From: Actinomycetes bacterium
Lineage (GTDB): Bacteria > Actinomycetota > Actinomycetes > Nanopelagicales > Nanopelagicaceae
Length of the DNA: 64,000 bases
Reading direction: 5' to 3'
Assembly: GCA_947383695.1 (NCBI GenBank)
Contig: OX376642.1
Span: forward strand, 558,001-622,000
Shown: piece after piece, positions 1 through 64,000 of the stretch
Position numbering within the stretch: the first letter of the stretch is position 1
Layout: each line of letters begins with the position of its first letter
Made by a program: the position numbers and the translations under genes
Notes under the pieces: model-generated
What the model saw: only the letters and a program-made list of their open reading frames with translations
What the model was told of the DNA's origin: nothing
The model's database searches: none

Positions 1-1
1 T

Positions 2-661
2 GAAATCATGACGAAGAACCTTTCCTCTAACTCTCATGAACCGATACTCGGTGAAGCCACAACAACGATCATGGTTGTTGGGGTTAATGGCACCGGTAAA
101 ACAACTTCAGTTGCAAAGTTAGCTTCGTATTACAAGCGCAGCGGAAAAAGCGTAGTGCTTGCAGCAGGTGACACCTTTAGAGCAGCAGCGGTTGATCAAT
201 TAAAGACGTGGGGAGATCGAATCGGAGTTGCGGTTGTTTCTGGAAAAGAAAATGGAGATCCAGCATCTGTTGCATTTGATGGAGCGAAAAGTGCTCAAGA
301 TTCTAAAAGTGATATTTTCATCATCGATACAGCAGGTCGTTTGCACAATAAGAGTGATTTGATGGCTGAGCTTTCAAAGGTAAAGCGGGTTGTTGAAAAG
401 GTTTCACCCATTAATGAAGTCCTGTTGGTAATTGATGCAACAACGGGTCAAAATGGATTACAACAGGCAAAGATCTTTACTGAAAGTGTTGAAGTAACAG
501 GAATTGTCTTAACCAAGTTAGATGGAAGTGCTAAGGGCGGGGTAGCTCTAGCGATCGAGGCTGAACTCGGGATTCCAATCAAATGGGTCGGAACAGGGGA
601 GTCCGAGGGGGATTTTGCTCCCTTTGAGGCTCAGAGCTATATCAAGGGGCTGCTGGCGTAA
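2..661 (+). CDS. ftsY: Signal recognition particle receptor FtsY (5' truncated)
   Basis: This is the GTPase (NG) part of the SRP receptor, which docks SRP-ribosome complexes at the membrane. Counting from the first in-window Met (position 8), the P-loop GVNGTGKTT is at residues 25-33, followed by DTFRAAA, the DTAGR G3 motif and TKLDGSAKGG (G4). The frame stays open to the left edge and the N-domain helices are missing, so the Met at 8 is internal and the gene begins outside the window. Its relative ffh lies 4 kb downstream, with amtB-glnK-glnD between; the same bracketing is known from Streptomyces. Confidence 0.96.
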   Translation, partial: EIMTKNLSSNSHEPILGEATTTIMVVGVNGTGKTTSVAKLASYYKRSGKSVVLAAGDTFRAAAVDQLKTWGDRIGVAVVSGKENGDPASVAFDGAKSAQDSKSDIFIIDTAGRLHNKSDLMAELSKVKRVVEKVSPINEVLLVIDATTGQNGLQQAKIFTESVEVTGIVLTKLDGSAKGGVALAIEAELGIPIKWVGTGESEGDFAPFEAQSYIKGLLA

Positions 662-668
662 CCCAGAT

Positions 669-737
669 GTAACACAACACCTCTTTTTGTCACCAACCTG
701 AAATCAAGTGAGCCCTTCTTTGTAACTGGGGTTAGAG
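669..737 (+). promoter_or_regulatory. Possible GlnR-like sites upstream of amtB
   Basis: The leader before amtB contains GTCAC (689-693), six bases, then GAAAT (700-704), which fits the actinobacterial GlnR half-box gTnAc-n6-GaAAc except for the last base. A further GTAAC (722-726) lies in the same 11-bp phase, but the intermediate site (711-715) does not match. GTAAC at 669-673 is out of phase. The location suits nitrogen control of amtB-glnK-glnD; the match is partial and no regulator gene is in the window. Confidence 0.3.
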
Positions 738-793
738 AAGGTTTGGCCATCTCAAAGGCGAGAAATTTCTCGACACAAATTAGGTGGTCTTTC

Positions 794-2083
794 ATGGAGA
801 AAGTAGTTTTAGATGCAGGCGATACCGCTTGGATGTTAATTAGTACGGGTCTCGTTGTTCTTATGATTCCGGGACTTGCACTGTTTTATGGTGGCATGGT
901 TCGCGTAAAGAGCGTTCTTAATATGATGATGATGTCATTTGGTGCGCTAGCAATTGTTTTTGTTCTATGGATTGCATTTGGTTTCTCAATGGTCTTTGGC
1001 GATTCAGTGGGTGGAAAAGGTCTAATTGGAGACATCAGTCAATTTACATTTTTGAGTGGACTCGATAACCCAACTGCATTAATCGGAACTATTCCGGCTG
1101 CGGTATTTATCGCTTTCCAAGGAATCTTTGCTGCAATTACAGTTGCATTGATTTCTGGTTCGATCGCAGATCGTGCGAAGTTTGGTGCATGGATGGTATT
1201 TGCAGGTATCTGGGCAACGCTTGTGTACTTCCCAGTTGCTCACTGGGTATTTGCCTTCGATGACTTTGTCGCAAAGACAGGTGGTTGGATTGCAAATGAT
1301 CTTGGTGCGCTCGACTTTGCAGGTGGTACCGCGGTACATATCAACGCAGGTGCAGCAGGTTTAGCACTTGCTCTTATTTTAGGAAAGCGTGTTGGCTTCG
1401 GAAAGATTCCAATGCGTCCGCATAGCTTGCCTTTGGTGATGCTAGGTGCTGCTCTCTTGTGGTTTGGCTGGTTTGGCTTCAACGCTGGTTCTGCAGTTGC
1501 ATCAAATGGAACAGCAGGTCTAGCACTTCTTAACACAATCGGTGCAACAACAGCTGCATTACTTTCTTGGTTGCTTGTTGAGAAAATTCGCGATGGTCAC
1601 GCAACAAGCCTTGGTGCGGCATCAGGTGTAGTTGCAGGTTTAGTTGCGATTACTCCAGCGTGTGCCGCTGTTAATGCAAGCGGTGCTTTGATTATTGGCG
1701 CTGTAGCTGGTGCGCTCTGTGCACTTTCAGTGGGCCTCAAGTTCAAGCTTGGATATGACGACTCTCTTGATGTTGTTGCAGTTCACCTTGTTGGCGGAAT
1801 CGTCGGAACAATCATGATCGGTTTTGTCGGCGTAGATGTTGGTCTATTCAATGGTGGCGGGACAGAGCAGCTTGTTAAGCAGGCAATTGGTGCGGGTGCG
1901 GTTCTTGCGTACTCCTTTATCGCAACATTAATCATTGGCAAGATTGTGGATCTGACAATCGGATTCAGAATTACCAATGATCAAGAGCTTGCAGGCATTG
2001 ACGTAGCGATTCATGCTGAACGTGCATACGAGCTAACAGATAACAGCCAGGGCAGCGTCCTTGGATTCTCGAAGGGGGCATAA
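794..2083 (+). CDS. amtB: Ammonium transporter AmtB
   Basis: This is a 429-aa ammonium/methylammonium channel of the Amt/Rh family with about eleven hydrophobic membrane segments. Family signatures include the N-terminal LFYGGMVR stretch, the FQGIFAAITVALISG segment, the HINAGAAGLALAL histidine-bearing helix and a late VHLVGGIVG helix with the second pore histidine. A TTG start at 743 is possible, but ATG at 794 is preceded by AGGTGG at good spacing and gives the usual N-terminus. glnK follows after three bases and glnD after that, so the three are probably cotranscribed, with GlnK able to plug AmtB when nitrogen is plentiful. Confidence 0.96.
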   Translation: MEKVVLDAGDTAWMLISTGLVVLMIPGLALFYGGMVRVKSVLNMMMMSFGALAIVFVLWIAFGFSMVFGDSVGGKGLIGDISQFTFLSGLDNPTALIGTIPAAVFIAFQGIFAAITVALISGSIADRAKFGAWMVFAGIWATLVYFPVAHWVFAFDDFVAKTGGWIANDLGALDFAGGTAVHINAGAAGLALALILGKRVGFGKIPMRPHSLPLVMLGAALLWFGWFGFNAGSAVASNGTAGLALLNTIGATTAALLSWLLVEKIRDGHATSLGAASGVVAGLVAITPACAAVNASGALIIGAVAGALCALSVGLKFKLGYDDSLDVVAVHLVGGIVGTIMIGFVGVDVGLFNGGGTEQLVKQAIGAGAVLAYSFIATLIIGKIVDLTIGFRITNDQELAGIDVAIHAERAYELTDNSQGSVLGFSKGA

Positions 2084-2425
<342 letters not shown>

Positions 2426-2435
2426 ACTTACTCCT

Positions 2436-4712
2436 ATGAGTACCCGTGAGAGACGAGATCGATCGAACGAGAGCGATCGATTTCTATCTCAACTGTTTCA
2501 CAAAGCTATCCAAGACCTTGGTGAAGCAGAACTGGGTAAGGAGATAGCACTCGCCGCGGTCGGAGGATACGGTCGCGGCGAGTTATCTCCCGGTTCAGAT
2601 TTAGATATTTTATTTATTCACTCCGGAAGAGTTTCATCGGAAAAGCTCAAAGCACTTGTCAACGAGGTGCTGTACCCATTGTGGGATACCAAGAGCGTGG
2701 ATCATTCAGTAAGAACCCGCAGCGAAACCAGAGATGCCGCAACATCTGATTTACGGGTAGCGACGGGTTTATTAGATATTCGATTGATTACGGGCAACGC
2801 CGATCTTGTTGCCAATGTTCAAAGTGATGCTTTGGAGCTCTGGCGTAAAAATGCTCAAGAGAATTTGCAAGATTTACACAAGAGTCTGCAGGAGCGTCAC
2901 ACACGTGCAGGCGAATTAGCGTACTTATTAGAGCCAGATCTAAAAGAGGCTCGTGGAGGTTTGCGAGATATTCAAGCGCTACGGGCAATCGCTCTATCTG
3001 GAGCGGTAACTGTTCCGCTAGAGAAAATCAGTTGGGCTGAATCAACATTAAACAATGTGCGCGAGTCCTTACATATCGCCAGTGGTCGTGGAAAAGATCG
3101 CTTGTTGTTTCAAGAGCAGGACAAGGTTGCGCAGCTTCTGAAGTACGCCGATGCAGATGCAATGATGGGCGATGTCGCACGTGCTGCCCGTTCTGTAGAT
3201 TATTTGCTGGATTACACCTGGCACACACTGGAACATAAGGGCAAAGATGGCCTGGGACGCATTCTTAAACGTCCTCGTGTTGCAACAGTTGCTAAAAATG
3301 TGAGCGCCTCAAATCGAGAGATCGTTATAGATCCTTTTACCTCATTAAATGATGATCCAGTAGTTGGTTTAAGAGCTGCCGCAACAGCTGCGCAACTTGG
3401 TTTGCCGCTTTCGCTTGATACCTGCACTGAATTATCAGAAGCCCTTAAAAAAGGTGAAGGAGTGCTCAGCAATCCGTGGCCACGTGAAGCCCGCGAACTG
3501 TTAATAACATTAATCGGTGCAGGCGAGGCGATGGTGGGTATCTTTGAGATTTTGGATCAAGAGGAGATCATCTTTCATTGGATTCCCGAATGGATGAGCG
3601 TTAGATCTCTCCCACAGCGCAATGCGTTACACCGTCACACTGTGGATCGACACATGGTCGAGACCGCGGTTCATGCCGCTGCCTTAACTCGAAAGGTTCA
3701 GCGCCCCGACTTACTGTTGTTTGCCGCACTCTTTCACGATATCGGCAAAGGTACCCAAGAGGATCACTCAGAGCGAGGCGTTCGTTTAATTGAACCCATC
3801 GCCCAGCGCATTGGATTTGATGCAAAAGATATTGAGGTTCTGAAGAATTTAGTGCTGCATCATCTTTTGTTGTCATCGACTGCAACCCGACGCGACTTAG
3901 ATGACCCAGCCACAATTGCATCTGTTGTTTCAGTGATTCCCGATGTTAATACCTTAGAACTGCTTCACGCTTTAAGTATCGCCGATGGCGAAGCCACAGG
4001 AAGTGCCGGATGGAGCGAGTGGAAAGCAACCCTGGTTAATGATTTAGTTCAAAGAGTTAAGGGGGCGATGGCAGGTGCTGAAGTTGCTCAACAACCAGAA
4101 GTCAGCCTAGAACAGATCGCTCAAGCAGAAAAAGGCGTCTTGCGGGTCACCTTGGAAGAACATTCCAGTGGGTACGCGGTCGAAGTTATTTCTCCTGATA
4201 AGCCTGGACTGCTTTCTATTGTTGCCGGAGTATTCAATATTTCACGATTAGATGTTAAATCCGCTCGTACTAAAACACTTGGAAATTCAGCGGTGATGTA
4301 TTGGATCGTGACACCTGAACCACATGCACCAGAGATCACCGATACAAAACTGCATGAATTGATCGCTGCAGCACTTGTTGACTCTAAAGATGTTGAGGAA
4401 AAACTCTTTGCACGGGCAGCGGCCTACGCATCTATTCCTACAATCCCAGTTCCAGACCCTGAGGTTGAGATCTTTACCGATGCGGCAACCGATGCAACGG
4501 TTATTGAAGTCCGCAGTCATGACAGACCTGGACTGCTCTTTAGAATTGGTGCGGCAATCACACAATCAAAGATTGATATTCGATCAGCCATTGTTACTAC
4601 CCTTGGTGCTGAGGCGATTGATACCTTGTATGTCACAGAATTAACGGGTGGACCACTTTCAACCGAGCGTGCCAATGAGGTCGCTTCGCATCTTAAGCAG
4701 GCCTTGAAGTAG
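2436..4712 (+). CDS. glnD: PII nucleotidyltransferase GlnD
   Basis: A 758-aa bifunctional enzyme that modifies and demodifies PII according to glutamine level. The nucleotidyltransferase motif GGYGRGELSPGSDLD is at about residues 43-57, with Asp55 and Asp57 as metal ligands. An HD hydrolase domain follows, with His-Asp of FHDIGKG near 433-434. Two C-terminal ACT domains (about 580-650 and 690-758) would sense glutamine. It lies directly after glnK. A TAGACT hexamer overlapping the glnK stop and ending seven bases before the ATG could give an extra internal leaderless transcript. Confidence 0.95.
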   Translation: MSTRERRDRSNESDRFLSQLFHKAIQDLGEAELGKEIALAAVGGYGRGELSPGSDLDILFIHSGRVSSEKLKALVNEVLYPLWDTKSVDHSVRTRSETRDAATSDLRVATGLLDIRLITGNADLVANVQSDALELWRKNAQENLQDLHKSLQERHTRAGELAYLLEPDLKEARGGLRDIQALRAIALSGAVTVPLEKISWAESTLNNVRESLHIASGRGKDRLLFQEQDKVAQLLKYADADAMMGDVARAARSVDYLLDYTWHTLEHKGKDGLGRILKRPRVATVAKNVSASNREIVIDPFTSLNDDPVVGLRAAATAAQLGLPLSLDTCTELSEALKKGEGVLSNPWPREARELLITLIGAGEAMVGIFEILDQEEIIFHWIPEWMSVRSLPQRNALHRHTVDRHMVETAVHAAALTRKVQRPDLLLFAALFHDIGKGTQEDHSERGVRLIEPIAQRIGFDAKDIEVLKNLVLHHLLLSSTATRRDLDDPATIASVVSVIPDVNTLELLHALSIADGEATGSAGWSEWKATLVNDLVQRVKGAMAGAEVAQQPEVSLEQIAQAEKGVLRVTLEEHSSGYAVEVISPDKPGLLSIVAGVFNISRLDVKSARTKTLGNSAVMYWIVTPEPHAPEITDTKLHELIAAALVDSKDVEEKLFARAAAYASIPTIPVPDPEVEIFTDAATDATVIEVRSHDRPGLLFRIGAAITQSKIDIRSAIVTTLGAEAIDTLYVTELTGGPLSTERANEVASHLKQALK

Positions 4713-4724
4713 TCTTCCCTCCTT

Positions 4725-6161
4725 ATGTTTGAATCACTTACCTCGCGATTTAGTGGGGCTTTCTCCTCGCTGCGCTCTAAGGGAAAGATATCTACCTCAG
4801 ATATTGAATCTACCTGCCAAGAGATTCGTCAGGCATTACTTGAATCCGATGTAGCACTTTCCGTTGTAGAAAATTTCATCGCCGATATTCGTCAGAAATC
4901 TCTTGATGCGCTTCCAACTCTGCAATCTGGAACCAATCAAGCTAACGCAATTTTTGAGATCGTTAATGCATCCTTGATCGAAATTCTTGGGGGACAGGCA
5001 CGCAGAGTTCGTTTTGCTAAAAATCCTCCAACGGTGATCATGCTGGCAGGTTTGCAAGGTGCTGGTAAGACAACCTTGGCTGGAAAGCTTGCGAAGTTTT
5101 ACGCAGATCAAGGAAACACACCATTATTAGTTGCATCTGATTTACAACGCCCTAACGCGGTAACCCAACTGCAGGTAGTTGGTGAATCAGTTAATGTTCC
5201 CGTTTTTGCACCTGAACCCGGTAACGGCCAAGGCAATCCGGTAAAAGTTGCCAAAGATGGTATTGAATTTGCAAAATCAAAGTTGTACAACATGGTCATC
5301 GTCGATACCGCAGGTCGCTTAGGTGTTGATGAAGATTTAATGAAGCAAGCATCTGATATCCGTGATGCTATTAATCCAGATGAGATCTTATTTGTCGTCG
5401 ATGCGATGATCGGACAAGATGCCGTCAGAACATCGCAAGCCTTTTTGGATGGCGTGGGCTTTGATGGTGTTGTACTAACAAAGCTAGATGGTGATGCACG
5501 TGGTGGCGCGGCGCTATCAATCGCTTCGATGACCAAGCGTCCAATCATGTTTGCTTCAACTGGTGAAAAACTTCATGAGTTCGACATCTTCTATCCAGAG
5601 CGCATGGCATCTCGCATCTTGGGTCTTGGCGATGTTGCAACACTTGCCGAACAAGCCAAGAAAGCCTTTGATACCGATACCTCTGCAAAACTTGAAGCAA
5701 AGTTTGCTAGCGGTGAAGATTTCACCTTGGAAGATTTCTTGGAACAACTTCAGGCGATGTCCAAGATGGGCAACATGTCTAAGTTGCTTGGAATGCTTCC
5801 TGGCGCAGGACAAATGAAGAAGCAGATTGAAAACTTTGATGAGGGCGAGATTGTTCGTACAAAGGCGATCGTTCAATCGATGACTCCAACAGAGCGTCGC
5901 GATCCTAAGGTTCTCAATGGCTCTCGGCGAGCGCGCATTGCACTGGGTTCAGGTCGCAAGGTTTCCGATGTCAATAATTTGGTAGATCGATTCACCGCAG
6001 CGCAAAAGATGATGAAGCAGGTTCGCAATGGTGGGATGCCAGCTGGTATGCCACCCGGAATGGGAATGCCAGCCATGCCAAAGCTCAATGCGCCGGTCAA
6101 TAAGAAGAAGAAATCCAAATCTGGAAACCCCGCCAAGCGAGCCCAGGAAGAGGGGCAGTAG
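4725..6161 (+). CDS. ffh: Signal recognition particle protein Ffh (SRP54)
   Basis: This 478-aa GTPase binds 4.5S RNA and signal peptides on ribosomes and docks with FtsY. The helical N-domain is followed by the P-loop GLQGAGKTT at about 108-116, DTAGR near 193 and TKLDGDARGG near 252. The M domain covers about 300-435 (MSKMGNMSKLLGMLPG and the RRDPKVLNGSRRARIA RNA-binding region). The tail is rich in Met, Pro and Lys. It starts 12 bases after glnD, so read-through from that operon is likely. No SRP RNA gene is evident here. Confidence 0.97.
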   Translation: MFESLTSRFSGAFSSLRSKGKISTSDIESTCQEIRQALLESDVALSVVENFIADIRQKSLDALPTLQSGTNQANAIFEIVNASLIEILGGQARRVRFAKNPPTVIMLAGLQGAGKTTLAGKLAKFYADQGNTPLLVASDLQRPNAVTQLQVVGESVNVPVFAPEPGNGQGNPVKVAKDGIEFAKSKLYNMVIVDTAGRLGVDEDLMKQASDIRDAINPDEILFVVDAMIGQDAVRTSQAFLDGVGFDGVVLTKLDGDARGGAALSIASMTKRPIMFASTGEKLHEFDIFYPERMASRILGLGDVATLAEQAKKAFDTDTSAKLEAKFASGEDFTLEDFLEQLQAMSKMGNMSKLLGMLPGAGQMKKQIENFDEGEIVRTKAIVQSMTPTERRDPKVLNGSRRARIALGSGRKVSDVNNLVDRFTAAQKMMKQVRNGGMPAGMPPGMGMPAMPKLNAPVNKKKKSKSGNPAKRAQEEGQ

Positions 6162-6321
6162 CCCTCGATTTCGCATCTGGGGGCTTAAATGGCAGAATTG
6201 GGAACCTGTTGAAGGGGCCCTCTACCCCCAGCAACATCCACAATTCGATAGTCATATGAATTGATCGCGCACCCCGCTGCGGTCGATACGCATGACACAC
6301 ATTTACAGGAGTACAACTTTC

Positions 6322-6882
6322 TTGGCTACAAAAATTCGTTTAATGCGCATGGGCAAAATCCGCACACCATTTTTCCGCGTTGTAGTTACAGACTCACGCA
6401 AGGCACGTAATGGTCTATCAATCGAAGAGATTGGTCGCTACGTACCAGGACAAGAGCCATCACTTATCGAGATCAACTCAGAGCGTGCTCTGTACTGGCT
6501 CGGCGTTGGTGCACAACCATCTGAAGCTGTAGAGGCTTTGCTGAAGGTGACTGGCGATTGGCAGAAGTACAAGGGTCTTCCTGGAACTGAAGGAACTCTT
6601 AAGGTTGCAGCTGTTAAGCCAGGAAAGATTGTTGCTTACGAAGCAGCGATGAAGGCTGCCGCTGCAGAACCTGCAGAAGGCGCAACAACATTGAAGAAGA
6701 AGGCACAGGAGAAGCTTGCAGCTAAGGCGAATCCGGTAGCAGAGGTTGTTGTTGAAGAAACTCCAGCTGTGTCCGAGCCAGAAGCTATCGCCGAGGTGGC
6801 AGAGGTTCCAGCTGCAGATGTGACTCCAGAAGTTGTGTCTGAAGTTGCTGAAACTCCAACTGAAGAAGCGGCTGCAGAGTAA
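6322..6882 (+). CDS. rpsP: 30S ribosomal protein S16
   Basis: S16 assembles early into the 30S body. The conserved core [20 protein letters not shown] begins at a TTG at 6322, preceded by AGGAG at 6307-6311; the in-frame ATG at 6292 would add ten residues unlike the family. At 186 aa it is longer than typical S16 (80-120 aa) because residues after about 115 form an Ala/Glu/Val/Pro-rich acidic tail. Mycobacterial S16 also carries a tail, but this one is extended. It heads the rpsP-khpA-rimM-trmD operon; the roughly 160 bases upstream have no gene and probably hold its promoter. Confidence 0.95.
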
Positions 6883-6884
6883 CA

Positions 6885-7124
6885 ATGATGGATGAAGCCC
6901 TAGAGCATTTGGTCAAGGGAATCGTCGATAACCCTGATGATGTCGTTGTGGCTGAAAAGAGCGGACGTCGCGGGACAACTTTAGAGGTGCGAGTTAACCC
7001 TGAAGATATCGGCAAGGTCATTGGTCGTAATGGTCGTACTGCAAAGGCACTTCGCACAGTTGTAAGTGCGCTCGCAGGACGCACAGTCCGCGTCGATCTC
7101 ATCGAGACCGACGAAGTTCGCTAA
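6885..7124 (+). CDS. khpA: RNA-binding KH-domain protein KhpA
   Basis: A 79-aa single-KH-domain protein of the KhpA/YlqC family, a small RNA binder that partners KhpB in several Gram-positive bacteria. The GxxG loop is visible as IGKVIGRNGRTAKALR at about residues 43-58. The gene starts two bases after rpsP with tandem ATG codons (6885 or 6888) and sits in the canonical place between rpsP and rimM. Confidence 0.93.
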   Translation: MMDEALEHLVKGIVDNPDDVVVAEKSGRRGTTLEVRVNPEDIGKVIGRNGRTAKALRTVVSALAGRTVRVDLIETDEVR

Positions 7125-7126
7125 CA

Positions 7127-7630
7127 ATGCGTTTGCTCGTGGGGCGAATTGGTCGCGCTCACGGAATTCTTGGTGAGGCGACGATAGAGGTTCGTACAGA
7201 TGAACCTGATCGTCGCTTTGCCATTGGTGCAACTGTTCAGACAGATACCCATGGAGATCTAAAGATCATCTCTGGACGTGTTCACAATGGAATTTTGTTA
7301 CTCGGCTTTGATGGAATTACAGATCGAAATGGCATCGAGAAGCTGCGAAACACGATGTTGTACGCAGATGTCGATATTAATGAGCCAAGCGATGTTGAAG
7401 ATGAGTATCACGTACTGCAGTTAATTGGATGCCAAGCTGTTCTAGAAAATGGCGATGTATTTGGCGAAGTAAGTGATGTCATTAATCTGCCAGGCCAAGA
7501 TCTATTGGCGATCAAGACAGCACATGGCGAGCAGCTAATTCCATTTGTACATCAATTAGTTCCAACGGTAGATATTGCAAATAAGAGGTTAGTTGTTATT
7601 CCGCCAGCCATTACGGGGGTTATGCAATGA
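7127..7630 (+). CDS. rimM: Ribosome maturation factor RimM
   Basis: A 167-aa 16S rRNA processing factor that binds S19 and assists maturation of the 30S head. The N-terminal RimM barrel starts RLLVGRIGRAHGILGEATIEVRT, and the C-terminal PRC-like barrel includes GEVSDVINLPGQDLLAI and a closing LIPFVHQLVPTVD segment. It starts two bases after khpA, and its stop overlaps the trmD start (ATGA), so translation of the two is probably coupled. Confidence 0.95.
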   Translation: MRLLVGRIGRAHGILGEATIEVRTDEPDRRFAIGATVQTDTHGDLKIISGRVHNGILLLGFDGITDRNGIEKLRNTMLYADVDINEPSDVEDEYHVLQLIGCQAVLENGDVFGEVSDVINLPGQDLLAIKTAHGEQLIPFVHQLVPTVDIANKRLVVIPPAITGVMQ

Positions 7631-8295
7631 GAATTGATGCCGTAACAATCTTTCCTGATTACTTTGCACCCTTAAAGTTGTCATTGCTTGGCAAGGCTCA
7701 AGAACAAGGGTTAGTTGAATTTGGTATTCATGATCTGCGCGCATTTTCTACAGATAACCACAACACAGTAGATGACACTCCTTATGGTGGCGGTGCTGGA
7801 ATGGTGATGCTTCCAGAAGTATGGGGCAAAGCGCTAGATCCAATAATGACCACGCAAACAGATTTGATCATTTTGACTCCAGCTGGAAAGAGATTTGATC
7901 AACCAATGGCAGCAAAATTTGCTGAGTCAGACCATCTTGTTTTTGCGTGCGGACGATACGAGGGTATTGATGATCGCGTGCGCCAACATTACGAGTCAAA
8001 GAACTTCAGAGTCCACGAAGTTTCAATTGGAGATTATGTCTTGGGCGGGGGAGAAGTTGCATCTCTTGTCATGATTGAAGCGATCACACGATTAATCCCA
8101 GGTGTTTTAGGAAACCCTGAATCATTAGCGGAGGAATCTCACAATGAAGAGGGATATCTTGAGTATCCAAACTTCACTAAACCTTCTGTTTGGCGAGAGC
8201 TCGAAGTTCCTGCCATTTTGCTCAGCGGAAATCATGGCGAGATAGCTAAGTGGCGCGCAGCCCAAGCAGCAGAGCGCGCAAAGAAGAATCTCTAA
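7627..8295 (+). CDS. trmD: tRNA (guanine-N1-)-methyltransferase TrmD
   Basis: This 222-aa SPOUT-class enzyme makes m1G37 in tRNAs with G36, preventing frameshifting. Visible signatures are DDTPYGGGAGMVM, FACGRYEGIDDRV and the knot motif SIGDYVLGGGE. It overlaps rimM by four bases. In most bacteria rplS (L19) follows trmD; here the next gene is an unrelated amidotransferase, so the usual operon is broken at this point. Confidence 0.96.
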   Translation: MRIDAVTIFPDYFAPLKLSLLGKAQEQGLVEFGIHDLRAFSTDNHNTVDDTPYGGGAGMVMLPEVWGKALDPIMTTQTDLIILTPAGKRFDQPMAAKFAESDHLVFACGRYEGIDDRVRQHYESKNFRVHEVSIGDYVLGGGEVASLVMIEAITRLIPGVLGNPESLAEESHNEEGYLEYPNFTKPSVWRELEVPAILLSGNHGEIAKWRAAQAAERAKKNL

Positions 8296-8303
8296 CCATC
8301 AAG

Positions 8304-8309
8304 TAGAGT
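8304..8309 (+). promoter_or_regulatory. Leaderless-type -10 hexamer TAGAGT
   Basis: TAGAGT ends six bases before the ATG at 8316 and there is no purine-rich ribosome-binding site between. This placement would put the transcript start at the start codon. No good -35 element is visible. Confidence 0.4.
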
Positions 8310-8315
8310 TGCCCT

Positions 8316-9038
8316 ATGTGCAGATTGCTAGCCTTTACTTCCCTCGAGCGTAAAAGCTTTTACGATGTCGTAGGTGCAGATTTTGAGAAGTTTGTCGCTC
8401 TTTCTGCCGAACACAAAGATGGCTGGGGCTTAGCCCATGATGGCGAAATCCTAAAAGATGTAAAGGCTGCAAAGGACTCTGACTCTCTAGCGCGAGCGAG
8501 CGTGGATACCATCACCGATGGTGCGCTATTGCATCTGCGCCTTGCTTCCAAGGGCATCACCATCAACATTGATAACAATCATCCATTCACACATGGCACA
8601 ACCACATTCATGCATAACGGAACGATTCGCCCTTCAGATACAGCAGAGCAGTTCATCAACGATAAATACAAGGAGTTAATCACTGGCACAACTGACAGCG
8701 AGAGATTCTTTTACGCTCTCTTGTCACAAGTTGATGAACTTGGCTTAGTTGATGGTGTTCGTGCAATCGTCAACAAAATTCGCTCAATAGCGGATTACTC
8801 TGCCTTAAACATCATGGTGCAGACCCCGGATACTTTAATTGCGGTGTGCGAGTTTAATGAGGAGAACAAGAGCGAATGGAGTGGTCCTGATCATTATGAG
8901 CTTCGCTTTACCAAGCGTGGTAATGACATCGTTGTTGCATCAACTGGTTGGGGCAATGGGGATTGGAATCATTTAGATAACCATCAAATGCTGATAGTTG
9001 ATCGTTCAACATTAGAGTATTCAATACAGCCTCTATGA
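8316..9038 (+). CDS. Class II glutamine amidotransferase family protein
   Basis: A 240-aa protein with an N-terminal nucleophile glutaminase fold. It begins MCRLLAFTS, so Cys2 would be the catalytic nucleophile after Met removal. [11 protein letters not shown] and a later [13 protein letters not shown] pair are typical of the YafJ/GATase type-2 family. No synthase domain is fused, so the ammonia acceptor is unknown. The stop overlaps the miaB start (ATGA). EgtC-type hercynine pathway function is possible but no other egt gene is nearby. Confidence 0.85.
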
Positions 9039-10456
9039 GTCGTACTTACACAGTCGAAACATACGGCTGCCAAATGAATGTCCATGACTCTGAAAGAATC
9101 GCAGGGCTACTGGATGAAGCTGGTTTCATACCAGCAACACAAGGTGAGCAGGCAGACATAGTTGTGTTCAATACCTGCGCAGTTCGAGAAAATGCAGATA
9201 ACAAGTTGTACGGGAATTTAAGCTTCCTTGCACCAATCAAGAAGGCTAATCCCAATATGCAGATCGCCGTCGGCGGCTGCCTTGCTCAAAAAGATCAAGC
9301 AACAATTTTAAAGAAGGCACCATATGTCGATGTAGTTTTCGGCACTCATAACGTCGGCTCCTTACCTGTATTGCTAGAGCGGGCTCGAGTAGAAGAAGAG
9401 TCACAGATCGAAATCCTTGAAGCGCTAGAACATTTCCCTTCCACCCTTCCGGCCCGACGTTTATCAGCTTTTTCTTCATGGGTTTCAGTTTCAGTTGGTT
9501 GCAATAACACATGCACTTTTTGCATCGTCCCAGCACTACGTGGAATCGAAAAAGATCGCAATGAAGATGATATTTTGTCTGAGGTTAAAGCCCTTGTTGA
9601 TCAAGGGGTTATCGAGATTACTTTGCTGGGGCAAAATGTAAATGCTTACGGTGTTGATTTTGGAGATCGCCAGGCTTTTGCCAAACTGCTTCGCAAGTGT
9701 GGCGAGATAGATGGACTTGAGCGAGTTCGGTTTATGTCACCTCACCCACGAGATTTCACCGATGATGTGATTGAAGCAATGGCGCAGACTCATAATGTGA
9801 TGCCACATCTACATATGCCGTTGCAATCAGGTTCCGATCGAATTCTGCAGCAGATGCGCCGTTCATATCGCACCGATAGATACTTAGGAATTTTGGAACG
9901 TGTGCGCACCGCTATTCCACACGCGGCGATTACAACAGACATTATCGTTGGATTTCCGGGTGAAACAGAAGAGGATTTCCAAGCAACCTTGGATCTGTGC
10001 ACCACGGCTCGTTTTACAGCCGCCTACACATATCAATACTCAAAACGACCTGGTACCCCTGCCGCAACTATGCCTGATCAAGTTCCGGCAGAAGTTGTAG
10101 GTGAGCGATATACACGTTTACACAATCATCAACAGGCGATCTCTTTGTCTGTAAATCAAGAGGCGATAGGTACAACACACAAAGTTTTAGTTGGCGATTA
10201 CGAAGGTCGCCGCGATGAAGCACAGGAACGATTAACCGGCCGCAGTGAAGATTTTAGATTAGTTCACTTCGACAATAAATTTGTTGCCCGCCCCGGTGAT
10301 GAAGTTGAGGTAAAAATCTTTGAAGCCTCTGCACATTATTTGATTGGTGAGCCAATTTCTGTTCGCCAAACTAGGGGAGCCCAAGCTCATCAAGTACGAG
10401 TTGAAACCCCAGGGCCTGCTTCAACAATGCTTGGTATCCCAACGGTCAAGCGATGA
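9035..10456 (+). CDS. miaB: tRNA-2-methylthio-N6-dimethylallyladenosine synthase MiaB
   Basis: A 473-aa radical-SAM methylthiotransferase that converts i6A37 to ms2i6A37 in tRNAs. The N-terminal cluster cysteines are at 12, 48 and 82 (GCQMN, NTCAV, GGCLA). The radical-SAM CxxxCxxC motif is Cys156, Cys160 and Cys163 (GCNNTCTFC). A TRAM domain occupies roughly 380-445. It overlaps miaA by four bases, so the two consecutive A37-modification enzymes are coupled. Confidence 0.96.
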
Positions 10457-11349
10457 GGTTAATTGTCATTTGTGGTGCAACCGCAACTGGAAAGAGCGAT
10501 CTTGCAGTTCGGCTTGCTCAAGAAATTGGCGCTGAAATCATCAACGCTGATTCGATGCAGCTGTATAGAGGCATGGATATCGGTACCGCTAAGGCAAGTA
10601 TTGAAGAACGCCAAGGGATTCCTCATCACATGATGGATCTACTTGATGTAACGGAGGATGCCAACGTTGCTTGGTATCAGGAAAATGCTCGTGCGGTGAT
10701 CTCAGATATTCATGCCCGAGGAAAAGATGCCATCATCGTTGGTGGCACAGGGTTGTATATCAAAGCGATTTTGGATGAACTCAACTTCCCTGACACAGAT
10801 CCTGTAGTGCGAGCAGAGTTAGAGTTGGAGTTTGCCACGAAGGGGATAGCGCCTTTATTTGAAAGACTTGAAAAGTTAGACCCCACTGCCGCTCTTGCAA
10901 TTGATAAAGCTAACTCTCGACGTGTAATCCGCGCATTAGAAGTTATCAAAATTACAGGTAAACCATTTACCGCAAATCTTCCACGAGAAGAGAGTTCTAG
11001 GTATCCACATGCCAAGCAGTTTGGATTAGTAATGGACCGCGACACCTTGTCGGAGCGAATCTCTGTGCGTGTTGAACGCATGTGGGAAAAGGGGTTGGTG
11101 CGAGAGGCTGAAAAATTGTTAACCGCTGGAATCATGCGCGGAACAACAGCTCAACGAGCTTTGGGGTATGCCCAAGTGATCGCACAGATTGAAGGCAAAG
11201 TTTCTCAGGAAGAAGCGCAGGAAGAGACAAAACGTGCAACTCGCCAATATGCCCGTCGTCAAGAAACCTGGTTCTCTCGTGATGAGCGCATTACCTGGAT
11301 CTCACCAACTCAAAACGCCCTCGAGCGCATCCTTGAATCGATAAACTAG
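10453..11349 (+). CDS. miaA: tRNA dimethylallyltransferase MiaA
   Basis: This 298-aa enzyme transfers dimethylallyl from DMAPP to A37 of tRNAs reading U-starting codons, providing the substrate of MiaB. The P-loop GATATGKS is at residues 8-15, followed by [17 protein letters not shown] and GGTGLYIKA, all characteristic of the family. It lies between miaB (4-base overlap) and dapF (5-base gap). Confidence 0.96.
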
Positions 11350-11354
11350 TAATA

Positions 11355-12152
11355 ATGATCGCAACCTATGGCCACGGCACCGAAAACGATTTTGTTCTTG
11401 TTTTCGATCCCAATGATGAGCATTCGATTACAACGGCTCAGACAGCAGCCATTTGCGATAGAGAATCAGGTATTGGTGCCGATGGTTTGATTCGCATGAT
11501 CAAACGAGATGGCAAATGGTTTATGGATTACCGAAACGCAGATGGTTCCTTAGCTGAAATGTGCGGCAATGGAATTCGCGTGATGGCACGCTATCTTGTT
11601 GAACGCGGTCATCAGCCAGAAGGTATTTTTGCGATCAATACACGAGATGGCGTTAAGCATTTGCGAGTTCCTTTAATCGATGACATCTCAGTCAATATGG
11701 GACAAGTTACCGATGAGGGTGAAGCAATCACCGCAGCTACCAATGGACATATTTGGAATGGGTACAACATCAGCGTTGGAAATCCCCATGCAGTTGTTTT
11801 TGTAGATGAGATGGCTGAAATCGGTGCGCTCAGCGAACCGCCTGTAGTTCGCCCACGTGATTCATACCCAGAAGGCGTCAACGTAGAGTTTGTGAAGATC
11901 ACTGAGGGCAACTTAATTCAGATGAGGGTATTTGAACGAGGTTCGGGCGAAACCCGTTCCTGCGGAACAGGAACATGTGCTGTTGCACTTGCTGCAACAC
12001 TTCACACTAAGGGAAAACTTCCTGCGACATGGATTATCAATCCGCCAGGGGGTCGTCTCGAAGTTTCAATTGATGGACACTCAAATGCGACCTTAACTGG
12101 TCCTGCAGTACTGATTAGAGATGTTGATATCTCGAGGTTTCTAGTTGAGTAA
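11355..12152 (+). CDS. dapF: Diaminopimelate epimerase
   Basis: This 265-aa cofactor-independent racemase converts LL- to meso-diaminopimelate for lysine and peptidoglycan. The two catalytic cysteines are visible: Cys70 in AEMCGNGIR and Cys203 in GETRSCGTGTC. The N-terminal NDFVLVFD matches the substrate-binding segment. It overlaps hflX by eight bases. The miaA-dapF-hflX order is common in Actinobacteria. Confidence 0.96.
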   Translation: MIATYGHGTENDFVLVFDPNDEHSITTAQTAAICDRESGIGADGLIRMIKRDGKWFMDYRNADGSLAEMCGNGIRVMARYLVERGHQPEGIFAINTRDGVKHLRVPLIDDISVNMGQVTDEGEAITAATNGHIWNGYNISVGNPHAVVFVDEMAEIGALSEPPVVRPRDSYPEGVNVEFVKITEGNLIQMRVFERGSGETRSCGTGTCAVALAATLHTKGKLPATWIINPPGGRLEVSIDGHSNATLTGPAVLIRDVDISRFLVE

Positions 12153-13617
12153 GGATTTTGATTTAGAGTTTGAAAGATTACTCAAGGAAAGTGCTCGAGT
12201 TGCAGCAGAGTTTGATGCTAGCGAGGAAGATCAGCAGATTGATCAATCGCAGGAGTTATCAGAACGTCATGCCCTGCGTCGTGTTCAGGGATTTTCCACT
12301 GAGCTTCAAGATATTTCAGAGGCTGAATACCGCCAGCTTCAACTAGAACGAGTAGTCCTAGTTGGCGTTTGGACTGAAGGCACAATCAAAGATGCGGAAA
12401 ACTCTTTAGCAGAACTCAAAGCGCTGGCAGAAACTGCAGGCTCTGAAGTATTAGAAGGATTGATCCAGCGTCGAGATAAACCAGATCCAGCAACATATAT
12501 TGGTTCTGGAAAGGTGATCGAACTCAAGCAGGTTGTTATGTCGACCGGAGCTGACACAGTCGTGTGCGATGGCGAATTATCACCGTCGCAACTTCGCCAA
12601 TTGGAAGATAAGTTAAAGGTGAAGGTCGTTGATCGAACCGCATTGATTTTGGATATTTTCGCGCAGCATGCAAAGAGCAAGGAAGGTAAGGCACAGGTTG
12701 AGTTAGCTCAAATCGCATACTTACTTCCGCGTCTTCGTGGTTGGGGTGATTCTTTATCACGTCAGGTTGGTGGTCGCGCCGCAGGTGGTGCGGGTATTGG
12801 TGGTCGTGGACCAGGTGAAACAAAGATAGAAACCGATCGCCGCCGCATTAGAGACAAGATGGCCAAACTTCGCCGCGAAATCGCCGAGATGAAGGTTTCT
12901 CGTGACACCAAACGTCAGGAAAGACGCAGATTTAATATTCCTTCTGTTGCTATTGCTGGATATACAAATGCCGGAAAGTCTTCACTGCTCAATAAGTTAA
13001 CTGATGCAGGTGTATTGGTAGAAAACGCACTCTTTGCGACCTTGGATCCCACTGTGCGAAAGACCCAAACCAGCGATGGAAGAATTTATACTCTCAGCGA
13101 CACTGTAGGTTTTGTGCGGCACTTACCTCATCAATTAATCGATGCCTTTAAATCAACCCTTGAAGAGGTTTCTGAATCAGATTTAATTGTGCATGTTGTA
13201 GATGGCTCTCATCCAGATCCATTTGAGCAGATTCGAGCTGTGCGTTTAGTCATTGATGAAATCGGTGGCAAAGATATTCCAGAGATCATTGCTATTAATA
13301 AGGTAGATATTGCAGATCCTCATGTAATTATGGAGATTTTGCGAAAAGAGCCAAATAGTTACGCATTTTCAGTACGAACAGGTTTTGGAATTGATGGCTT
13401 ATTGCATGCTATTGAAAACTCTTTACCGCGACCATCTGTAGAAATAAATGTTGTCATTCCATATGACCGTGGTGATTTAGTCCATGCGATTCATGAACGG
13501 GGTGAGATCTTCTCTGAGCAGTACATCGCAGAGGGAACCTCAATTCACGCCCGTGTAGATGGGGGCTTGTCGCAAAGAATTGAAAAGGCCCTAGGAACCG
13601 ATAAATCTCAGCAATGA
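12145..13617 (+). CDS. hflX: GTPase HflX
   Basis: A 490-aa ribosome-associated GTPase that splits stalled 70S ribosomes in stress. An N-terminal HflX domain with DPATYIGSGK and the glycine-rich GGRGPGETKIETDRR linker precedes the GTPase domain: G1 GYTNAGKSS at about 272-280, then DTVGFVRHLP and NKVD. The TTG start at 12145 lies inside dapF; the first 60 residues are acidic and poorly conserved, so the start is less certain than the product. Confidence 0.95.
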   Translation: MSKDFDLEFERLLKESARVAAEFDASEEDQQIDQSQELSERHALRRVQGFSTELQDISEAEYRQLQLERVVLVGVWTEGTIKDAENSLAELKALAETAGSEVLEGLIQRRDKPDPATYIGSGKVIELKQVVMSTGADTVVCDGELSPSQLRQLEDKLKVKVVDRTALILDIFAQHAKSKEGKAQVELAQIAYLLPRLRGWGDSLSRQVGGRAAGGAGIGGRGPGETKIETDRRRIRDKMAKLRREIAEMKVSRDTKRQERRRFNIPSVAIAGYTNAGKSSLLNKLTDAGVLVENALFATLDPTVRKTQTSDGRIYTLSDTVGFVRHLPHQLIDAFKSTLEEVSESDLIVHVVDGSHPDPFEQIRAVRLVIDEIGGKDIPEIIAINKVDIADPHVIMEILRKEPNSYAFSVRTGFGIDGLLHAIENSLPRPSVEINVVIPYDRGDLVHAIHERGEIFSEQYIAEGTSIHARVDGGLSQRIEKALGTDKSQQ

Positions 13618-13738
13618 GTGGGGAATAACCCCGACACGCCGAGTGTTATAGAGCATGGAAGGCTTGAAGTGCGCCATGATGCGCCCGCAAGCACAATTTG
13701 AAGAGTTAAAGTCGAGAGACTAAAAGGCGGTGAGAGCA

Positions 13739-14035
13739 ATGGCAACAGATTACGACACACCCAGAAAAACTGATGAGGAACTTCATGAGGAGTCTCTAGA
13801 AGAACTCAAGGCCAAGCGTGTTGATGCTCAATCCGGACAAATCGATGTTGATGAAGCTGAAGCTGCAGAAAACCTAGAACTTCCAGGTGCAGATCTTTCA
13901 GGCGAAGAGCTTGCAGTGCGTGTTGTTCCAAAGCAGGTTGATGAGTTCACTTGCTCACGATGCTTCTTGGTTCACCACATCACCCAGTTAGCTAAGGGTG
14001 AAGGCGCTAAAGCTGTCTGCAAAGAGTGTAATTAA
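13739..14035 (+). CDS. DUF4193 domain protein
   Basis: A 98-aa actinobacterial protein of unknown role. It begins MATDYDTPRKTDEELHEESL, is strongly acidic in the middle (DVDEAEAAENLELPGADLSGEE) and ends with CSRCFLVHH and a second CKEC pair, so it probably binds zinc. ATG at 13739 matches the family N-terminus; a GTG at 13730 would add three residues, and the GGCGGTGAG just upstream serves as ribosome site. About 120 bases upstream have no gene and presumably contain its promoter. Its stop overlaps that of the convergent DUF3093 gene. Confidence 0.9.
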   Translation: MATDYDTPRKTDEELHEESLEELKAKRVDAQSGQIDVDEAEAAENLELPGADLSGEELAVRVVPKQVDEFTCSRCFLVHHITQLAKGEGAKAVCKECN

Positions 14036-14478
14036 GCTTTAAGAGCTTTCACTAAATCTGTAGCTTTATTACTTGTTATGAGCCAGTAAGGCGTTGGGTC
14101 TCTTGGATCTGAAACCTTCAATTTCAGGCCGTTGCTGGACCAAAAACGAATCGCTAAGTATGCAGATGGGTCAGCATCTCGAGTTCTGATGGATTTCATT
14201 TCATCCGGTGTCAAAGCGACGACATCGCCAATATAGGCGTGTTCGATTCGTGCAGCACCAACTCGCAACTCTTTCTCATCAACCTCGATCGTTAATGCGC
14301 TTTTAAAGTACACAACAATCACCCAGATACTCAGTATGCCTAAACTCACAACAGCAGGTGTATTTCCGAGAGCGGCCCAAATCGACATCACTAAAGAGAG
14401 AATCAAAAAGTACACAAAGGCAATCAGCCATAGTGGCGCACGTATCACTTCTTTATATCTCACACCTTTTTCTGGCAT
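14032..14478 (-). CDS. DUF3093 membrane protein
   Basis: A 148-aa actinobacterial protein of unknown function. Two closely spaced hydrophobic segments (roughly residues 13-60) are followed by a soluble domain with LTIEVDEKELRVG, LAIRFWSSNGLKLKV and DPRDPTPYWLITS, typical of DUF3093. I chose the ATG at 14478 (MPEKGVRYKEV); an upstream in-frame start at 14601 would run into the divergent gene and lacks family character. The stop codon overlaps that of DUF4193. Confidence 0.85.
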   Translation of the reverse strand: MPEKGVRYKEVIRAPLWLIAFVYFLILSLVMSIWAALGNTPAVVSLGILSIWVIVVYFKSALTIEVDEKELRVGAARIEHAYIGDVVALTPDEMKSIRTRDADPSAYLAIRFWSSNGLKLKVSDPRDPTPYWLITSNKATDLVKALKA

Positions 14479-14506
14479 GGGATTACCGTATCGGATATTC
14501 AAGGAG

Positions 14507-14512
14507 TAAAGT
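14507..14512 (+). promoter_or_regulatory. Leaderless-type -10 hexamer TAAAGT
   Basis: TAAAGT ends six bases before the ATG at 14519, which fits a transcript starting at the ATG. GAGGT in the same interval could alternatively act as a weak ribosome site. Confidence 0.4.
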
Positions 14513-14518
14513 TGAGGT

Positions 14519-15103
14519 ATGGCACGTATTCCAAGTACGACCGCACCTGAGGGGGCACCGATTCCGGTGCGCCATCCTTTAGCTCCAATTGCTGGAAGCA
14601 AAATTCCATCGCACTTTGGCCACTGCTTTGGCTGTGGTGATCTTCATCCAACTGGATTGCACTTAGTTGCTTATGCAGGTTCTGGTCTTGATATAACCGC
14701 TGAGTTCACCGTTACAGAAAATCATCAAGGTGCACCAGGTCTGGCACATGGAGGACTTTTATCTTTAGCATTTGATGAAGCTTTAGGAAAGTTGATGTGG
14801 TTACTTCGCGCACCAGCTGTAACTGGACGCCTAGAGACAGATTTCATTAAGCCAGTTCCGATGGGATCAACTCTTCACATCACTGCAGAGATAACTGGAC
14901 AAGTCAATCGCAAGGTATACACATCTGCGATTGGCCGACTTAATTCACCTGACGGAGAAATCGCGGTAAAGGCGGCTGCACTTTATATTGTTGTTCCCAT
15001 GGATCACTTTATGAATAACGCTCCTAAGGAGTATTTAGAGCAGATCGCAAAATCTCCAGAGCTCATGGCCTTTGTAGATCCAACCTTTGAGGTTAATCCT
15101 TAG
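14519..15103 (+). CDS. PaaI-type hotdog-fold thioesterase
   Basis: A 194-aa acyl-CoA thioesterase-like protein. A CFGCGDLHPTGL motif near 36-47 and the hotdog signature GLAHGGLLSLAFDEALG near 74-90 place it in the PaaI/YbgC superfamily. Substrate is unknown. It precedes dut by two bases, so it is likely in an operon with dut and the DUF3159 gene. Confidence 0.85.
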   Translation: MARIPSTTAPEGAPIPVRHPLAPIAGSKIPSHFGHCFGCGDLHPTGLHLVAYAGSGLDITAEFTVTENHQGAPGLAHGGLLSLAFDEALGKLMWLLRAPAVTGRLETDFIKPVPMGSTLHITAEITGQVNRKVYTSAIGRLNSPDGEIAVKAAALYIVVPMDHFMNNAPKEYLEQIAKSPELMAFVDPTFEVNP

Positions 15104-15105
15104 GT

Positions 15106-15549
15106 ATGAAAAATCTTCAGGTACTAATTACTCGTCTCGATGAATCAATTCCGCTTCCAACCTATGCAAAGGGAGGCGATGCGGGAGCCGATATCGTTTC
15201 TCGTATCGATATCACCTTAAAGCCGGGGGAGAGGGCTCTCGTTCCAACTGGGATTTCAATTGCATTGCCAGATGGTTACGCCGCCTTTGTACATCCTCGC
15301 TCTGGTTTAGCGATTAAACATGGGGTAACTATGGTGAACGCACCAGGCACAGTAGATGCAGGATTTAGAGGCGAGCTTCAATGCATCATGATTAATCATG
15401 ATGCACACGAGTCAATCACCTTTAAAAAGGGGGATCGAATTGCACAGCTTGTTATTCAGAAGGTTGAGCGAGCAGAGTTTGTTGAAGTAAAGGATTTGCC
15501 AGGTTCTGGTCGCGGTACAGGTGGTTTTGGATCGACGGGACGTTCATGA
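15106..15549 (+). CDS. dut: Deoxyuridine 5'-triphosphate nucleotidohydrolase
   Basis: A 147-aa trimeric dUTPase that removes dUTP and provides dUMP. All family motifs are present: I GDAGADI (24-30), II PRSGLA (64-69), III NAPGTVDAGFRGE (78-90), and the C-terminal P-loop-like motif V GRGTGGFGSTG (135-145). The stop overlaps the next start (ATGA). Association with DUF3093, DUF3159 and the TrkA pair is typical of Actinobacteria. Confidence 0.97.
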   Translation: MKNLQVLITRLDESIPLPTYAKGGDAGADIVSRIDITLKPGERALVPTGISIALPDGYAAFVHPRSGLAIKHGVTMVNAPGTVDAGFRGELQCIMINHDAHESITFKKGDRIAQLVIQKVERAEFVEVKDLPGSGRGTGGFGSTGRS

Positions 15550-16166
15550 GTCAACATAACGAGGATCGCGACAAGGTAGTTAACGCTTTAGGTGGAAAGA
15601 AGGGCCTTATTGATTCCGGAGTTCCTTCAATCGTTTTTCTTGTTGTTTTCAACATTTCAAAAGAGGTCAACACAGCCATCATGTCGGCTTTGGCCCTTTC
15701 TTTGATTCTCGCAATTTTTAGATTGATCAAGAAGGACACCATTCAGCACTCTGTTTCTGGAGTAATTGGTGTTTTGATTTGTGCTTACTTTGCCAATAAG
15801 AGTGGAAATGCATCTGATTTTTATATTCCAAAGTTACTTACAAATCTTGGTTACGGAACTGTCTATCTGATCGCAAACCTAGTGGGATGGCCAATTTTAG
15901 GTGTCGTGCTCGGACCACTGCTCGGAGAAAATTTTACCTGGCGCAATAATCCTGCTCGTAAGCGTATGTACGTTAAAGCTAGTTGGATTTGGGTTGCGAT
16001 GTTCTTTTCTCGCATCGCTGTTCAGTATCCGATTTACAAGAGTGGCAATGTGAATCTGCTTGGTACTGTGAACTTAGCGATGGGATATCCGTTGTTTTTC
16101 GCCGCAGCGTATGGAACTTGGCTAGTGATTAAATCCGGTCCACCGGCTGTGAAAGTAGCTGATTAA
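15546..16166 (+). CDS. DUF3159 membrane protein
   Basis: A 206-aa integral membrane protein of the actinobacterial DUF3159 family. A short cytosolic N-terminus (GGKKGLIDSGVPSIVF) is followed by about six hydrophobic segments, including IANLVGWPILGVVLGPLLGE and a helix with WIWVAMFFSRIAVQYPIY. Function is unknown. It overlaps dut by four bases and is convergent with the TrkA pair, overlapping it by four bases. Confidence 0.88.
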   Translation: MSQHNEDRDKVVNALGGKKGLIDSGVPSIVFLVVFNISKEVNTAIMSALALSLILAIFRLIKKDTIQHSVSGVIGVLICAYFANKSGNASDFYIPKLLTNLGYGTVYLIANLVGWPILGVVLGPLLGENFTWRNNPARKRMYVKASWIWVAMFFSRIAVQYPIYKSGNVNLLGTVNLAMGYPLFFAAAYGTWLVIKSGPPAVKVAD

Positions 16167-16819
16167 GAGATAAAGCAGGATTTAATCAGCGCTTCAGCAT
16201 CTGCTGATGCAACGAAGAGAAGTTCATCCCCAGCAGCAAATACATCATGAGCCTTGGCGGTAATAACTCTTCCATCTCGAACAATTGCAGCAAGTGCTGC
16301 ATTTTCAGGAAGTTCAATCTCTTCAACAGTCTTACCAATACATGCCGATCCATCAGGAAGAGTAAGTTCTACAAGATTTGCTTGACCCTTTCTAAATGAG
16401 AAGAGTCGTACTACATCTCCAACACTTACAGCCTCTTCAACAAGTGCGGCAATGATTCGTGGAGTTGATACCGCAACATCTACACCCCATGAAGAGTCAA
16501 AGAGCCATTCATTCTTTGGGTGATTGATACGTGCAACAACACGTGGAACGCCGTATTCAGTCTTTCCAAGAAGTGAGGTAACAAGATTTGCCTTGTCATC
16601 ACCGGTTGCAGCAACTAAAACCTGGCAGTTATTCAGATGAGCGTTATCAAGTGAGGTAATTTCGCAGGCATCGGCCATCAACCATTCGGCATCAGGAACA
16701 CTTTCAAGCTTGAGCGCCTTAGGATCCTTATCAATCAACAGAACTTGATGGCCATTGTCCAATAGTTCGCGAGCAATAGCTCTTCCCACATTTCCGGCAC
16801 CTGCGATAGCAATTCTCAT
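16163..16819 (-). CDS. TrkA-type K+ uptake regulatory protein (CeoC-like)
   Basis: A 218-aa cytosolic RCK protein. An N-terminal Rossmann NAD-binding domain (IAGAGNVGRAIARELLDNGH) is followed by a TrkA-C domain after about residue 135 (LPDGSACIGKTVEEIELPENAALAAIVRDG). It would gate a Trk/Ktr-type K+ channel, but no pore subunit is in the window. It overlaps its paralogue upstream by four bases (ATGA), the arrangement known as ceoBC in mycobacteria. Confidence 0.92.
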   Translation of the reverse strand: MRIAIAGAGNVGRAIARELLDNGHQVLLIDKDPKALKLESVPDAEWLMADACEITSLDNAHLNNCQVLVAATGDDKANLVTSLLGKTEYGVPRVVARINHPKNEWLFDSSWGVDVAVSTPRIIAALVEEAVSVGDVVRLFSFRKGQANLVELTLPDGSACIGKTVEEIELPENAALAAIVRDGRVITAKAHDVFAAGDELLFVASADAEALIKSCFIS

Positions 16820-17484
16820 GCACGTTCACCTTCCGGAGTACTTGCGAGGATTTCTTCAGTGCGTGCCAAATCGGTGTCAGAGACCATTACATGGACTAGA
16901 TCACCTTGCTGCAAAACGGTGTGCTCATCGGGGATCAGTCCTTCTCCGAGACGGGTAACAAATGCAACTCGTGCAGGAGTTAAATCATCGATTAAAAGAA
17001 TCGGGCGGCCATACCAATTCTGGTGCGGATGGATTTCGCACAACTGAACCATGCCAGTTGCATCTCTCCATTCAGAGCGAGAGCCTTCAGGAACTAGGCG
17101 ACGCAGGATTTGATCAGTTGCCCATAAAACCGTTGCAACTGTTGGAATACCTAAGCGCTGGTAGATCTCGGCACGGCCTGGATCGTAAATTCGGGCGACA
17201 ACATTTTGTACGCCATATGTTTCGCGAGCGACACGTGCCGCCAAGATATTTGAGTTATCGCCATTACTTACAGCCGCAAATGCATCTGCTTCTTGGATAC
17301 CTGCCTCAAGAAGTGTGTCTCGATCAAAGCCGACACCTGTAACTGTACGTCCCTTGAAGTTTGGACCTAAGCGACGAAATGCTTCGCGGGCCTGATCAAT
17401 GACGGACACTGTATGTCCTGCGGCTTCGAGCTCTGTGGCCAGTGATGATCCAACTCGACCGCAACCCATGATGACTACGTGCAC
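16816..17484 (-). CDS. TrkA-type K+ uptake regulatory protein (CeoB-like)
   Basis: A 222-aa RCK protein, first of the minus-strand TrkA pair. The Rossmann motif MGCGRVGSSLATELEAAGH is at residues 6-24, with NAD-contacting VIDQ after it, and a TrkA-C domain occupies about 145-222. It is a divergent paralogue of the following gene; the two probably form a hetero-oligomer on an unseen channel. It is divergent from the RNA methyltransferase gene. Confidence 0.92.
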   Translation of the reverse strand: MHVVIMGCGRVGSSLATELEAAGHTVSVIDQAREAFRRLGPNFKGRTVTGVGFDRDTLLEAGIQEADAFAAVSNGDNSNILAARVARETYGVQNVVARIYDPGRAEIYQRLGIPTVATVLWATDQILRRLVPEGSRSEWRDATGMVQLCEIHPHQNWYGRPILLIDDLTPARVAFVTRLGEGLIPDEHTVLQQGDLVHVMVSDTDLARTEEILASTPEGERA

Positions 17485-17503
17485 AGGATGTAACTTACAC
17501 CCA

Positions 17504-17509
17504 TAAACT
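17504..17509 (+). promoter_or_regulatory. Leaderless-type -10 hexamer TAAACT
   Basis: TAAACT ends seven bases before the ATG at 17517 in the short divergent spacer after the TrkA gene start. The intervening bases are pyrimidine-rich and offer no ribosome-binding site. Confidence 0.45.
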
Positions 17510-17516
17510 TCCTTCT

Positions 17517-18731
17517 ATGGCATCAAACAAGAGTTCGGCCCTAAAAATCGGTGATTTGATCGAACTCACTATTGAAAAAGTGGCACACGGCGGACATTTC
17601 ATCGCCCGTCACGATGGGGCTGTAATTTTCGTTCGGCACGCTATCCCGGGTGAAAAATGCACCATTGAAATTACAAGTACCGGTTCATCCTTTAATCGAG
17701 CCGATGTCGTGGCGGTAAGTGAGCCTTCTGAATTCAGAGTTGAGCCACCATGTAAGCATTCTCATCGAGCAGGTTGCGGAGGATGCGATTTTCAACATAT
17801 TTCATCCGCACATCAACGAACCCTCAAGTCACATGTGATTACAGAGCAGTTCTCAAGAATTGCCAAGAAAGAGATAACTGTTGAGGTTGAAGAAGTTGGC
17901 CAATCTTTAGGGTGGAGAACTCGGGCTATTGCCACAACCAATCGCAACGGAAAGTTAGGTTTCTATAAATCACGATCTCACTCCATCGCACCGGTTGATA
18001 ACTGTTTGATTTGTGTCCAAGGTATGAATTTCTCGGAGATTTCATCCCATGAACTTAAGGGAGATGTTCGCGTCGAGATAAGTGCATCAAACACCGGAGA
18101 AAGAAGTATTGCTCTAGCCCCAACACGTGGTGAGGAAAAAGCCAGACTTACCGAAGGCCCAGCGGTTTTGCACGAGGTTGTTGATGGAAGAACCCTTGAA
18201 GTGAGCCACGAATCATTTTGGCAAAGTCACATCAAAGCTCCTGAAGTTTTAACCGCAGCTGTACTTGATTTTGCACAATTGCAGCCGGGGGAACATGTAT
18301 TAGATCTCTACGGTGGCGTTGGTTTATTTACCGCCGCCATCATTGATGTTGTTGGTGACAGCGGCCATGTCGATCTAATTGAAGGAAGCAAAGTTGCAAC
18401 GGAGGATGCACGTAGGAATTTCTCAGCATTTAAAAATGTAACTATTGCAACCGGTGATGTCGCCAAACTTCTGCCACGAGTTTCAGCTGCAGATGTTGTT
18501 GTACTTGATCCGCCACGTGAAGGTGCGGGCAAGGATGTCATTGCGCTGATAACTGCATTAAAACCTCGAGCAATTGTGTATGTGGCATGTGATCCAGCTG
18601 CCTTGGCCAGAGATACCGCCTATCTTGAAGATCACAGTTATTCACTCGCCTCTTTACGTGCTTTTGATCTCTTTCCAATGACACATCACATCGAATGTGT
18701 TGCCCTCTATGAGCGTGCTGAGGTATCTTGA
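17517..18731 (+). CDS. TrmA/RumA-family 23S rRNA or tRNA (uracil-5-)-methyltransferase
   Basis: A 404-aa SAM-dependent RNA m5U methyltransferase. An N-terminal TRAM domain (1-60) is followed by Fe-S cysteines 79, 87 and 90 (CKHSHRAGCGGC) and a later Cys in DNCLIC. The Rossmann SAM motif LDLYGGVGLF lies near 262. DPPREGAG and the catalytic cysteine 358 in YVACDPAALARD, plus HHIECVALYER at the end, are diagnostic. The exact target (tRNA U54 or a 23S position) cannot be told from sequence alone. Confidence 0.93.
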   Translation: MASNKSSALKIGDLIELTIEKVAHGGHFIARHDGAVIFVRHAIPGEKCTIEITSTGSSFNRADVVAVSEPSEFRVEPPCKHSHRAGCGGCDFQHISSAHQRTLKSHVITEQFSRIAKKEITVEVEEVGQSLGWRTRAIATTNRNGKLGFYKSRSHSIAPVDNCLICVQGMNFSEISSHELKGDVRVEISASNTGERSIALAPTRGEEKARLTEGPAVLHEVVDGRTLEVSHESFWQSHIKAPEVLTAAVLDFAQLQPGEHVLDLYGGVGLFTAAIIDVVGDSGHVDLIEGSKVATEDARRNFSAFKNVTIATGDVAKLLPRVSAADVVVLDPPREGAGKDVIALITALKPRAIVYVACDPAALARDTAYLEDHSYSLASLRAFDLFPMTHHIECVALYERAEVS

Positions 18732-18764
18732 GCGCTGGTCAAGCGCATCGACGAAAGGCAGATA

Positions 18765-21413
18765 ATGAGTAAAAACTCTTTCAACGCAAAGAAGAATCTA
18801 GAAGTTGCGGGTAAGAGTTTCGAGATATTTGATATCTCGCAGATCGATGGCGCAGCTAGCCTTCCTTATAGCTTGAAGGTACTGCTTGAAAACTTATTGC
18901 GCACCGAAGATGGCGCAAACATCACCGCTGATCACATTAAGGCACTTGCTGGGTGGGACCCAACAATTGAGCCAGATACAGAGATTCAATTTACGCCCGC
19001 TCGTGTGATCATGCAGGATTTCACCGGAGTTCCTTGTGTTGTAGATCTTGCAACGATGCGTGAAGCGATCGTTGATCTTGGGGGAGATCCATCAAAGGTG
19101 AACCCGCTTGCGCCCGCTGAACTCGTCATCGATCACTCAGTCATCGCAGATAAGTTTGGAACTAAGGATTCATTTGAGCAAAACACAGATATTGAATACG
19201 AGCGCAATCAAGAGCGCTACCGTTTCTTGCGTTGGGGCCAGACCGCATTTGATGAGTTCAAGGTAGTTCCACCTGGAACAGGAATCGTTCACCAAGTAAA
19301 TATTGAATACCTGGCTCGCGTTGTGATGACTCGAACAGTTGAAGGAACTCTTCGCGCGTACCCAGATACAGTTGTAGGAACAGATTCACACACAACCATG
19401 GTCAATGGACTCGGAGTCCTTGGCTGGGGTGTAGGCGGCATTGAGGCCGAGGCTGCACTTCTTGGACAACCTGTATCGATGTTGATTCCACGTGTTGTTG
19501 GTTTCAAGTTAACTGGTGAGCTTCCATTAGGAACAACAGCAACTGATATGGCACTTACCATCACTGAGATTCTGCGCAAGGTCGGTGTTGTCGGCAAGTT
19601 TGTCGAATTCTTTGGCCCAGGAGTTACCTCCGTACCAATGGCTAACCGCACAACAATTGGAAACATGAGCCCTGAGTACGGCTCAACATGTGCAATCTTC
19701 CCAATTGATGAAGAGACTCTTCGCTACCTGCGCCTCACTGGACGAACAGATGATCAAGTTGCTTTGGTTGAAAAGTATGCAAAGGCTCAAGGAATGTGGC
19801 ATGACCCATCTGTAGAGCCACGTTTCTCACAAGTTGTAGAGCTAGATCTTTCAACAGTTGTTCCATCGATTTCAGGACCAAAGCGCCCACAAGATCGCAT
19901 CTCTTTGAGCGATTCAAAGAGTGCTTTTGAAAAGATTGTTCCAACCTACTTTGGAGATAAGACTCAAAAGGGTGAGGTTGCAGCTGGTTCAACCCGTGTT
20001 AAAAATGGTGATGTTGTAATCGCTTCAATCACATCATGTACAAATACCTCAAACCCATCTGTCATGATCGGTGCCGCATTGCTGGCTAAAAAGGCGGTAG
20101 AAAAGGGTTTGAAGTCAAAGCCTTGGGTGAAGACAACTTTGGCACCAGGATCAAAGGTTGTTACAGATTATTACGATCGCGCAAATCTGACTCAGTACAT
20201 GGAAGCGCTGGGCTTTAACCTCGTTGGTTATGGTTGCGTTACATGTATTGGTAACTCAGGACCACTTCCTATTGAGATCAGCAAAGCGGTCAATGAGGCA
20301 GATCTTGCTGTGACAGCGGTTCTATCTGGAAACCGTAACTTTGAGGGTCGCATTAGCCCAGATGTGAAGATGAATTACTTGGCTTCACCTCCGCTAGTTG
20401 TTGCATATGCAATTGCTGGCACCATGGATCATGATTTTGAAACAGATTCACTCGGAAAGGACACATCAGGAAATGATGTGTACCTCAAGGACATCTGGCC
20501 ATCACCTCAAGAGATTCAAGCTGTTATTGATTCATCTATCTCATCTGAGATGTTTACAAAGGATTATGCAACGGTTTTCGAGGGAGATCATCGTTGGAAG
20601 TCCCTTGCAACTCCTACCGGCAAGGTCTTTGAGTGGGATGCCAAGTCAACATATGTTCGCAAACCTCCATACTTTGAAGGAATGCCAAAGAACCCAACTC
20701 CTGTAACTGATATTTCAGGTGCACGTGTCTTGGCAGTTCTTGGTGATTCAGTTACGACAGACCACATTTCTCCAGCTGGAAATATCAAGGCTGATTCACC
20801 AGCAGGAAAGTACTTAGCAGAGCATGGAATTGAAAGAGCAGATTTCAACTCTTATGGATCTCGTCGTGGTAACCACGAGGTAATGATTCGTGGAACTTTT
20901 GCAAACATTCGTTTGAAGAATCTGTTGCTCAATGGTGTTGAGGGTGGATTCACCCGAAACTTCTTGGCCAATGGTGATCAGACAACCATTTACGAGGCAT
21001 CAGTTGCTTACCAAGCAGCTGGAATTCCACTAGTTATTTTGGCTGGTAAAGAGTACGGATCAGGATCTTCACGTGACTGGGCAGCAAAGGGAACTGCATT
21101 ACTTGGTGTTCGCGCTGTAATCGCTGAAAGCTTTGAGCGAATTCACCGTTCTAACTTAATTGGAATGGGTGTACTGCCATTGCAGTTTAAGGATGGTCAA
21201 ACCGCTGCATCACTTGGTCTCGATGGAACAGAAGTTTTCTCCATCACCGGTATCACTGCGCTCAATAACGGTGGAGTTCCAAAGGAGCTCACAGTTGCAG
21301 CCGGGGACACAACATTTACTGCAAAGGTTCGTATCGATACACCTGGTGAAGCCGATTACTACCGTCACGGTGGAATCATGCAGTACGTACTGCGTTCATT
21401 ACTGGTTGAGTAA
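18765..21413 (+). CDS. acnA: Aconitate hydratase
   Basis: An 882-aa monomeric aconitase (AcnA/IRP type) converting citrate to isocitrate in the TCA cycle. The [4Fe-4S] ligands are in SCTNTSNPS and [30 protein letters not shown] and the C-terminal swivel domain with [13 protein letters not shown] are strongly conserved. AAAGGC precedes the ATG by seven bases. It is followed after 16 bases by dxs, a neighbourhood also seen in Streptomyces. Confidence 0.98.
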
Positions 21414-21429
21414 AACCTACTCATAGACA

Positions 21430-23289
21430 ATGAAAATCAATATTCAGTCGCCAGAAGATCTGCGGGGCATGAGCCCTGCGCAATTAGATCAGCTGGCCTC
21501 TGATATTCGTGAGTTTCTCATTGAGAAGGTATCTCGCACAGGTGGCCACCTTGGCCCAAATCTAGGTGTTGTTGAATTAACCATCGCTGTACATAGAGTT
21601 TTTCAATCACCACGCGATGTTGTTCTCTTCGACACTGGACATCAATCATATGTTCACAAGATTCTCACCGGTCGGGCAGATCAATTTGATCTTCTAAGAC
21701 AACGTGATGGAATTTCAGGTTACCCAAATCGTCGTGAAAGTGAGCACGATGTCATTGAGAACTCTCATGCATCGACCGCTCTATCGTGGGCAGATGGAGT
21801 TTCACGGGGTTTTTCACTTACAGGTCAATCTCAACGCCATGTAGTTGCTGTTGTGGGCGATGGAGCTTTAACTGGAGGAATGTCATGGGAGGCGCTGAAT
21901 AACCTATCTCCTGAATCCGATAGAAATTTAGTAATTGTTGTAAACGACAATGAACGATCGTACTCACCTACAATTGGTGGATTGGCGACGTATCTAACAA
22001 CGTTACGTGCGAGCAAAGAGTATGAACGGATTTTGGGCCGTGGCAAGAGAATGCTTCATAACACTCCTGTTGTTGGAAAGTACATTTATGGAACTTTGCA
22101 TGGCATGAAAAAGGGAATCAAGGACATGGTTGCCCCGCAAGGAATGTTTGAAGATTTAGGGTTTAAGTACTTAGGACCCATTGATGGCCATGACATTGCT
22201 GCGATGGAAAAGACCTTGCAGATGGCGAAAGAGTTTGGCTCACCCGTGATTGTTCATGCGATTACCGAAAAGGGACGTGGATACACACCTGCCCTCGAAG
22301 ATATTGCGGAAAAGTTTCACGCTGTTGGAATTGTGGATCCAGTTACTGGTAAGCCGGTTAAAGCTTCTGCACCATCGTGGACCAACGTGTTTTCAGAAGA
22401 AATTACACAAATTGGCCGAGACAATTCAAAGGTTGTTGCAATAACCGCTGCAATGCTTGGTCCAACGGGCTTAGACAAGTTCGCGCATAACTTTCCAGAC
22501 AGAACTATCGATGTTGGTATCGCCGAACAGCACGCGGTCACCAGCGCAGCTGGATTGGCCTACGCTGGAATGCATCCAGTGATCGCGATTTACTCAACAT
22601 TTCTCAATCGAGCATTTGATCAGCTGCTCCTTGATGTCGCTCTACACAATGCAGGTGTCACCTTTGTCTTAGACCGCGCCGGTATTACAGGAGATGATGG
22701 TCCATCGCACCACGGAATTTGGGATTTAGCATTAACTGGAATAGTTCCACATATGCGCGTTGGAGCTCCACGCGATGGTGCACGTTTGAAGGAAGTATTG
22801 CGTGAGTGTGTAGAAATTTCTCACGCCCCTTCTATGCTGCGATTCCCAAAGGGCGCTGTACCTGCTGACATTCCAGCCATTGAACGGGTAGCGGGCGTCG
22901 ATATCTTGCATCGCTCTGCTTCGAAGAAGGTTCTCCTGATAAGCGTTGGAGCAATGGCGGGAATGGCTATTGAGGTAGCGCAAATCGCGCACGAGCAATC
23001 AATTGAGATTACAGTCGTAGATCCTGTCTGGGTAAAGCCGATCTCTCCGACAGTGATTTCGATGTGTGGTGAATACTCAACTGTTGTTGTTCTTGAGGAT
23101 GGAATTAAGCATGCAGGTATCGCAAGTGCGATCTCTGAAAGCTTGAGAGAGGCAGGAATAAATTGTTCCTTGCACTCCATCGGTGTCCCATTGGAATTTA
23201 TCGAGCACTCAAAGCGCAATGAAATTCTTGATGACCTAGAAATCACCCCTGCTGCAATTGTGCAACAGATTGCAGGGTGGGTTTCTTAA
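21430..23289 (+). CDS. dxs: 1-deoxy-D-xylulose-5-phosphate synthase
   Basis: A 619-aa thiamine-diphosphate enzyme that condenses pyruvate and glyceraldehyde-3-phosphate, the first step of the MEP isoprenoid pathway. The TPP motif GDGALTGGMSWEALNN is near residues 142-157, and the transketolase pyrimidine-binding domain begins DVGIAEQHAVTSAAGLAYAG. The GDDGPSHHGIWDL segment is typical of Dxs. Isoprenoid precursors also feed MiaA and carotenoid or quinone synthesis. Confidence 0.97.
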   Translation: MKINIQSPEDLRGMSPAQLDQLASDIREFLIEKVSRTGGHLGPNLGVVELTIAVHRVFQSPRDVVLFDTGHQSYVHKILTGRADQFDLLRQRDGISGYPNRRESEHDVIENSHASTALSWADGVSRGFSLTGQSQRHVVAVVGDGALTGGMSWEALNNLSPESDRNLVIVVNDNERSYSPTIGGLATYLTTLRASKEYERILGRGKRMLHNTPVVGKYIYGTLHGMKKGIKDMVAPQGMFEDLGFKYLGPIDGHDIAAMEKTLQMAKEFGSPVIVHAITEKGRGYTPALEDIAEKFHAVGIVDPVTGKPVKASAPSWTNVFSEEITQIGRDNSKVVAITAAMLGPTGLDKFAHNFPDRTIDVGIAEQHAVTSAAGLAYAGMHPVIAIYSTFLNRAFDQLLLDVALHNAGVTFVLDRAGITGDDGPSHHGIWDLALTGIVPHMRVGAPRDGARLKEVLRECVEISHAPSMLRFPKGAVPADIPAIERVAGVDILHRSASKKVLLISVGAMAGMAIEVAQIAHEQSIEITVVDPVWVKPISPTVISMCGEYSTVVVLEDGIKHAGIASAISESLREAGINCSLHSIGVPLEFIEHSKRNEILDDLEITPAAIVQQIAGWVS

Positions 23290-23307
23290 CCTAAAAACTT
23301 CAGCGAT

Positions 23308-25416
23308 CTAAGGAAGAGATGCAACTCCCTTTTCATGGAAGCGCTTGCCAGTTACTGATTCGCTAATTCCTTCGCGATCCAAGTACGGCAGAATTCCACC
23401 CAAATGCATCGGCCATCCAGCGCCCATCAACATACACAGATCGATCTCTGCTGGTGTTGTTACAACGCCTTCATCCAACATCATGCGAGCTTCTTCCGCT
23501 AACGCCTTCAGTGCACGCGCACGTACCTGCTCGGCGGTAGATGGAGTTGAACCCTTTTCGATGAGAGCAAGTGCTGCAGGGTTTGCACCAACTGAGCCAT
23601 CCTCGCCCTTGATGTAGAAGTTACGAACACCCTCTTTAACCATGCGCTGCATAGTTGGGGAGATTCTGTAACGAGGACCGAGGTTGTTATGCAATGTTTC
23701 AGACACATGCAAAGCAACACCAGGACCTACAAGATCCAGTAGCTGGAATGGAGACATTGGGAAACCAATCTCCATCATCGCTGAATCTGCAACCTCAGGA
23801 GATGTTCCTTCATCAACTGCATCGGTAACCTCACCCATGAAACGTGTCAGCAAGCGATTGACCACAAATCCAGGTGCATCCTTACAAATAATCATTGTCT
23901 TCTTGAGCTCTTTACCCACTGCGATAGCTGTTGCAGTTGTCGCATCATCTGTTGTTGATGTGCGTGCAACCTCTAGCAACGGCATAACTGCAACTGGATT
24001 AAAGAAGTGGAAGCCAACAACCCGCTCTGGATTCTTCAATCCTTCAGTCATGCGTTCAACCGATAGGGAAGAGGTGTTAGTTGCCAATACACATTCTGGA
24101 GAAACAATGTTTTCGAGCTTCTTAAATAGCTCTTGCTTAAGTGACAGCTCCTCAAAGATCGCTTCAATGACAAAGTCACATCCGGCAAACACTGATTGAT
24201 CTGCAGAGCCAGAGACAAGAAGTGATAAACGTCCAGCAGATTCTGGACTCATTCTCTTCTTCTCAACTAGCTTTGCGAGCTCATTGTGCACCCAAGCAAC
24301 ACCCTTATCAGCGCGGGCTTGATCAATATCTGTCATTACGACAGGACACTTAAGGTTGCGCACCATGAGCAGTGCCAACTGTGATGCCATCAATCCCGCA
24401 CCAACAACACCAACCTTGGTTACCTTACGAGCAAGAGCGGGCCTTGGTGCACCCTCTACCTTTTTGCGCTTCTTCTGGATCAAATTAAATGCATACAGAG
24501 ATGCACGTAGGGGATCGGACATTGTTAAATCAGCAAGCACCTGATCCTCAGCATCAAAACCTTGACCTAATGTGTTTGTTCGAGCCGCGGCAATAAGTTC
24601 TAGTGCCTTTGTTGGAGATGCGATTTGAGCTCCACCATACTTCTTAAGTGCAGCTGCCTTTCCTGTCGCTAAGGCACTTTCCCATGCGGGATCGTTGCTG
24701 TAATCGGCGCGTTCGATCTTTGTACTTCCATTCAAAACATTAACTGCAAAGCCAATTGAGCGCTCTAGGAAATCTGCTGGCTCAAACATCGCATCGACAA
24801 CACCAAGTTTCAGGGCATCCTTTGCCTTCATCATTGTGTTGTTATTTAAAGCGTTGAGCATGATTACCTGAACTGCACGCTCCGGCCCGATCAACTTCGG
24901 CAGGATTGTCGCCCCGCCCCAGCCCGGAACTAGACCAAGGAAAACCTCTGGCAGTGCGGTAAATGCTGTTGATGCAACTGTGCGGTAGTGACAGTGAAGT
25001 CCAACTTCAAGTCCACCACCGAGTGCAAGACCGTTGATAAAGGCAAAGGTAGGAATTGAACTTTCGCCAAGTCGGCGAAATACATCATGACCTAACTTTC
25101 CAATCGCTAATGATTGACTGCGCTCACTTAAAAATGAGAGCGCTGAAAGATCAGCACCTGCTGCAAAGATAAATGGCTTACCTGTAATTGCAATCGCTGC
25201 TGGCTTGCGAGCAATCGCATCTGTAATCGCAGCATCCAGCGCCTTTACAGATTGTGGACCAAAGGTATTGGGACGGTTGTGGTCATGGCCATTATCCAAA
25301 GTAATTAACGCCATCGATCCTTTGCCACCAAAAGCGGCAAGATCAATATCGCGAACTAAAGCGTTGGTGACAACCTCTTCAGGTGCACCAGCTGGAAGAG
25401 TGATATCTGCGCTCAT
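23308..25416 (-). CDS. fadB: Bifunctional enoyl-CoA hydratase / 3-hydroxyacyl-CoA dehydrogenase (FadB type)
   Basis: A 702-aa beta-oxidation multifunctional enzyme. The N-terminal crotonase domain (about 1-300) has INGLALGGGLEVGLHC and LPEVFLGLVPGWGGA with the two catalytic glutamates. A Rossmann NAD-binding segment (VGVVGAGLMASQLALL) starts the dehydrogenase half, with TNTSSLSVERM and GFHFFNPVAVMPLLE. I chose ATG at 25416, with GGAGC upstream; earlier in-frame starts extend into fadA. It begins two bases after the fadA stop, forming a fadA-fadB operon. Confidence 0.95.
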   Translation of the reverse strand: MSADITLPAGAPEEVVTNALVRDIDLAAFGGKGSMALITLDNGHDHNRPNTFGPQSVKALDAAITDAIARKPAAIAITGKPFIFAAGADLSALSFLSERSQSLAIGKLGHDVFRRLGESSIPTFAFINGLALGGGLEVGLHCHYRTVASTAFTALPEVFLGLVPGWGGATILPKLIGPERAVQVIMLNALNNNTMMKAKDALKLGVVDAMFEPADFLERSIGFAVNVLNGSTKIERADYSNDPAWESALATGKAAALKKYGGAQIASPTKALELIAAARTNTLGQGFDAEDQVLADLTMSDPLRASLYAFNLIQKKRKKVEGAPRPALARKVTKVGVVGAGLMASQLALLMVRNLKCPVVMTDIDQARADKGVAWVHNELAKLVEKKRMSPESAGRLSLLVSGSADQSVFAGCDFVIEAIFEELSLKQELFKKLENIVSPECVLATNTSSLSVERMTEGLKNPERVVGFHFFNPVAVMPLLEVARTSTTDDATTATAIAVGKELKKTMIICKDAPGFVVNRLLTRFMGEVTDAVDEGTSPEVADSAMMEIGFPMSPFQLLDLVGPGVALHVSETLHNNLGPRYRISPTMQRMVKEGVRNFYIKGEDGSVGANPAALALIEKGSTPSTAEQVRARALKALAEEARMMLDEGVVTTPAEIDLCMLMGAGWPMHLGGILPYLDREGISESVTGKRFHEKGVASLP

Positions 25417-25418
25417 AA

Positions 25419-26606
25419 TTACTTTGCTCCCTTGAAGTGTGGGTTTTCCCAGATAACAGTTCCGCCCATGCCTAAACCGATACACATCGTTGTAACTCCA
25501 TAACGTACCTCTGGATGTGTTTCAAAGGTACGAGCAAGGTTGAGCATTAAGCGCACACCAGATGATGCAAGTGGGTGACCGACAGCAATTGCACCACCAT
25601 ATGGATTTACACGAGGATCATCATCTGCAATTCCAAAGTGATCTAAAAAGGCGATTACTTGAACAGCAAAGGCCTCATTGATCTCAAAGGCACCGATATC
25701 TTCAATTTTTAGACCAGCTTGCTTCAGCGCCTTAATAGTTGATGGCACCGGTCCATATCCCATGATCTCTGGTTCAACACCGGCAAATGCAAAGGTAACC
25801 ATCTTTGCCTTAATTGTTAATCCAAGTTCAAGGGCCTTTTCTTCACTGGCTAGCAGCGCAGCTGTTGCACCATCATTGAGACCAGATGAGTTTCCTGGTG
25901 TCACACGCCCTGCTGGACGAAATGGTGTCTTCAATCCTGCAAGACCCTCCATCGTTGTCTGTGGGCGAGGTGCTTCATCAGCTGTTGCAACTGTCCAACC
26001 AAGCTCTGCACTACGTGCTGCAGTTGGAATTAAATCTCTCTGAATCTTTCCATCTGCATACGCCTGGGCAGTTTTAAGTTGCGAGTTCATCGCGTAACGA
26101 TCTGCGCGCTCTTTAGTCAATTGCGGAAAGCGATCATGCAAACGCTCAGCTGTTGCTCCCATTGCAAGTGCATCCTGTTCAACGATGCGCTCTGCTAAGT
26201 ACCGTGGATTTGGATCCATGCCTTCACCCATTGGGTGGTTGCCCATATGTTCAACTCCACCGGCGATAGCGATCTCATTTGCTCCCATTGCAATCGCACC
26301 TGCAATAGTTGTGACAGCGGTTAACGCACCTGCGCACCAACGATCAATTGAGTATCCAGGAACTGTGTTAGGTAAACCTGATAACAAAGCTGCGCTGCGA
26401 CCAATATTCATTCCCTGATCACCGGTTTGTGTTGCAGCGGCGATCGCGACATCTTCAATAGAAGCGGGATCAATTGTTGGGTTTCTTTCCAAGAGGCCAC
26501 GAATTGCGCGGACCATCAAATCATCTGCACGAGTTCCGGCGTACATGCCGCCGGCCTTTCCAAATGGGGTACGAACAGCATCAACGAGAACTACGGTGCG
26601 AGACAT
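25419..26606 (-). CDS. fadA: Acetyl-CoA C-acyltransferase (thiolase, FadA type)
   Basis: A 395-aa degradative thiolase, the last step of beta-oxidation. The nucleophile is Cys91 in SIDRWCAGALT; GHPLASSG and the C-terminal CIGLGMGG carry the histidine and second catalytic cysteine. It is the first gene of the operon with fadB, with AAAGGA as ribosome site. A palindrome that may be an operator lies 32-45 bases upstream of its start. Confidence 0.96.
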   Translation of the reverse strand: MSRTVVLVDAVRTPFGKAGGMYAGTRADDLMVRAIRGLLERNPTIDPASIEDVAIAAATQTGDQGMNIGRSAALLSGLPNTVPGYSIDRWCAGALTAVTTIAGAIAMGANEIAIAGGVEHMGNHPMGEGMDPNPRYLAERIVEQDALAMGATAERLHDRFPQLTKERADRYAMNSQLKTAQAYADGKIQRDLIPTAARSAELGWTVATADEAPRPQTTMEGLAGLKTPFRPAGRVTPGNSSGLNDGATAALLASEEKALELGLTIKAKMVTFAFAGVEPEIMGYGPVPSTIKALKQAGLKIEDIGAFEINEAFAVQVIAFLDHFGIADDDPRVNPYGGAIAVGHPLASSGVRLMLNLARTFETHPEVRYGVTTMCIGLGMGGTVIWENPHFKGAK

Positions 26607-26637
26607 GGTTCATCCTTTGTTAGGTATGAGCCAAATG

Positions 26638-26651
26638 TTACTCGCCAGTAA
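26638..26651. promoter_or_regulatory. Palindromic operator candidate upstream of fadA-fadB
   Basis: TTACT-CGCC-AGTAA is an inverted repeat with five-base arms and a four-base centre. It lies 32-45 bases upstream of the fadA ATG and overlaps a possible -10 (TAACAT, read on the minus strand). The geometry is that of small TetR-family operators, which commonly control fatty-acid oxidation in Actinobacteria. No cognate regulator is encoded nearby. Confidence 0.4.
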
Positions 26652-26671
26652 GGATTTGTAACAGTACCTAC

Positions 26672-27484
26672 TTACGCTTTTGCTGTGACCTTTGGCTTAG
26701 CAAGGTAAGGGACCAAAACCGCGCCTAGGTAGAGAACCCAGACACCCAGTTGTAGCCATGAGGTTGTTGTATCAAAGCCAATGGTTCCAGACAGTGAGGC
26801 ACCGAGGATTGAATCCTTGGCGATAAATGAGGTCACATCCCAGACAAAGGCATCAGGACCTGGAAGGTAGCCAAGCTCCTGGAACTCGTGGACTCCGTAG
26901 GACAAAACTCCTGCTGCAACGATGATCAGCGCAACACCTGAGTACTTGAAAAACTTTGAAAGGTTGAGCTTGATTGCGCTCTTGTAGATCATGAAGCCAA
27001 GGGTGATGGAAAGTGCAAAGCCCAAGACAAGGCCGGCTGTTGGGCTAGCGATATCTTGAACAGTTTGGAAGTTTGTATACACAAATAATGAGGTTTCTAG
27101 ACCTTCACGGATAACTGCGAAGAATGCCGCTGCTGCGATTGCGATTGGACCAACTGTTGCAGCCGCCTCAACCTTTCCTTCTAGCTCGCCCTTTAAATGA
27201 CGTGCTGTGCGCTTCATCCAGAAAACCATCCATGTCACCAATGCGACAGCGATAAATGATGTAACGCCGGCAAATAGCTCCTCGCCGCGCTCGCTCAAAG
27301 AGACAGAGGTCAGGGTCAGGAAGGCACCCAATGCGATGCTGGCAACCACAGCGATGGCGACACCGCTCCATAGTGGCTTTAAATACCCGTGGCGCTTTGT
27401 CTTGACGATGTAGGCGACGAGAATTCCAACGATCAATGAGGCCTCTAGGCCCTCGCGCAAGGCGATGATGAAGGTACTTAGCAT
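26672..27484 (-). CDS. FTR1-family iron permease
   Basis: A 270-aa membrane protein of the FTR1/EfeU high-affinity iron (or lead) permease family, with about seven membrane segments. Two REGLE motifs, the iron-handling signature, are present: REGLEASL at 10-17 and REGLETSLFVY near 133. No EfeO- or EfeB-like gene adjoins it, so it is an orphan permease. ATG at 27484 gives the canonical N-terminus and lies seven bases after a TAGATT -10; an in-frame ATG at 27520 would fall within the upstream palindrome. Confidence 0.92.
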   Translation of the reverse strand: MLSTFIIALREGLEASLIVGILVAYIVKTKRHGYLKPLWSGVAIAVVASIALGAFLTLTSVSLSERGEELFAGVTSFIAVALVTWMVFWMKRTARHLKGELEGKVEAAATVGPIAIAAAAFFAVIREGLETSLFVYTNFQTVQDIASPTAGLVLGFALSITLGFMIYKSAIKLNLSKFFKYSGVALIIVAAGVLSYGVHEFQELGYLPGPDAFVWDVTSFIAKDSILGASLSGTIGFDTTTSWLQLGVWVLYLGAVLVPYLAKPKVTAKA

Positions 27485-27520
27485 GAGAGAAAATCTAGAG
27501 GGTGTTAGGGAATTACGCAA
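27485..27520 (-). promoter_or_regulatory. FTR1 gene promoter, leaderless type
   Basis: On the minus strand TTGCGT (27520-27515) is followed by exactly 17 bases and TAGATT (27097 offset: 27097 is not used; hexamer at 27492-27497), then seven bases to the ATG at 27484. Both hexamers match the TTGnnn/TAnnnT primary-sigma pattern. The same hexamer pair occurs before padR. The transcript would begin at or next to the ATG, and the spacer has no ribosome-binding site. Confidence 0.6.
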
Positions 27521-27539
27521 CTCTTATGTTGCGTAATTC
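27510..27539. promoter_or_regulatory. 12-bp perfect inverted repeat on the FTR1 promoter
   Basis: GAATTACGCAAC (27510-27521) and GTTGCGTAATTC (27528-27539) are perfect inverted copies separated by six bases. The arm nearer FTR1 contains the -35 TTGCGT, so a dimeric protein bound here would be expected to block polymerase. The far arm begins in the stop codon of the RNase D gene. It is not followed by a T-run, so it is a poor terminator. It does not resemble the Fur or DtxR/IdeR consensus. Confidence 0.55.
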
Positions 27540-28821
27540 AGCCCTCTTCTGGGGTGTTTTCTGCCACTTCAACGGGCAGGGGTTCACGCTCAAGTAGGGC
27601 GGCTGCAAGGGCAGGAGCCACCAGATCGATCTGCCATTGGCGGGCCCCGAGCTCTGCCAGCCCCTTTTCAACCTCTGAAATCGACAAGGTTGTCGTTGCT
27701 CCAACAGGAGGCTTCCAACATATGCGTCGAACATGTTCAGGGGTAATTAAGTTCTCTACCGGAATCTGATTTTCTTGAGCGATTAATTCAATCGCAGCAC
27801 GTGCATGTGAGAGCGGAGCAAATTTTTCCGGAAACTTGTCTCGCCACAATTTAATGGGTGGCAAGGTGTCAGCGTTTGTTCGCATTGCTGGCCATTGTTC
27901 TTCAGGCATGGAAACAGCTGTAGCGATTGAATCGAGCCACAGTTGAAGATTTTCCATCCAGCGCGCACGAAGTCCTAGCGGACGTAAAGTTTTTTCAAAC
28001 TCCTTTTTATTTGTTGGTACCGCAATTGCAAGTTCTACGATTGCAGAATCATTGAGTAGTTTTCCTGGTGCAATATCTTGTCGTGCTGCAACCTCATCAC
28101 GTGCAACCCATAATGATTTTATGACCGCTAGTTGGTCACGTCTTTTTATCTTATGCATCCCCGAAGTTCTGCGCCACGGATCTACACGAGGCGGTGCAGG
28201 GGGAGCCTTTAAAATTGATGCAAACTCTTCTAGCGCCCATGGCAACTTTTTAGATTCTTCCAATATGGAATACATGCGATCGCGAAGTTCGACTAGTAAT
28301 TCAACATCCAAGGCTGCATAAGTAAGCCACTCTTGTGGCAAGGGACGGGCCGACCAATCGGCGGCGCTGTGCTCCTTTGCAAGTAAGACTCCCATTAATG
28401 ATTCAAGTAATGGACCTAGACCAACCCGCGGTAAACCAGCGATTCTGCCTGCTAATTCAGTGTCAAAGAGCTTGATCGGATTAATCCCAACTTCACGCAG
28501 GCAGGGTAAATCTTGTGTGCTGGCATGAAGAATTACTTCATCGGTGTTAAGCAATGTGTTGAGATCAGCAAACAATTGATGGCCAGGGCCAAATGGAATC
28601 GGATCAATTAAATGTAACCCACCATCTTTTCGCTTTATCTGAATCAGATACGCCCTGGCGCTATATCGAAAACCTGATGCACGTTCAGCATCTACAGCAA
28701 AGGGACCTGAGCCTTGAGACAAGGTGGCAAGCGCCTCTTTGAAAGCGGCTTCAGTATCGATGACCTGCGGAGTTCCGTCTGCTGGTTGCAGCAAAGGAGT
28801 AGCAACTACCTCTTCACTCAT
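27538..28821 (-). CDS. RNase D-like 3'-5' exonuclease with HRDC domain
   Basis: A 427-aa DEDD exonuclease. FAVDAERASGF near residues 38-48 holds the first Asp/Glu pair; HASTQDLPCL and YAALDVELLVEL carry the remaining catalytic acids. An HRDC domain is at about 220-300 (DQLAVIKSLWVARDEVAARQ). The actinobacterial family is paired with DUF3000, as here, two bases apart. It probably trims stable RNA 3' ends; the precise substrates are unknown. Confidence 0.93.
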   Translation of the reverse strand: MSEEVVATPLLQPADGTPQVIDTEAAFKEALATLSQGSGPFAVDAERASGFRYSARAYLIQIKRKDGGLHLIDPIPFGPGHQLFADLNTLLNTDEVILHASTQDLPCLREVGINPIKLFDTELAGRIAGLPRVGLGPLLESLMGVLLAKEHSAADWSARPLPQEWLTYAALDVELLVELRDRMYSILEESKKLPWALEEFASILKAPPAPPRVDPWRRTSGMHKIKRRDQLAVIKSLWVARDEVAARQDIAPGKLLNDSAIVELAIAVPTNKKEFEKTLRPLGLRARWMENLQLWLDSIATAVSMPEEQWPAMRTNADTLPPIKLWRDKFPEKFAPLSHARAAIELIAQENQIPVENLITPEHVRRICWKPPVGATTTLSISEVEKGLAELGARQWQIDLVAPALAAALLEREPLPVEVAENTPEEG

Positions 28822-28823
28822 TT

Positions 28824-29402
28824 CTAACGCCTGCGTGCAGAAGAGATTGCTGAAACACCTTCTGGAACCGGAGGCAATCCTGCAACTTCAGAAATCAAAT
28901 TACACCAACTCAAAATATGGTTGATGATCTCTTTGGGATCTTCTACAACCGGTGTCCACGATGCTCTAATCTCGATTTCAGTTTCATTGTTGCGAGGCGA
29001 AAGTTTTCCAAAGGAAGCACTTGTTACGCGAGTAACTGTTCCGCTCGGTGAGTTGTAGGTGCAGCCGTTTACTTCGAGAGATTCGAGAAACCAGCTCCAA
29101 CCAACCTCTGGCAGTAGTGGATCCTCCTGCATTATTGGATCAATATCTGCGCTGACAAAGGTGACGCAACGAAACTCGCCATCCCAGGTCGCCTGGCCAC
29201 CTGGCTCATGCAAAAGCACAAAGCGACCATTCGCAACCTCATCCTCTTGCTCGCCAACTAATCCATTTGAAACATCGGCTGAAAAGGCAAAGGCAAAGGT
29301 CGCAAGTTTTTGTGGTGCTGGAACTTCAGTAAGTGTTAATTCGGCTCTAGGTGTAACTGTGCGAAGGTGATCAATTAAACGCTCAAAACCATTCGCATCC
29401 AC
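28824..29402 (-). CDS. DUF3000 family protein
   Basis: A 192-aa actinobacterial protein of unknown function. Family-like stretches include EVPAPQKLATFAFAFSADV near 23-41, GRFVLLHEPGGQATWDGEFR, LLPEVGWSWFLE and EIEIRASWTP. The start is GTG at 29402, six bases after TATCCT, with no ribosome-binding site, suggesting a leaderless message. RNase D follows after two bases; the conserved pairing points to a shared RNA-related role, which is inference. Confidence 0.88.
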   Translation of the reverse strand: MDANGFERLIDHLRTVTPRAELTLTEVPAPQKLATFAFAFSADVSNGLVGEQEDEVANGRFVLLHEPGGQATWDGEFRCVTFVSADIDPIMQEDPLLPEVGWSWFLESLEVNGCTYNSPSGTVTRVTSASFGKLSPRNNETEIEIRASWTPVVEDPKEIINHILSWCNLISEVAGLPPVPEGVSAISSARRR

Positions 29403-29408
29403 ATGCCT

Positions 29409-29414
29409 AGGATA
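29409..29414 (-). promoter_or_regulatory. Leaderless-type -10 hexamer TATCCT
   Basis: On the minus strand TATCCT is separated by six bases (AGGCAT) from the GTG start at 29402 of the DUF3000 gene. It would drive the DUF3000-RNase D operon. Confidence 0.45.
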
Positions 29415-29450
29415 AAGATGAGTACCACCTTTTCTTGGGAGGCGGGGCTG

Positions 29451-29456
29451 TAGCCT
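29451..29456 (+). promoter_or_regulatory. Leaderless-type -10 hexamer TAGCCT
   Basis: TAGCCT plus TGCTCCT leads straight to the ATG at 29464. The same TAGCCTTGC core precedes the NlpC gene (31089) and the SRPBCC gene (36128). The sequence upstream is GC-rich and has no TTGACA-like -35. Confidence 0.45.
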
Positions 29457-29463
29457 TGCTCCT

Positions 29464-30303
29464 ATGGCATCACTGTTGGCACTTATCTCAAGTGCGATGT
29501 GGGGAACGGCAGATTACTTTGCCGGTCGAATGAGTAAGCAACGCCATCCATTTGCAGTTCTTGGTTTGTCGCAGATCTTCGGTCTGATAACTGGAGTATT
29601 GATTGTTCTTGTATCGGGCGATTGGCATGGACAAGCGCTTGGATTTGACGGGTATCTCTTGTACGGAGCCCTCGCAGGTTTATGTGGCTACATCGGTTTA
29701 GCCTGTTTATATGAAGGTTTATCAACTGGACGCATGGGAGTTGTTTCGCCGATTAGCTCTATGAGCGCTGTGATTCCAGTTGCATATGCATTGGTAACCG
29801 GGGACTCATTAACTGCAATCACCTCTATTGGAATTGTAATTGCGCTAGTTGGTGTTTTTTGTGCAAGTGGTCCCGAACTTTCAAATGGCCTACCGCTAAA
29901 ACCATTGCTATTGGCTTTAGGCGCAGCAGCAGGCTTTGGATTGGCTCTGACCTTCATTTCGATCGGTTCTCAGGAAAGTGCTTTGATGACAATGGTTTCA
30001 ATGCGTGGAGCAACTTTCTTTGTGACCATAGCGCTAGCAATGAGATTTAAGACAACCGGTGGATTTTCAAAAAAGGATATGCCACTTTTGATCTTTATCG
30101 GAGCTGCAGATTTCATAGCAAACTTGTTATTGGGAGTTGCAACCACAAAAGGATTGGTGTCGGTCGCTATGGTCTTTGGTTCCTTGTATCCAATTGCAAC
30201 TGCGCTATTGGCCTTCAAGTTTCTTCATGAAAGACTGCATAAGGTTCAATACGTTGGGATCGCTTTAGCGGTAACGGGTGTATCCATAATCTCAGCCTTC
30301 TAA
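29464..30303 (+). CDS. DMT-superfamily EamA transporter
   Basis: A 279-aa drug/metabolite transporter with ten predicted membrane helices in two EamA repeats (about 1-135 and 145-279). The N-terminal ALISSAMWGTADYFAGRMSK and the second-repeat VATTKGLVSVAMVFGSLYPIATALLAF are typical. Substrate cannot be assigned; many relatives export amino acids or metabolites. The stop codon overlaps that of the convergent reductase gene by four bases. Confidence 0.9.
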   Translation: MASLLALISSAMWGTADYFAGRMSKQRHPFAVLGLSQIFGLITGVLIVLVSGDWHGQALGFDGYLLYGALAGLCGYIGLACLYEGLSTGRMGVVSPISSMSAVIPVAYALVTGDSLTAITSIGIVIALVGVFCASGPELSNGLPLKPLLLALGAAAGFGLALTFISIGSQESALMTMVSMRGATFFVTIALAMRFKTTGGFSKKDMPLLIFIGAADFIANLLLGVATTKGLVSVAMVFGSLYPIATALLAFKFLHERLHKVQYVGIALAVTGVSIISAF

Positions 30304-30791
30304 TTGCGAGCTGAGTAAAAGACCGTTCCCGATTCTTCTCGCTTTTCAATATTAGAAAAATGTGACAAAAGTTGTTGAATATCTATTCTGTCCTCGCCAC
30401 CTGTAGCGGGCGTGACGCTGAGCTCTAACTGATCAATCAATGAATGAGCGATTAACTCATTGATCATAGATATTCCGCCCTCAATCAAAATCTTCTCGCC
30501 AAACAAGGTGCGGGCCTTTTCAATTGCGCTTACGGGGGAGCAGTTCCAGAAAAGTGCTAAGTGATTTCCCTGCACTGGATTTACCAATGAGCGAGAAATA
30601 ACAACTAGAGGGACAGGGGTCCGGTTATATGGCTCGTGACGGGCGGTATTGCCTCCCACGATGATCACATCAACCTCGCGGCGGCGTTGTAAGAAGGCTT
30701 TTCGATCTTCAGGTGAGCTCACTCCAGCTGATCTGCTCTCCTTGGAGGTTGAGCCGTCGCTGCCAACTACCAATGTTGCAACGACGCTCAC
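30300..30791 (-). CDS. RibD C-terminal / dihydrofolate reductase-like protein
   Basis: A 163-aa protein resembling the reductase domain of RibD. SVVATLVVGSDG opens the fold, VDVIIVGGNTARHEPY is the nucleotide-binding segment, and LIEGGISMINELIAHSLIDQLELSVTP is the family's C-terminal signature. It lacks the deaminase domain and is shorter than RibD reductases (about 220 aa), so a role in riboflavin synthesis is uncertain. It may be a stand-alone NADPH-dependent reductase. Confidence 0.8.
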   Translation of the reverse strand: MSVVATLVVGSDGSTSKESRSAGVSSPEDRKAFLQRRREVDVIIVGGNTARHEPYNRTPVPLVVISRSLVNPVQGNHLALFWNCSPVSAIEKARTLFGEKILIEGGISMINELIAHSLIDQLELSVTPATGGEDRIDIQQLLSHFSNIEKREESGTVFYSARN

Positions 30792-30852
30792 ACCGATAAG
30801 TATTACTTACAGCCCTGAATTCTTGTCAGTGACGCTCTGTACATTTGAGAAC

Positions 30853-31026
30853 ATGATCATTGATTGCTCAACATGCACCATGGCCGCTATCGCATGTAAT
30901 ACATGTGTGGTCTCCTTCTTCCTTGATAACACCTCACAGATCAGCGATGAAACCGTTGATGCACTCTCTGTGTTGGCTGAGAGTGGATTAACACCTCCAC
31001 TTCAATTTAACGCTCGCGGAGCGTGA
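30853..31026 (+). CDS. Small Cys-rich protein, conserved in Actinobacteria
   Basis: A 57-aa protein starting MIIDCSTCTMAAIACNTCVV, with two CxxC pairs (Cys5/Cys8 and Cys15/Cys18) that could bind zinc, followed by VSFFLD and an acidic helix ending SGLTPPLQFNARGA. I recognise the DC-TC...C-CVV pattern from unannotated actinobacterial proteins beside NlpC/P60 genes, as here. The open frame continues upstream but overlaps the reductase gene; ATG at 30853 fits the conserved N-terminus. TACATT ends seven bases before it. Function unknown. Confidence 0.75.
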   Translation: MIIDCSTCTMAAIACNTCVVSFFLDNTSQISDETVDALSVLAESGLTPPLQFNARGA

Positions 31027-31088
31027 GACGGGGCAAATTCACAGCCGAATTAGCCTCATTGAGGTTGAGCGGCGGGTATAGGCGCGGT

Positions 31089-31094
31089 TAGCCT
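31089..31094 (+). promoter_or_regulatory. Leaderless-type -10 hexamer TAGCCT before the NlpC gene
   Basis: TAGCCT followed by TGCCCTT reaches the ATG at 31102 in seven bases. A TTGAGC hexamer 18 bases upstream (31065-31070) could be its -35. Confidence 0.5.
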
Positions 31095-31101
31095 TGCCCT
31101 T

Positions 31102-32106
31102 ATGTCATTGTGGATGCGCATCCTTACCGCTGCTGCGGTAGTTGCCGGGGTTTTAGCTCCCGTTGCAGCCTCTGGTGCACAGACCTTGGCGCAGGTTCAA
31201 GCCAAGATTCGCCAATTAGAAGAGGATGCAACCGCCGCCGCTGAAGGTGCTCAAGAGGCGAAGGTGAAGTTAGCCGCTCTGACTAAGACCCTCAATGGAA
31301 TTAAAGCCAAGGCTGAGATTCAAGGACAAACAGTTTCCTCTCTGAAAAACTCATTAGGCAGCATCGCCGTTGAGCAGTACAAAACTGGAGGCTTCGGTCA
31401 GAGCTTTGAACTTCTCTTTTCTAGCGACCCATCCTTATATCTCTCCTCTGCAGGAGCACTCGATGCGATCACTCGACGTAAATCTGCCCAACTTCGAAAG
31501 TTTGAAACGGCGCAGCAGCGACTCAATGCAACAACTCTTACCGTCAATGACAAGATGGCGTTAGTAGCGGCTACACAAAAGAAGTTAACTGCACAATCTG
31601 CACTAGCTCAGAAAAAACTAGCTGAAGCGGAAAAACTCTTATCAAAGTTAACCAAGGCAGAGCGTGAACGTTTAGCCAGATTAGCTGAAGAAGAGGAAAA
31701 TGCTGATCAAGCATCTTCTTTAAAGGCTGCGCAAAGTGCAAGTGGAGTATCAGGTCGTGCCGGAACAGCGTTGAAGTATGCGCTCAAGCAGATCGGAGAT
31801 CGTTATGTATTCGGCGCAGCTGGAATGGTTACTTGGGATTGCTCAGGTTTAACGATGCGCGCCTTTCAATCGGCAGGAGTCTCCTTGCCTCATTCATCGG
31901 CTGCACAATCTCGACTTGGTAAAAAAGTTTCTCTGAATGCATTAAAACCCGGAGATCTATTGTTCTTTGGTCGCCCCGTATCCCACGTTGGAATTTACTT
32001 AGGCGGCGGAAAGATGGTTCACGCTCCGCGATCTGGATCACGTGTAAAGGTTGCACCAAGTGGTTCATTGGGAAGAAAGCCGTTGGTTGGAGCTCGTCGT
32101 TTCTAA
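31102..32106 (+). CDS. Secreted NlpC/P60 peptidoglycan endopeptidase
   Basis: A 334-aa exported cell-wall hydrolase. A signal peptide (MSLWMRILTAAAVVAGVLAP to about ASGAQ) precedes a long coiled coil (about 30-200, Ala/Lys/Glu-rich). The C-terminal NlpC/P60 domain has catalytic Cys247 in WDCSGL, His295 in SHVGIYLG and His307 in VHAP. The architecture matches the mycobacterial RipC/Rv2190c type, which cleaves stem peptides during division. Its end overlaps the start of the PimB-like gene. Confidence 0.94.
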   Translation: MSLWMRILTAAAVVAGVLAPVAASGAQTLAQVQAKIRQLEEDATAAAEGAQEAKVKLAALTKTLNGIKAKAEIQGQTVSSLKNSLGSIAVEQYKTGGFGQSFELLFSSDPSLYLSSAGALDAITRRKSAQLRKFETAQQRLNATTLTVNDKMALVAATQKKLTAQSALAQKKLAEAEKLLSKLTKAERERLARLAEEEENADQASSLKAAQSASGVSGRAGTALKYALKQIGDRYVFGAAGMVTWDCSGLTMRAFQSAGVSLPHSSAAQSRLGKKVSLNALKPGDLLFFGRPVSHVGIYLGGGKMVHAPRSGSRVKVAPSGSLGRKPLVGARRF

Positions 32107-33238
32107 TCCAGTTCTCTTTGTAACTAATGACTTTGGTCCACGCGCCGGTGGAATTGAAACCTTTGTTATTGGGTTAATCGAACGTAGGCCCTTCGGTTCA
32201 ACAATTGTGTACACATCATCACAAGAGGGCTCAGCTGATTACGATGCTCAATGGTTGCGCAAATACGGAGTTGTTGTCATACGTGATCGCGCAAAGATTT
32301 TACTTCCAACACCGCGAGTTGCCTTCAACCTTGCTCGAATCATTAAGGAGAGAGATATCAAGGTTGCAGCCTTTGGTGCAGCAGCTCCTTTAGCCTTGTT
32401 GTCAGCTTCTATGAAGCGTGCTGGGGTCACAAAAACCGTAGCCCTTACCCATGGACATGAGGTGTGGTGGGCGAAGGTGCTTCCATTTACGTGGGCGATC
32501 CGGCGCATAGGTTCCACCGTTGACACCCTTACATACTTAGGTGAGTTCACTCAACATGCGATTTCACAATCTTTGAGCGCTTCGGCAGGTAAAGCGATGG
32601 TAAAAATCGCACCAGGTATCGATGTCGATCACTTTGCCCCCGTTGATTCAGCTGCGTTGAGGAAAGAACTTTCCATCGAAGACAAAAAGGTGATTGTTTC
32701 TGTTGGACGGTTAGTTCATCGAAAAGGCCAGGATCATTTAATAGAAGCAATGCCTGAGATTTTAAAGAGCGTTCCTGATGCCCATTTATTAATGGTTGGC
32801 AAAGGACCGTACTTGGAACATCTTGCCAAATTAGTTGCGATCAATAAGTTAGAAAACCATGTCTCCTTTATTGGCAGAATTCAGTATGAAGATCTACCAA
32901 AGTTCATCTGTGCAGGCGATGTTTTTGCAATGCCATCACGTTCGCGTCTTGCAGGTCTTGAGGTTGAAGGATTGGGAATTGTGTACTTAGAGGCAAGCAG
33001 TTGCGGCTTACCTGTAATTGCTGGTTCTTCTGGGGGAGCACCGGATGCGGTTATCGATGGCGTAACGGGATTTGTTGTTGATGGCACAGACAATGAGCAG
33101 ATTGCCAAGGCTGCAATTGAACTACTTAATGATCCAGAAAAGGCACAGCAAATGGGTACCGCTGGACGCCAATGGATCATTGACAACTGGCGCTGGGAAA
33201 TCTGGTCAGCTCGATTTAATGAACTGTTAAGGCAATAA
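32087..33238 (+). CDS. PimB-like GT4 mannosyltransferase
   Basis: A GT-B glycosyltransferase (383 aa from TTG 32087). The N-terminal VLFVTNDFGPRAGGIETF and the nucleotide-sugar region ISVGRLVHRKGQDHLIEAM-type motif, followed by GDVFAMPSRSRLAGLEVEGLGIVYLEA, match the GT4 phosphatidylinositol mannoside mannosyltransferases. It would add mannose to PIM on the cytosolic face. The start is uncertain: GTG 32060 and TTG 32051 are also in frame, but all lie inside the NlpC gene, so the two reading frames overlap by at least 20 bases. ino1 is 9 kb away. Confidence 0.85.
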   Translation: MELVVSNPVLFVTNDFGPRAGGIETFVIGLIERRPFGSTIVYTSSQEGSADYDAQWLRKYGVVVIRDRAKILLPTPRVAFNLARIIKERDIKVAAFGAAAPLALLSASMKRAGVTKTVALTHGHEVWWAKVLPFTWAIRRIGSTVDTLTYLGEFTQHAISQSLSASAGKAMVKIAPGIDVDHFAPVDSAALRKELSIEDKKVIVSVGRLVHRKGQDHLIEAMPEILKSVPDAHLLMVGKGPYLEHLAKLVAINKLENHVSFIGRIQYEDLPKFICAGDVFAMPSRSRLAGLEVEGLGIVYLEASSCGLPVIAGSSGGAPDAVIDGVTGFVVDGTDNEQIAKAAIELLNDPEKAQQMGTAGRQWIIDNWRWEIWSARFNELLRQ

Positions 33239-33829
33239 TCCTTTTTCTCTAGCTACCTTTATCGCCATAGTTCTATTGGTGGATTCAAGCTTTCTTAAAA
33301 TCGAAGAGATATGAGTTTTTACCGTTGAAACACTTATGTACAAGGTTGATGAAATCTCTAAGTTGCTGGCTCCTCTTGCCAGTAAGTACAGCAGGTCAAT
33401 TTCGCGTGGAGTCAGCTCTACCAAACTCATCTCTGCAGTGGTTAGCGAGCTGGTAAAAGAACCAGGATTAGCTACTGCAAAATTAAGGGTCGAGACAATC
33501 TCATCTATGGGTCGACTCTTTGAAATATATGCATTTGCTCCAGCACTTCGTGCAAGGTGGGCAAACAAGGATGGCTCATTAAGGGAAAGGACAATGATCG
33601 CTACAGTGGCGCTGATCTTCCTGATCCACTGAACTAACTCCAACCCCGATCCATCGGGCAGATTAATGTCAACGATCATCGCTTCAGGATTAAATGCAGC
33701 AACTTTGGAGCGAGACTCTTTAATGGTTGACGCTGTTTCGATGGATGAGTACCCATGTGTCTTCAGTGAGGTAACAAGACCCTGTCGAACAACATCATGA
33801 TCATCTACTACCAATAGTCGGGTCATCAC
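33227..33829 (-). CDS. LuxR/NarL-family response regulator
   Basis: A 200-aa response regulator. The receiver domain (1-120) has the acidic pair Asp10-Asp12 region (VVDDHD), phosphoacceptor Asp54 (MIVDINLP) and the switch Lys in YISKS near 104. A LuxR helix-turn-helix follows (LTPREIDLLYLLARGASNLEIS, then STVKTHISSILRKLES). It overlaps the kinase gene by four bases, and its tail overlaps the convergent PimB-like gene by 12 bases. Confidence 0.93.
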   Translation of the reverse strand: MMTRLLVVDDHDVVRQGLVTSLKTHGYSSIETASTIKESRSKVAAFNPEAMIVDINLPDGSGLELVQWIRKISATVAIIVLSLNEPSLFAHLARSAGANAYISKSRPIDEIVSTLNFAVANPGSFTSSLTTAEMSLVELTPREIDLLYLLARGASNLEISSTLYISVSTVKTHISSILRKLESTNRTMAIKVAREKGLLP

Positions 33830-34299
33830 CTATCCAATGGGATCGTTACTCCAATCTTGGTGCCTTGTGAATTGGAATCAATACTGATTTCCCCATTGAG
33901 TTTTTCGATTCGCTCTTGTATGCCACGCAACCCAAAGGATCCTTCCTTAGGGCCTGCTCCGCCGCTTCCATTATCCTGAATCACTATCTGCACCTTGCTG
34001 GCACCTGAGTGTTTTTCAATATTGCGCAGTAGCTCCTGAACAATTCGAAGGGTCTCATGCATCGTATCTACACCTGCACCGTTGCTTTCTATCGGTTGCG
34101 CATCTCTTAGCTGATGCATCTCTGCTCGCACCTTTTCAATCGATGCAGTAGTTGCAAAACGAATCTGGCGAAGTGAGTTTTTTAGATCGGGATCATGACA
34201 ATCAGAAATAGCCTGATCAATGGAAAAGCCCAGGACCACTAGGTCCTGGGCAATCCCATCATGTAACTCTTGTGCGAGGGTTACTCGCTCATTGTTCAT
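33826..34299 (-). CDS. Small cytosolic HisKA_3-type sensor kinase
   Basis: A 157-aa histidine kinase with no membrane segment or sensor domain. The phosphoacceptor is His13 in ELHDGIAQDL. The N-box is QELLRNIEKHSGASKV near 88-103, the G1 box DNGSGG near 111, and the G2 region FGLRGIQERI. Only about eight residues separate HSGA from the DNG box, where NarX-type kinases usually have about twenty, so a beta-hairpin seems to be missing. It overlaps the response regulator downstream and fadD upstream, each by four bases. Confidence 0.85.
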   Translation of the reverse strand: MNNERVTLAQELHDGIAQDLVVLGFSIDQAISDCHDPDLKNSLRQIRFATTASIEKVRAEMHQLRDAQPIESNGAGVDTMHETLRIVQELLRNIEKHSGASKVQIVIQDNGSGGAGPKEGSFGLRGIQERIEKLNGEISIDSNSQGTKIGVTIPLDR

Positions 34300-36086
34300 T
34301 TTGTAAACAATGCTTCAATTTCTTTAGCGAACTCCTTCGCAACCACATGTCGCTTAACTGACAACTTCGCAGTCAAGTGTCCACCAGCGATTGTGAAATC
34401 ATTTGGCAGTAGGGTGAATTTACGAATTGATTCAGCCTTACTTACCGCCTTATTCGCATCATCAACAGCGGTTTGAACTACAGCAATCAGATCGGGATCG
34501 TTAACTAGATCAGCCATCGATGCGCCATCCTTCTTGTTGTTTGCAACCCACGCTTTAAGAGCATCTGGGTCAAGGGTCACAAGCGCTGCGATAAATGGTT
34601 GATTGTCACCGACCACCATGCACTGGCTGACTAGTGGGTGAGCACGAAGTCGATCTTCTAGAACAGCTGGTGCAACATTCTTTCCACCTGCAGTAACGAT
34701 CAGTTCCTTCTTACGTCCGACGATGTACAAGAAACCTTCATCATCTAACTTTCCAAGATCGCCAGATTTAAACCAGCGCTCTGAATCAAAGACCTCATCA
34801 TTTGCCGCCTGATTTTGCCAATACCCTTCCATGACGATCGGACCGCGAAGTAGAACTTCGCCATCTTCTGCAATCTTGACCGATGTTCCTGGAATTGGTC
34901 GACCCACTGAACCAACACGGTGTGCACCAATGAGGTTCAGAGTTGCACCAGCGGTAGTTTCAGTTAATCCATACCCTTCAAGAACTGTAACTCCTGCACC
35001 ACGATAGAAGTGGCCTAGACGAACACCTAGAGGTGCTCCACCTGAAATCGCAGCCTCAACATTTCCGCCCATACCAGCGCGGATCTTGCTGTAAACCAAC
35101 TTGTCGAAGAGGCCATGCTTGAGTTTAAGAATCGGAGACATTCCCTTTTTATCAAGGGCTTCTGAATACGCGATAGCAACCTCTGCAGCCTTACGGAAGA
35201 TCTTTCCCTTTCCTGCAGCTTCTGCGCGAGCTTCAGCTCCGTTGTAAATCTTTTCAAAGATACGAGGAACTGCCAACACAAATGTTGGCTTAAATGATGC
35301 AAGATCCATCGGCAAGCGGCCAACAGGATCGCTGCAGTGCGCCATATGCAAACCAGCAGAGATAGAACCGATTTGAACCATGCGACCAAAGACGTGAGCC
35401 ACAGGTAGGAACAACAAGGTTGATCCACCCGGCTTAAGGAACAACTCACTTGCACCTTGCACAACATTTCCGCACTCAGATAAGAAGTTGCTGTGTGTGA
35501 GTTGAACACCCTTTGGCTTACCGGTTGTTCCTGATGTGTAAATAAGAGTTGCAAGTGAAGCAGGGGTTAATGCGTTACGTCGGCGATCAATCTCATCATC
35601 ACCAATGTGCTTTCCTGCCTCACGCAAAACTGTCAAAACATCATCTGTCATAGTCCACATGTGACGTGTATGCGCTGGTTGGACAGTCTTGACAAGATCA
35701 GCTAAAGCTGGAGTTTCAACAATAATTGCAACTGAGTGTGAATCATTGAGGATCCAGTCGATCTGCTCTGCAGATGATGTGTCATAAATTGGAACAACAA
35801 CCGCACCTGCAAACCAGGTTGCAAAATCTAAAATCGTCCACTCGTATCGGGTGCGGGCCATGATCGCTACGCGATCACCAATCTGAACTCCTGATGCGAT
35901 TAAACCCTTCGCAGTTGCGCGGACCTCTTCTTCAACTTCGCGTGCTGTTACAGGTTGCCATCCCTCGCCCAATGGACGAGACATAGTGATGCGCTCTGGT
36001 TCAAACCAGGCGCGTTCAGCGATCAGATTTGTGAGATTCCCGGCGGTTGCAGCGGGAACTAGTGGAGGGATTGAGATTTCATTCAT
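34296..36086 (-). CDS. Long-chain fatty-acid-CoA ligase (FadD15-like)
   Basis: A 596-aa AMP-forming acyl-CoA synthetase. The P-loop-like IYTSGTTGKPKG is at about 182-193, with GYGLTETTAG and the A5-A8 motifs YWQNQAANDEVFDSERWFKSGDLG and GRKKELIVTAGGKN downstream. It activates fatty acids for lipid synthesis or beta-oxidation. In mycobacteria the homologue sits beside pimB and SRPBCC genes, as here. It heads an operon with the two-component pair. A TAGCGT hexamer six bases before its ATG points to a leaderless transcript. Confidence 0.95.
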   Translation of the reverse strand: MNEISIPPLVPAATAGNLTNLIAERAWFEPERITMSRPLGEGWQPVTAREVEEEVRATAKGLIASGVQIGDRVAIMARTRYEWTILDFATWFAGAVVVPIYDTSSAEQIDWILNDSHSVAIIVETPALADLVKTVQPAHTRHMWTMTDDVLTVLREAGKHIGDDEIDRRRNALTPASLATLIYTSGTTGKPKGVQLTHSNFLSECGNVVQGASELFLKPGGSTLLFLPVAHVFGRMVQIGSISAGLHMAHCSDPVGRLPMDLASFKPTFVLAVPRIFEKIYNGAEARAEAAGKGKIFRKAAEVAIAYSEALDKKGMSPILKLKHGLFDKLVYSKIRAGMGGNVEAAISGGAPLGVRLGHFYRGAGVTVLEGYGLTETTAGATLNLIGAHRVGSVGRPIPGTSVKIAEDGEVLLRGPIVMEGYWQNQAANDEVFDSERWFKSGDLGKLDDEGFLYIVGRKKELIVTAGGKNVAPAVLEDRLRAHPLVSQCMVVGDNQPFIAALVTLDPDALKAWVANNKKDGASMADLVNDPDLIAVVQTAVDDANKAVSKAESIRKFTLLPNDFTIAGGHLTAKLSVKRHVVAKEFAKEIEALFTK

Positions 36087-36092
36087 GAGCGA

Positions 36093-36098
36093 ACGCTA
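36093..36098 (-). promoter_or_regulatory. Leaderless-type -10 hexamer TAGCGT before fadD
   Basis: On the minus strand TAGCGT is separated by TCGCTC from the ATG at 36086. It faces the similar TAGCCT element of the divergent SRPBCC gene; only 53 bases separate the two starts. Confidence 0.45.
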
Positions 36099-36127
36099 GC
36101 GCGGGGGCGGACAAAAGGGGAAGAGGG

Positions 36128-36133
36128 TAGCCT
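36128..36133 (+). promoter_or_regulatory. Leaderless-type -10 hexamer TAGCCT before the SRPBCC gene
   Basis: TAGCCT is followed by TGCGCC and the ATG at 36140 (six-base gap). The core TAGCCTTGC is shared with the EamA and NlpC genes. Confidence 0.45.
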
Positions 36134-36139
36134 TGCGCC

Positions 36140-36577
36140 ATGGCCAACTTCAGCAAATCGGTAATCACAATTGAGGCACCAATCGAGCAGGTTCAGAAGA
36201 CTCTCTTTGAGTTGGATAAGTACCCCGAGTGGTCCACCCAAATCAAAAGCTCAGAAGCACTAGTCCGTGATGATCAAGGTCGCGTCACCAAAGTAAAGAT
36301 GAGCATCGATGCAGGGATGATGAAGGACCGTCTCACCCTGGATTACGACTGGAGCCAAGCTCCCAGCAAGCTTTCATTTTCTCTTGAGGATGCGGATCTG
36401 CTAACAGGCATGGATGGCATCTACACAATTACAAGTGTTGATGAGGACACAACTGAAGTTACATATGAACTTGAAGTTTCTCTATCAATGCCAATTCCAG
36501 CGATGATGCGTCAAAAAGCAGAGAAGGCAACGATTGATGCCGCGCTGGCTCAACTGAAGTCCCATCTAGAGGCGTAA
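36140..36577 (+). CDS. SRPBCC (START-like) lipid-binding family protein
   Basis: A 145-aa single-domain protein of the polyketide cyclase/SRPBCC superfamily. It opens SKSVITIEAPIEQVQKTLF and has the typical WSTQIKSSEALVRDDQGRVTKV strand pattern and a long C-terminal helix. A mycobacterial relative (Rv2185c) lies in the same FadD/PlsC neighbourhood, which hints at lipid handling. The ligand is unknown. It precedes the glucokinase gene by seven bases. Confidence 0.87.
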   Translation: MANFSKSVITIEAPIEQVQKTLFELDKYPEWSTQIKSSEALVRDDQGRVTKVKMSIDAGMMKDRLTLDYDWSQAPSKLSFSLEDADLLTGMDGIYTITSVDEDTTEVTYELEVSLSMPIPAMMRQKAEKATIDAALAQLKSHLEA

Positions 36578-36584
36578 CTTCCGC

Positions 36585-37529
36585 ATGGGTAACACAATCG
36601 GAATTGATGTTGGAGGCACCAAGGTTCTTGGTGGTGTTGTTGATGAGAATGGAAAAATTCTTGCAACTGCACGTAAAGAAACTCCACGTCAAGGTGGTGC
36701 CGAGTTAACTCGCACAATTGCCGAAACAGCAAAAGAGTTAATGGAAAAGTTTGATGTTACCTCTGTTGGCGTATCAGCGGCAGGATTTGTTTCCTCTGAT
36801 CGAAAGACAATGCTTGCAACTCCCAACATTGCCGATTGGAATGGGGTTGACCTCGATTCAGAGTTAACCGCTCTGATTGGCTTGCCGGTAGTTATAGAAA
36901 ATGATGCCAACGCTGCAGCGTGGGGCGAAGCAAAGTTTGGTGCAGGACGAAATCAAAACCACATGATGATGCTTACCGTGGGAACCGGTATTGGTGGTGG
37001 AATTGTTGTCAACGGATCTTTGTACCGCGGTGCATATGGAATTGCAGCTGAGTTTGGCCATCTGCGTGTTGTTCCTGATGGCCATTTGTGCGGCTGTGGA
37101 GCTCGTGGATGTTTTGAACAATATGCATCTGGAAATGCTCTTTTGCGTCATGCTCGCGAAGCGATTAATGCAAGCCCTGAAATTGCTCGAAACCTGTTAT
37201 CGCGTGGTGATGGCACCGTTGCAGGGCTTACCGGTCAAGCGATCACAGATGCCGCACGTGAAGGTGATCCCGTTGCACTTGCAGCATTCAACACAACGGG
37301 TCAATGGCTAGGTGCAGGAATTGCATCATTATCAGTGCTGCTAGATCCCGCATGTGTAGTCATTGGCGGGGGAGTAATTGATGCCGGTGAGATTTTATTG
37401 AAGCCAACCCGTGAAGCACTTGAACGCACAATGCCTTTTGCTGGAAAGCATCCATACCCTGAACTTATTGCTGCACAGTTGGGCAATGAGGCAGGTTTAG
37501 TTGGCGTTGCAGATTTAGCTCGCGCCTAA
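36585..37529 (+). CDS. glk: ROK-family glucokinase
   Basis: A 314-aa sugar kinase. The phosphate-binding motif GIDVGGTKVLGG is at residues 5-16, the catalytic Asp is in VIENDANAAAWGE, and the ROK zinc site is GHLCGCGARGCFEQYASG. It is most like actinobacterial GlkA, which phosphorylates glucose with ATP; polyphosphate use cannot be judged. The tail overlaps the convergent oxidoreductase gene by four bases. Confidence 0.92.
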   Translation: MGNTIGIDVGGTKVLGGVVDENGKILATARKETPRQGGAELTRTIAETAKELMEKFDVTSVGVSAAGFVSSDRKTMLATPNIADWNGVDLDSELTALIGLPVVIENDANAAAWGEAKFGAGRNQNHMMMLTVGTGIGGGIVVNGSLYRGAYGIAAEFGHLRVVPDGHLCGCGARGCFEQYASGNALLRHAREAINASPEIARNLLSRGDGTVAGLTGQAITDAAREGDPVALAAFNTTGQWLGAGIASLSVLLDPACVVIGGGVIDAGEILLKPTREALERTMPFAGKHPYPELIAAQLGNEAGLVGVADLARA

Positions 37530-38506
37530 TCTTCAAAGGGATATTTCAAACCAATCTGGCTGCGGACCGTATCCATACTTTTCATAATATCTACAGTGTC
37601 TTTCCAGCTCAGAATCTTTGATTCAACTTCACCCGATTGAACAATTCGTTTAAAGGCGTCAGCTTGTTCGCGCAAACCATGTCCGGCGTAAGCGTTTGGG
37701 TACTCAGTGACAGTTCCATCATTAAGAATCACACGCATACTTGCTGGGTTATAGAAGGTGCGATCGATCTCTAACCAACCATCTAGACCAGCAACAACTG
37801 CGCGACAAGGAGTTTGCTCAATCATTGTTGTGGTTAAAACCGCTTGCGCACCATTGTCATAGCTAAAGATCATCGAAGTCTGCGCATCGACACCTCGATC
37901 AGTCATTACCGCTTTTGAAGTAATTGATGTCGGGTTTCCTAAAATCATATGGGCAAAGGAAATCGGATAAATTCCTAGATCCAATAGTGCGCCACCTGCT
38001 AATTGCGGATCAACTAAACGTGCAATTCCTTGATCTGCAAGACGTTGACCATGATCTGCATGAATCGAAAGAATTGGTCCTAAAACTCCGCTAGCAATAA
38101 TCTCGCGCACCTTTGCATAATGTGGCAAGAACCGAGCCCACATCGCTTCCATGAGCGCTACCTTATTTTTTGCCGCAGCATCCACCATCGCTTGGGCCTG
38201 CTTGGCATTTACCGCAAATGGTTTTTCACACAAGACCGGCTTACCAGCGTTAAGCGCCAAGATCACATTGTCATGGTGTGCCGGATGAGGAGTTGCAACA
38301 TAAATTGCATCAATACCTGAATCTGCAACTAGTTCTTCATAACTTCCATAGGCGGTGCCACCAAAGGTGTTAGCAAAGCTTTGTGCATTGGTAAGTGATC
38401 GCGATCCAACCGCACCGATTGTGTGCCCCTCAAAAAAGGTTAAATCCTTTGCAAAGGCTTGCGCGATTCCACCCGGTCCTAAAATTCCCCAGGAAAAGTT
38501 ACTCAT
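37526..38506 (-). CDS. Gfo/Idh/MocA-family oxidoreductase
   Basis: A 326-aa NAD(P)-dependent dehydrogenase-like protein. The Rossmann motif GILGPGGIAQAFAKDL is at 7-22, EKPFAVNAKQAQAMVD is the conserved Lys-containing motif, and GGALLDLGIYPISFA is typical of the C-terminal domain. Substrate is unknown; relatives act on sugars, inositols and dihydrodiols. It overlaps the preceding 87-aa gene by four bases. Confidence 0.88.
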   Translation of the reverse strand: MSNFSWGILGPGGIAQAFAKDLTFFEGHTIGAVGSRSLTNAQSFANTFGGTAYGSYEELVADSGIDAIYVATPHPAHHDNVILALNAGKPVLCEKPFAVNAKQAQAMVDAAAKNKVALMEAMWARFLPHYAKVREIIASGVLGPILSIHADHGQRLADQGIARLVDPQLAGGALLDLGIYPISFAHMILGNPTSITSKAVMTDRGVDAQTSMIFSYDNGAQAVLTTTMIEQTPCRAVVAGLDGWLEIDRTFYNPASMRVILNDGTVTEYPNAYAGHGLREQADAFKRIVQSGEVESKILSWKDTVDIMKSMDTVRSQIGLKYPFED

Positions 38507-38766
38507 AGCGCAGCCCCATCATCATCCCGATCATTGCGATGTAACCATCGCTTAATTGAATTGCGAGCAGAGTCAATAAATCCTCGTGGTGTTTGTCGCT
38601 CTGGGTTGGGTTGTACAAAGCCCTCGCGATCGATTCGATCTAAATCATCCAGGTATGTCGAAGGCGTTGATTGATCCAGGTTCAATCCTGAGACGATCGA
38701 CTCAAACTCTGAGCGGATCAACTCCTCTTCATCGAAGCCATCTGACTCTTTTTTCTCATTACTCAC
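38503..38766 (-). CDS. Small acidic hypothetical protein
   Basis: An 87-aa soluble protein that I do not recognise by function. It starts at GTG 38766 (MSNEKKESDGFDEEELIRSE), is acidic for two thirds of its length, and ends with a basic stretch SIKRWLHRND and a DDDG tail. There are no cysteines, membrane segments or signal peptide. Translational overlap with the following oxidoreductase and a divergent PlsC gene support it being real. Confidence 0.65.
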   Translation of the reverse strand: MSNEKKESDGFDEEELIRSEFESIVSGLNLDQSTPSTYLDDLDRIDREGFVQPNPERQTPRGFIDSARNSIKRWLHRNDRDDDGAAL

Positions 38767-38810
38767 CCTCAGATAGTGTCATAGTCGTCAATAGCCACTA
38801 AATTAGCCTC

Positions 38811-39503
38811 GTGTTGAGCAACCTGCCCTACGGAACCTTGCGAGCATTCCTGACCCCAATTTTGATGCTCGCCTTCCGTCCTAAGGTTCGAGGCTTACGT
38901 CATGTCCCATCAAAAGGTCCAGTGATCATTGCATCCAATCACCTATCATTTAGTGATTCGATCTTTATGCCCTTGGTTGTTCCCCGCAAAGTTACCTTCC
39001 TTGCAAAGAGTGAGTACTTCACATCTCCTGGCCCAAAGGGTTTGCTCAAGAAGTTAACCTTCATCGCCTTAGGTCAGGTTCCAGTTGATCGCTCAGGTGG
39101 TCGTCGCAGCGAAGCTGCTCTCATTACTGGACTAAAGGTTCTTGCAGATGGTGATTGCATTGGAATTTATCCGGAAGGAACACGCTCTCCTGATGGCAGG
39201 TTGTACAAAGGCCGCACAGGTATTGCTCGTTTAGCTATCGAATCTGGTGCACCAGTTGTTCCTGTTGCGATGTTTAACACCGACAAGATTCAACCAACGG
39301 GAAAAGTCATTCCCAATGTGAAACGTGTAGGAATGCACTTTGGTCAACCGATGTATTTTGATGGAGATTCAACTGATCTTCAGCACCTTCGAGATGTGAC
39401 AGATCAGATCATGAATGCGATTCATGCAATGTCAGGTCAGGAGTACATCGATATCTACGCGCCAAAGAAAGCAAAGCTGGGCGAGATACAGGAAGAGGAT
39501 TAA
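38811..39503 (+). CDS. 1-acyl-sn-glycerol-3-phosphate acyltransferase (PlsC family)
   Basis: A 230-aa membrane-associated acyltransferase. The HX4D catalytic motif is NHLSFSD near residues 43-49 and the acyl-acceptor motif YPEGTRSPDG near 122. It resembles mycobacterial Rv2182c, which sits in the same gene neighbourhood, and would acylate lysophosphatidic acid. The start is GTG 38811, six bases after TAAATT, consistent with leaderless expression; the in-frame TTG at 38814 is an alternative. Confidence 0.93.
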   Translation: MLSNLPYGTLRAFLTPILMLAFRPKVRGLRHVPSKGPVIIASNHLSFSDSIFMPLVVPRKVTFLAKSEYFTSPGPKGLLKKLTFIALGQVPVDRSGGRRSEAALITGLKVLADGDCIGIYPEGTRSPDGRLYKGRTGIARLAIESGAPVVPVAMFNTDKIQPTGKVIPNVKRVGMHFGQPMYFDGDSTDLQHLRDVTDQIMNAIHAMSGQEYIDIYAPKKAKLGEIQEED

Positions 39504-40177
39504 TCCAAGGCATTACGTGCGGTTAAGTAGGTGCATGTTTGGCACTCACTTCCCGCATCAGGTAGCTCTCCCTCTAGAACATCGATGAACTCACCGATAA
39601 CCTTTAAAAAGTTTGCTTGATCTCTTTCAACTGGAACATACTTTTGCATTACTCCAAAGCCATACTCATCAGCGTTGCTACCGATCGCTGTAGTTGGTCG
39701 CCACACCAATAAACCCATCGATGCTACCGATTGAGCCTTACCTGCTGCAGGATTTTCTAAAGCATAGGCATAGGCCTCAAGTTGAGGGGAGTAGAACTGG
39801 CCGCTATCTCGTTGACTATCAGAGACTTTGCAATCAATTAAACCGATTGTTCCATCCTCATTTGTTGAGACAAGATCGTACTTTCCGAGAATTCTCCAAC
39901 GGCTTTCTACGCCATTAACAACAAGGGGCTTGCTCTTTACCCACTCGCCCCACTTAGTGACCTTGCCTGCGCGAAGTGATGGATCAATTGTTGGCATATC
40001 TGCACCTTGAAAATGCTCCTCTTGCAGCGCAGCCATTGTTCCAACAAGTGGAAAGGCTCCGGGCATCGTTACCTTGAACCAGTACTTAATCCACAAACAT
40101 CTTTTGCAGGTCGATAAACCAAAGGTCAGATCTGATGGAGAGATATTTTCGCGGGCAGGCTTGGCAGGTTTAATCAT
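39500..40177 (-). CDS. RecB/Cas4-like PD-(D/E)XK nuclease
   Basis: A 225-aa stand-alone nuclease of the PD-(D/E)XK fold. KYDLV and GLIDCKVSD, with a downstream QLEAYAYAL helix, form the active-site core, giving Asp, Asp and Lys. Two CxxC pairs, Cys24/Cys27 near the N-terminus and Cys212/Cys215 near the C-terminus, are placed like the cluster or zinc cysteines of Cas4 and AddB. There is no helicase, and no CRISPR array or cas gene near it. Its role in DNA repair is inference. Confidence 0.82.
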   Translation of the reverse strand: MIKPAKPARENISPSDLTFGLSTCKRCLWIKYWFKVTMPGAFPLVGTMAALQEEHFQGADMPTIDPSLRAGKVTKWGEWVKSKPLVVNGVESRWRILGKYDLVSTNEDGTIGLIDCKVSDSQRDSGQFYSPQLEAYAYALENPAAGKAQSVASMGLLVWRPTTAIGSNADEYGFGVMQKYVPVERDQANFLKVIGEFIDVLEGELPDAGSECQTCTYLTARNALD

Positions 40178-40192
40178 GTGCTTATTGTGTAC

Positions 40193-40837
40193 TTAGGCAC
40201 TGACAATTGCAGAAATCAAAACCGATATTCCCAAAATAATCATGATGGTTCCACCGGTTGCGCGTAATCGCTCTAACCGTTTGGCATCTGTTGCCAGCCA
40301 ATTGCGTGCTGTCCCAGCCAACATTCCCCACGAGCCATCTGAAACAAAGGCAAGAATTGCAAAGATTGCACCCAGCAAAATTAATTGAGCTGTCACGCTG
40401 CCTCGTTCACGATCAATAAATTGAGGCAGAACTGCGGCAAAGAAAACCACACCCTTGGGATTAAGCGCACCTACCCAAAAGCCATCGCGAATAGAGCGAC
40501 GAAATGATGGTGCGATCTCACCTTGGTTGGTCATATCAGCGGCATGTGCGCTTCGTTTTCTAATTGCATCAATGCCGAGGTATACCAAGTACAAGCCGCC
40601 ACCCCATTGCACAGCGATATAGGCAAGCTCTGATCGTTGCAGGATCGGGCCAAGACCTAAGGCGACAAAGACAGAAAGGGAGAAGGCTCCCGTGACATTT
40701 CCTGCCACTGTGAAGACAGCGGTAGCTCGACCCCACGCGATGGCGCGGGCGATGACAAAGAGCACGCTCGGGCCAGGGGCAAGGATGATCACCATGGCGG
40801 CGATGAGGTACTCAGGCAGGCGTGAGGGAATGACCAC
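40193..40837 (-). CDS. LysE/RhtB-family exporter
   Basis: A 214-aa membrane protein with about six helices, probably exporting amino acids. The signature LAPGPSVLFVIARAIAWGR near 20-38 and WGGGLYLVYLGIDAIRKR near 78-95 are typical of the family. The start is GTG 40837, six bases after TAAACT, with no ribosome site between, and TTCACG lies 17 bases further upstream. The promoter region is shared with the divergent padR gene. Confidence 0.9.
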   Translation of the reverse strand: MVIPSRLPEYLIAAMVIILAPGPSVLFVIARAIAWGRATAVFTVAGNVTGAFSLSVFVALGLGPILQRSELAYIAVQWGGGLYLVYLGIDAIRKRSAHAADMTNQGEIAPSFRRSIRDGFWVGALNPKGVVFFAAVLPQFIDRERGSVTAQLILLGAIFAILAFVSDGSWGMLAGTARNWLATDAKRLERLRATGGTIMIILGISVLISAIVSA

Positions 40838-40843
40838 AACGGC

Positions 40844-40872
40844 AGTTTACGGGCGTGTTCAGGTTGCGTGAA
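40844..40872 (-). promoter_or_regulatory. LysE gene promoter, leaderless type
   Basis: On the minus strand TTCACG (40872-40867), a 17-base spacer and TAAACT (40849-40844) end six bases before the GTG start at 40837. The -35 overlaps the -35 TTGCGT of the divergent padR promoter, so a bound regulator could affect both. Confidence 0.5.
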
Positions 40873-40893
40873 CCGCCTATATCCCCCTAGATT
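40864..40893 (+). promoter_or_regulatory. padR-ino1 promoter
   Basis: TTGCGT (40864-40869), an 18-base spacer and TAGATT (40888-40893) form a sigma-70-type promoter. The transcript would start near 40900 and carry a leader of roughly 75 bases ending in the strong site GGAGGAGG before the padR ATG at 40974. Confidence 0.55.
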
Positions 40894-40898
40894 ACGGC

Positions 40899-40910
40899 TC
40901 GATATATCGA
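40899..40910. promoter_or_regulatory. Palindromic operator candidate for PadR
   Basis: TCGATATATCGA is a perfect 12-bp palindrome lying at the expected transcription start of padR-ino1. PadR proteins are dimeric winged-helix repressors that often autoregulate, so this is a likely binding site. The assignment is by position and symmetry only. Confidence 0.5.
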
Positions 40911-40973
40911 ATAGATACATTCCACGGAGCAACACTTCGCTGAGATACAGACAGGCACAAGGAGGAGGATCAG

Positions 40974-41504
40974 ATGCGTTCACGGTCAGAGTCCCTCGAA
41001 TTCGCACTCCTTGGTTTGCTCTCTCAAGCCCCATTACATGGGTATGAGCTTCGCAAGCGCATAGGAACCATCTTCGGTCCATTCCGCGCTCTTTCATTTT
41101 CCGTTCTGTACCCACAACTTCGTCGCATGATGGAGGCGGGGCTTATTGAAGAGTCTGTTGCAGAGTCAACATCTCGCAGATCTCGCATCGTGTATGCGAT
41201 TACAGATAAAGGCGCTCGCCGCTTTGAAGATTTAACTGAATCAGTAACACCTGAAACATGGGAGGACGAGGGCTTTGAGATTCGTTTCGCCTTCTTCTCA
41301 CCGACATCAGCTAAGAACCGAGTAAGAATTCTTGAGGGACGCCATCGTCGCCTTAAGGAGAAAGCCGAAATCCTTCGTGGTGAACTCGAGAAGTCACCCG
41401 TTGGTATCGACAAATATCTGGAGGAGTGGCGACGTCATTCACTGGAGACAGCTGATCGAGAGATCGCTTGGCTGGAAGACATGATCAAAACCGAGAGGAA
41501 ATAG
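40974..41504 (+). CDS. PadR-family transcriptional regulator
   Basis: A 176-aa winged-helix regulator. The N-terminal PadR domain is clear ([19 protein letters not shown], then [22 protein letters not shown]), followed by a C-terminal alpha-helical dimerisation region from about 95. The gene starts one base upstream of ino1, a pairing conserved in Actinobacteria (compare Rv0047c-Rv0046c), so it probably controls inositol synthesis and itself. Preceded by a strong ribosome site. Confidence 0.94.
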
Positions 41505-41505
41505 A

Positions 41506-42603
41506 GTGAATATCACAACCGGTAAAGGCGACATCCGTGTTGCAATCGTTGGCGTTGGAAACTGCGCTAACTCATTAGTTCAGGGCGTTGAGTACTACAA
41601 AAACGCTGCCGTTGATCAAGAGATCCCAGGTCTTATGCACGCTGTTGTTGGGGGATACCACATCTCTAGCATCAAGTTTGTTGCAGCCTTTGATGTGGAT
41701 GCGAAGAAGGTTGGACTCGATCTTGCAGATGCAATCTGGGCAAGCGAGAACAACACAATTAAATTTAGTGATGTCCCAAAGACTGGTGTTCCAGTTCTTC
41801 GTGGCGTTACAAATGATGGTCTCGGTAAGTATTACCGCGAGACAATCAAGGAGTCAGATGCACCAGCTGTAGATGTAGTTCAGGTCCTTAAAGATGAGCA
41901 GATCGATGTTTTGATTTGCTACCTTCCAGTGGGCTCTGAAGTGGCTGCAAAGTACTACGCACAGTGTGCAATTGATGCGGGTTGTGCATTTGTAAATGCT
42001 CTTCCAGTATTCATCGCTTCAGATCCTGTTTGGGAGAAGAAGTTTGCAGATGCTGGACTTCCAATCGTTGGAGATGACATTAAGAGCCAGGTTGGTGCGA
42101 CTATCACTCACCGCATCATGGCTAAGTTGTTTCAAGATCGCGGAGTTCACCTAGACCGCACCTACCAGCTCAATGTTGGTGGAAACATGGACTTCAAGAA
42201 CATGCTCGAGCGTGATCGTCTTGAATCAAAGAAAATCTCTAAGACAAACTCTGTAACTTCACAGTTGCACCATGATCTTGGTGAGAAGAATGTTCACATC
42301 GGACCTTCTGATTACATTCCATGGCTAGATGATCGCAAGTGGGCCTACGTTCGCCTCGAAGGCCGCGCATTTGGCGATGTTCCTCTCAACCTTGAATACA
42401 AGTTGGAAGTATGGGATTCACCAAACTCGGCTGGTGTGATCATCGATGCGCTTCGTTGCGCAAAGATCGGTCTCGATCGCAAGATCGGTGGAGCGTTGCT
42501 CTCACCATCTAGCTACTTTATGAAGACTCCTCCAACTCAGTACACAGATGAGGCAGCTCATACAAAGACAGAGGACTTCATTTCAGGAAAGCTAGATCGC
42601 TAA
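41506..42603 (+). CDS. ino1: Inositol-3-phosphate synthase
   Basis: A 365-aa NAD-dependent enzyme converting glucose-6-phosphate to L-myo-inositol-1-phosphate, the precursor of phosphatidylinositol and mycothiol. The Rossmann motif [20 protein letters not shown] is at 12-31, and the signature [15 protein letters not shown] and [17 protein letters not shown] are typical of the prokaryotic-type synthase. The start is GTG 41506 with GAGAGGAAA upstream. A strong terminator follows. Confidence 0.97.
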
Positions 42604-42625
42604 GTATCCAGAAAAACTGTAAAGG

Positions 42626-42661
42626 AAAGCGCCCCTGGGATAAACCCAGGGGCGCTTTTTT
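42626..42661 (+). terminator. Rho-independent terminator of padR-ino1
   Basis: AAAGCGCCCCTGGG (42626-42639) pairs perfectly with CCCAGGGGCGCTTT (42645-42658) around a five-base loop ATAAA and runs into TTTTTT. The 14-bp GC-rich stem with a T-run is the clearest terminator in the window. Confidence 0.93.
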
Positions 42662-42684
42662 AACCCCTCACGGAGAGTTGAGGG

Positions 42685-43263
42685 TTAAATCGTCGCATCC
42701 TCAGGAGTGCGACGAATATGCGCCAACCCAGCGATCGCTAGAACTAGAAAAACCAAACCACCCAGAAGTGAAGCAAGTGCTGCATATCCAGCGATCACTC
42801 CAAACATTCCAAATGCATAGGCTTCCAGAAGCATTCCGCGGAGAGTGTTTCCCATAAAAAGTGTCTGACGAAGCTCTTCGAGTTTTGCTACTCGATCAAC
42901 ATCTTGGCTTCCGCCTCGCACCGCCGCCATGTATTCAGCTGAAACCTCTGAATATGTAGCGGGCTTTCCCATTACCGCAGACGCTGATGCATTCATATGT
43001 TCCAGAATGTAAAGATCGGAGTAATCCTTGGCCATCTCTCCAGTTGTAACCTGCATCCCAGCCCATTTTAAAAGTTGATCTTTGGTGTTGGCAGGTAATC
43101 CTGCCTCAATAGGGAATGCAATATTCTGATTTTCTAATTGGCTCTGCACGTTGTCATTGGCAAATCCCGCACCGAAGTTCAGTAATCCAGCAAAGATGAA
43201 TAGCAGCACTGCTAATCCCAGGCCGACAAATGAGACTAACTTGTCAAAGGTTCTACGTTTCAT
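42685..43263 (-). CDS. Conserved hypothetical two-TM membrane protein
   Basis: A 192-aa protein with a hydrophobic segment near 10-33 and another pair near 148-180, and a central extracytoplasmic domain of about 110 residues (QNIAFPIEAGLPANTKDQLLKW region, then a helical part). No catalytic motif is evident. Similar unannotated proteins are known in Actinobacteria; the function is unknown. It has a clear purine-rich ribosome site, GAGGGAGAGAG, ahead of its ATG, unlike its leaderless neighbours. Confidence 0.75.
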   Translation of the reverse strand: MKRRTFDKLVSFVGLGLAVLLFIFAGLLNFGAGFANDNVQSQLENQNIAFPIEAGLPANTKDQLLKWAGMQVTTGEMAKDYSDLYILEHMNASASAVMGKPATYSEVSAEYMAAVRGGSQDVDRVAKLEELRQTLFMGNTLRGMLLEAYAFGMFGVIAGYAALASLLGGLVFLVLAIAGLAHIRRTPEDATI

Positions 43264-43342
43264 AATTTTCTCTCTCCCTCTTAGGTGCTGAAATAGAAAA
43301 TCAACACAAGGTATGTGTACTCCGAGTCGAAGAAGCGGTTAT

Positions 43343-43365
43343 TAAAAAGTGCGAGGGACAGCACT
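43343..43365 (-). terminator. Possible weak terminator downstream of the LuxR gene
   Basis: On the minus strand AGTGC, an eight-base loop and GCACT are followed by TTTTTAAT. The stem is only five base pairs and lies about 75 bases after the LuxR stop. The surrounding 177-base spacer (43264-43440) has no convincing gene. Confidence 0.3.
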
Positions 43366-43440
43366 CTGCACACCATCTATGAGGGTTCGCTCTCAAAAGG
43401 TGTGAGTAAAGAGAGTATGAATTACTGCGAATTAATCTTC

Positions 43441-43761
43441 TTATTCGATGTGACGGTTGCACATAGATTTGCCGTCAGGGCCAACCTCAAAGTGCGAACA
43501 TGGAACATTCAACTTATCGAAAGCTGAATCTCCGTAATGTGTTCGGTATGCCAGAGCTAGTAGAACTCTTAGATTTGTTTCACCATCAGATTTGATCCCA
43601 AAAACTTGTGCGCTTCGGCTAACGGTATTTTCGATAACCTTTTCGCTGTGGGATGTTTGAGATGCGATGGCAGCGTTGGATTTGCCCTCGCAAACCAGCT
43701 CTAGAACTAATTGTTCAAAAGGGGTCAACTCTCTTGTTGAAATTGTGATGTCACGTGCCAT
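43441..43761 (-). CDS. Orphan LuxR-type helix-turn-helix protein
   Basis: A 106-aa protein made mostly of one LuxR helix-turn-helix domain (LTPFEQLVLELVCEGKSNAAIA, then EKVIENTVSRSAQVFGIK). It lacks a receiver domain. The C-terminal 20 residues contain two cysteines and two histidines (CSHFEV...CNRHIE), a possible metal or redox site. ATG 43761 has GGCGGAAAG upstream; an earlier in-frame start at 43833 would overlap the divergent gene. Target unknown. Confidence 0.8.
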   Translation of the reverse strand: MARDITISTRELTPFEQLVLELVCEGKSNAAIASQTSHSEKVIENTVSRSAQVFGIKSDGETNLRVLLALAYRTHYGDSAFDKLNVPCSHFEVGPDGKSMCNRHIE

Positions 43762-43821
43762 GGTCTTTCCGCCTCTCCGCGTGTTCCTATTCTGCACTTC
43801 TTTTTTTCCAAGGTCACCCCA

Positions 43822-43827
43822 TAAGAT
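43822..43827 (+). promoter_or_regulatory. Leaderless-type -10 hexamer TAAGAT
   Basis: TAAGAT ends six bases before the ATG at 43834, with no ribosome site in the gap. It would drive the enoyl-CoA hydratase-SDR pair. Confidence 0.45.
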
Positions 43828-43833
43828 GCGCAA

Positions 43834-44577
43834 ATGAGCGAAATCTTGAGTAACGTAGAAAATAGAGTGCTAACCCTCACATTCAATCGCCCCGAAAAAA
43901 TGAACGCCCTTACCCGTTCCATGTACTCAGGATTGGCTAAGGGTCTCAATGATGCTGCGGGGGATTTTGGTATTAGAGCGGTTGTGTTAACCGCATCGGG
44001 GGATCACTTCACCGCCGGTAACGACATCGTGGATTTCATGAACAACCCTCCTACATCTGATGATTCAGAGGTGGCTCAGTTTTTAGCTGCACTTTTGAAC
44101 TTTCCTAAACCGCTTATCGCTGCGGTCAAAGGAAATGCAGTTGGTGTTGGAACAACAATGTTGCTGCACTGCGATGTTGTTATCGCAGGACCAACGGCGA
44201 ATTTTTCAATGCCATTTGCATCCCTTGGTTTGGTACCCGAAGCCGGTTCTAGCTACTTGTTCCCGCAATTAGTCGGTTACCAAAGAGCGGCCAGAATTTT
44301 CATGACCGGTGAAAGCTTTGATACTGATTCTGCAATTGAAATGGGATTGGTTACCGCAAATGATCCTGATCCATTGGCACACGCACTCAGAGTCGCCGAA
44401 CACATCGCAGAACAACCGCCACAAGCAATTATCAATACAAAGGCGCTTCTTAAGGCTCGTAACCATGACTCTGTTGCAGCTGTTATGAAGGCGGAGTTTG
44501 AAATCTTTGCAATGGCTTTGCAATCCGAAGAGGCTATGGAAGCCTTCATGAAATTCATGTCTAAGAAGGGTAAGTAA
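43834..44577 (+). CDS. Enoyl-CoA hydratase/isomerase family protein
   Basis: A 247-aa crotonase-fold protein. The oxyanion-hole segments are ASGDHFTAGNDI near 50-61 and KGNAVGVGTTMLLHCDV near 97-113, and the PFASLGLVPEAGSSYLFP region follows. One of the two usual glutamates corresponds to Glu in LVPEAGSS; the other position is not clearly Glu, so it may be an isomerase rather than a hydratase. It is joined directly to the following SDR gene (no gap). Confidence 0.88.
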   Translation: MSEILSNVENRVLTLTFNRPEKMNALTRSMYSGLAKGLNDAAGDFGIRAVVLTASGDHFTAGNDIVDFMNNPPTSDDSEVAQFLAALLNFPKPLIAAVKGNAVGVGTTMLLHCDVVIAGPTANFSMPFASLGLVPEAGSSYLFPQLVGYQRAARIFMTGESFDTDSAIEMGLVTANDPDPLAHALRVAEHIAEQPPQAIINTKALLKARNHDSVAAVMKAEFEIFAMALQSEEAMEAFMKFMSKKGK

Positions 44578-45408
44578 ATGTCACTAGCCGGAAAGAGAAT
44601 TTTTATTACAGGCGGTTCCCGTGGAATCGGTTTAGCGATTGCACTTCGCGCAGCACGAGATGGTGCATCCATTGCTATTGCTGCAAAGACATCCGATCCC
44701 AACCCTAAACTCCCCGGCACGATTCACACCGCTGCTGCTGAAATTGAGGCGGCAGGTGGCAAGGCGCTAGCTATTCAATGTGATTTGCGCGATGAGGCTC
44801 AGATCGAAGCTGCTGTGGCTCAAGCCGCTGAGGCTTTTGGTGGCATCGACATCCTTATCAATAATGCAAGTGCGATTAATTTAACCCGCACAGATCAGAC
44901 ACCAGCGAAGCGTTTTGACCTTATGTTTGATGTCAATGTGCGAGGTACCTTCTTAACTTCGCAAGCAGCGTTGCCTCATCTGCGTAAATCAGCTGCAGAA
45001 GGTCGCAATCCACATATTCTTAACCTTTCTCCACCTCTATCTATGAAGCCGGTTTGGTTTAAAAACCATGTTGCTTACACAATGGCTAAGTACGGAATGA
45101 GTATGTGTGTTCTAGGCATGGCTGAAGAGTTCAAGCGTGATGGAATCGGAGTTAATGCTCTGTGGCCACGTACTGTGATTGATACCGCTGCACTTCAGAT
45201 GATTCCGGGAATTGACGCACTAGCCGGCCGTACTCCAGAGATCTTGGCAGACGCTGCATACATCATCTTTAATCGTGATGCGAAAGAATGCAGTGGCAAT
45301 TTCTTTGTCGATGATCTCTTGCTTGCAAGCGAGGGTATTAACGATCTCGAAAAGTACTCAGTGACGCCAGGAACCAAGGATTTCTTACTCGACTTCTTTC
45401 TAGATTAA
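44578..45408 (+). CDS. SDR-family oxidoreductase (HSDL2-like)
   Basis: A 276-aa short-chain dehydrogenase. The cofactor motif ITGGSRGIGLAIAL is at about 9-22, NNAS near 95, and the catalytic Tyr-x-x-x-Lys is YTMAKYGMS. It resembles the hydroxysteroid dehydrogenase-like-2 group often tied to lipid metabolism. It starts on the base after the hydratase stop, so the two act on related acyl substrates by inference. Confidence 0.9.
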   Translation: MSLAGKRIFITGGSRGIGLAIALRAARDGASIAIAAKTSDPNPKLPGTIHTAAAEIEAAGGKALAIQCDLRDEAQIEAAVAQAAEAFGGIDILINNASAINLTRTDQTPAKRFDLMFDVNVRGTFLTSQAALPHLRKSAAEGRNPHILNLSPPLSMKPVWFKNHVAYTMAKYGMSMCVLGMAEEFKRDGIGVNALWPRTVIDTAALQMIPGIDALAGRTPEILADAAYIIFNRDAKECSGNFFVDDLLLASEGINDLEKYSVTPGTKDFLLDFFLD

Positions 45409-45411
45409 GAT
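45406..45411 (+). promoter_or_regulatory. Leaderless-type -10 hexamer TAAGAT before copC
   Basis: TAAGAT overlaps the SDR stop codon and ends seven bases before the ATG at 45419. It could initiate a separate transcript for the CopC gene. Confidence 0.4.
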
Positions 45412-45418
45412 CTCCAGT

Positions 45419-45931
45419 ATGCGTAAATTCATAAGTGTCCTGTTTCTTGTTTTTCTAGCAATTGCTACAACACCGCAAGCATCAGCACATGTCGAGATTG
45501 TGAATTCATATCCTGAGCAGTATTCAAATGTGAACCCGATCCCAACAGAGGTGTGGATTGAGTTCAGCGGCAATTTGCAGACCCTGGAGGGGCAAGCGGT
45601 TAATTCGGTAGAAGTCATCGATTCAACGGGAATTGCTGTCAATTATGAAGATGCGGTCATCAGTGGTGGCCGGATTACAACCAAAATATCGGGACAGAGC
45701 GCACCAGGTGCTTTCACAGTTAAGTACCGAGTTGTTGGCGATGATGGACATGTTATTGAGGGTGATTACACCTTCAACGCTTCTCCAGATTACGCCGCTG
45801 GGCAGTCTCCAATGCCGGTAAGTAGCGCAAAGGAAGAGAGTTCTATACCAGCCGGCGGAATATTGCTCGGTGCTCTTTTGATCATTTTCTTTGGTGGCAT
45901 TTATATGAGAGCAAAAAAGCGGAGTACATAA
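45419..45931 (+). CDS. CopC-domain exported protein
   Basis: A 170-aa protein with an N-terminal signal peptide (MRKFISVLFLVFLAIATT to QASA), a CopC-like beta-sandwich starting HVEIVNSYPEQ, and a C-terminal membrane anchor (GGILLGALLIIFFGGIYM then KKRST). The His at the predicted mature N-terminus and the DDGHVIEGDYTF segment are typical copper-binding positions. There is no CopD transporter beside it; membrane anchoring makes it a CopC-like cell-surface protein. Ligand is inferred. Confidence 0.85.
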   Translation: MRKFISVLFLVFLAIATTPQASAHVEIVNSYPEQYSNVNPIPTEVWIEFSGNLQTLEGQAVNSVEVIDSTGIAVNYEDAVISGGRITTKISGQSAPGAFTVKYRVVGDDGHVIEGDYTFNASPDYAAGQSPMPVSSAKEESSIPAGGILLGALLIIFFGGIYMRAKKRST

Positions 45932-45932
45932 A

Positions 45933-47360
45933 ATGGCTGCTTTTGATGTAGAGATCAACGGCCCCAATGTAATTACAGAGTCTGAACGATCAGGTAAGGC
46001 CCGGTCATTGTTCTGGCCTTGGGCTGGTGCAAATGTTTCATTGCTGGCACTTTCCTATGGGGCCTTTTTTCTTGGCTTTGGAATCTCATTTAGACAGGCA
46101 ACAATTGCAGCCTTTATTGGAACAATCGGATCTTTTCTGTTGGTGGGCATTAGCTCACTTGCCGGGAAGAGATCTAATGCGCCAACAATGGTGTTATCTC
46201 GCGCTTCATTTGGAGTGAAAGGAAGCATTCTCCCAGGAGCTCTTTCCTATCTGATTTTCGTAGGTTGGGAAACGGTTTTAGTTTCATTAGCGACCCTTGC
46301 AACCGGAACTGTTTTCTCTCGAATTGGGGGAGTCGATAACAATCTGGCTTTGATTCTGGGTTTCATGGTGGCGGTTTCTCTGACAGTTGTTGGCGGCGTT
46401 TTAGGTTTCCGAGTAATTATGAAACTGCAAAAACTTCTAACAATCATGACAATTGTGATGACCTTGGTTTATATCGCATTGACGATAGAGAACATTAATT
46501 GGAGTGTCATCAACGCTATTCCAGATGGTTCTCTTCAGAGTTTCATCGGCGCAGTAATTTTCGGAGTTACTGGCATTGGGCTGGGATGGGTTAACGCTGC
46601 AGCGGATTATTCTCGTTATCTTCCGCGCACTGTGTCGAGCAAGGCGGTAGTCGGTTGGACCGTTTTGGGCGCATCCATTGTTCCTATCGTCTTGGTCATC
46701 TACGGGGCTGCATTATCCGGAAGTAGTAAAGATCTCAGTGAAGCAATCGCGATGGATCCGATAGGTGCTTTAACGACTCTGTTGCCAACCTGGTACCTCA
46801 TTCCCTTCGCGCTAGTTGCAATATTGGGCTTAGTGGGCGGTGCAATTTTAGATCTGTACTCATCTGGCCTGGCGCTAGTTTCGATCGGTGTTCCAATCAA
46901 ACGCCACCAAGCTGCGATTATCGATTCGATCATTATGCTTGCCGGCACTATTTACATCGTGTGGGTTGCAGATAATTTCTTTTATCCCTTCCAAGGTTTC
47001 TTAATTACCCTTGGAGTGCCAGTTGCTGTGTGGTCCGCAATATTTGTTGCTGATGTTGTGATGCGCAAGAATGCTTATTCAGAAAAGGATCTCTTTGATT
47101 CCAATGGTTTATACAGATCTGTTAATAAGGGTTCGATCACTTTGATGGGTGTTGGATCGATTATTGGTTGGGGTTTTGTGACAAACACCTTTGCGCCATG
47201 GCTGGAATGGCAAGGGTATCTATTGCGTTTCATCGGTGGAAAAGATGGAGCGTGGGCGTACTCCAATATTGGCGTTATCTTCGCCTTGTTGATCGGCTTT
47301 TTTGGCCACATCATTTTGTCAGCTCGAAAAATACGAGCGCAGGAGAGTGAGCTCAGTTAG
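45933..47360 (+). CDS. NCS1-family purine/cytosine permease
   Basis: A 475-aa transporter with about twelve membrane helices. LARASFG-like LSRASFGVKGSILPGALSYLIFVGWETVLVS and the GVTGIGLGWVNAAADYSRYLP segment match the NCS1 family that takes up nucleobases or allantoin with H+ or Na+. Exact substrate is unknown. It begins one base after the CopC stop, suggesting cotranscription, and the NhaA promoter element overlaps its stop. Confidence 0.92.
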   Translation: MAAFDVEINGPNVITESERSGKARSLFWPWAGANVSLLALSYGAFFLGFGISFRQATIAAFIGTIGSFLLVGISSLAGKRSNAPTMVLSRASFGVKGSILPGALSYLIFVGWETVLVSLATLATGTVFSRIGGVDNNLALILGFMVAVSLTVVGGVLGFRVIMKLQKLLTIMTIVMTLVYIALTIENINWSVINAIPDGSLQSFIGAVIFGVTGIGLGWVNAAADYSRYLPRTVSSKAVVGWTVLGASIVPIVLVIYGAALSGSSKDLSEAIAMDPIGALTTLLPTWYLIPFALVAILGLVGGAILDLYSSGLALVSIGVPIKRHQAAIIDSIIMLAGTIYIVWVADNFFYPFQGFLITLGVPVAVWSAIFVADVVMRKNAYSEKDLFDSNGLYRSVNKGSITLMGVGSIIGWGFVTNTFAPWLEWQGYLLRFIGGKDGAWAYSNIGVIFALLIGFFGHIILSARKIRAQESELS

Positions 47361-47363
47361 AGT
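47358..47363 (+). promoter_or_regulatory. Leaderless-type -10 hexamer TAGAGT before nhaA
   Basis: TAGAGT uses the stop codon of the permease gene and ends six bases before the ATG at 47370. No -35 is obvious. Confidence 0.4.
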
Positions 47364-47369
47364 ACGAAC

Positions 47370-48560
47370 ATGAGCCGTCGGATATCTCCACTTCGCGATT
47401 TTCTCAATCGTGAATCAACCAGCGGCCTATTGATCGTTGCAGCCTCTGCATTAGGTTTATTGATTGCTAACTCACCATTTTCTGATTATTACTTCTCGAC
47501 CTTGGATTTGCATCTTGCTGTGGGTGCTGATTGGTATCTGATTGATTTATCAATACTGAAACTCATTAATTACTTATTGATGAGTATTTTCTTCTTTGTC
47601 GTCGGCCTTGAGATTAAACGTGAATTAACGACGGGACACCTTGCCTCCATCAAAAAGGCGATGTTGCCCTTTGTCGCCGCCTTGGGCGGCATGGCTGTTC
47701 CAGCCCTGATCTATTTATCAATTGCTGGTGGGGTAGCTCCGGGCGGATGGGGAGTGCCGGTTGCAACCGATATCGCCTTGGCGGTTGGTTTGTTAACCAT
47801 GATTGGTCCTTCAGTCGCTGCCTCGTTACGTTCCTTTTTATTAGCTCTGGCTGTTATTGATGACATCGGTGCGATTTTGATCATCGCATTTGTGTATTCA
47901 ACGGGAATCAAATTTTCTTGGCTCGCTGCGGGATTCATCTGTATCGCATTGATTGCCGCTTTGAAAATGGTTGGGGTTGAATCGACTCTTGTTTACTCTG
48001 TGTTTGCATTCACCTTGTGGTTTACCTTCTATAAAACCGGCATACATCCAACTTTGGCTGGCGTGATTCTTGGATTGATGACCCCGAACATCATTCGGCG
48101 CAGAACCAAGATTGAAGACGTAGAAGATGGTTCTGTGTCTGTCATTGAATGGTTGGAGCATAAGTTTCACCCAGTGAGCACCTTTGTGGTTGTTCCATTG
48201 TTTGCTTTTGCAAATACTGGAGTAGTCATCACAGCTGATTCCATTCAGGGGGCATGGCAATCGGCGGTTGCGTGGGGAATCTTCTTTGGTTTAGTGGTCG
48301 GAAAACCACTGGGTGTTCTACTTGCTTCATTTGCGGCCAAGAAAGCCAAGATTGCCGAGCTGCCAGAGGATGTTAATGCGCCATCACTTTTGGCAACAGG
48401 CAGCGCTGCCGGAATTGGTTTCACAGTTGCGATCTTCATTGCAAACCTGGCATTTACCGATCCCCAAATGCAGGACATCGCTGTTTTGGCGGTAATTGTT
48501 GCTTCAGTTGTGAGCGCGTTGATTTCAATCGCGTTATTCAAAGTTCTAACTAAAAGATAA
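47370..48560 (+). CDS. nhaA: Na+/H+ antiporter NhaA
   Basis: A 396-aa antiporter with about twelve membrane helices, exporting Na+ for H+. The key adjacent aspartates are Asp164-Asp165 in LAVIDDIGAILIIAF, and the TDIALAVGLL unwound-helix motif precedes them. The N-terminus (FLNRESTSGLLIVAASALGLLIANS) is also typical. It would support pH and sodium homeostasis. A terminator shared with the convergent glnA follows. Confidence 0.96.
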   Translation: MSRRISPLRDFLNRESTSGLLIVAASALGLLIANSPFSDYYFSTLDLHLAVGADWYLIDLSILKLINYLLMSIFFFVVGLEIKRELTTGHLASIKKAMLPFVAALGGMAVPALIYLSIAGGVAPGGWGVPVATDIALAVGLLTMIGPSVAASLRSFLLALAVIDDIGAILIIAFVYSTGIKFSWLAAGFICIALIAALKMVGVESTLVYSVFAFTLWFTFYKTGIHPTLAGVILGLMTPNIIRRRTKIEDVEDGSVSVIEWLEHKFHPVSTFVVVPLFAFANTGVVITADSIQGAWQSAVAWGIFFGLVVGKPLGVLLASFAAKKAKIAELPEDVNAPSLLATGSAAGIGFTVAIFIANLAFTDPQMQDIAVLAVIVASVVSALISIALFKVLTKR

Positions 48561-48562
48561 AA

Positions 48563-48597
48563 ACAAAACCCGCCTTTTAAGGGGCGGGCTTTGTCCT
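48563..48597. terminator. Bidirectional terminator between nhaA and glnA
   Basis: CCCGCC (48569-48574) and GGCGGG (48583-48588) form a stem around TTTTAAGG, flanked by A- and T-rich runs. Read on the minus strand it is followed by TTTTGTTTTT, so it is a good glnA terminator. Read on the plus strand the T-run is weaker. Confidence 0.8.
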
Positions 48598-48623
48598 AAC
48601 GGAATTGTTGAATTACATAAGGC

Positions 48624-50057
48624 TTAGATGTCGTAATACAGTTCGAACTCAGCTGGGTGCGGACGTAGTCGAACATAGTCGACCTCTTCCTTACGCTTGA
48701 ATGCGATCCATGTATCAATAAGATCCTTCGCAAATACTCCACCACGTGTAAGGAAGTCGTGATCCTTCTCGAGGTTGTTGAGTACTTGATCCAATGAACC
48801 AGGAACCTGAGGAATTGAAGCAGCCTCTTCGCCTTCTAGTTCGTAGAGATCCTTATCAACTGGGGCAGGTGGTTCGATCTTGTTTGTGATTCCATCAAGA
48901 CCGGCCATCAACATCGCTGCAAATGCTAGGTATGGGTTTGATGATGGATCTGGGCAACGGAATTCGATGCGCTTTGCCTTTGGATTGGATCCGGTAATTG
49001 GGATACGGATACAAGCAGAGCGGTTACGAGCTGAGTAAACAAGGTTTACAGGTGCTTCGTATCCTGGAACTAAGCGACGGTATGAGTTCACTGTTGGGTT
49101 AGTGAAAGCAAGTAGTGATGGTGCGTGCTTCAAAAGACCACCGATGTACCAACGTGCCATATCTGAAAGATCGCCATATGTGCCTGCTTCGAAGAACAGT
49201 GGCTTTCCATCTTTCCATAGTGATTGGTGAACGTGCATACCTGAGCCGTTATCTCCGAAGAGTGGCTTCGGCATAAATGTTGCGGTCTTTCCACCTTGCC
49301 ATGCGGTGTTACGGATGACGTACTTAAACTTCATTACATCATCACCTGCAGAAAGAATGTCTGTAAAGCGGTAGTTGATCTCCATCTGACCAGCCGTTCC
49401 CACCTCATGGTGTGAACGCTCAACAAGAAGCCCTACCTTGCCTAGCTGCATCACCATTTCATCGCGAAGATCTGCAAACTGATCTGTTGGTGAAACAGGG
49501 AAGTAACCACCCTTAACACGTGTGCGGTATCCGCGGTTAGGTGTTCCATCAGCATCGTACTCAACGCCTGTGTTCCAAGCGCCTTCGTATGACTCAATCT
49601 CGTGAACAGCTGAGTTGATACCTGTCTTGAAGCGAACACTGTCAAAGACGTAGAACTCAGCCTCTGGTGCGAAGAATGCAGTGTCTGCAATTCCTAGTGA
49701 GCGCATGTAATCAACTGCACGCGCTACTACTCCACGAGGATCGCGGCTGTATGGCGTGTTATCAACTGGATTATGAACTGAGAAAATAATGATGAGGGTT
49801 TTTTCTTTACGGTATGGATCGATGTAAGCAGACTCTGGAACTGGTAGCAGTTTCATATCTGATTCATTGATTGTCTGGAAACCTCGGATAGAGGAACCAT
49901 CAAACATTAGGCCATCGGTAAATACAGCTTCATCAAAAGATTCAACAGGAACGTTGAAGTGATGCTGAATACCTGGCAAATCTGTAAAGCGAACATCAAC
50001 TAGTTTGACATCTTCTTTCTTGATGTAAGCAAAAATTTCTGCTGCGTTCTTAAACAT
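48624..50057 (-). CDS. glnA: Type I glutamine synthetase
   Basis: A 477-aa enzyme that forms glutamine from glutamate and ammonia with [27 protein letters not shown] starts the beta-grasp domain; [12 protein letters not shown]-like [16 protein letters not shown] and [21 protein letters not shown] are metal and substrate sites; the adenylylation loop carries Tyr405 in [12 protein letters not shown] 50057 has GGGAGA upstream; a longer in-frame start at 50156 would lie in the promoter. A GlnR-type box precedes it. Confidence 0.97.
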
Positions 50058-50143
50058 GCTTCTCCCAATTTCACATGTGATGCGCAGACCCCTCATCATT
50101 GAGTTTCTGGCGCTTTTACGTAGTTGAACCCTAGGTCCACATG

Positions 50144-50181
50144 GTGAAAATGGCATAACCCGCTTGTTAAATTCATGTTAC
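50144..50181 (-). promoter_or_regulatory. GlnR-type box upstream of glnA
   Basis: On the minus strand GTAAC-6-TTAAC-6-GTTAT-6-TTCAC reproduces the spacing of the actinobacterial GlnR pattern gTnAc-n6-GaAAc repeated twice, with AC (or AT) every 11 bases. The a-sites match well; the b-sites match in their last two or three bases. It sits 87 bases upstream of the glnA start and overlaps the -35 of the divergent RDD gene. A TAGGGT hexamer nearer glnA may be its -10. Confidence 0.55.
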
Positions 50182-50206
50182 GTCTGAGGGGTTTGAGCGT
50201 TAGGCT
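50178..50206 (+). promoter_or_regulatory. RDD gene promoter, leaderless type
   Basis: TTACGT (50178-50183), a 17-base spacer and TAGGCT (50201-50206) end six bases before the ATG at 50213. The -35 lies within the last bases of the GlnR-type box. Confidence 0.5.
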
Positions 50207-50212
50207 TGTCAC

Positions 50213-50596
50213 ATGAGCGCTCAATTCACCCGTGTTTCTCTGGGTCGTCGAATGTCGGCTCTAATGCTCGACTGGTGGGCCTGCTTTTTTGTAGTCGTAG
50301 CCACCACAGGAGGCTTGTTTACCCATTCGCCCGGGAGGGAGTTCAAGATAACGGCTCTCTTCTTCGCTGAGGTAGCGATCCTCTCAGCACTACAGGGGGC
50401 CTCGCTAGGACACCGAATCTTTGGCATCAAGATCATCCGATTTGCCGACGGGGGAGCGATCACTCCTGTTCAAGCATTAATTCGATCAGCGTTACTGATT
50501 ACCGTGATCTTTGCAATCACCTTTGATGAAAATGGCAGAGGCATGCATGAACGGTTTAGTGGAACCGTCTTAACAAGAGTGAAGAGAGCTAGCTAG
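50213..50596 (+). CDS. RDD-family membrane protein
   Basis: A 127-aa protein with an RDD domain: the N-terminal RRMSALMLDWWACFF has the R-x-x-x-x-x-x-D pattern, and GHRIFGIKIIRFADGGAITPVQALIR is the conserved middle. Three membrane segments are expected. Its function is unknown. In Actinobacteria it is a standard neighbour of glnA and DUF4191, as here. It is convergent with the DUF4191 gene (3-base gap). Confidence 0.88.
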   Translation: MSAQFTRVSLGRRMSALMLDWWACFFVVVATTGGLFTHSPGREFKITALFFAEVAILSALQGASLGHRIFGIKIIRFADGGAITPVQALIRSALLITVIFAITFDENGRGMHERFSGTVLTRVKRAS

Positions 50597-50599
50597 TAC

Positions 50600-51274
50600 T
50601 TAGCGAATCTTGGGAGCGCGTGTTGGCATTGGTCCCTTTGGAATTGGCATAGACATTCCGCCAACAGCCTTCAGACGTGCACGAACCTCACGCATTTGAT
50701 GCGGCGTTAACTTCTTTGGAAGTCGTCGCATCTGCTTTTGAAGTTTGCGAATTGGAACCCGACCATCCTCAGTTCCGACAAGAATTTCAGTAATTGGAAC
50801 ACCTGGTGCAAAACGCTCAGCCTTCTTGCGTTCATCAGCGAGCATCTGGCGAACAGCGTTAGAACCTTCTCCAGTTAAAACGATTCCGGCGCGACCAACG
50901 CTGCGGTGAACCATGTCTTGATTTCTGGCAACGGCAACTGCCGGAGTTGTTGTCCAGCCTTTACGGATCGCCATCAACACACTCGCACCTGCACCGATCT
51001 GACCTTCGATCGAAGCGTAAGCAGCTGTGCCAGCCTGACGAGTAAAGAACAAAAGAGTTATAAGAAGTGCCAATGGAAAGAAGATAAATCCGAAGTAATA
51101 CGGATGACCAAGAGATGCCCCAATAGCGATTCCAATCGCCCATGAGACAGCAAAGATTCCGATGAGCGCGATGGTGATCCAAGGCTTTACTTGCTTAGTT
51201 ACCTTGTAGGCATCACGGAAGGTCTGGAATCGAGGGGTCTTGATCTTCTTTTCTTTAGCTTTTCTCTTAAACAT
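50600..51274 (-). CDS. DUF4191 membrane protein
   Basis: A 224-aa actinobacterial protein. A basic N-terminus (MFKRKAKEKKIKTPRFQTFRD) precedes two membrane helices (about 33-50 and 58-77) and a cytosolic domain with GAGASVLMAIRKGWTTTPAVAV and DMVHRSVGRAGIVLTGEG. The family has no known role but is always next to lipA/lipB and glnA. Here a PlsC gene separates it from lipA. Confidence 0.9.
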   Translation of the reverse strand: MFKRKAKEKKIKTPRFQTFRDAYKVTKQVKPWITIALIGIFAVSWAIGIAIGASLGHPYYFGFIFFPLALLITLLFFTRQAGTAAYASIEGQIGAGASVLMAIRKGWTTTPAVAVARNQDMVHRSVGRAGIVLTGEGSNAVRQMLADERKKAERFAPGVPITEILVGTEDGRVPIRKLQKQMRRLPKKLTPHQMREVRARLKAVGGMSMPIPKGPMPTRAPKIR

Positions 51275-51278
51275 GGTT

Positions 51279-51977
51279 TTAGTTTAGTGGCGCAGGAGCG
51301 GTTCCACCAAGACGAACTGGTGCCCAACGCTGGCCCACATGGCTATCAGGGTATTTTTCTTGAACATCATGGAGCATCGAGGTCATTACCTGTCGTAAAT
51401 GCAGCTCTGCTTGCTCGACATCGACATCCTTTGTGTAGGTAATTGCTTCGCCAAAACTAACTGCTACTGGAGTTTTACCGCGCTTGAAGTTTGGCTTCAC
51501 GCCTTTTGTATAGACACGTTGTCCGCCCCAGACAATGGTTGGAATGATTGGAACGCCAGCGCCAGCGGCAAGTCGTACTGCACCAGACTTTAACCCCTTG
51601 ATTTCAAAACTAGTAGAGATAGTTCCTTCCGGAAAAATTCCGATGATTTCTCCCGCTTTCAGAGCGCGCAATGCGGCGACAAAAGATGCTGAACCATTGC
51701 TGCGATCAACATTAATGTGGTGCATTCCGCGCATGAGCGGACCGGCGATCTTGTTATCAAAGATCTCTTTCTTTGCCATAAATCGAACATATCTCTTGGC
51801 AGGTAGTGCGCCCGTACCTGCGATTGCAAAATCTAGATAACTCACATGGTTGATTGCAAGAATTGCTCCACCTTTACGAGGAATATTCTCATCACCTTGA
51901 AAATCAAATTGAAACCCTAAGTACTTCCAAAAACCCTTAACCAGAGTAATTACAGGAGGGTAAACAAGGTCAGCCAC
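51279..51977 (-). CDS. 1-acyl-sn-glycerol-3-phosphate acyltransferase (PlsC family)
   Basis: A second PlsC-type acyltransferase, 232 aa. HX4D appears as NHVSYLDF near 43-50 and the acceptor motif FPEGTIS near 115. It shares only the family motifs with the acyltransferase at 38811. The start is GTG 51977 inside lipA (8-base overlap). Its presence between DUF4191 and lipA interrupts the order usual in actinobacteria. Confidence 0.91.
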
Positions 51978-52902
51978 GTGCAGATTTCTTTTCCATGGCT
52001 TGCTTATACAGGCGGCCCGCTCGGTAAGAAGAACGCACTAGAGGTCCACTCATTACTCCAAGGAAACCAACTTGTTCTGCTTCTTGGGCTAGCTCAACGA
52101 ACTCTTCTGGCTTTACCCAACGCTCTACTGGGTGGTGCTTATTTGTTGGGCGCAGATATTGAGTAATAGTAATGAGGTCGCACCCTGCATTATGTAAATC
52201 GACCAACGCTTGAGATATCTCTTCGCGAGTTTCGCCCAAACCGAGAATTAAATTGGACTTTGTAATTAAGCCGAAATCCTGAGCCATACCAATAACCTTC
52301 AGCGATTTTTCATAGGTAAATGCTGGGCGAATCTGCTTGAAAATACGTGGAACAGTTTCAAGGTTATGGGCAAATACTTCAGGTCGTGTTTCAAAGATTG
52401 GATTTAGGAGCTCTGGTTTTGCGTTGAAATCAGGTGCCAACATCTCTACGCCGGTCCCAGGGTTGAGTTCATGTACGACGCGAATTGTTTCGGCGTACAA
52501 CCATGAACCTTCATCCTCAAGATCATCGCGGGTTACTCCCGTGATAGTTGCGTAGCGAAGACCCATAGATTGAACAGACTCAGCGACTTTGCGTGGCTCT
52601 TCACGATCGATAGGAAGTGGTTTTCCAGTATCAATGTTGCAGAAATCGCAACGTCGTGTGCAGCGGTCACCACCGATTAAGAAGGTCGCCTCTTTATCTT
52701 CCCAACATTCAAAAATATTTGGACAGGCCGCTTCTTGGCACACAGTGTGCAGGCCTTCGCTCTTCACCAGGGATCTCAATCGAGTGTATTCAGGGCCCAT
52801 GTTGGCGCGGGTTTTGATCCACTCTGGCTTGCGCTCAATAGGAGTCAAGGCGTTGCGGGCTTCAATGCGCAGAAGCTTGCGTCCTTCTGGTGCCATTGTC
52901 AT
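51970..52902 (-). CDS. lipA: Lipoyl synthase LipA
   Basis: A 310-aa radical-SAM enzyme that inserts two sulfurs into octanoyl groups. Auxiliary-cluster cysteines are 55, 60 and 66 ([12 protein letters not shown]), and the radical-SAM cysteines are 81, 85 and 88 (CTRRCDFC). A conserved RSSYRAG serine segment is at the C-terminus. lipB overlaps it by four bases upstream. Its products serve the E2 enzyme at 58846 and glycine cleavage H protein. Confidence 0.97.
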
Positions 52903-53561
52903 GCGCTCACTCTTTTCAATGATTCGAATATGTGTCGTTCAACCAATGGAGCAACTTCATCAATCGTAATCACATGCTGTAACTCGATCTCCAAAGATGT
53001 GACATCGGCATCTGAAATGCCACAGGGAACAATGGTTTTAAATGCTGATAGATCGGGATTAACGTTGAGTGCAAAACCATGCATCGTTACACCCTTTGCA
53101 ACGCGAATTCCGATAGCTGCAATCTTACGGTCGCCTTGATTGTCTCGAACCCACACGCCTGAACGTCCATCGATACGTTGAGTTTCTAATCCCAAATCAG
53201 AGCAGACGGCGATTAATCCAGATTCAATCTCTCGAACAAAGCCAACCAGCTCTGTTGGCTTCAATAACTTCACAATCGGATATCCCACTAGTTGACCAGG
53301 GCCATGCCAGGTAATTCGGCCACCGCGATCTACATCAATAACAGGGGTTCCATCGGTTGGTCGCTCAGAATCATCTGTTCTACGGCCCGCGGTAAAAACT
53401 GATGGATGTTCTAGGAGCAGCAATGTATTGGGACGTTTGCCATCGACTACATCTTGATGGATAGCTCGCTGAGATTCCCAGGCCTTTTGGTACTCGACTA
53501 ATCCATGGCGAGAAAGAGCTATCGCCGAATCTGAAGGAGTTTCCAATAGGGGCACACCCAT
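52899..53561 (-). CDS. lipB: Octanoyl-[ACP]:protein octanoyltransferase LipB
   Basis: A 220-aa enzyme that transfers octanoate from ACP to lipoyl domains. [19 protein letters not shown], the [22 protein letters not shown] segment with the conserved Lys, and IVPCGI with the catalytic Cys are present. It overlaps lipA by four bases. The ATG at 53561 is six bases after TACCTT. A tRNA D-arm-like sequence lies just upstream. Confidence 0.95.
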
Positions 53562-53567
53562 AGCCTA

Positions 53568-53573
53568 AAGGTA
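53568..53573 (-). promoter_or_regulatory. Leaderless-type -10 hexamer TACCTT before lipB
   Basis: On the minus strand TACCTT is separated by TAGGCT from the ATG at 53561. It would start the lipB-lipA-plsC-DUF4191 transcript at the start codon. Confidence 0.45.
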
Positions 53574-53578
53574 GGATC

Positions 53579-53596
53579 GCGCTCTAACCAATTGAG
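53579..53596 (-). other. tRNA D-arm-like fragment
   Basis: On the minus strand CTCAATTGGTTAGAGCGC matches positions 11 to about 27 of ordinary bacterial tRNAs (D-stem 3' part, GG of the D-loop, A21 and the GAGC half-stem). Position 10 does not pair, and no anticodon arm, T-arm or acceptor follows before the lipB start. It is either a decayed tRNA piece or a chance match. Confidence 0.45.
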
Positions 53597-53610
53597 GGCC
53601 GTGAGGCCAT

Positions 53611-55788
53611 GTGAAGGCTGAGAGGTCCACCTACGTGTCAACCGCATCGAGTAAGAAGAGTCTCCGTCCACTTGTGTACGCCATGCTTGTGATTTTCCTA
53701 TGGGTGGGTGCCAGCGGTGTTTTCGGCCCACTTTTTGGAAAGCTCTCAACAGTTCAAGAAAATGACAACTCAGCCTTCTTGCCAGATAGCGCTGAATCAA
53801 CTCAGGCGGCAAAGATTATTGCGAAATTTAACGCTGATGCGAATCAAAATCTCCCAACATTGATTCTCTATCTTGGTGAAGTAAATCCAGAGAAAATAGC
53901 TGCGCTCAATGAACACCTTGCGCAGTTGGGTCCTAAGAAGATCATCGGCACAGATATTCCGATCTCAAAGTATTTGACGCCAGGAGAGAAGATTTATGCA
54001 TTCCCATCGCAAGATGGAAAGGCGTTGTTAGTAAACCTTCCCTTTAAATCCGATATCGCAACAGATCTGCTGCCCAACAATAAGCCGGCACTTCCTGGGG
54101 TAATTGAAACACTTCGCGAGGACTCCTCTGAGTTTGCAAAGAGTGTTGGGCTGACCTCCAATGTAACTGGAATTGGCGCATTGCTGGGAGATTTGTTTGG
54201 AGCATTTGAAGGTATTGACTCTTCACTTCTGCTTACAACCCTAGGTGTCGTTTCAATCATTTTGATTATTGTCTACCGCTCACCATTCCTTTGGATTCTT
54301 CCGCTATTTTCAGCGGTTATTGCGCTGTCTACAGCAGGTGGACTTGTTTATCTGCTGACTAAAAATGATTTCATTGATTTAAATGGTCAGTCGCAGGGAA
54401 TTTTGTCGGTGCTGGTTTTAGGTGCGGCAACGGATTATGCATTGCTGCTGATTTCTCGTTATCGCGAAGAGCTCCATCACCACGATCATCCAGCGCAAGC
54501 GATGAAAGCTGCCTACAAGGGCGTTTTCGAACCAATCTTGGCATCTGGTGCCACAGTGATTGCAGCGCTTTTGGTATTGCTACTGAGTGATCTATCTGGC
54601 AACCGTGGTTTAGGGCCAGTAGGTGCGATCGGCATTGCTGCAGCGATGGTGACAATTCTTACCTTGCTGCCTGCATTGCTCGTTGCCTTTGGACGTTGGA
54701 TTTTCTGGCCACGAATTCCTCGCAATGATGATGTCAATGCACAGTTGACAGGTACGTGGGCAAAGATCGGAACCGCGGTTGAAAAGCGTCCACGCAAGTT
54801 ATGGATTATTACCGCAGGCGCACTTGCAATCCTTGCTGGTTTTTCAACAACATTAAATGCTAAGGGATTGTCTACAGCAGATGCATTTACGCAACGACCA
54901 GATTCAGTTGTTGGTCTTGAACTATTAGGAGAGCACTTCCCGGGTGGTTCTGGTCAACCTACAGAGGTTGTTGTTCGCAAGGAGTTAATTGATCCAGTCT
55001 CTGCAGCACTCATGGGTGTTGAAGGGGTTTCTTCAGTTGAACCAACCCGTGTATCGCAAGTAATTCCGGGTCAACCATTGCCTGCAATTAAAGAGGTAGA
55101 TGGTGCAGTGATTTTGAATGCAACCCTTGCACTCAATCCTGATTCAGTTGAAGCTCGTGATGTCATTCCTGATATCAGAAAAGCTGTTCATGCGATCGAT
55201 CCAGGCATTCTGGTTGGTGGAAGTACCGCAGTTGCCTTTGATACAGATGTCTCAGCAAATCGAGATAACAGAACGATTATTCCAATCGTTCTGGTTCTCA
55301 TCACGCTCATCCTTGGTCTGCTGCTTCGAAGCATTCTGTCGGCGGCGTTATTGCTTGGAACAGTTGTTCTTTCATTCTTTGCAACACTAGGTGCGTGTCA
55401 GCTGGTATTTGAAAATATCTTTGGGTTCAAGGGTGCAGACACCTCTTTCCCATTGTTTGCTTTCATCTTCCTAGTCGCACTTGGTATTGATTACAACATC
55501 TTCTTGATGACTCGAGTCCGTGAGGAAAGTGCCAAGATCGGCACACGTGCTGGCGTTATCAAGGGCCTAACTGTTACAGGTGGAGTTATTACTTCGGCCG
55601 GAATCGTTCTTGCTGCAACCTTTGCGGTCCTAGGAGTGCTGCCATTGGTGTTCTTGGCTGAATTAGGTTTTGCCGTCGCCTTTGGTGTGTTGCTGGATAC
55701 CTTGATCGTTCGAACTATTTTGGTACCCGCTCTTGTCCATGACATTGGTGGAAAAGTTTGGTGGCCTTCTAAGCTGCAGAACTCATAA
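53611..55788 (+). CDS. MMPL-family membrane transporter
   Basis: A 725-aa RND-type protein with two halves, each with a large extracytoplasmic loop and a cluster of membrane helices (about 200-375 and 560-715). The first helix is LVYAMLVIFLWVGASGVFG. FGAATDYALLLISRYREEL and VALGIDYNIFLMTRVREES carry the proton-relay Asp-Tyr pairs typical of MMPL proteins. The cargo is probably a lipid but not known. The GTG at 53635, with GAGAGG upstream, is an alternative start. Confidence 0.92.
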   Translation: MKAERSTYVSTASSKKSLRPLVYAMLVIFLWVGASGVFGPLFGKLSTVQENDNSAFLPDSAESTQAAKIIAKFNADANQNLPTLILYLGEVNPEKIAALNEHLAQLGPKKIIGTDIPISKYLTPGEKIYAFPSQDGKALLVNLPFKSDIATDLLPNNKPALPGVIETLREDSSEFAKSVGLTSNVTGIGALLGDLFGAFEGIDSSLLLTTLGVVSIILIIVYRSPFLWILPLFSAVIALSTAGGLVYLLTKNDFIDLNGQSQGILSVLVLGAATDYALLLISRYREELHHHDHPAQAMKAAYKGVFEPILASGATVIAALLVLLLSDLSGNRGLGPVGAIGIAAAMVTILTLLPALLVAFGRWIFWPRIPRNDDVNAQLTGTWAKIGTAVEKRPRKLWIITAGALAILAGFSTTLNAKGLSTADAFTQRPDSVVGLELLGEHFPGGSGQPTEVVVRKELIDPVSAALMGVEGVSSVEPTRVSQVIPGQPLPAIKEVDGAVILNATLALNPDSVEARDVIPDIRKAVHAIDPGILVGGSTAVAFDTDVSANRDNRTIIPIVLVLITLILGLLLRSILSAALLLGTVVLSFFATLGACQLVFENIFGFKGADTSFPLFAFIFLVALGIDYNIFLMTRVREESAKIGTRAGVIKGLTVTGGVITSAGIVLAATFAVLGVLPLVFLAELGFAVAFGVLLDTLIVRTILVPALVHDIGGKVWWPSKLQNS

Positions 55789-55790
55789 CC

Positions 55791-56807
55791 ATGAGTTTGC
55801 GGGTTGGAATTGCGGGGTACGGACTAGCTGGCCGTTATTTTCATGCACCTTTACTAAAGGGGTGTGGGTATGAAATAGCCGCGGTTCTAACCTCAAATGC
55901 AACCCGGGCCGCTCATGTGCATGAGGATTTTCCAGATGCGGTAGTTGTTTCAACGATGCAAGAACTAATTGTCCAAAGACTAGATCTTGTAGTTGTTGCA
56001 TCTGCAAATATTGTTCACGCTGAACAAGCCATCGCAGCACTTGACGCAGGTATTCCAACTGTCGTAGATAAGCCTATGGGCAGAGATTTCAATGAAACAA
56101 AGAGAATCATCGATGTTGCCACACAAACTGGAGTTCCTGTTTCAACCTTCTTCAATCGTCGATGGGATAGTGACGCTCTGACTATCAAGAGGGTTCTTGC
56201 AAGTGGCGTCCTAGGTGATATTCACCGTATGGATTCCAGATTTGAACGTTTCCGTCCAGAGGTAAATACGCAGTCATGGCGTGAGAATATGAGCGCCGAA
56301 GATGGTGGGGGACAACTACTAGATCTTCAACCTCACTTGATCTCGACCGCTCTCGATTGGTTTGGTAATGCCCATCTTGTTACAGCAACTGTTAGATCTA
56401 TTCGTGGCGCGGCAGATGATGATGCGGTCCTTGTTTTGCGACATGACAGCGGAGTGAGCTCTTACTTGTCCGCTAGCGCCGTAGTTGGAGCACCTGGTCC
56501 TCGAATTCGAATTTTGGGAAGTAAAGGCGCTTTAGTTATTAATGAGTTAGATCCACAAGAGGCGTTACTGCGCGCAGGGAAATTCCCAGAAGGTGGAGCT
56601 TGGTCGGAGCCAACTACCTCGGTTGCGCACATTCATCGAGGCGATCAGGTTGAGGAAATCGTTGGTGAGCCCGGAAACTATGCACTGTTTTACTCAGCGG
56701 TTGCCTCTGCAATAACCAATGGCACTTCTTGGCCGATATCTAATGAAGATGCCTTACTTGTGGCGCAGATAATTGATCAAGCTCGAAAGATCGGCTCAGA
56801 TGTCTAG
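55791..56807 (+). CDS. Gfo/Idh/MocA-family oxidoreductase
   Basis: A 338-aa NAD(P)-dependent oxidoreductase-like protein. The Rossmann motif GIAGYGLAGRYFHAPLL is at about 6-22, and DKPMGRDFNETKRIID carries the conserved Lys-Pro. FFNRRWDSDALTIKRVL is typical of the C-terminal part. It differs from the oxidoreductase at 37526 in sequence. It starts two bases after the MMPL gene and overlaps the next gene by eight bases. Confidence 0.88.
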   Translation: MSLRVGIAGYGLAGRYFHAPLLKGCGYEIAAVLTSNATRAAHVHEDFPDAVVVSTMQELIVQRLDLVVVASANIVHAEQAIAALDAGIPTVVDKPMGRDFNETKRIIDVATQTGVPVSTFFNRRWDSDALTIKRVLASGVLGDIHRMDSRFERFRPEVNTQSWRENMSAEDGGGQLLDLQPHLISTALDWFGNAHLVTATVRSIRGAADDDAVLVLRHDSGVSSYLSASAVVGAPGPRIRILGSKGALVINELDPQEALLRAGKFPEGGAWSEPTTSVAHIHRGDQVEEIVGEPGNYALFYSAVASAITNGTSWPISNEDALLVAQIIDQARKIGSDV

Positions 56808-57963
56808 TAGTTCAGAGGTTTTGATCGTTGGAGCAGGTTTAGCTGGTTTGAATGCGGCAATCACACTTCAAAATGCAGGGGTTGATGTTCAGATAGTGGA
56901 AGCAAGTGACAGGCCAGGTGGTCGTGTTACCTCAGATGTGATCGATGGCTATATCTGCGATCGTGGCTTTCAACTGATTAATTCACGGTACCCAGCTTTA
57001 CAAGAGTTAGATGTCATTAAAGAAATAGATTTTATAGCCGCACCTCGTGTAATCGAAGTAGCCCTTGGTAATGACCGACATGCATTAGCTGATCCGCGTG
57101 TAGCACCGTGGACCGCATTTGATCGCGCAACGGGAACGATCCCCGAAAAGCTAGCCTTACTTCGCTTTCTTGCGAGCAAACCACCATCACAATTTTCAGT
57201 AGAAGACTCCCTTAAATCTTTGGGATCTACTTATGATCGAGTTCTACGTCCTTTCTTGCAAGGTGTTTTCCTAACAGATCCCAAAAATGTTGATGCACGT
57301 TATGGTCAATCAATAATCAAAAGCTTTGTTACCGGTTCACCAGGGTTACCTCGCAAAGGTGTCGCGGCGCTATCAAATGCGTTAGCAGCTCGGGTAAAAA
57401 ACATCACCTATCGAACTCAGGTGGATACAGTTGAAAAGGAAACGGTTTACACCTCCGCTGGAACTTTCACTGCTAAGAAAGTAGTAATTGCAACGGATGC
57501 AACTACAGCCACCCAAATTCTTGGTTTGCCCGAAGTTCCACGGATGGCTGGATGCATCACCTGGTATCACGCAGTTGACAGTGATCCTTCAGGCACTGGA
57601 CGTTTAGTTGTTGATGGTCAAAATCGTGGGCCAATCATCAACACCATCGTTGTTTCTGATATTTCGGCTGACTATGCACCTGCTGGTTCTCATTTGATCG
57701 CGACAACAACAGATGTGGGTGCCACGGAATCTGATGTGCGACGTCACCTATCCGTTATCTGGGGGACAAGCACGCATGATTGGCAGTTAGTTGCAAAGTA
57801 TGAAATACCAGCAGCTTTACCTATTCAAAGCACCGGACGTGCATTAAGTCAGTCGGTAAAGATCTCAGATGAATTATTTGTTATAGGTGATCACAGAGCG
57901 GTTCCTTCGCAGCAAGGAGCTTTGTTTTCAGGTCGACTAGCGGCGGAGTTAATCCTCAATTAA
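56800..57963 (+). CDS. FAD-dependent amine oxidase/desaturase-like protein
   Basis: A 387-aa flavoprotein. The dinucleotide-binding motif VLIVGAGLAGLNAAITLQ is at about 7-24, followed by VEASDRPGGRVTSD, the amine-oxidase/phytoene-desaturase signature. The C-terminal FAD-binding motif is LFVIGDHRAVPSQQGALFSGRLAAE. Substrate is unknown; no carotenoid genes adjoin it. The start is ATG 56800 inside the preceding gene. Its end overlaps the convergent gene by 15 bases. Confidence 0.85.
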   Translation: MSSSSEVLIVGAGLAGLNAAITLQNAGVDVQIVEASDRPGGRVTSDVIDGYICDRGFQLINSRYPALQELDVIKEIDFIAAPRVIEVALGNDRHALADPRVAPWTAFDRATGTIPEKLALLRFLASKPPSQFSVEDSLKSLGSTYDRVLRPFLQGVFLTDPKNVDARYGQSIIKSFVTGSPGLPRKGVAALSNALAARVKNITYRTQVDTVEKETVYTSAGTFTAKKVVIATDATTATQILGLPEVPRMAGCITWYHAVDSDPSGTGRLVVDGQNRGPIINTIVVSDISADYAPAGSHLIATTTDVGATESDVRRHLSVIWGTSTHDWQLVAKYEIPAALPIQSTGRALSQSVKISDELFVIGDHRAVPSQQGALFSGRLAAELILN

Positions 57964-58839
57964 TTGAGCTAGAGCCTCAGTGATATGAGGGTAATCCCAA
58001 GTAAATCCCGCCTCTTGCAACACATGTGGAATCACACGCTTTGATCCAAGTACTTCAGATGAAAATCCACCTAAGGCGATCTTTAGCGCAATTGCAGGGG
58101 CCGGAAATAACGCTGGACGGTGCATTGCGCGGGCAAGTGCAGCGGTGAACTCTTGATTAGTAACTGGATTTGGCGCGGTCAGATTGACTGGACCTGAGAT
58201 TGGATTTTCTAAAGCAAATACAATGGCTCTGATTTGATCATGCAAGGTAATCCAAGACCACCATTGCTTTCCATTTCCTAACTTTCCACCAAGACCTAAA
58301 CGGAAAAGGGGTAACATCTTCCCAAGTGCGCCACCAGTTGGATCTAAAACTAAACCCGTACGGATCTTTACAGTTCGAACATCTCCTGCAAGATCGGCAG
58401 CACCTTCCCACTCACGACAAACCGCTGCGAGAAAATCATCTCCGGCGCGATCAGTTTCGACAACTGCCCGGTTTCCGCTTTCTCCATACCAACCGATTGC
58501 AGAGGCTGAGATGAAAACTTGTGGCTTTAACTCTGCAACGGCGTTAGCTATCGCAGTAGTTCCCAATAGTCGCGAATTAAGAATCTCGCTCTTGTACTTC
58601 TTATTCCATCGCTTATCGCCAACACCAACGCCAGCTAAGTGAATGATTGCATCCACACCACGTAAAGGTTCTAAATCAACAAAACCTGTTTGTGGATCCC
58701 ACTGGACTTCATCGGCGCCGACAGGGGTGCGACGTACTAAGCGCTGAACAGTATGGCCTTCTGCCTTTAAATGCCCAACCAGTGCTGTTCCGATTAAACC
58801 GGACGCGCCAGTGATTGCGATGCGTTGTGGAACTGACAT
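57949..58839 (-). CDS. TIGR01777-family SDR epimerase-like protein
   Basis: A 296-aa extended SDR protein. The NAD motif ITGASGLIGTALVGHLKAEGH is at 8-28; the family-specific LAGVGVGDKRWNKKYKSEILNSRL, SASAIGWYGESG and the C-terminal LGSKRVIPHVLQEAGF (DUF1731) are clear. YfcH and SulA-like relatives have no defined role. It is downstream of the E2 gene by six bases and probably expressed with it. Confidence 0.9.
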   Translation of the reverse strand: MSVPQRIAITGASGLIGTALVGHLKAEGHTVQRLVRRTPVGADEVQWDPQTGFVDLEPLRGVDAIIHLAGVGVGDKRWNKKYKSEILNSRLLGTTAIANAVAELKPQVFISASAIGWYGESGNRAVVETDRAGDDFLAAVCREWEGAADLAGDVRTVKIRTGLVLDPTGGALGKMLPLFRLGLGGKLGNGKQWWSWITLHDQIRAIVFALENPISGPVNLTAPNPVTNQEFTAALARAMHRPALFPAPAIALKIALGGFSSEVLGSKRVIPHVLQEAGFTWDYPHITEALAQLIED

Positions 58840-58845
58840 GAACTG

Positions 58846-60570
58846 TTAGAGACCTAGATCCGATTCAAAAGCGCCACCTTCTAGGCGCTCCTTCAAGGTG
58901 ACTAGGAATCGTGCAGCATCTGCTCCATCGACAACACGGTGGTCATAGGACAAACCAAGGTAAACCATTGAACGAATAGCAATTGTTTCGCCACCATCTT
59001 CGCCACGGACAACCATTGGACGCTTAACAACTGCGCCAAGACCAAGGATTGCAACCTGAGGTTGATTGATGATTGGAGTATCAAACAGCGCTCCACGGCT
59101 TCCGGTGTTTGTCAGTGTGAATGTTCCGCCACCAAGCTCATCTGGAGTTACCTTGTTGTCGCGGGTGCGAGCTGCAAGATCTGAAATCTTTCGAGCAATT
59201 CCGCCCATGTTCAAATCACCAGCGTTTGCAATAACTGGTACGAGCAAACCGCGCTCAGTATCTACTGCAACGCCAAGGTGTTCTGCACCGTGATAAGTAA
59301 TTTGATCACCTTCAACTGATGAGTTAAGTACAGGGTGTTGCTTCAACGCTTCACAGACAGCGACTGCAAAGAATGGAAGGAATGAAAGCTTTACACCTTC
59401 ACGTGCTTCAAAACTTGCCTTTGCGCGATCACGCAGACGTGCAATCTTTGTTACATCGACTTCAACAACAGTTGTTAGCTGAGCGCTTACCTGAAGTGAT
59501 TCAACCATGCGTGCTGCAATAACTTTGCGTAGTCGTGACATCGTCACTGTTGTTCCACGTAGTGGCGAAACGGCGATAACTGGAGGCTTAGCTGCAGTTG
59601 GAGTTGATGCCGCGGCAACTGAAGCTGCAGGTGCGACAGGACGAGCAAGTGCTTCAACATCCTCGCGACGGATTCTTCCGCCGATGCCTGTTCCCTTAAC
59701 CTGCGCGAGGTTCACACCAAGCTCTGATGCAAGTTTGCGAACTAGGGGAGTGACATACGCATCTGCTGGTTGTGAAACCGTTTGAGACACCGCAGATGTT
59801 GTCACTGGTTGTGCTGGAACCTGTGCCACCGGAGTGGAAATCACGGGTGCGGACACAACAGGTGCAGGCGGTGGCGTTACTGGTGCTGAAACAACCGGGG
59901 CAGCAACTACAGGTGCAACTGGTGCAGGTGTTGCTGGAGCAGAAACCGCTCCACCGGCAGCGCCGATCAATCCAAGACGAGCACCAACTGGAACGGTTGT
60001 ATCGACTGCAACATCAATCGCAAGAAGAGTTCCAGCAACTGGTGAAGGAATTTCAGTATCAACCTTGTCAGTAGAAACTTCTAGAAGTGCTTCATCAACT
60101 GCAACAGAATCGCCAACATTTTTTAGCCATCGTGTAACAGTTCCCTCAGAAACACTCTCGCCAAGTGCTGGCATCGTAATAACTGTTCCTGTACCTGTTG
60201 GTGCTGAAGTAGCAGGTGCAGCTGGTGCTGCGGGTGCTGGAGAAGGAGTGACAGGTGCAGCAGCAACTGGTGCTGGTGTTTCAACTACTGGAGCAGCTAC
60301 AGGAGCAGCAGGTGCTGGCGCAGATGCAGCAGCACCATCAGCGATGATCGCAAGCTCTGCTCCAACTGGAACGGTTTGATCAATCTGTACAACAATTTTC
60401 TGCAAGGTTCCAGAAACCGGTGAAGGGATCTCTGTATCAACCTTGTCAGTTGAAACCTCTAGGAGTGGTTCATCAACATTTACATGATCGCCCTCGGCCT
60501 TTAACCAACGAGTGACTGTGCCTTCGCTAACGCTTTCGCCAAGTGCTGGCATCGTTACTGAGAATGTCAT
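58846..60570 (-). CDS. sucB: Dihydrolipoamide acyltransferase E2 (SucB type) with two lipoyl domains
   Basis: A 574-aa 2-oxo-acid dehydrogenase E2. Two lipoyl domains carry lipoyl lysines Lys43 and Lys169 in [12 protein letters not shown], joined by Ala/Pro/Val-rich linkers. A subunit-binding domain ([20 protein letters not shown]) and the catalytic domain with His544 and Asp548 (DHRVVDG) follow. ATG 60570 has AAGGAGAGA upstream. The succinyl- versus branched-chain specificity cannot be decided, since no E1 is in the window; SucB is the usual actinobacterial call. Confidence 0.93.
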
Positions 60571-60586
60571 CTTTTTCTCTCCTTGG

Positions 60587-61954
60587 TTATCCGTGTGCGT
60601 GAAGCGGTTTGCCTGCAAGTGCCATATGAGCTTCGCCCATTGCCTCTGACAGTGTTGGGTGTGCGTGGATCAATGGTGCGACATCACTTGCGCGAGCCTC
60701 CCAGTTGTAAATTAATTCTGCTTCAGCAAGAAGTTCACCAACACGTGCACCAACCATATGGACACCAAGAACTGGGCCATCCTTTTGGGCAACCAGCTTG
60801 ATTGAACCAGCGGTATTGAGAATCTGCGCCTTGCCATTTCCGGCTAAGTCGTAAGAAAGCTCTACAACATCATGTCCGCGCTTCTTTGCTTCTGCCGTTG
60901 TTAAACCAACAGATGCAACCTCTGGGTCTGAATAGGTAACGCGTGGAATACCGTCGTAATTAATAGCACGTGGGTTTAATCCTGCGATCTCTTCGGCAAC
61001 CAAAATTCCTTCTGCAAAACCTACGTGGGCTAGCTGCAAGGTTGGGATCAAATCTCCAACCGCCCAGATTCCAGGAACATTGGTGCGGCACTTGTCATCA
61101 ACAAGTACATATCCACGGTCCATCGCAATTCCTTGCTCTTCGTAGCCAAGGTTTGCAGATACTGGGCCGCGGCCAACAGAGACCATCAAAATTTCTGCAG
61201 AGAAACTCTTTCCATCTTCAAGGGTTACGGTCACGCCATCTGCAGTCTTAACAGCTGATTGAAAACGAACACCTAATTCAAAGTTAATTCCACGCTTGCG
61301 GAATGCTCGTTCCAGCTGCTTGCTAGAAGATTCATCTTCTAGGGCGATCAAGTGAGGTAGACCTTCGATAATCGTTACCTCAGCACCAAATGATTTCCAC
61401 ACAGATGCAAACTCGCAACCGATTACTCCGCCACCAAGAACAATCACACTCTTTGGAACGTAGGACATCTTTGTGCCGTGGTCTGAGGTAATAATCTTTT
61501 CGCCATCGATCTCTAGACCAGGGAGAGTTTTTGCATATGAGCCAGTAGCAAGAATGACATTTTTGCCGGTGTAACGGGTTCCGTTAACTTCAACGGTATC
61601 TTTACCGACTAGCTTTCCGTAACCCTCGATGTATGTAATGTTTCGAGACTTCACTAAACCAGACAAACCTTTGTGGAGCTTGTTGATGACTCCATCTTTA
61701 TAGGCGTTAACCCCAGCCATGTCGATGCCATCAAATGTTGACTTGACGCCAAAGTGTGAACCTTCACGTGCGCCATCTGCGATCTCCGCTGAATGCAACA
61801 ACGCCTTAGTTGGAATACAACCACGGTGTAAGCATGTTCCGCCGACCTTGTCCGCTTCGATCAAGGCAACGCTTAAGCCAAGCTGCGCGCCGCGAAGAGC
61901 AGCGGCGTAACCACCACTTCCTCCACCAAGGATGACGAGATCAAATTGAGACAC
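60587..61954 (-). CDS. lpdA: Dihydrolipoyl dehydrogenase (E3)
   Basis: A 455-aa FAD disulfide oxidoreductase that reoxidises lipoamide. The FAD motif [21 protein letters not shown] is at the N-terminus, the redox-active pair is [13 protein letters not shown] near 38-50, the NAD motif is [17 protein letters not shown], and the C-terminal [13 protein letters not shown] has the active-site His-Glu. The start is GTG 61954 with GGAGGG upstream. The E2 gene follows after 16 bases. Confidence 0.97.
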
Positions 61955-62039
61955 TAAACGGCTCCCTCCATACGCCCATGCGGGCTAGGTGCCTATCTTG
62001 CCTCAAACAGGGGGAAAGTTCCCAATGCGCGGGGCAGGG

Positions 62040-63530
62040 CTACCCCTGCTCGGCCAATGTCACAAGTGAGCGCAGGGAGATTCCTGTTCCACCCACTGGT
62101 GTGTATCCATGAGGCTTAGCTTCGTTATATGCAGGTCCTGCAATATCTAAGTGAAGCCATGGCAGATCTGGAGATACAAAATCCTTGAGGAATAGTCCTG
62201 CAACCAACATTCCACCCATGCGATCGCCGATATTGGCCAAATCAGCAACTGGTGAATCCAATGAGGCTCGAAGCTCTTCAGGCAATGGCATTGGCCAGAA
62301 CTGTTCTCCTGTGAGCGCGGTTACCTTCATGAACGCCTCGCTGAATTCAGGATTGTTTGTCATGACAGCACTTGTGCGAGTACCTAACGCAACAACTTGA
62401 GCGCCGGTCAAAGTCGCAACATCGACAATTCCATCCAACTTATCCTTTGAGCTCTGCGCCTTCATTAATGCATCTGCAAGAACTAATCGCCCTTCTGCAT
62501 CAGGGTTAAGAACTTCAACGGTTTTGCCACCAAAGATTGTGATGATGTCACTTGGACGAGTTGCTGAATCACTTGGCATATTTTCAGCCAATGGTGCCCA
62601 AGCATCAATTGCAACATTTAATTTCAATTCAGCGATAGCAATTACCGCCGCACTTACAGCTGCAGCACCGCTCATATCTGATTTCATCGCTTCCATACCA
62701 GCTGCAGGCTTGAGAGCTAAACCACCGGTATCAAATGTGATTCCCTTACCGACATATGCATAACGCTTTGCAGCCTTGCCCTTTGGTGTGTAGGAGATAT
62801 GAAGCAAACGTGGAGGATTTGCAGAGCCTTGACCTACTCCAATAATTCCACCAAAACCCTGAGACTTAAGTTGTTTCTCATCCCAAATCTGAACCTTCAG
62901 GCCAGCTTTCGCGCCACCTGCAGCTTTAACGACAGCAGCCATTTTCTTGGTAAATGAATCAGGGGTTAAGTGACTTGGAGGAGTATTGATTAAATCTCTT
63001 ACAAGGTATGTGTACTTTGCAATAATTGCAGCTCGAGAAAGCGCTGCTTTTGCCTCAGATGAAGATGCAAGCTTTGAGTGGATAGTTATTGTCTTTAAAG
63101 GGGCTTTGAAATCTGCTTTTGTCGAACCGCGGAATTCTGTAAATGAGTAAGCGCCTAATGCAGCACCTTCTGCAACTGCAGCAACCTCGGTAAGAGTCTT
63201 TGCTGGAAGTGAGAATGTGGCAGATGCATTTCCCGCAAGTGCGCGTGATGCAGCACCTGCTGCTCGACGAAGGGATTCATGTGAATACTGTGATGACTTA
63301 CTGCCAAGACCGGTAAAGACAAACAAACGCACATGTGTTCCAGGTACTTTGATGACCTCATCGCTTTTTCCAGTTGCGCCCATATCAATCAGTTGGGCAA
63401 GAACCGTCTTAGTATCGATCGCCATATCGCCGGCTTCAATGGCTAGGCCGCCCTTTGAATTGGTTGAGGAAAGTCCAAGGACTAGAACCTCATCTTTAAC
63501 GACGCCATCTGTAATCTTTAATGTGCTCAT
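62040..63530 (-). CDS. pepA: Leucyl aminopeptidase (M17)
   Basis: A 496-aa cytosolic di-metal aminopeptidase. The family signature NPDAEGRLVLADAL, with the catalytic Asp-Glu, and YVGKGITFDTGGLALKPAAGMEAMKSDMSGAAAV with the metal lysine and aspartate are clear. N-terminal residues form the unrelated regulatory domain. The ATG at 63530 (MSTLKITDGVVKDE) fits the family; an in-frame ATG at 63584 would overlap the gcvT start. TACGCT lies seven bases before the ATG. The 85 bases to lpdA hold no gene. Confidence 0.95.
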   Translation of the reverse strand: MSTLKITDGVVKDEVLVLGLSSTNSKGGLAIEAGDMAIDTKTVLAQLIDMGATGKSDEVIKVPGTHVRLFVFTGLGSKSSQYSHESLRRAAGAASRALAGNASATFSLPAKTLTEVAAVAEGAALGAYSFTEFRGSTKADFKAPLKTITIHSKLASSSEAKAALSRAAIIAKYTYLVRDLINTPPSHLTPDSFTKKMAAVVKAAGGAKAGLKVQIWDEKQLKSQGFGGIIGVGQGSANPPRLLHISYTPKGKAAKRYAYVGKGITFDTGGLALKPAAGMEAMKSDMSGAAAVSAAVIAIAELKLNVAIDAWAPLAENMPSDSATRPSDIITIFGGKTVEVLNPDAEGRLVLADALMKAQSSKDKLDGIVDVATLTGAQVVALGTRTSAVMTNNPEFSEAFMKVTALTGEQFWPMPLPEELRASLDSPVADLANIGDRMGGMLVAGLFLKDFVSPDLPWLHLDIAGPAYNEAKPHGYTPVGGTGISLRSLVTLAEQG

Positions 63531-63537
63531 ACCCTGA

Positions 63538-63543
63538 AGCGTA
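63538..63543 (-). promoter_or_regulatory. Leaderless-type -10 hexamer TACGCT before pepA
   Basis: On the minus strand TACGCT is separated by TCAGGGT from the ATG at 63530. CAGGGT could alternatively act as a poor ribosome site. Confidence 0.35.
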
Positions 63544-63556
63544 ATAGAACTCTTGG

Positions 63557-63562
63557 TAGGTT
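63557..63562 (+). promoter_or_regulatory. Leaderless-type -10 hexamer TAGGTT before gcvT
   Basis: TAGGTT ends six bases (TGCACA) before the ATG at 63569. There is no purine-rich ribosome site. The divergent pepA start is only 38 bases away. Confidence 0.45.
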
Positions 63563-63568
63563 TGCACA

Positions 63569-64000
63569 ATGAAGACATCGCCATTAAATGACAAACACCT
63601 CGCGCTCAACGCAAAGATGGCCGACTTTGGTGGTTGGTTGATGCCTATTGAGTATCCAGGGGCAGGAGTCCTAGCTGAACACGCCGCTGTTCGTGAGCGT
63701 GTGGGTCTCTTTGATGTCTCTCACCTTGGAAAGGCCTCAGTAAAGGGTGATGGGGCGGTGGAGTTTCTCAATCGTTGCTTCACCAATGATTTGAACAAGA
63801 TCGAAAGCGGTTCAGCTCAATACACCTTGTTGTGCACACCGACTGGTGGAGTTGTTGATGATCTGATCGCGTACCGTAATTCAGATACTGATTTCTTCTT
63901 AGTGCCCAATGCATCCAATACATCAGATGTTGTGAAGGTGCTGCAGGATCAAGCACCATCCGGGATTGAAGTTAAAAACTTACATACAGAGTTTGCGGTA
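63569..64000 (+). CDS. gcvT: Glycine cleavage system T protein (aminomethyltransferase), 3' truncated
   Basis: The first 144 codons of a GcvT protein, which transfers the methylene group from lipoylated H protein to tetrahydrofolate. It starts MKTSPLNDKHLALNAKM and has GGWLMPIEYPGAGVLAEHAAVRERVGLFDVSHLGK, which is the family hallmark, then CFTNDLNKIESGSAQYTLLCT. The frame runs open to the right edge. Together with LipA/LipB it links lipoate synthesis to glycine catabolism. Confidence 0.94.
   Translation, partial: MKTSPLNDKHLALNAKMADFGGWLMPIEYPGAGVLAEHAAVRERVGLFDVSHLGKASVKGDGAVEFLNRCFTNDLNKIESGSAQYTLLCTPTGGVVDDLIAYRNSDTDFFLVPNASNTSDVVKVLQDQAPSGIEVKNLHTEFAV

Follow-up and report, generated by a model that had tools for sequence, protein, structure and literature searches.

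A perfect inverted repeat found upstream of an iron permease gene in a freshwater actinobacterium is a real, conserved operator. It is very probably the operator of the [4Fe-4S] repressor SufR, which would have taken over the control of iron import from DtxR/IdeR. SufR binding, repression and the response to iron or Fe-S clusters are inferred, and no binding or expression data are available. What we observed is a conserved site associated with iron importers and with sufR, the promoter geometry, the presence of SufR and the lack of DtxR and Rrf2 proteins. The repeat resides in a stretch of DNA of 64,000 nucleotides (the whole stretch analysed, here called the window), whose host is, by its closest named relatives, a Candidatus Planktophila-type acI actinobacterium of an order that we take to be Nanopelagicales. 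The likely identity of the regulator and the occurrence of the site at a second importer, where the permease is missing, go beyond the first-pass annotation of this DNA.

The gene concerned (26672..27484, minus strand; ATG at 27482-27484) encodes an FTR1/EfeU iron permease of 270 aa, matching Pfam PF03239 (E 8e-57; 193 bits, cut-off 25.3) and the NCBIfam EfeU equivalog NF041756 (317 bits, cut-off 255); no relative was found in the PDB at E 0.01. The permease belongs to the same family as EfeU of the EfeUOB system, but its gene is flanked by RNase D-like and thiolase genes, without efeO or efeB. The RNase D-like exonuclease gene (27538..28821, minus strand) lies upstream. A terminator-like stem of 10 pairs is present within the 3' part of the FTR1 gene (26721-26745, minus strand).

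The putative operator (27510..27539, minus strand), defined by sequence and conservation, is composed of two 12-bp arms, GAATTACGCAAC (27510-27521) and GTTGCGTAATTC (27528-27539), which are 100% complementary and six nucleotides apart, exactly as the first-pass annotation had described. The 24-bp conserved core TTACGCAAC-N6-GTTGCGTAA (27513-27536) includes an exact CAAC-N6-GTTG. The right arm overlaps the TGA stop codon (27538-27540) of the RNase D-like gene, a feature not recorded previously. The promoter proposed earlier is likewise present: in minus-strand order, the -35 hexamer TTGCGT (27515..27520), contained within the gene-proximal arm, is followed by a 17-nt spacer, the -10 hexamer TAGATT (27492..27497), seven nucleotides and the ATG, at which a leaderless FTR1 mRNA probably starts, as we infer. 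The exact pattern occurs only once in the 1.43-Mb genome of the window, and the site remains the sole place when as many as 3 mismatches across its two 9-bp arms are tolerated (reversed control, 1); a looser pattern with 8-bp arms and 2 mismatches yields 5 places including this one (control, 1). By simple arithmetic, chance alone would produce an exact 18-base match about 2e-5 times per 1.4 Mb. Shuffled windows searched with 3 mismatches allowed gave a mean of 0.25 matches, with at least one match in 19 of 100 shuffles, while the match in the real window is exact.

Related genomes carry the same site. The pattern TTACGCAAY-N6-RTTGCGTAA was found in 220 of 296 genomes of the order, in one copy each except in G208 and G302, and TTRCGCAAC-N6-GTTGCGYAA in 77 of 91 genomes of the window's genus; the latter was detected in none of 59 genomes of other families. 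According to the first-pass annotation, a lack of conservation upstream of orthologous permeases would have refuted the operator. This was not met: the site precedes all 67 testable FTR1 genes of the order (16-18 of 18 positions matched, 60 sites perfect; mean of shuffles, 9.6), as well as all 28 FTR1 genes of a second, partly overlapping set. The 67 genes were picked by protein similarity alone, with membership of the order judged from similarity and record titles and one incomplete locus (L152) left out. Four of the records carrying an acI-type FTR1 gene and an acI operator (L097, L098, L099 and L103) are titled Bifidobacterium breve, names that look wrong.

The core CAAC-N6-GTTG is invariant in the 67 FTR1 upstream regions, and so is the outer arm. 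Changes are confined to the outer five bases of the gene-proximal arm, so that each of the seven imperfect sites is altered in one arm only, and the six central bases vary. Genomes found with mismatches show changes in both arms, mostly at the outer bases. Nearly fixed arms around a variable spacer indicate a protein-binding site, and this pattern of variation fits a dimeric protein better than a paired RNA stem. The repeat could in principle act as RNA, either by terminating transcription of the RNase D-like gene or by serving as an FTR1 leader element, taking into account its stable fold (-19.0 kcal/mol for 41 nt, z -6.6) and its position abutting the RNase D stop codon. We nevertheless regard a hairpin function as extremely improbable and have rejected it, because the arms show no co-variation and fbpA genes at other loci are preceded by the same site; moreover, it lies upstream of the probably leaderless start and is not among the terminators listed by a scan of the window.

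The promoter geometry is conserved together with the site, which begins between -51 and -53 relative to the start codon at 159 of the 167 FTR1 loci. A TAnnnT hexamer follows TTGCGT after 17-18 bp in 164/167 box-bearing upstream regions of FTR1 (TAGATT being the commonest version, 62/167) and in 36/36 of fbpA. This bears out the promoter read earlier in the window, and the site is therefore part of the core promoter of both importer genes. These counts include only upstream regions with a box score of at least 16, distinct by exact 100-nt windows; close relatives remain among them, and duplicate records of one organism are possible. The first-pass annotation called the repeat a repressor position. 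Its conservation supports an operator, while repression by a bound protein has not been demonstrated.

A site with up to 2 mismatches could not be found in 14 of 62 genomes searched (61 of the 76 without an exact match, plus G037). Thirteen of these are less than 90% complete, the other being G325. FTR1 was sought in eight of the 14 and was not found in seven; the copy present in G012 gives a match only from residue 35 onwards. When up to 3 mismatches were allowed in 11 near-complete genomes, all had the importer site, two genomes of the g57 group also had a site at sufR, and G040 had one extra match (reversed-pattern controls, 0-3 per genome).

The site marks iron importers rather than a single gene. 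The first-pass annotation had proposed a search of the genome and its relatives for the repeat, and 97 of the 100 exact sites compiled precede either FTR1/EfeU (72) or an unrelated FbpA-type ferric-iron ABC importer (25), the remaining three lying at contig ends. The latter importer carries the same site where FTR1 is missing, and the product of its FbpA-type gene matches ferric-iron-binding proteins of the PDB (7w3w, E 5e-73). The hundred sites comprise 60 automatically compiled and 40 hand-picked loci; since some were chosen for their missing FTR1, the 72:25 ratio is not representative. In the second locus set, all 46 importer loci (18 fbpA, 28 FTR1) have the site, with the incomplete L388 left out. 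Among 48 locus entries with 1-2 mismatches, 31 precede FTR1, 9 FbpA, 4 sufR and 4 other places, one of these last sites being counted twice (L229, L334). At the level of genomes, 33 of 51 have FTR1 only, 16 FbpA only and two (G037 and G299) both, so that every genome has at least one of them; this count is not representative either, because some genomes were added for their FbpA. In G037 and G299 both importers carry a site.

Several further arrangements were observed. In G240 (L237, site 1501-1524) a site with one mismatch precedes an NRAMP metal transporter gene, which may represent a third importer type controlled in the same way. At six loci (L195, L220, L238, L239, L243 and L244) the site lies ahead of an FTR1-like permease that is far more distant from the window protein (33-35% identity), which suggests replacement of the importer within its family. 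G195 has, in addition to its FTR1 site, a second site ahead of an incomplete gene without a Pfam match and another, with 2 mismatches, seemingly overlapping a reading frame near a contig end. An iron-complex ABC entry is tabulated for acI strains in the available part of PMC5301498, so we make no claim that iron enters solely through the marked importer.

In Actinomycetes, iron uptake is known to be controlled by DtxR/IdeR, with iron-linked repression of importers via an operator in the promoter. In this order the situation is different. DtxR is absent from 43 of 45 genomes (PF02742 has no match in G000) and present in 8/8 genomes of other families. The best IdeR-box score upstream of the window FTR1 gene is 9/19 against a shuffle mean of 10.1, which agrees with the earlier suggestion of a regulator other than DtxR/IdeR and led us to reject an IdeR box there; scores on FTR1 genes of the order are also near shuffle level. 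The IdeR consensus used is the one that we assume to be standard. Of 12 FTR1 genes representing 12 of the 20 genomes with a match in other families, 11 have an IdeR-type box scoring 13-17/19, with shuffles near 9.6. The twelfth lacks it, and an additional outgroup set of 12 genes contains 11 without a box and one scoring 15; judged by sequence, the outgroup FTR1 genes without a box seem to lie closely downstream of another reading frame. RirA and IscR, Fe-S-sensing iron regulators of the Rrf2 family, resemble the proposed system in that iron import is controlled via the cluster state of the regulator, but they represent another protein family. A regulator of the Rrf2 type was rejected, as none of the 45 genomes of the order encodes such a protein above the cut-off, with weak sub-threshold matches only in G182, G184 and G248.

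The genus g53 combines both kinds of control signal. In G182, G183 and G184 a SufR-type box covers the -35 and an IdeR-type box the -10 of FTR1, and DtxR is present in both genomes tested (G182 and G184); in G181, the fourth g53 genome, no site was found within 2 mismatches. In a tree of 30 SufR protein rows, g53 splits from the order's 20 other rows with 94/96 support, which fits, without proving, an early branching of g53. A 14/18 SufR-type site beside an IdeR-type box (14/19) was also seen upstream of FTR1 in a genome of another family (L300, G050).

Fur-type control of an importer would be conventional, and Fur-family proteins occur in 52 of 53 genomes searched. The most plausible candidate among other metalloregulators is a nearly universal Fur-family protein encoded beside a ygfZ-like gene, whose closest solved relative, 3eyy, is titled 'Putative iron uptake regulatory protein'. 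We consider it quite improbable, however, that this protein binds the site as iron regulator. The 3eyy protein is presumably the nickel regulator Nur of S. coelicolor, no CAAC-N6-GTTG was found in 6-kb stretches around the gene in G000, G083 and G215, and related half-sites occur on sufR, the core being the published SufR motif. Going by score and matched positions, the second Fur-family gene, closest to the zinc regulator FurB (2o03) and adjoining a ZIP transporter gene in G000, is lacking in 11 of the 45 genomes searched within the order, each of which does contain the first type, and G308, in which only the second type was detected, nevertheless keeps the site. Zur-like Fur frames with one in-frame TAA were noticed at G099:C1:346510-346857 and, in two copies about 1.1 kb apart, at G275:C1:354883-355230 and 356017-356364.

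SufR itself is encoded elsewhere in the genome of the window, at the head of the suf operon (G000:C1:779291-779929, minus strand), as identified by its HTH, cysteines and operon context: the gene is followed by sufB (TIGR01980, 727 bits) and a second SUFBD_core gene (L315). HTH_24 scores just above its cut-off in G000 and G234, as does HTH_5 in G234, with other HTH models below their cut-offs. The cyanobacterial SufR model TIGR02702 (SufR_cyano) is not reached: its cut-off is 178.8, the G000 protein scores 70.3 bits and the range observed is 70-88. No PDB relative was found at E 0.01. All 42 aligned proteins share the cysteine spacing C-X12-C-X27-C, which is also that of the mutated residues C203, C216 and C244 of M. 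tuberculosis Rv1460, as given in the available part of PMC6034842. A homolog is present in 57 of 58 genomes searched, with only a fragment in G021.

The search with 2 mismatches revealed one further recurrent place, TTACGCAAC-N6-GTTGTGAAA, over the start of this suf-operon head gene. We read sufR upstream regions at 30 loci returned out of 57 matching genomes, at four found by the pattern and at two from g53, with starts located by tblastn. The right half-site GTTGTGAAA is present in 33/33 testable loci (the incomplete L254 was left out) and in both g53 loci; the site covers the start codon, whose GTG lies within the right arm, and the probable -10. Outside Planktophila (the window's genus) and g53, an exact CAAC-N6-GTTG occurs in all 13 testable loci, four found by the pattern and nine by protein similarity. 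It occurs in 0/20 loci of Planktophila and 0/2 of g53, where the left half always takes the form TTA(C/A/G)GACAC (GACAC for GCAAC) and 13-14 of 18 positions match, a score equalled by 0-2 of 300 shuffles per locus. In Planktophila the link between importer and sufR therefore rests on one well-kept half-site and on orthology. In other families the exact core was found in 2/8 sufR upstream regions (e.g. TTACGCAACAATGGCGTTGTGAAA in G066) and not in the other six. In G191, G221, G232 and G234 the sufR site was the only one found; G221 is 92% complete.

The SufR operator of cyanobacteria is CAAC-N6-GTTG (PMC8593673, PMC13421787), and that of S. avermitilis, with the same core, overlaps the -10 AACAAT, its last G being the transcription start (PMC11995493; excerpts in each case). 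The acI sites share the palindromic core and spacing of the Synechocystis and S. avermitilis operators and, at sufR, also the position over the start and probable -10. Unlike the known operators, they include a form whose 9-bp arms are perfect and which is placed at an iron importer without linkage to suf. Unequal sites for SufR are not unusual, since one high- and one low-affinity SufR site are noted for Synechocystis in the accessible text of PMC6034842. In the partial text of a review (PMC8593673), SufR figures as a regulator dedicated to suf; the excerpts of other papers name a further target, ftrC, in a cyanobacterium (PMC13421787) and four other M. tuberculosis genes that have ChIP-seq sites (PMC6034842). 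No iron importer was found among the SufR targets reported in the available portions of the last two papers. In the accessible PMC literature we found neither a case of SufR acting on an iron importer nor any account of acI iron regulation, which is weak evidence, since that literature is limited to open-licence papers.

SufR might also bind the importer site as an activator, or report redox or nitrosative stress more than iron supply. With its centre near -39.5 relative to the start base, the operator is placed much like the sites of class II activators. The clusters of SufR are, moreover, redox-sensitive in the available part of PMC13421787. Both variants appear improbable to us, as the published descriptions, so far as accessible, present SufR as a repressor (including PMC8593673, PMC13421787 and PMC6034842), and the acI sites lie over the start codon and probable -10 of sufR and over the -35 of the importer.

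Under repression by SufR, when iron and Fe-S clusters are plentiful, the holo-protein would occupy the -35 region of the importer promoter and block RNA polymerase. Loss of the cluster, through iron starvation or oxidative damage, would release SufR from its own suf promoter as well as from that of the importer, and the cell would thereby raise cluster assembly and iron import at the same time. Within the order, SufR would have replaced a control apparently exerted by DtxR/IdeR in related Actinomycetes, with DtxR lost from most genomes, and acI bacteria would, unlike those using DtxR/IdeR, sense Fe-S clusters, not Fe2+. A wider regulon was rejected for the 11 near-complete genomes, in which only the g57 sufR sites and the single G040 match were found beyond the importer; weaker additional targets cannot be excluded, because the Planktophila sufR site itself exceeds 3 mismatches. 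We find it reasonably likely that, after the loss of an ancestral DtxR/IdeR, acI bacteria were left with a single Fe-S-sensing repressor for their iron homeostasis, acting mainly at two places, the suf operon and an iron importer, and that g53, with DtxR and both boxes on one promoter, preserves an intermediate step; the perfect palindrome of the importer and the imperfect one of sufR may then set the order of release, suf first and import later.

The operator is thus most likely that of SufR, and most likely serves a repression that ties iron import to Fe-S status, although the biochemical steps have not been shown. This provides a specific and testable candidate for the regulator of iron import in a freshwater lineage that is very abundant. 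It is also a clear candidate for the replacement of one regulator by another, with the ancestral, intermediate and derived promoter states all found in living lineages. If true, it would extend the role of SufR from Fe-S cluster assembly to iron uptake, and these cells would judge their iron supply by Fe-S clusters, not by free Fe2+.
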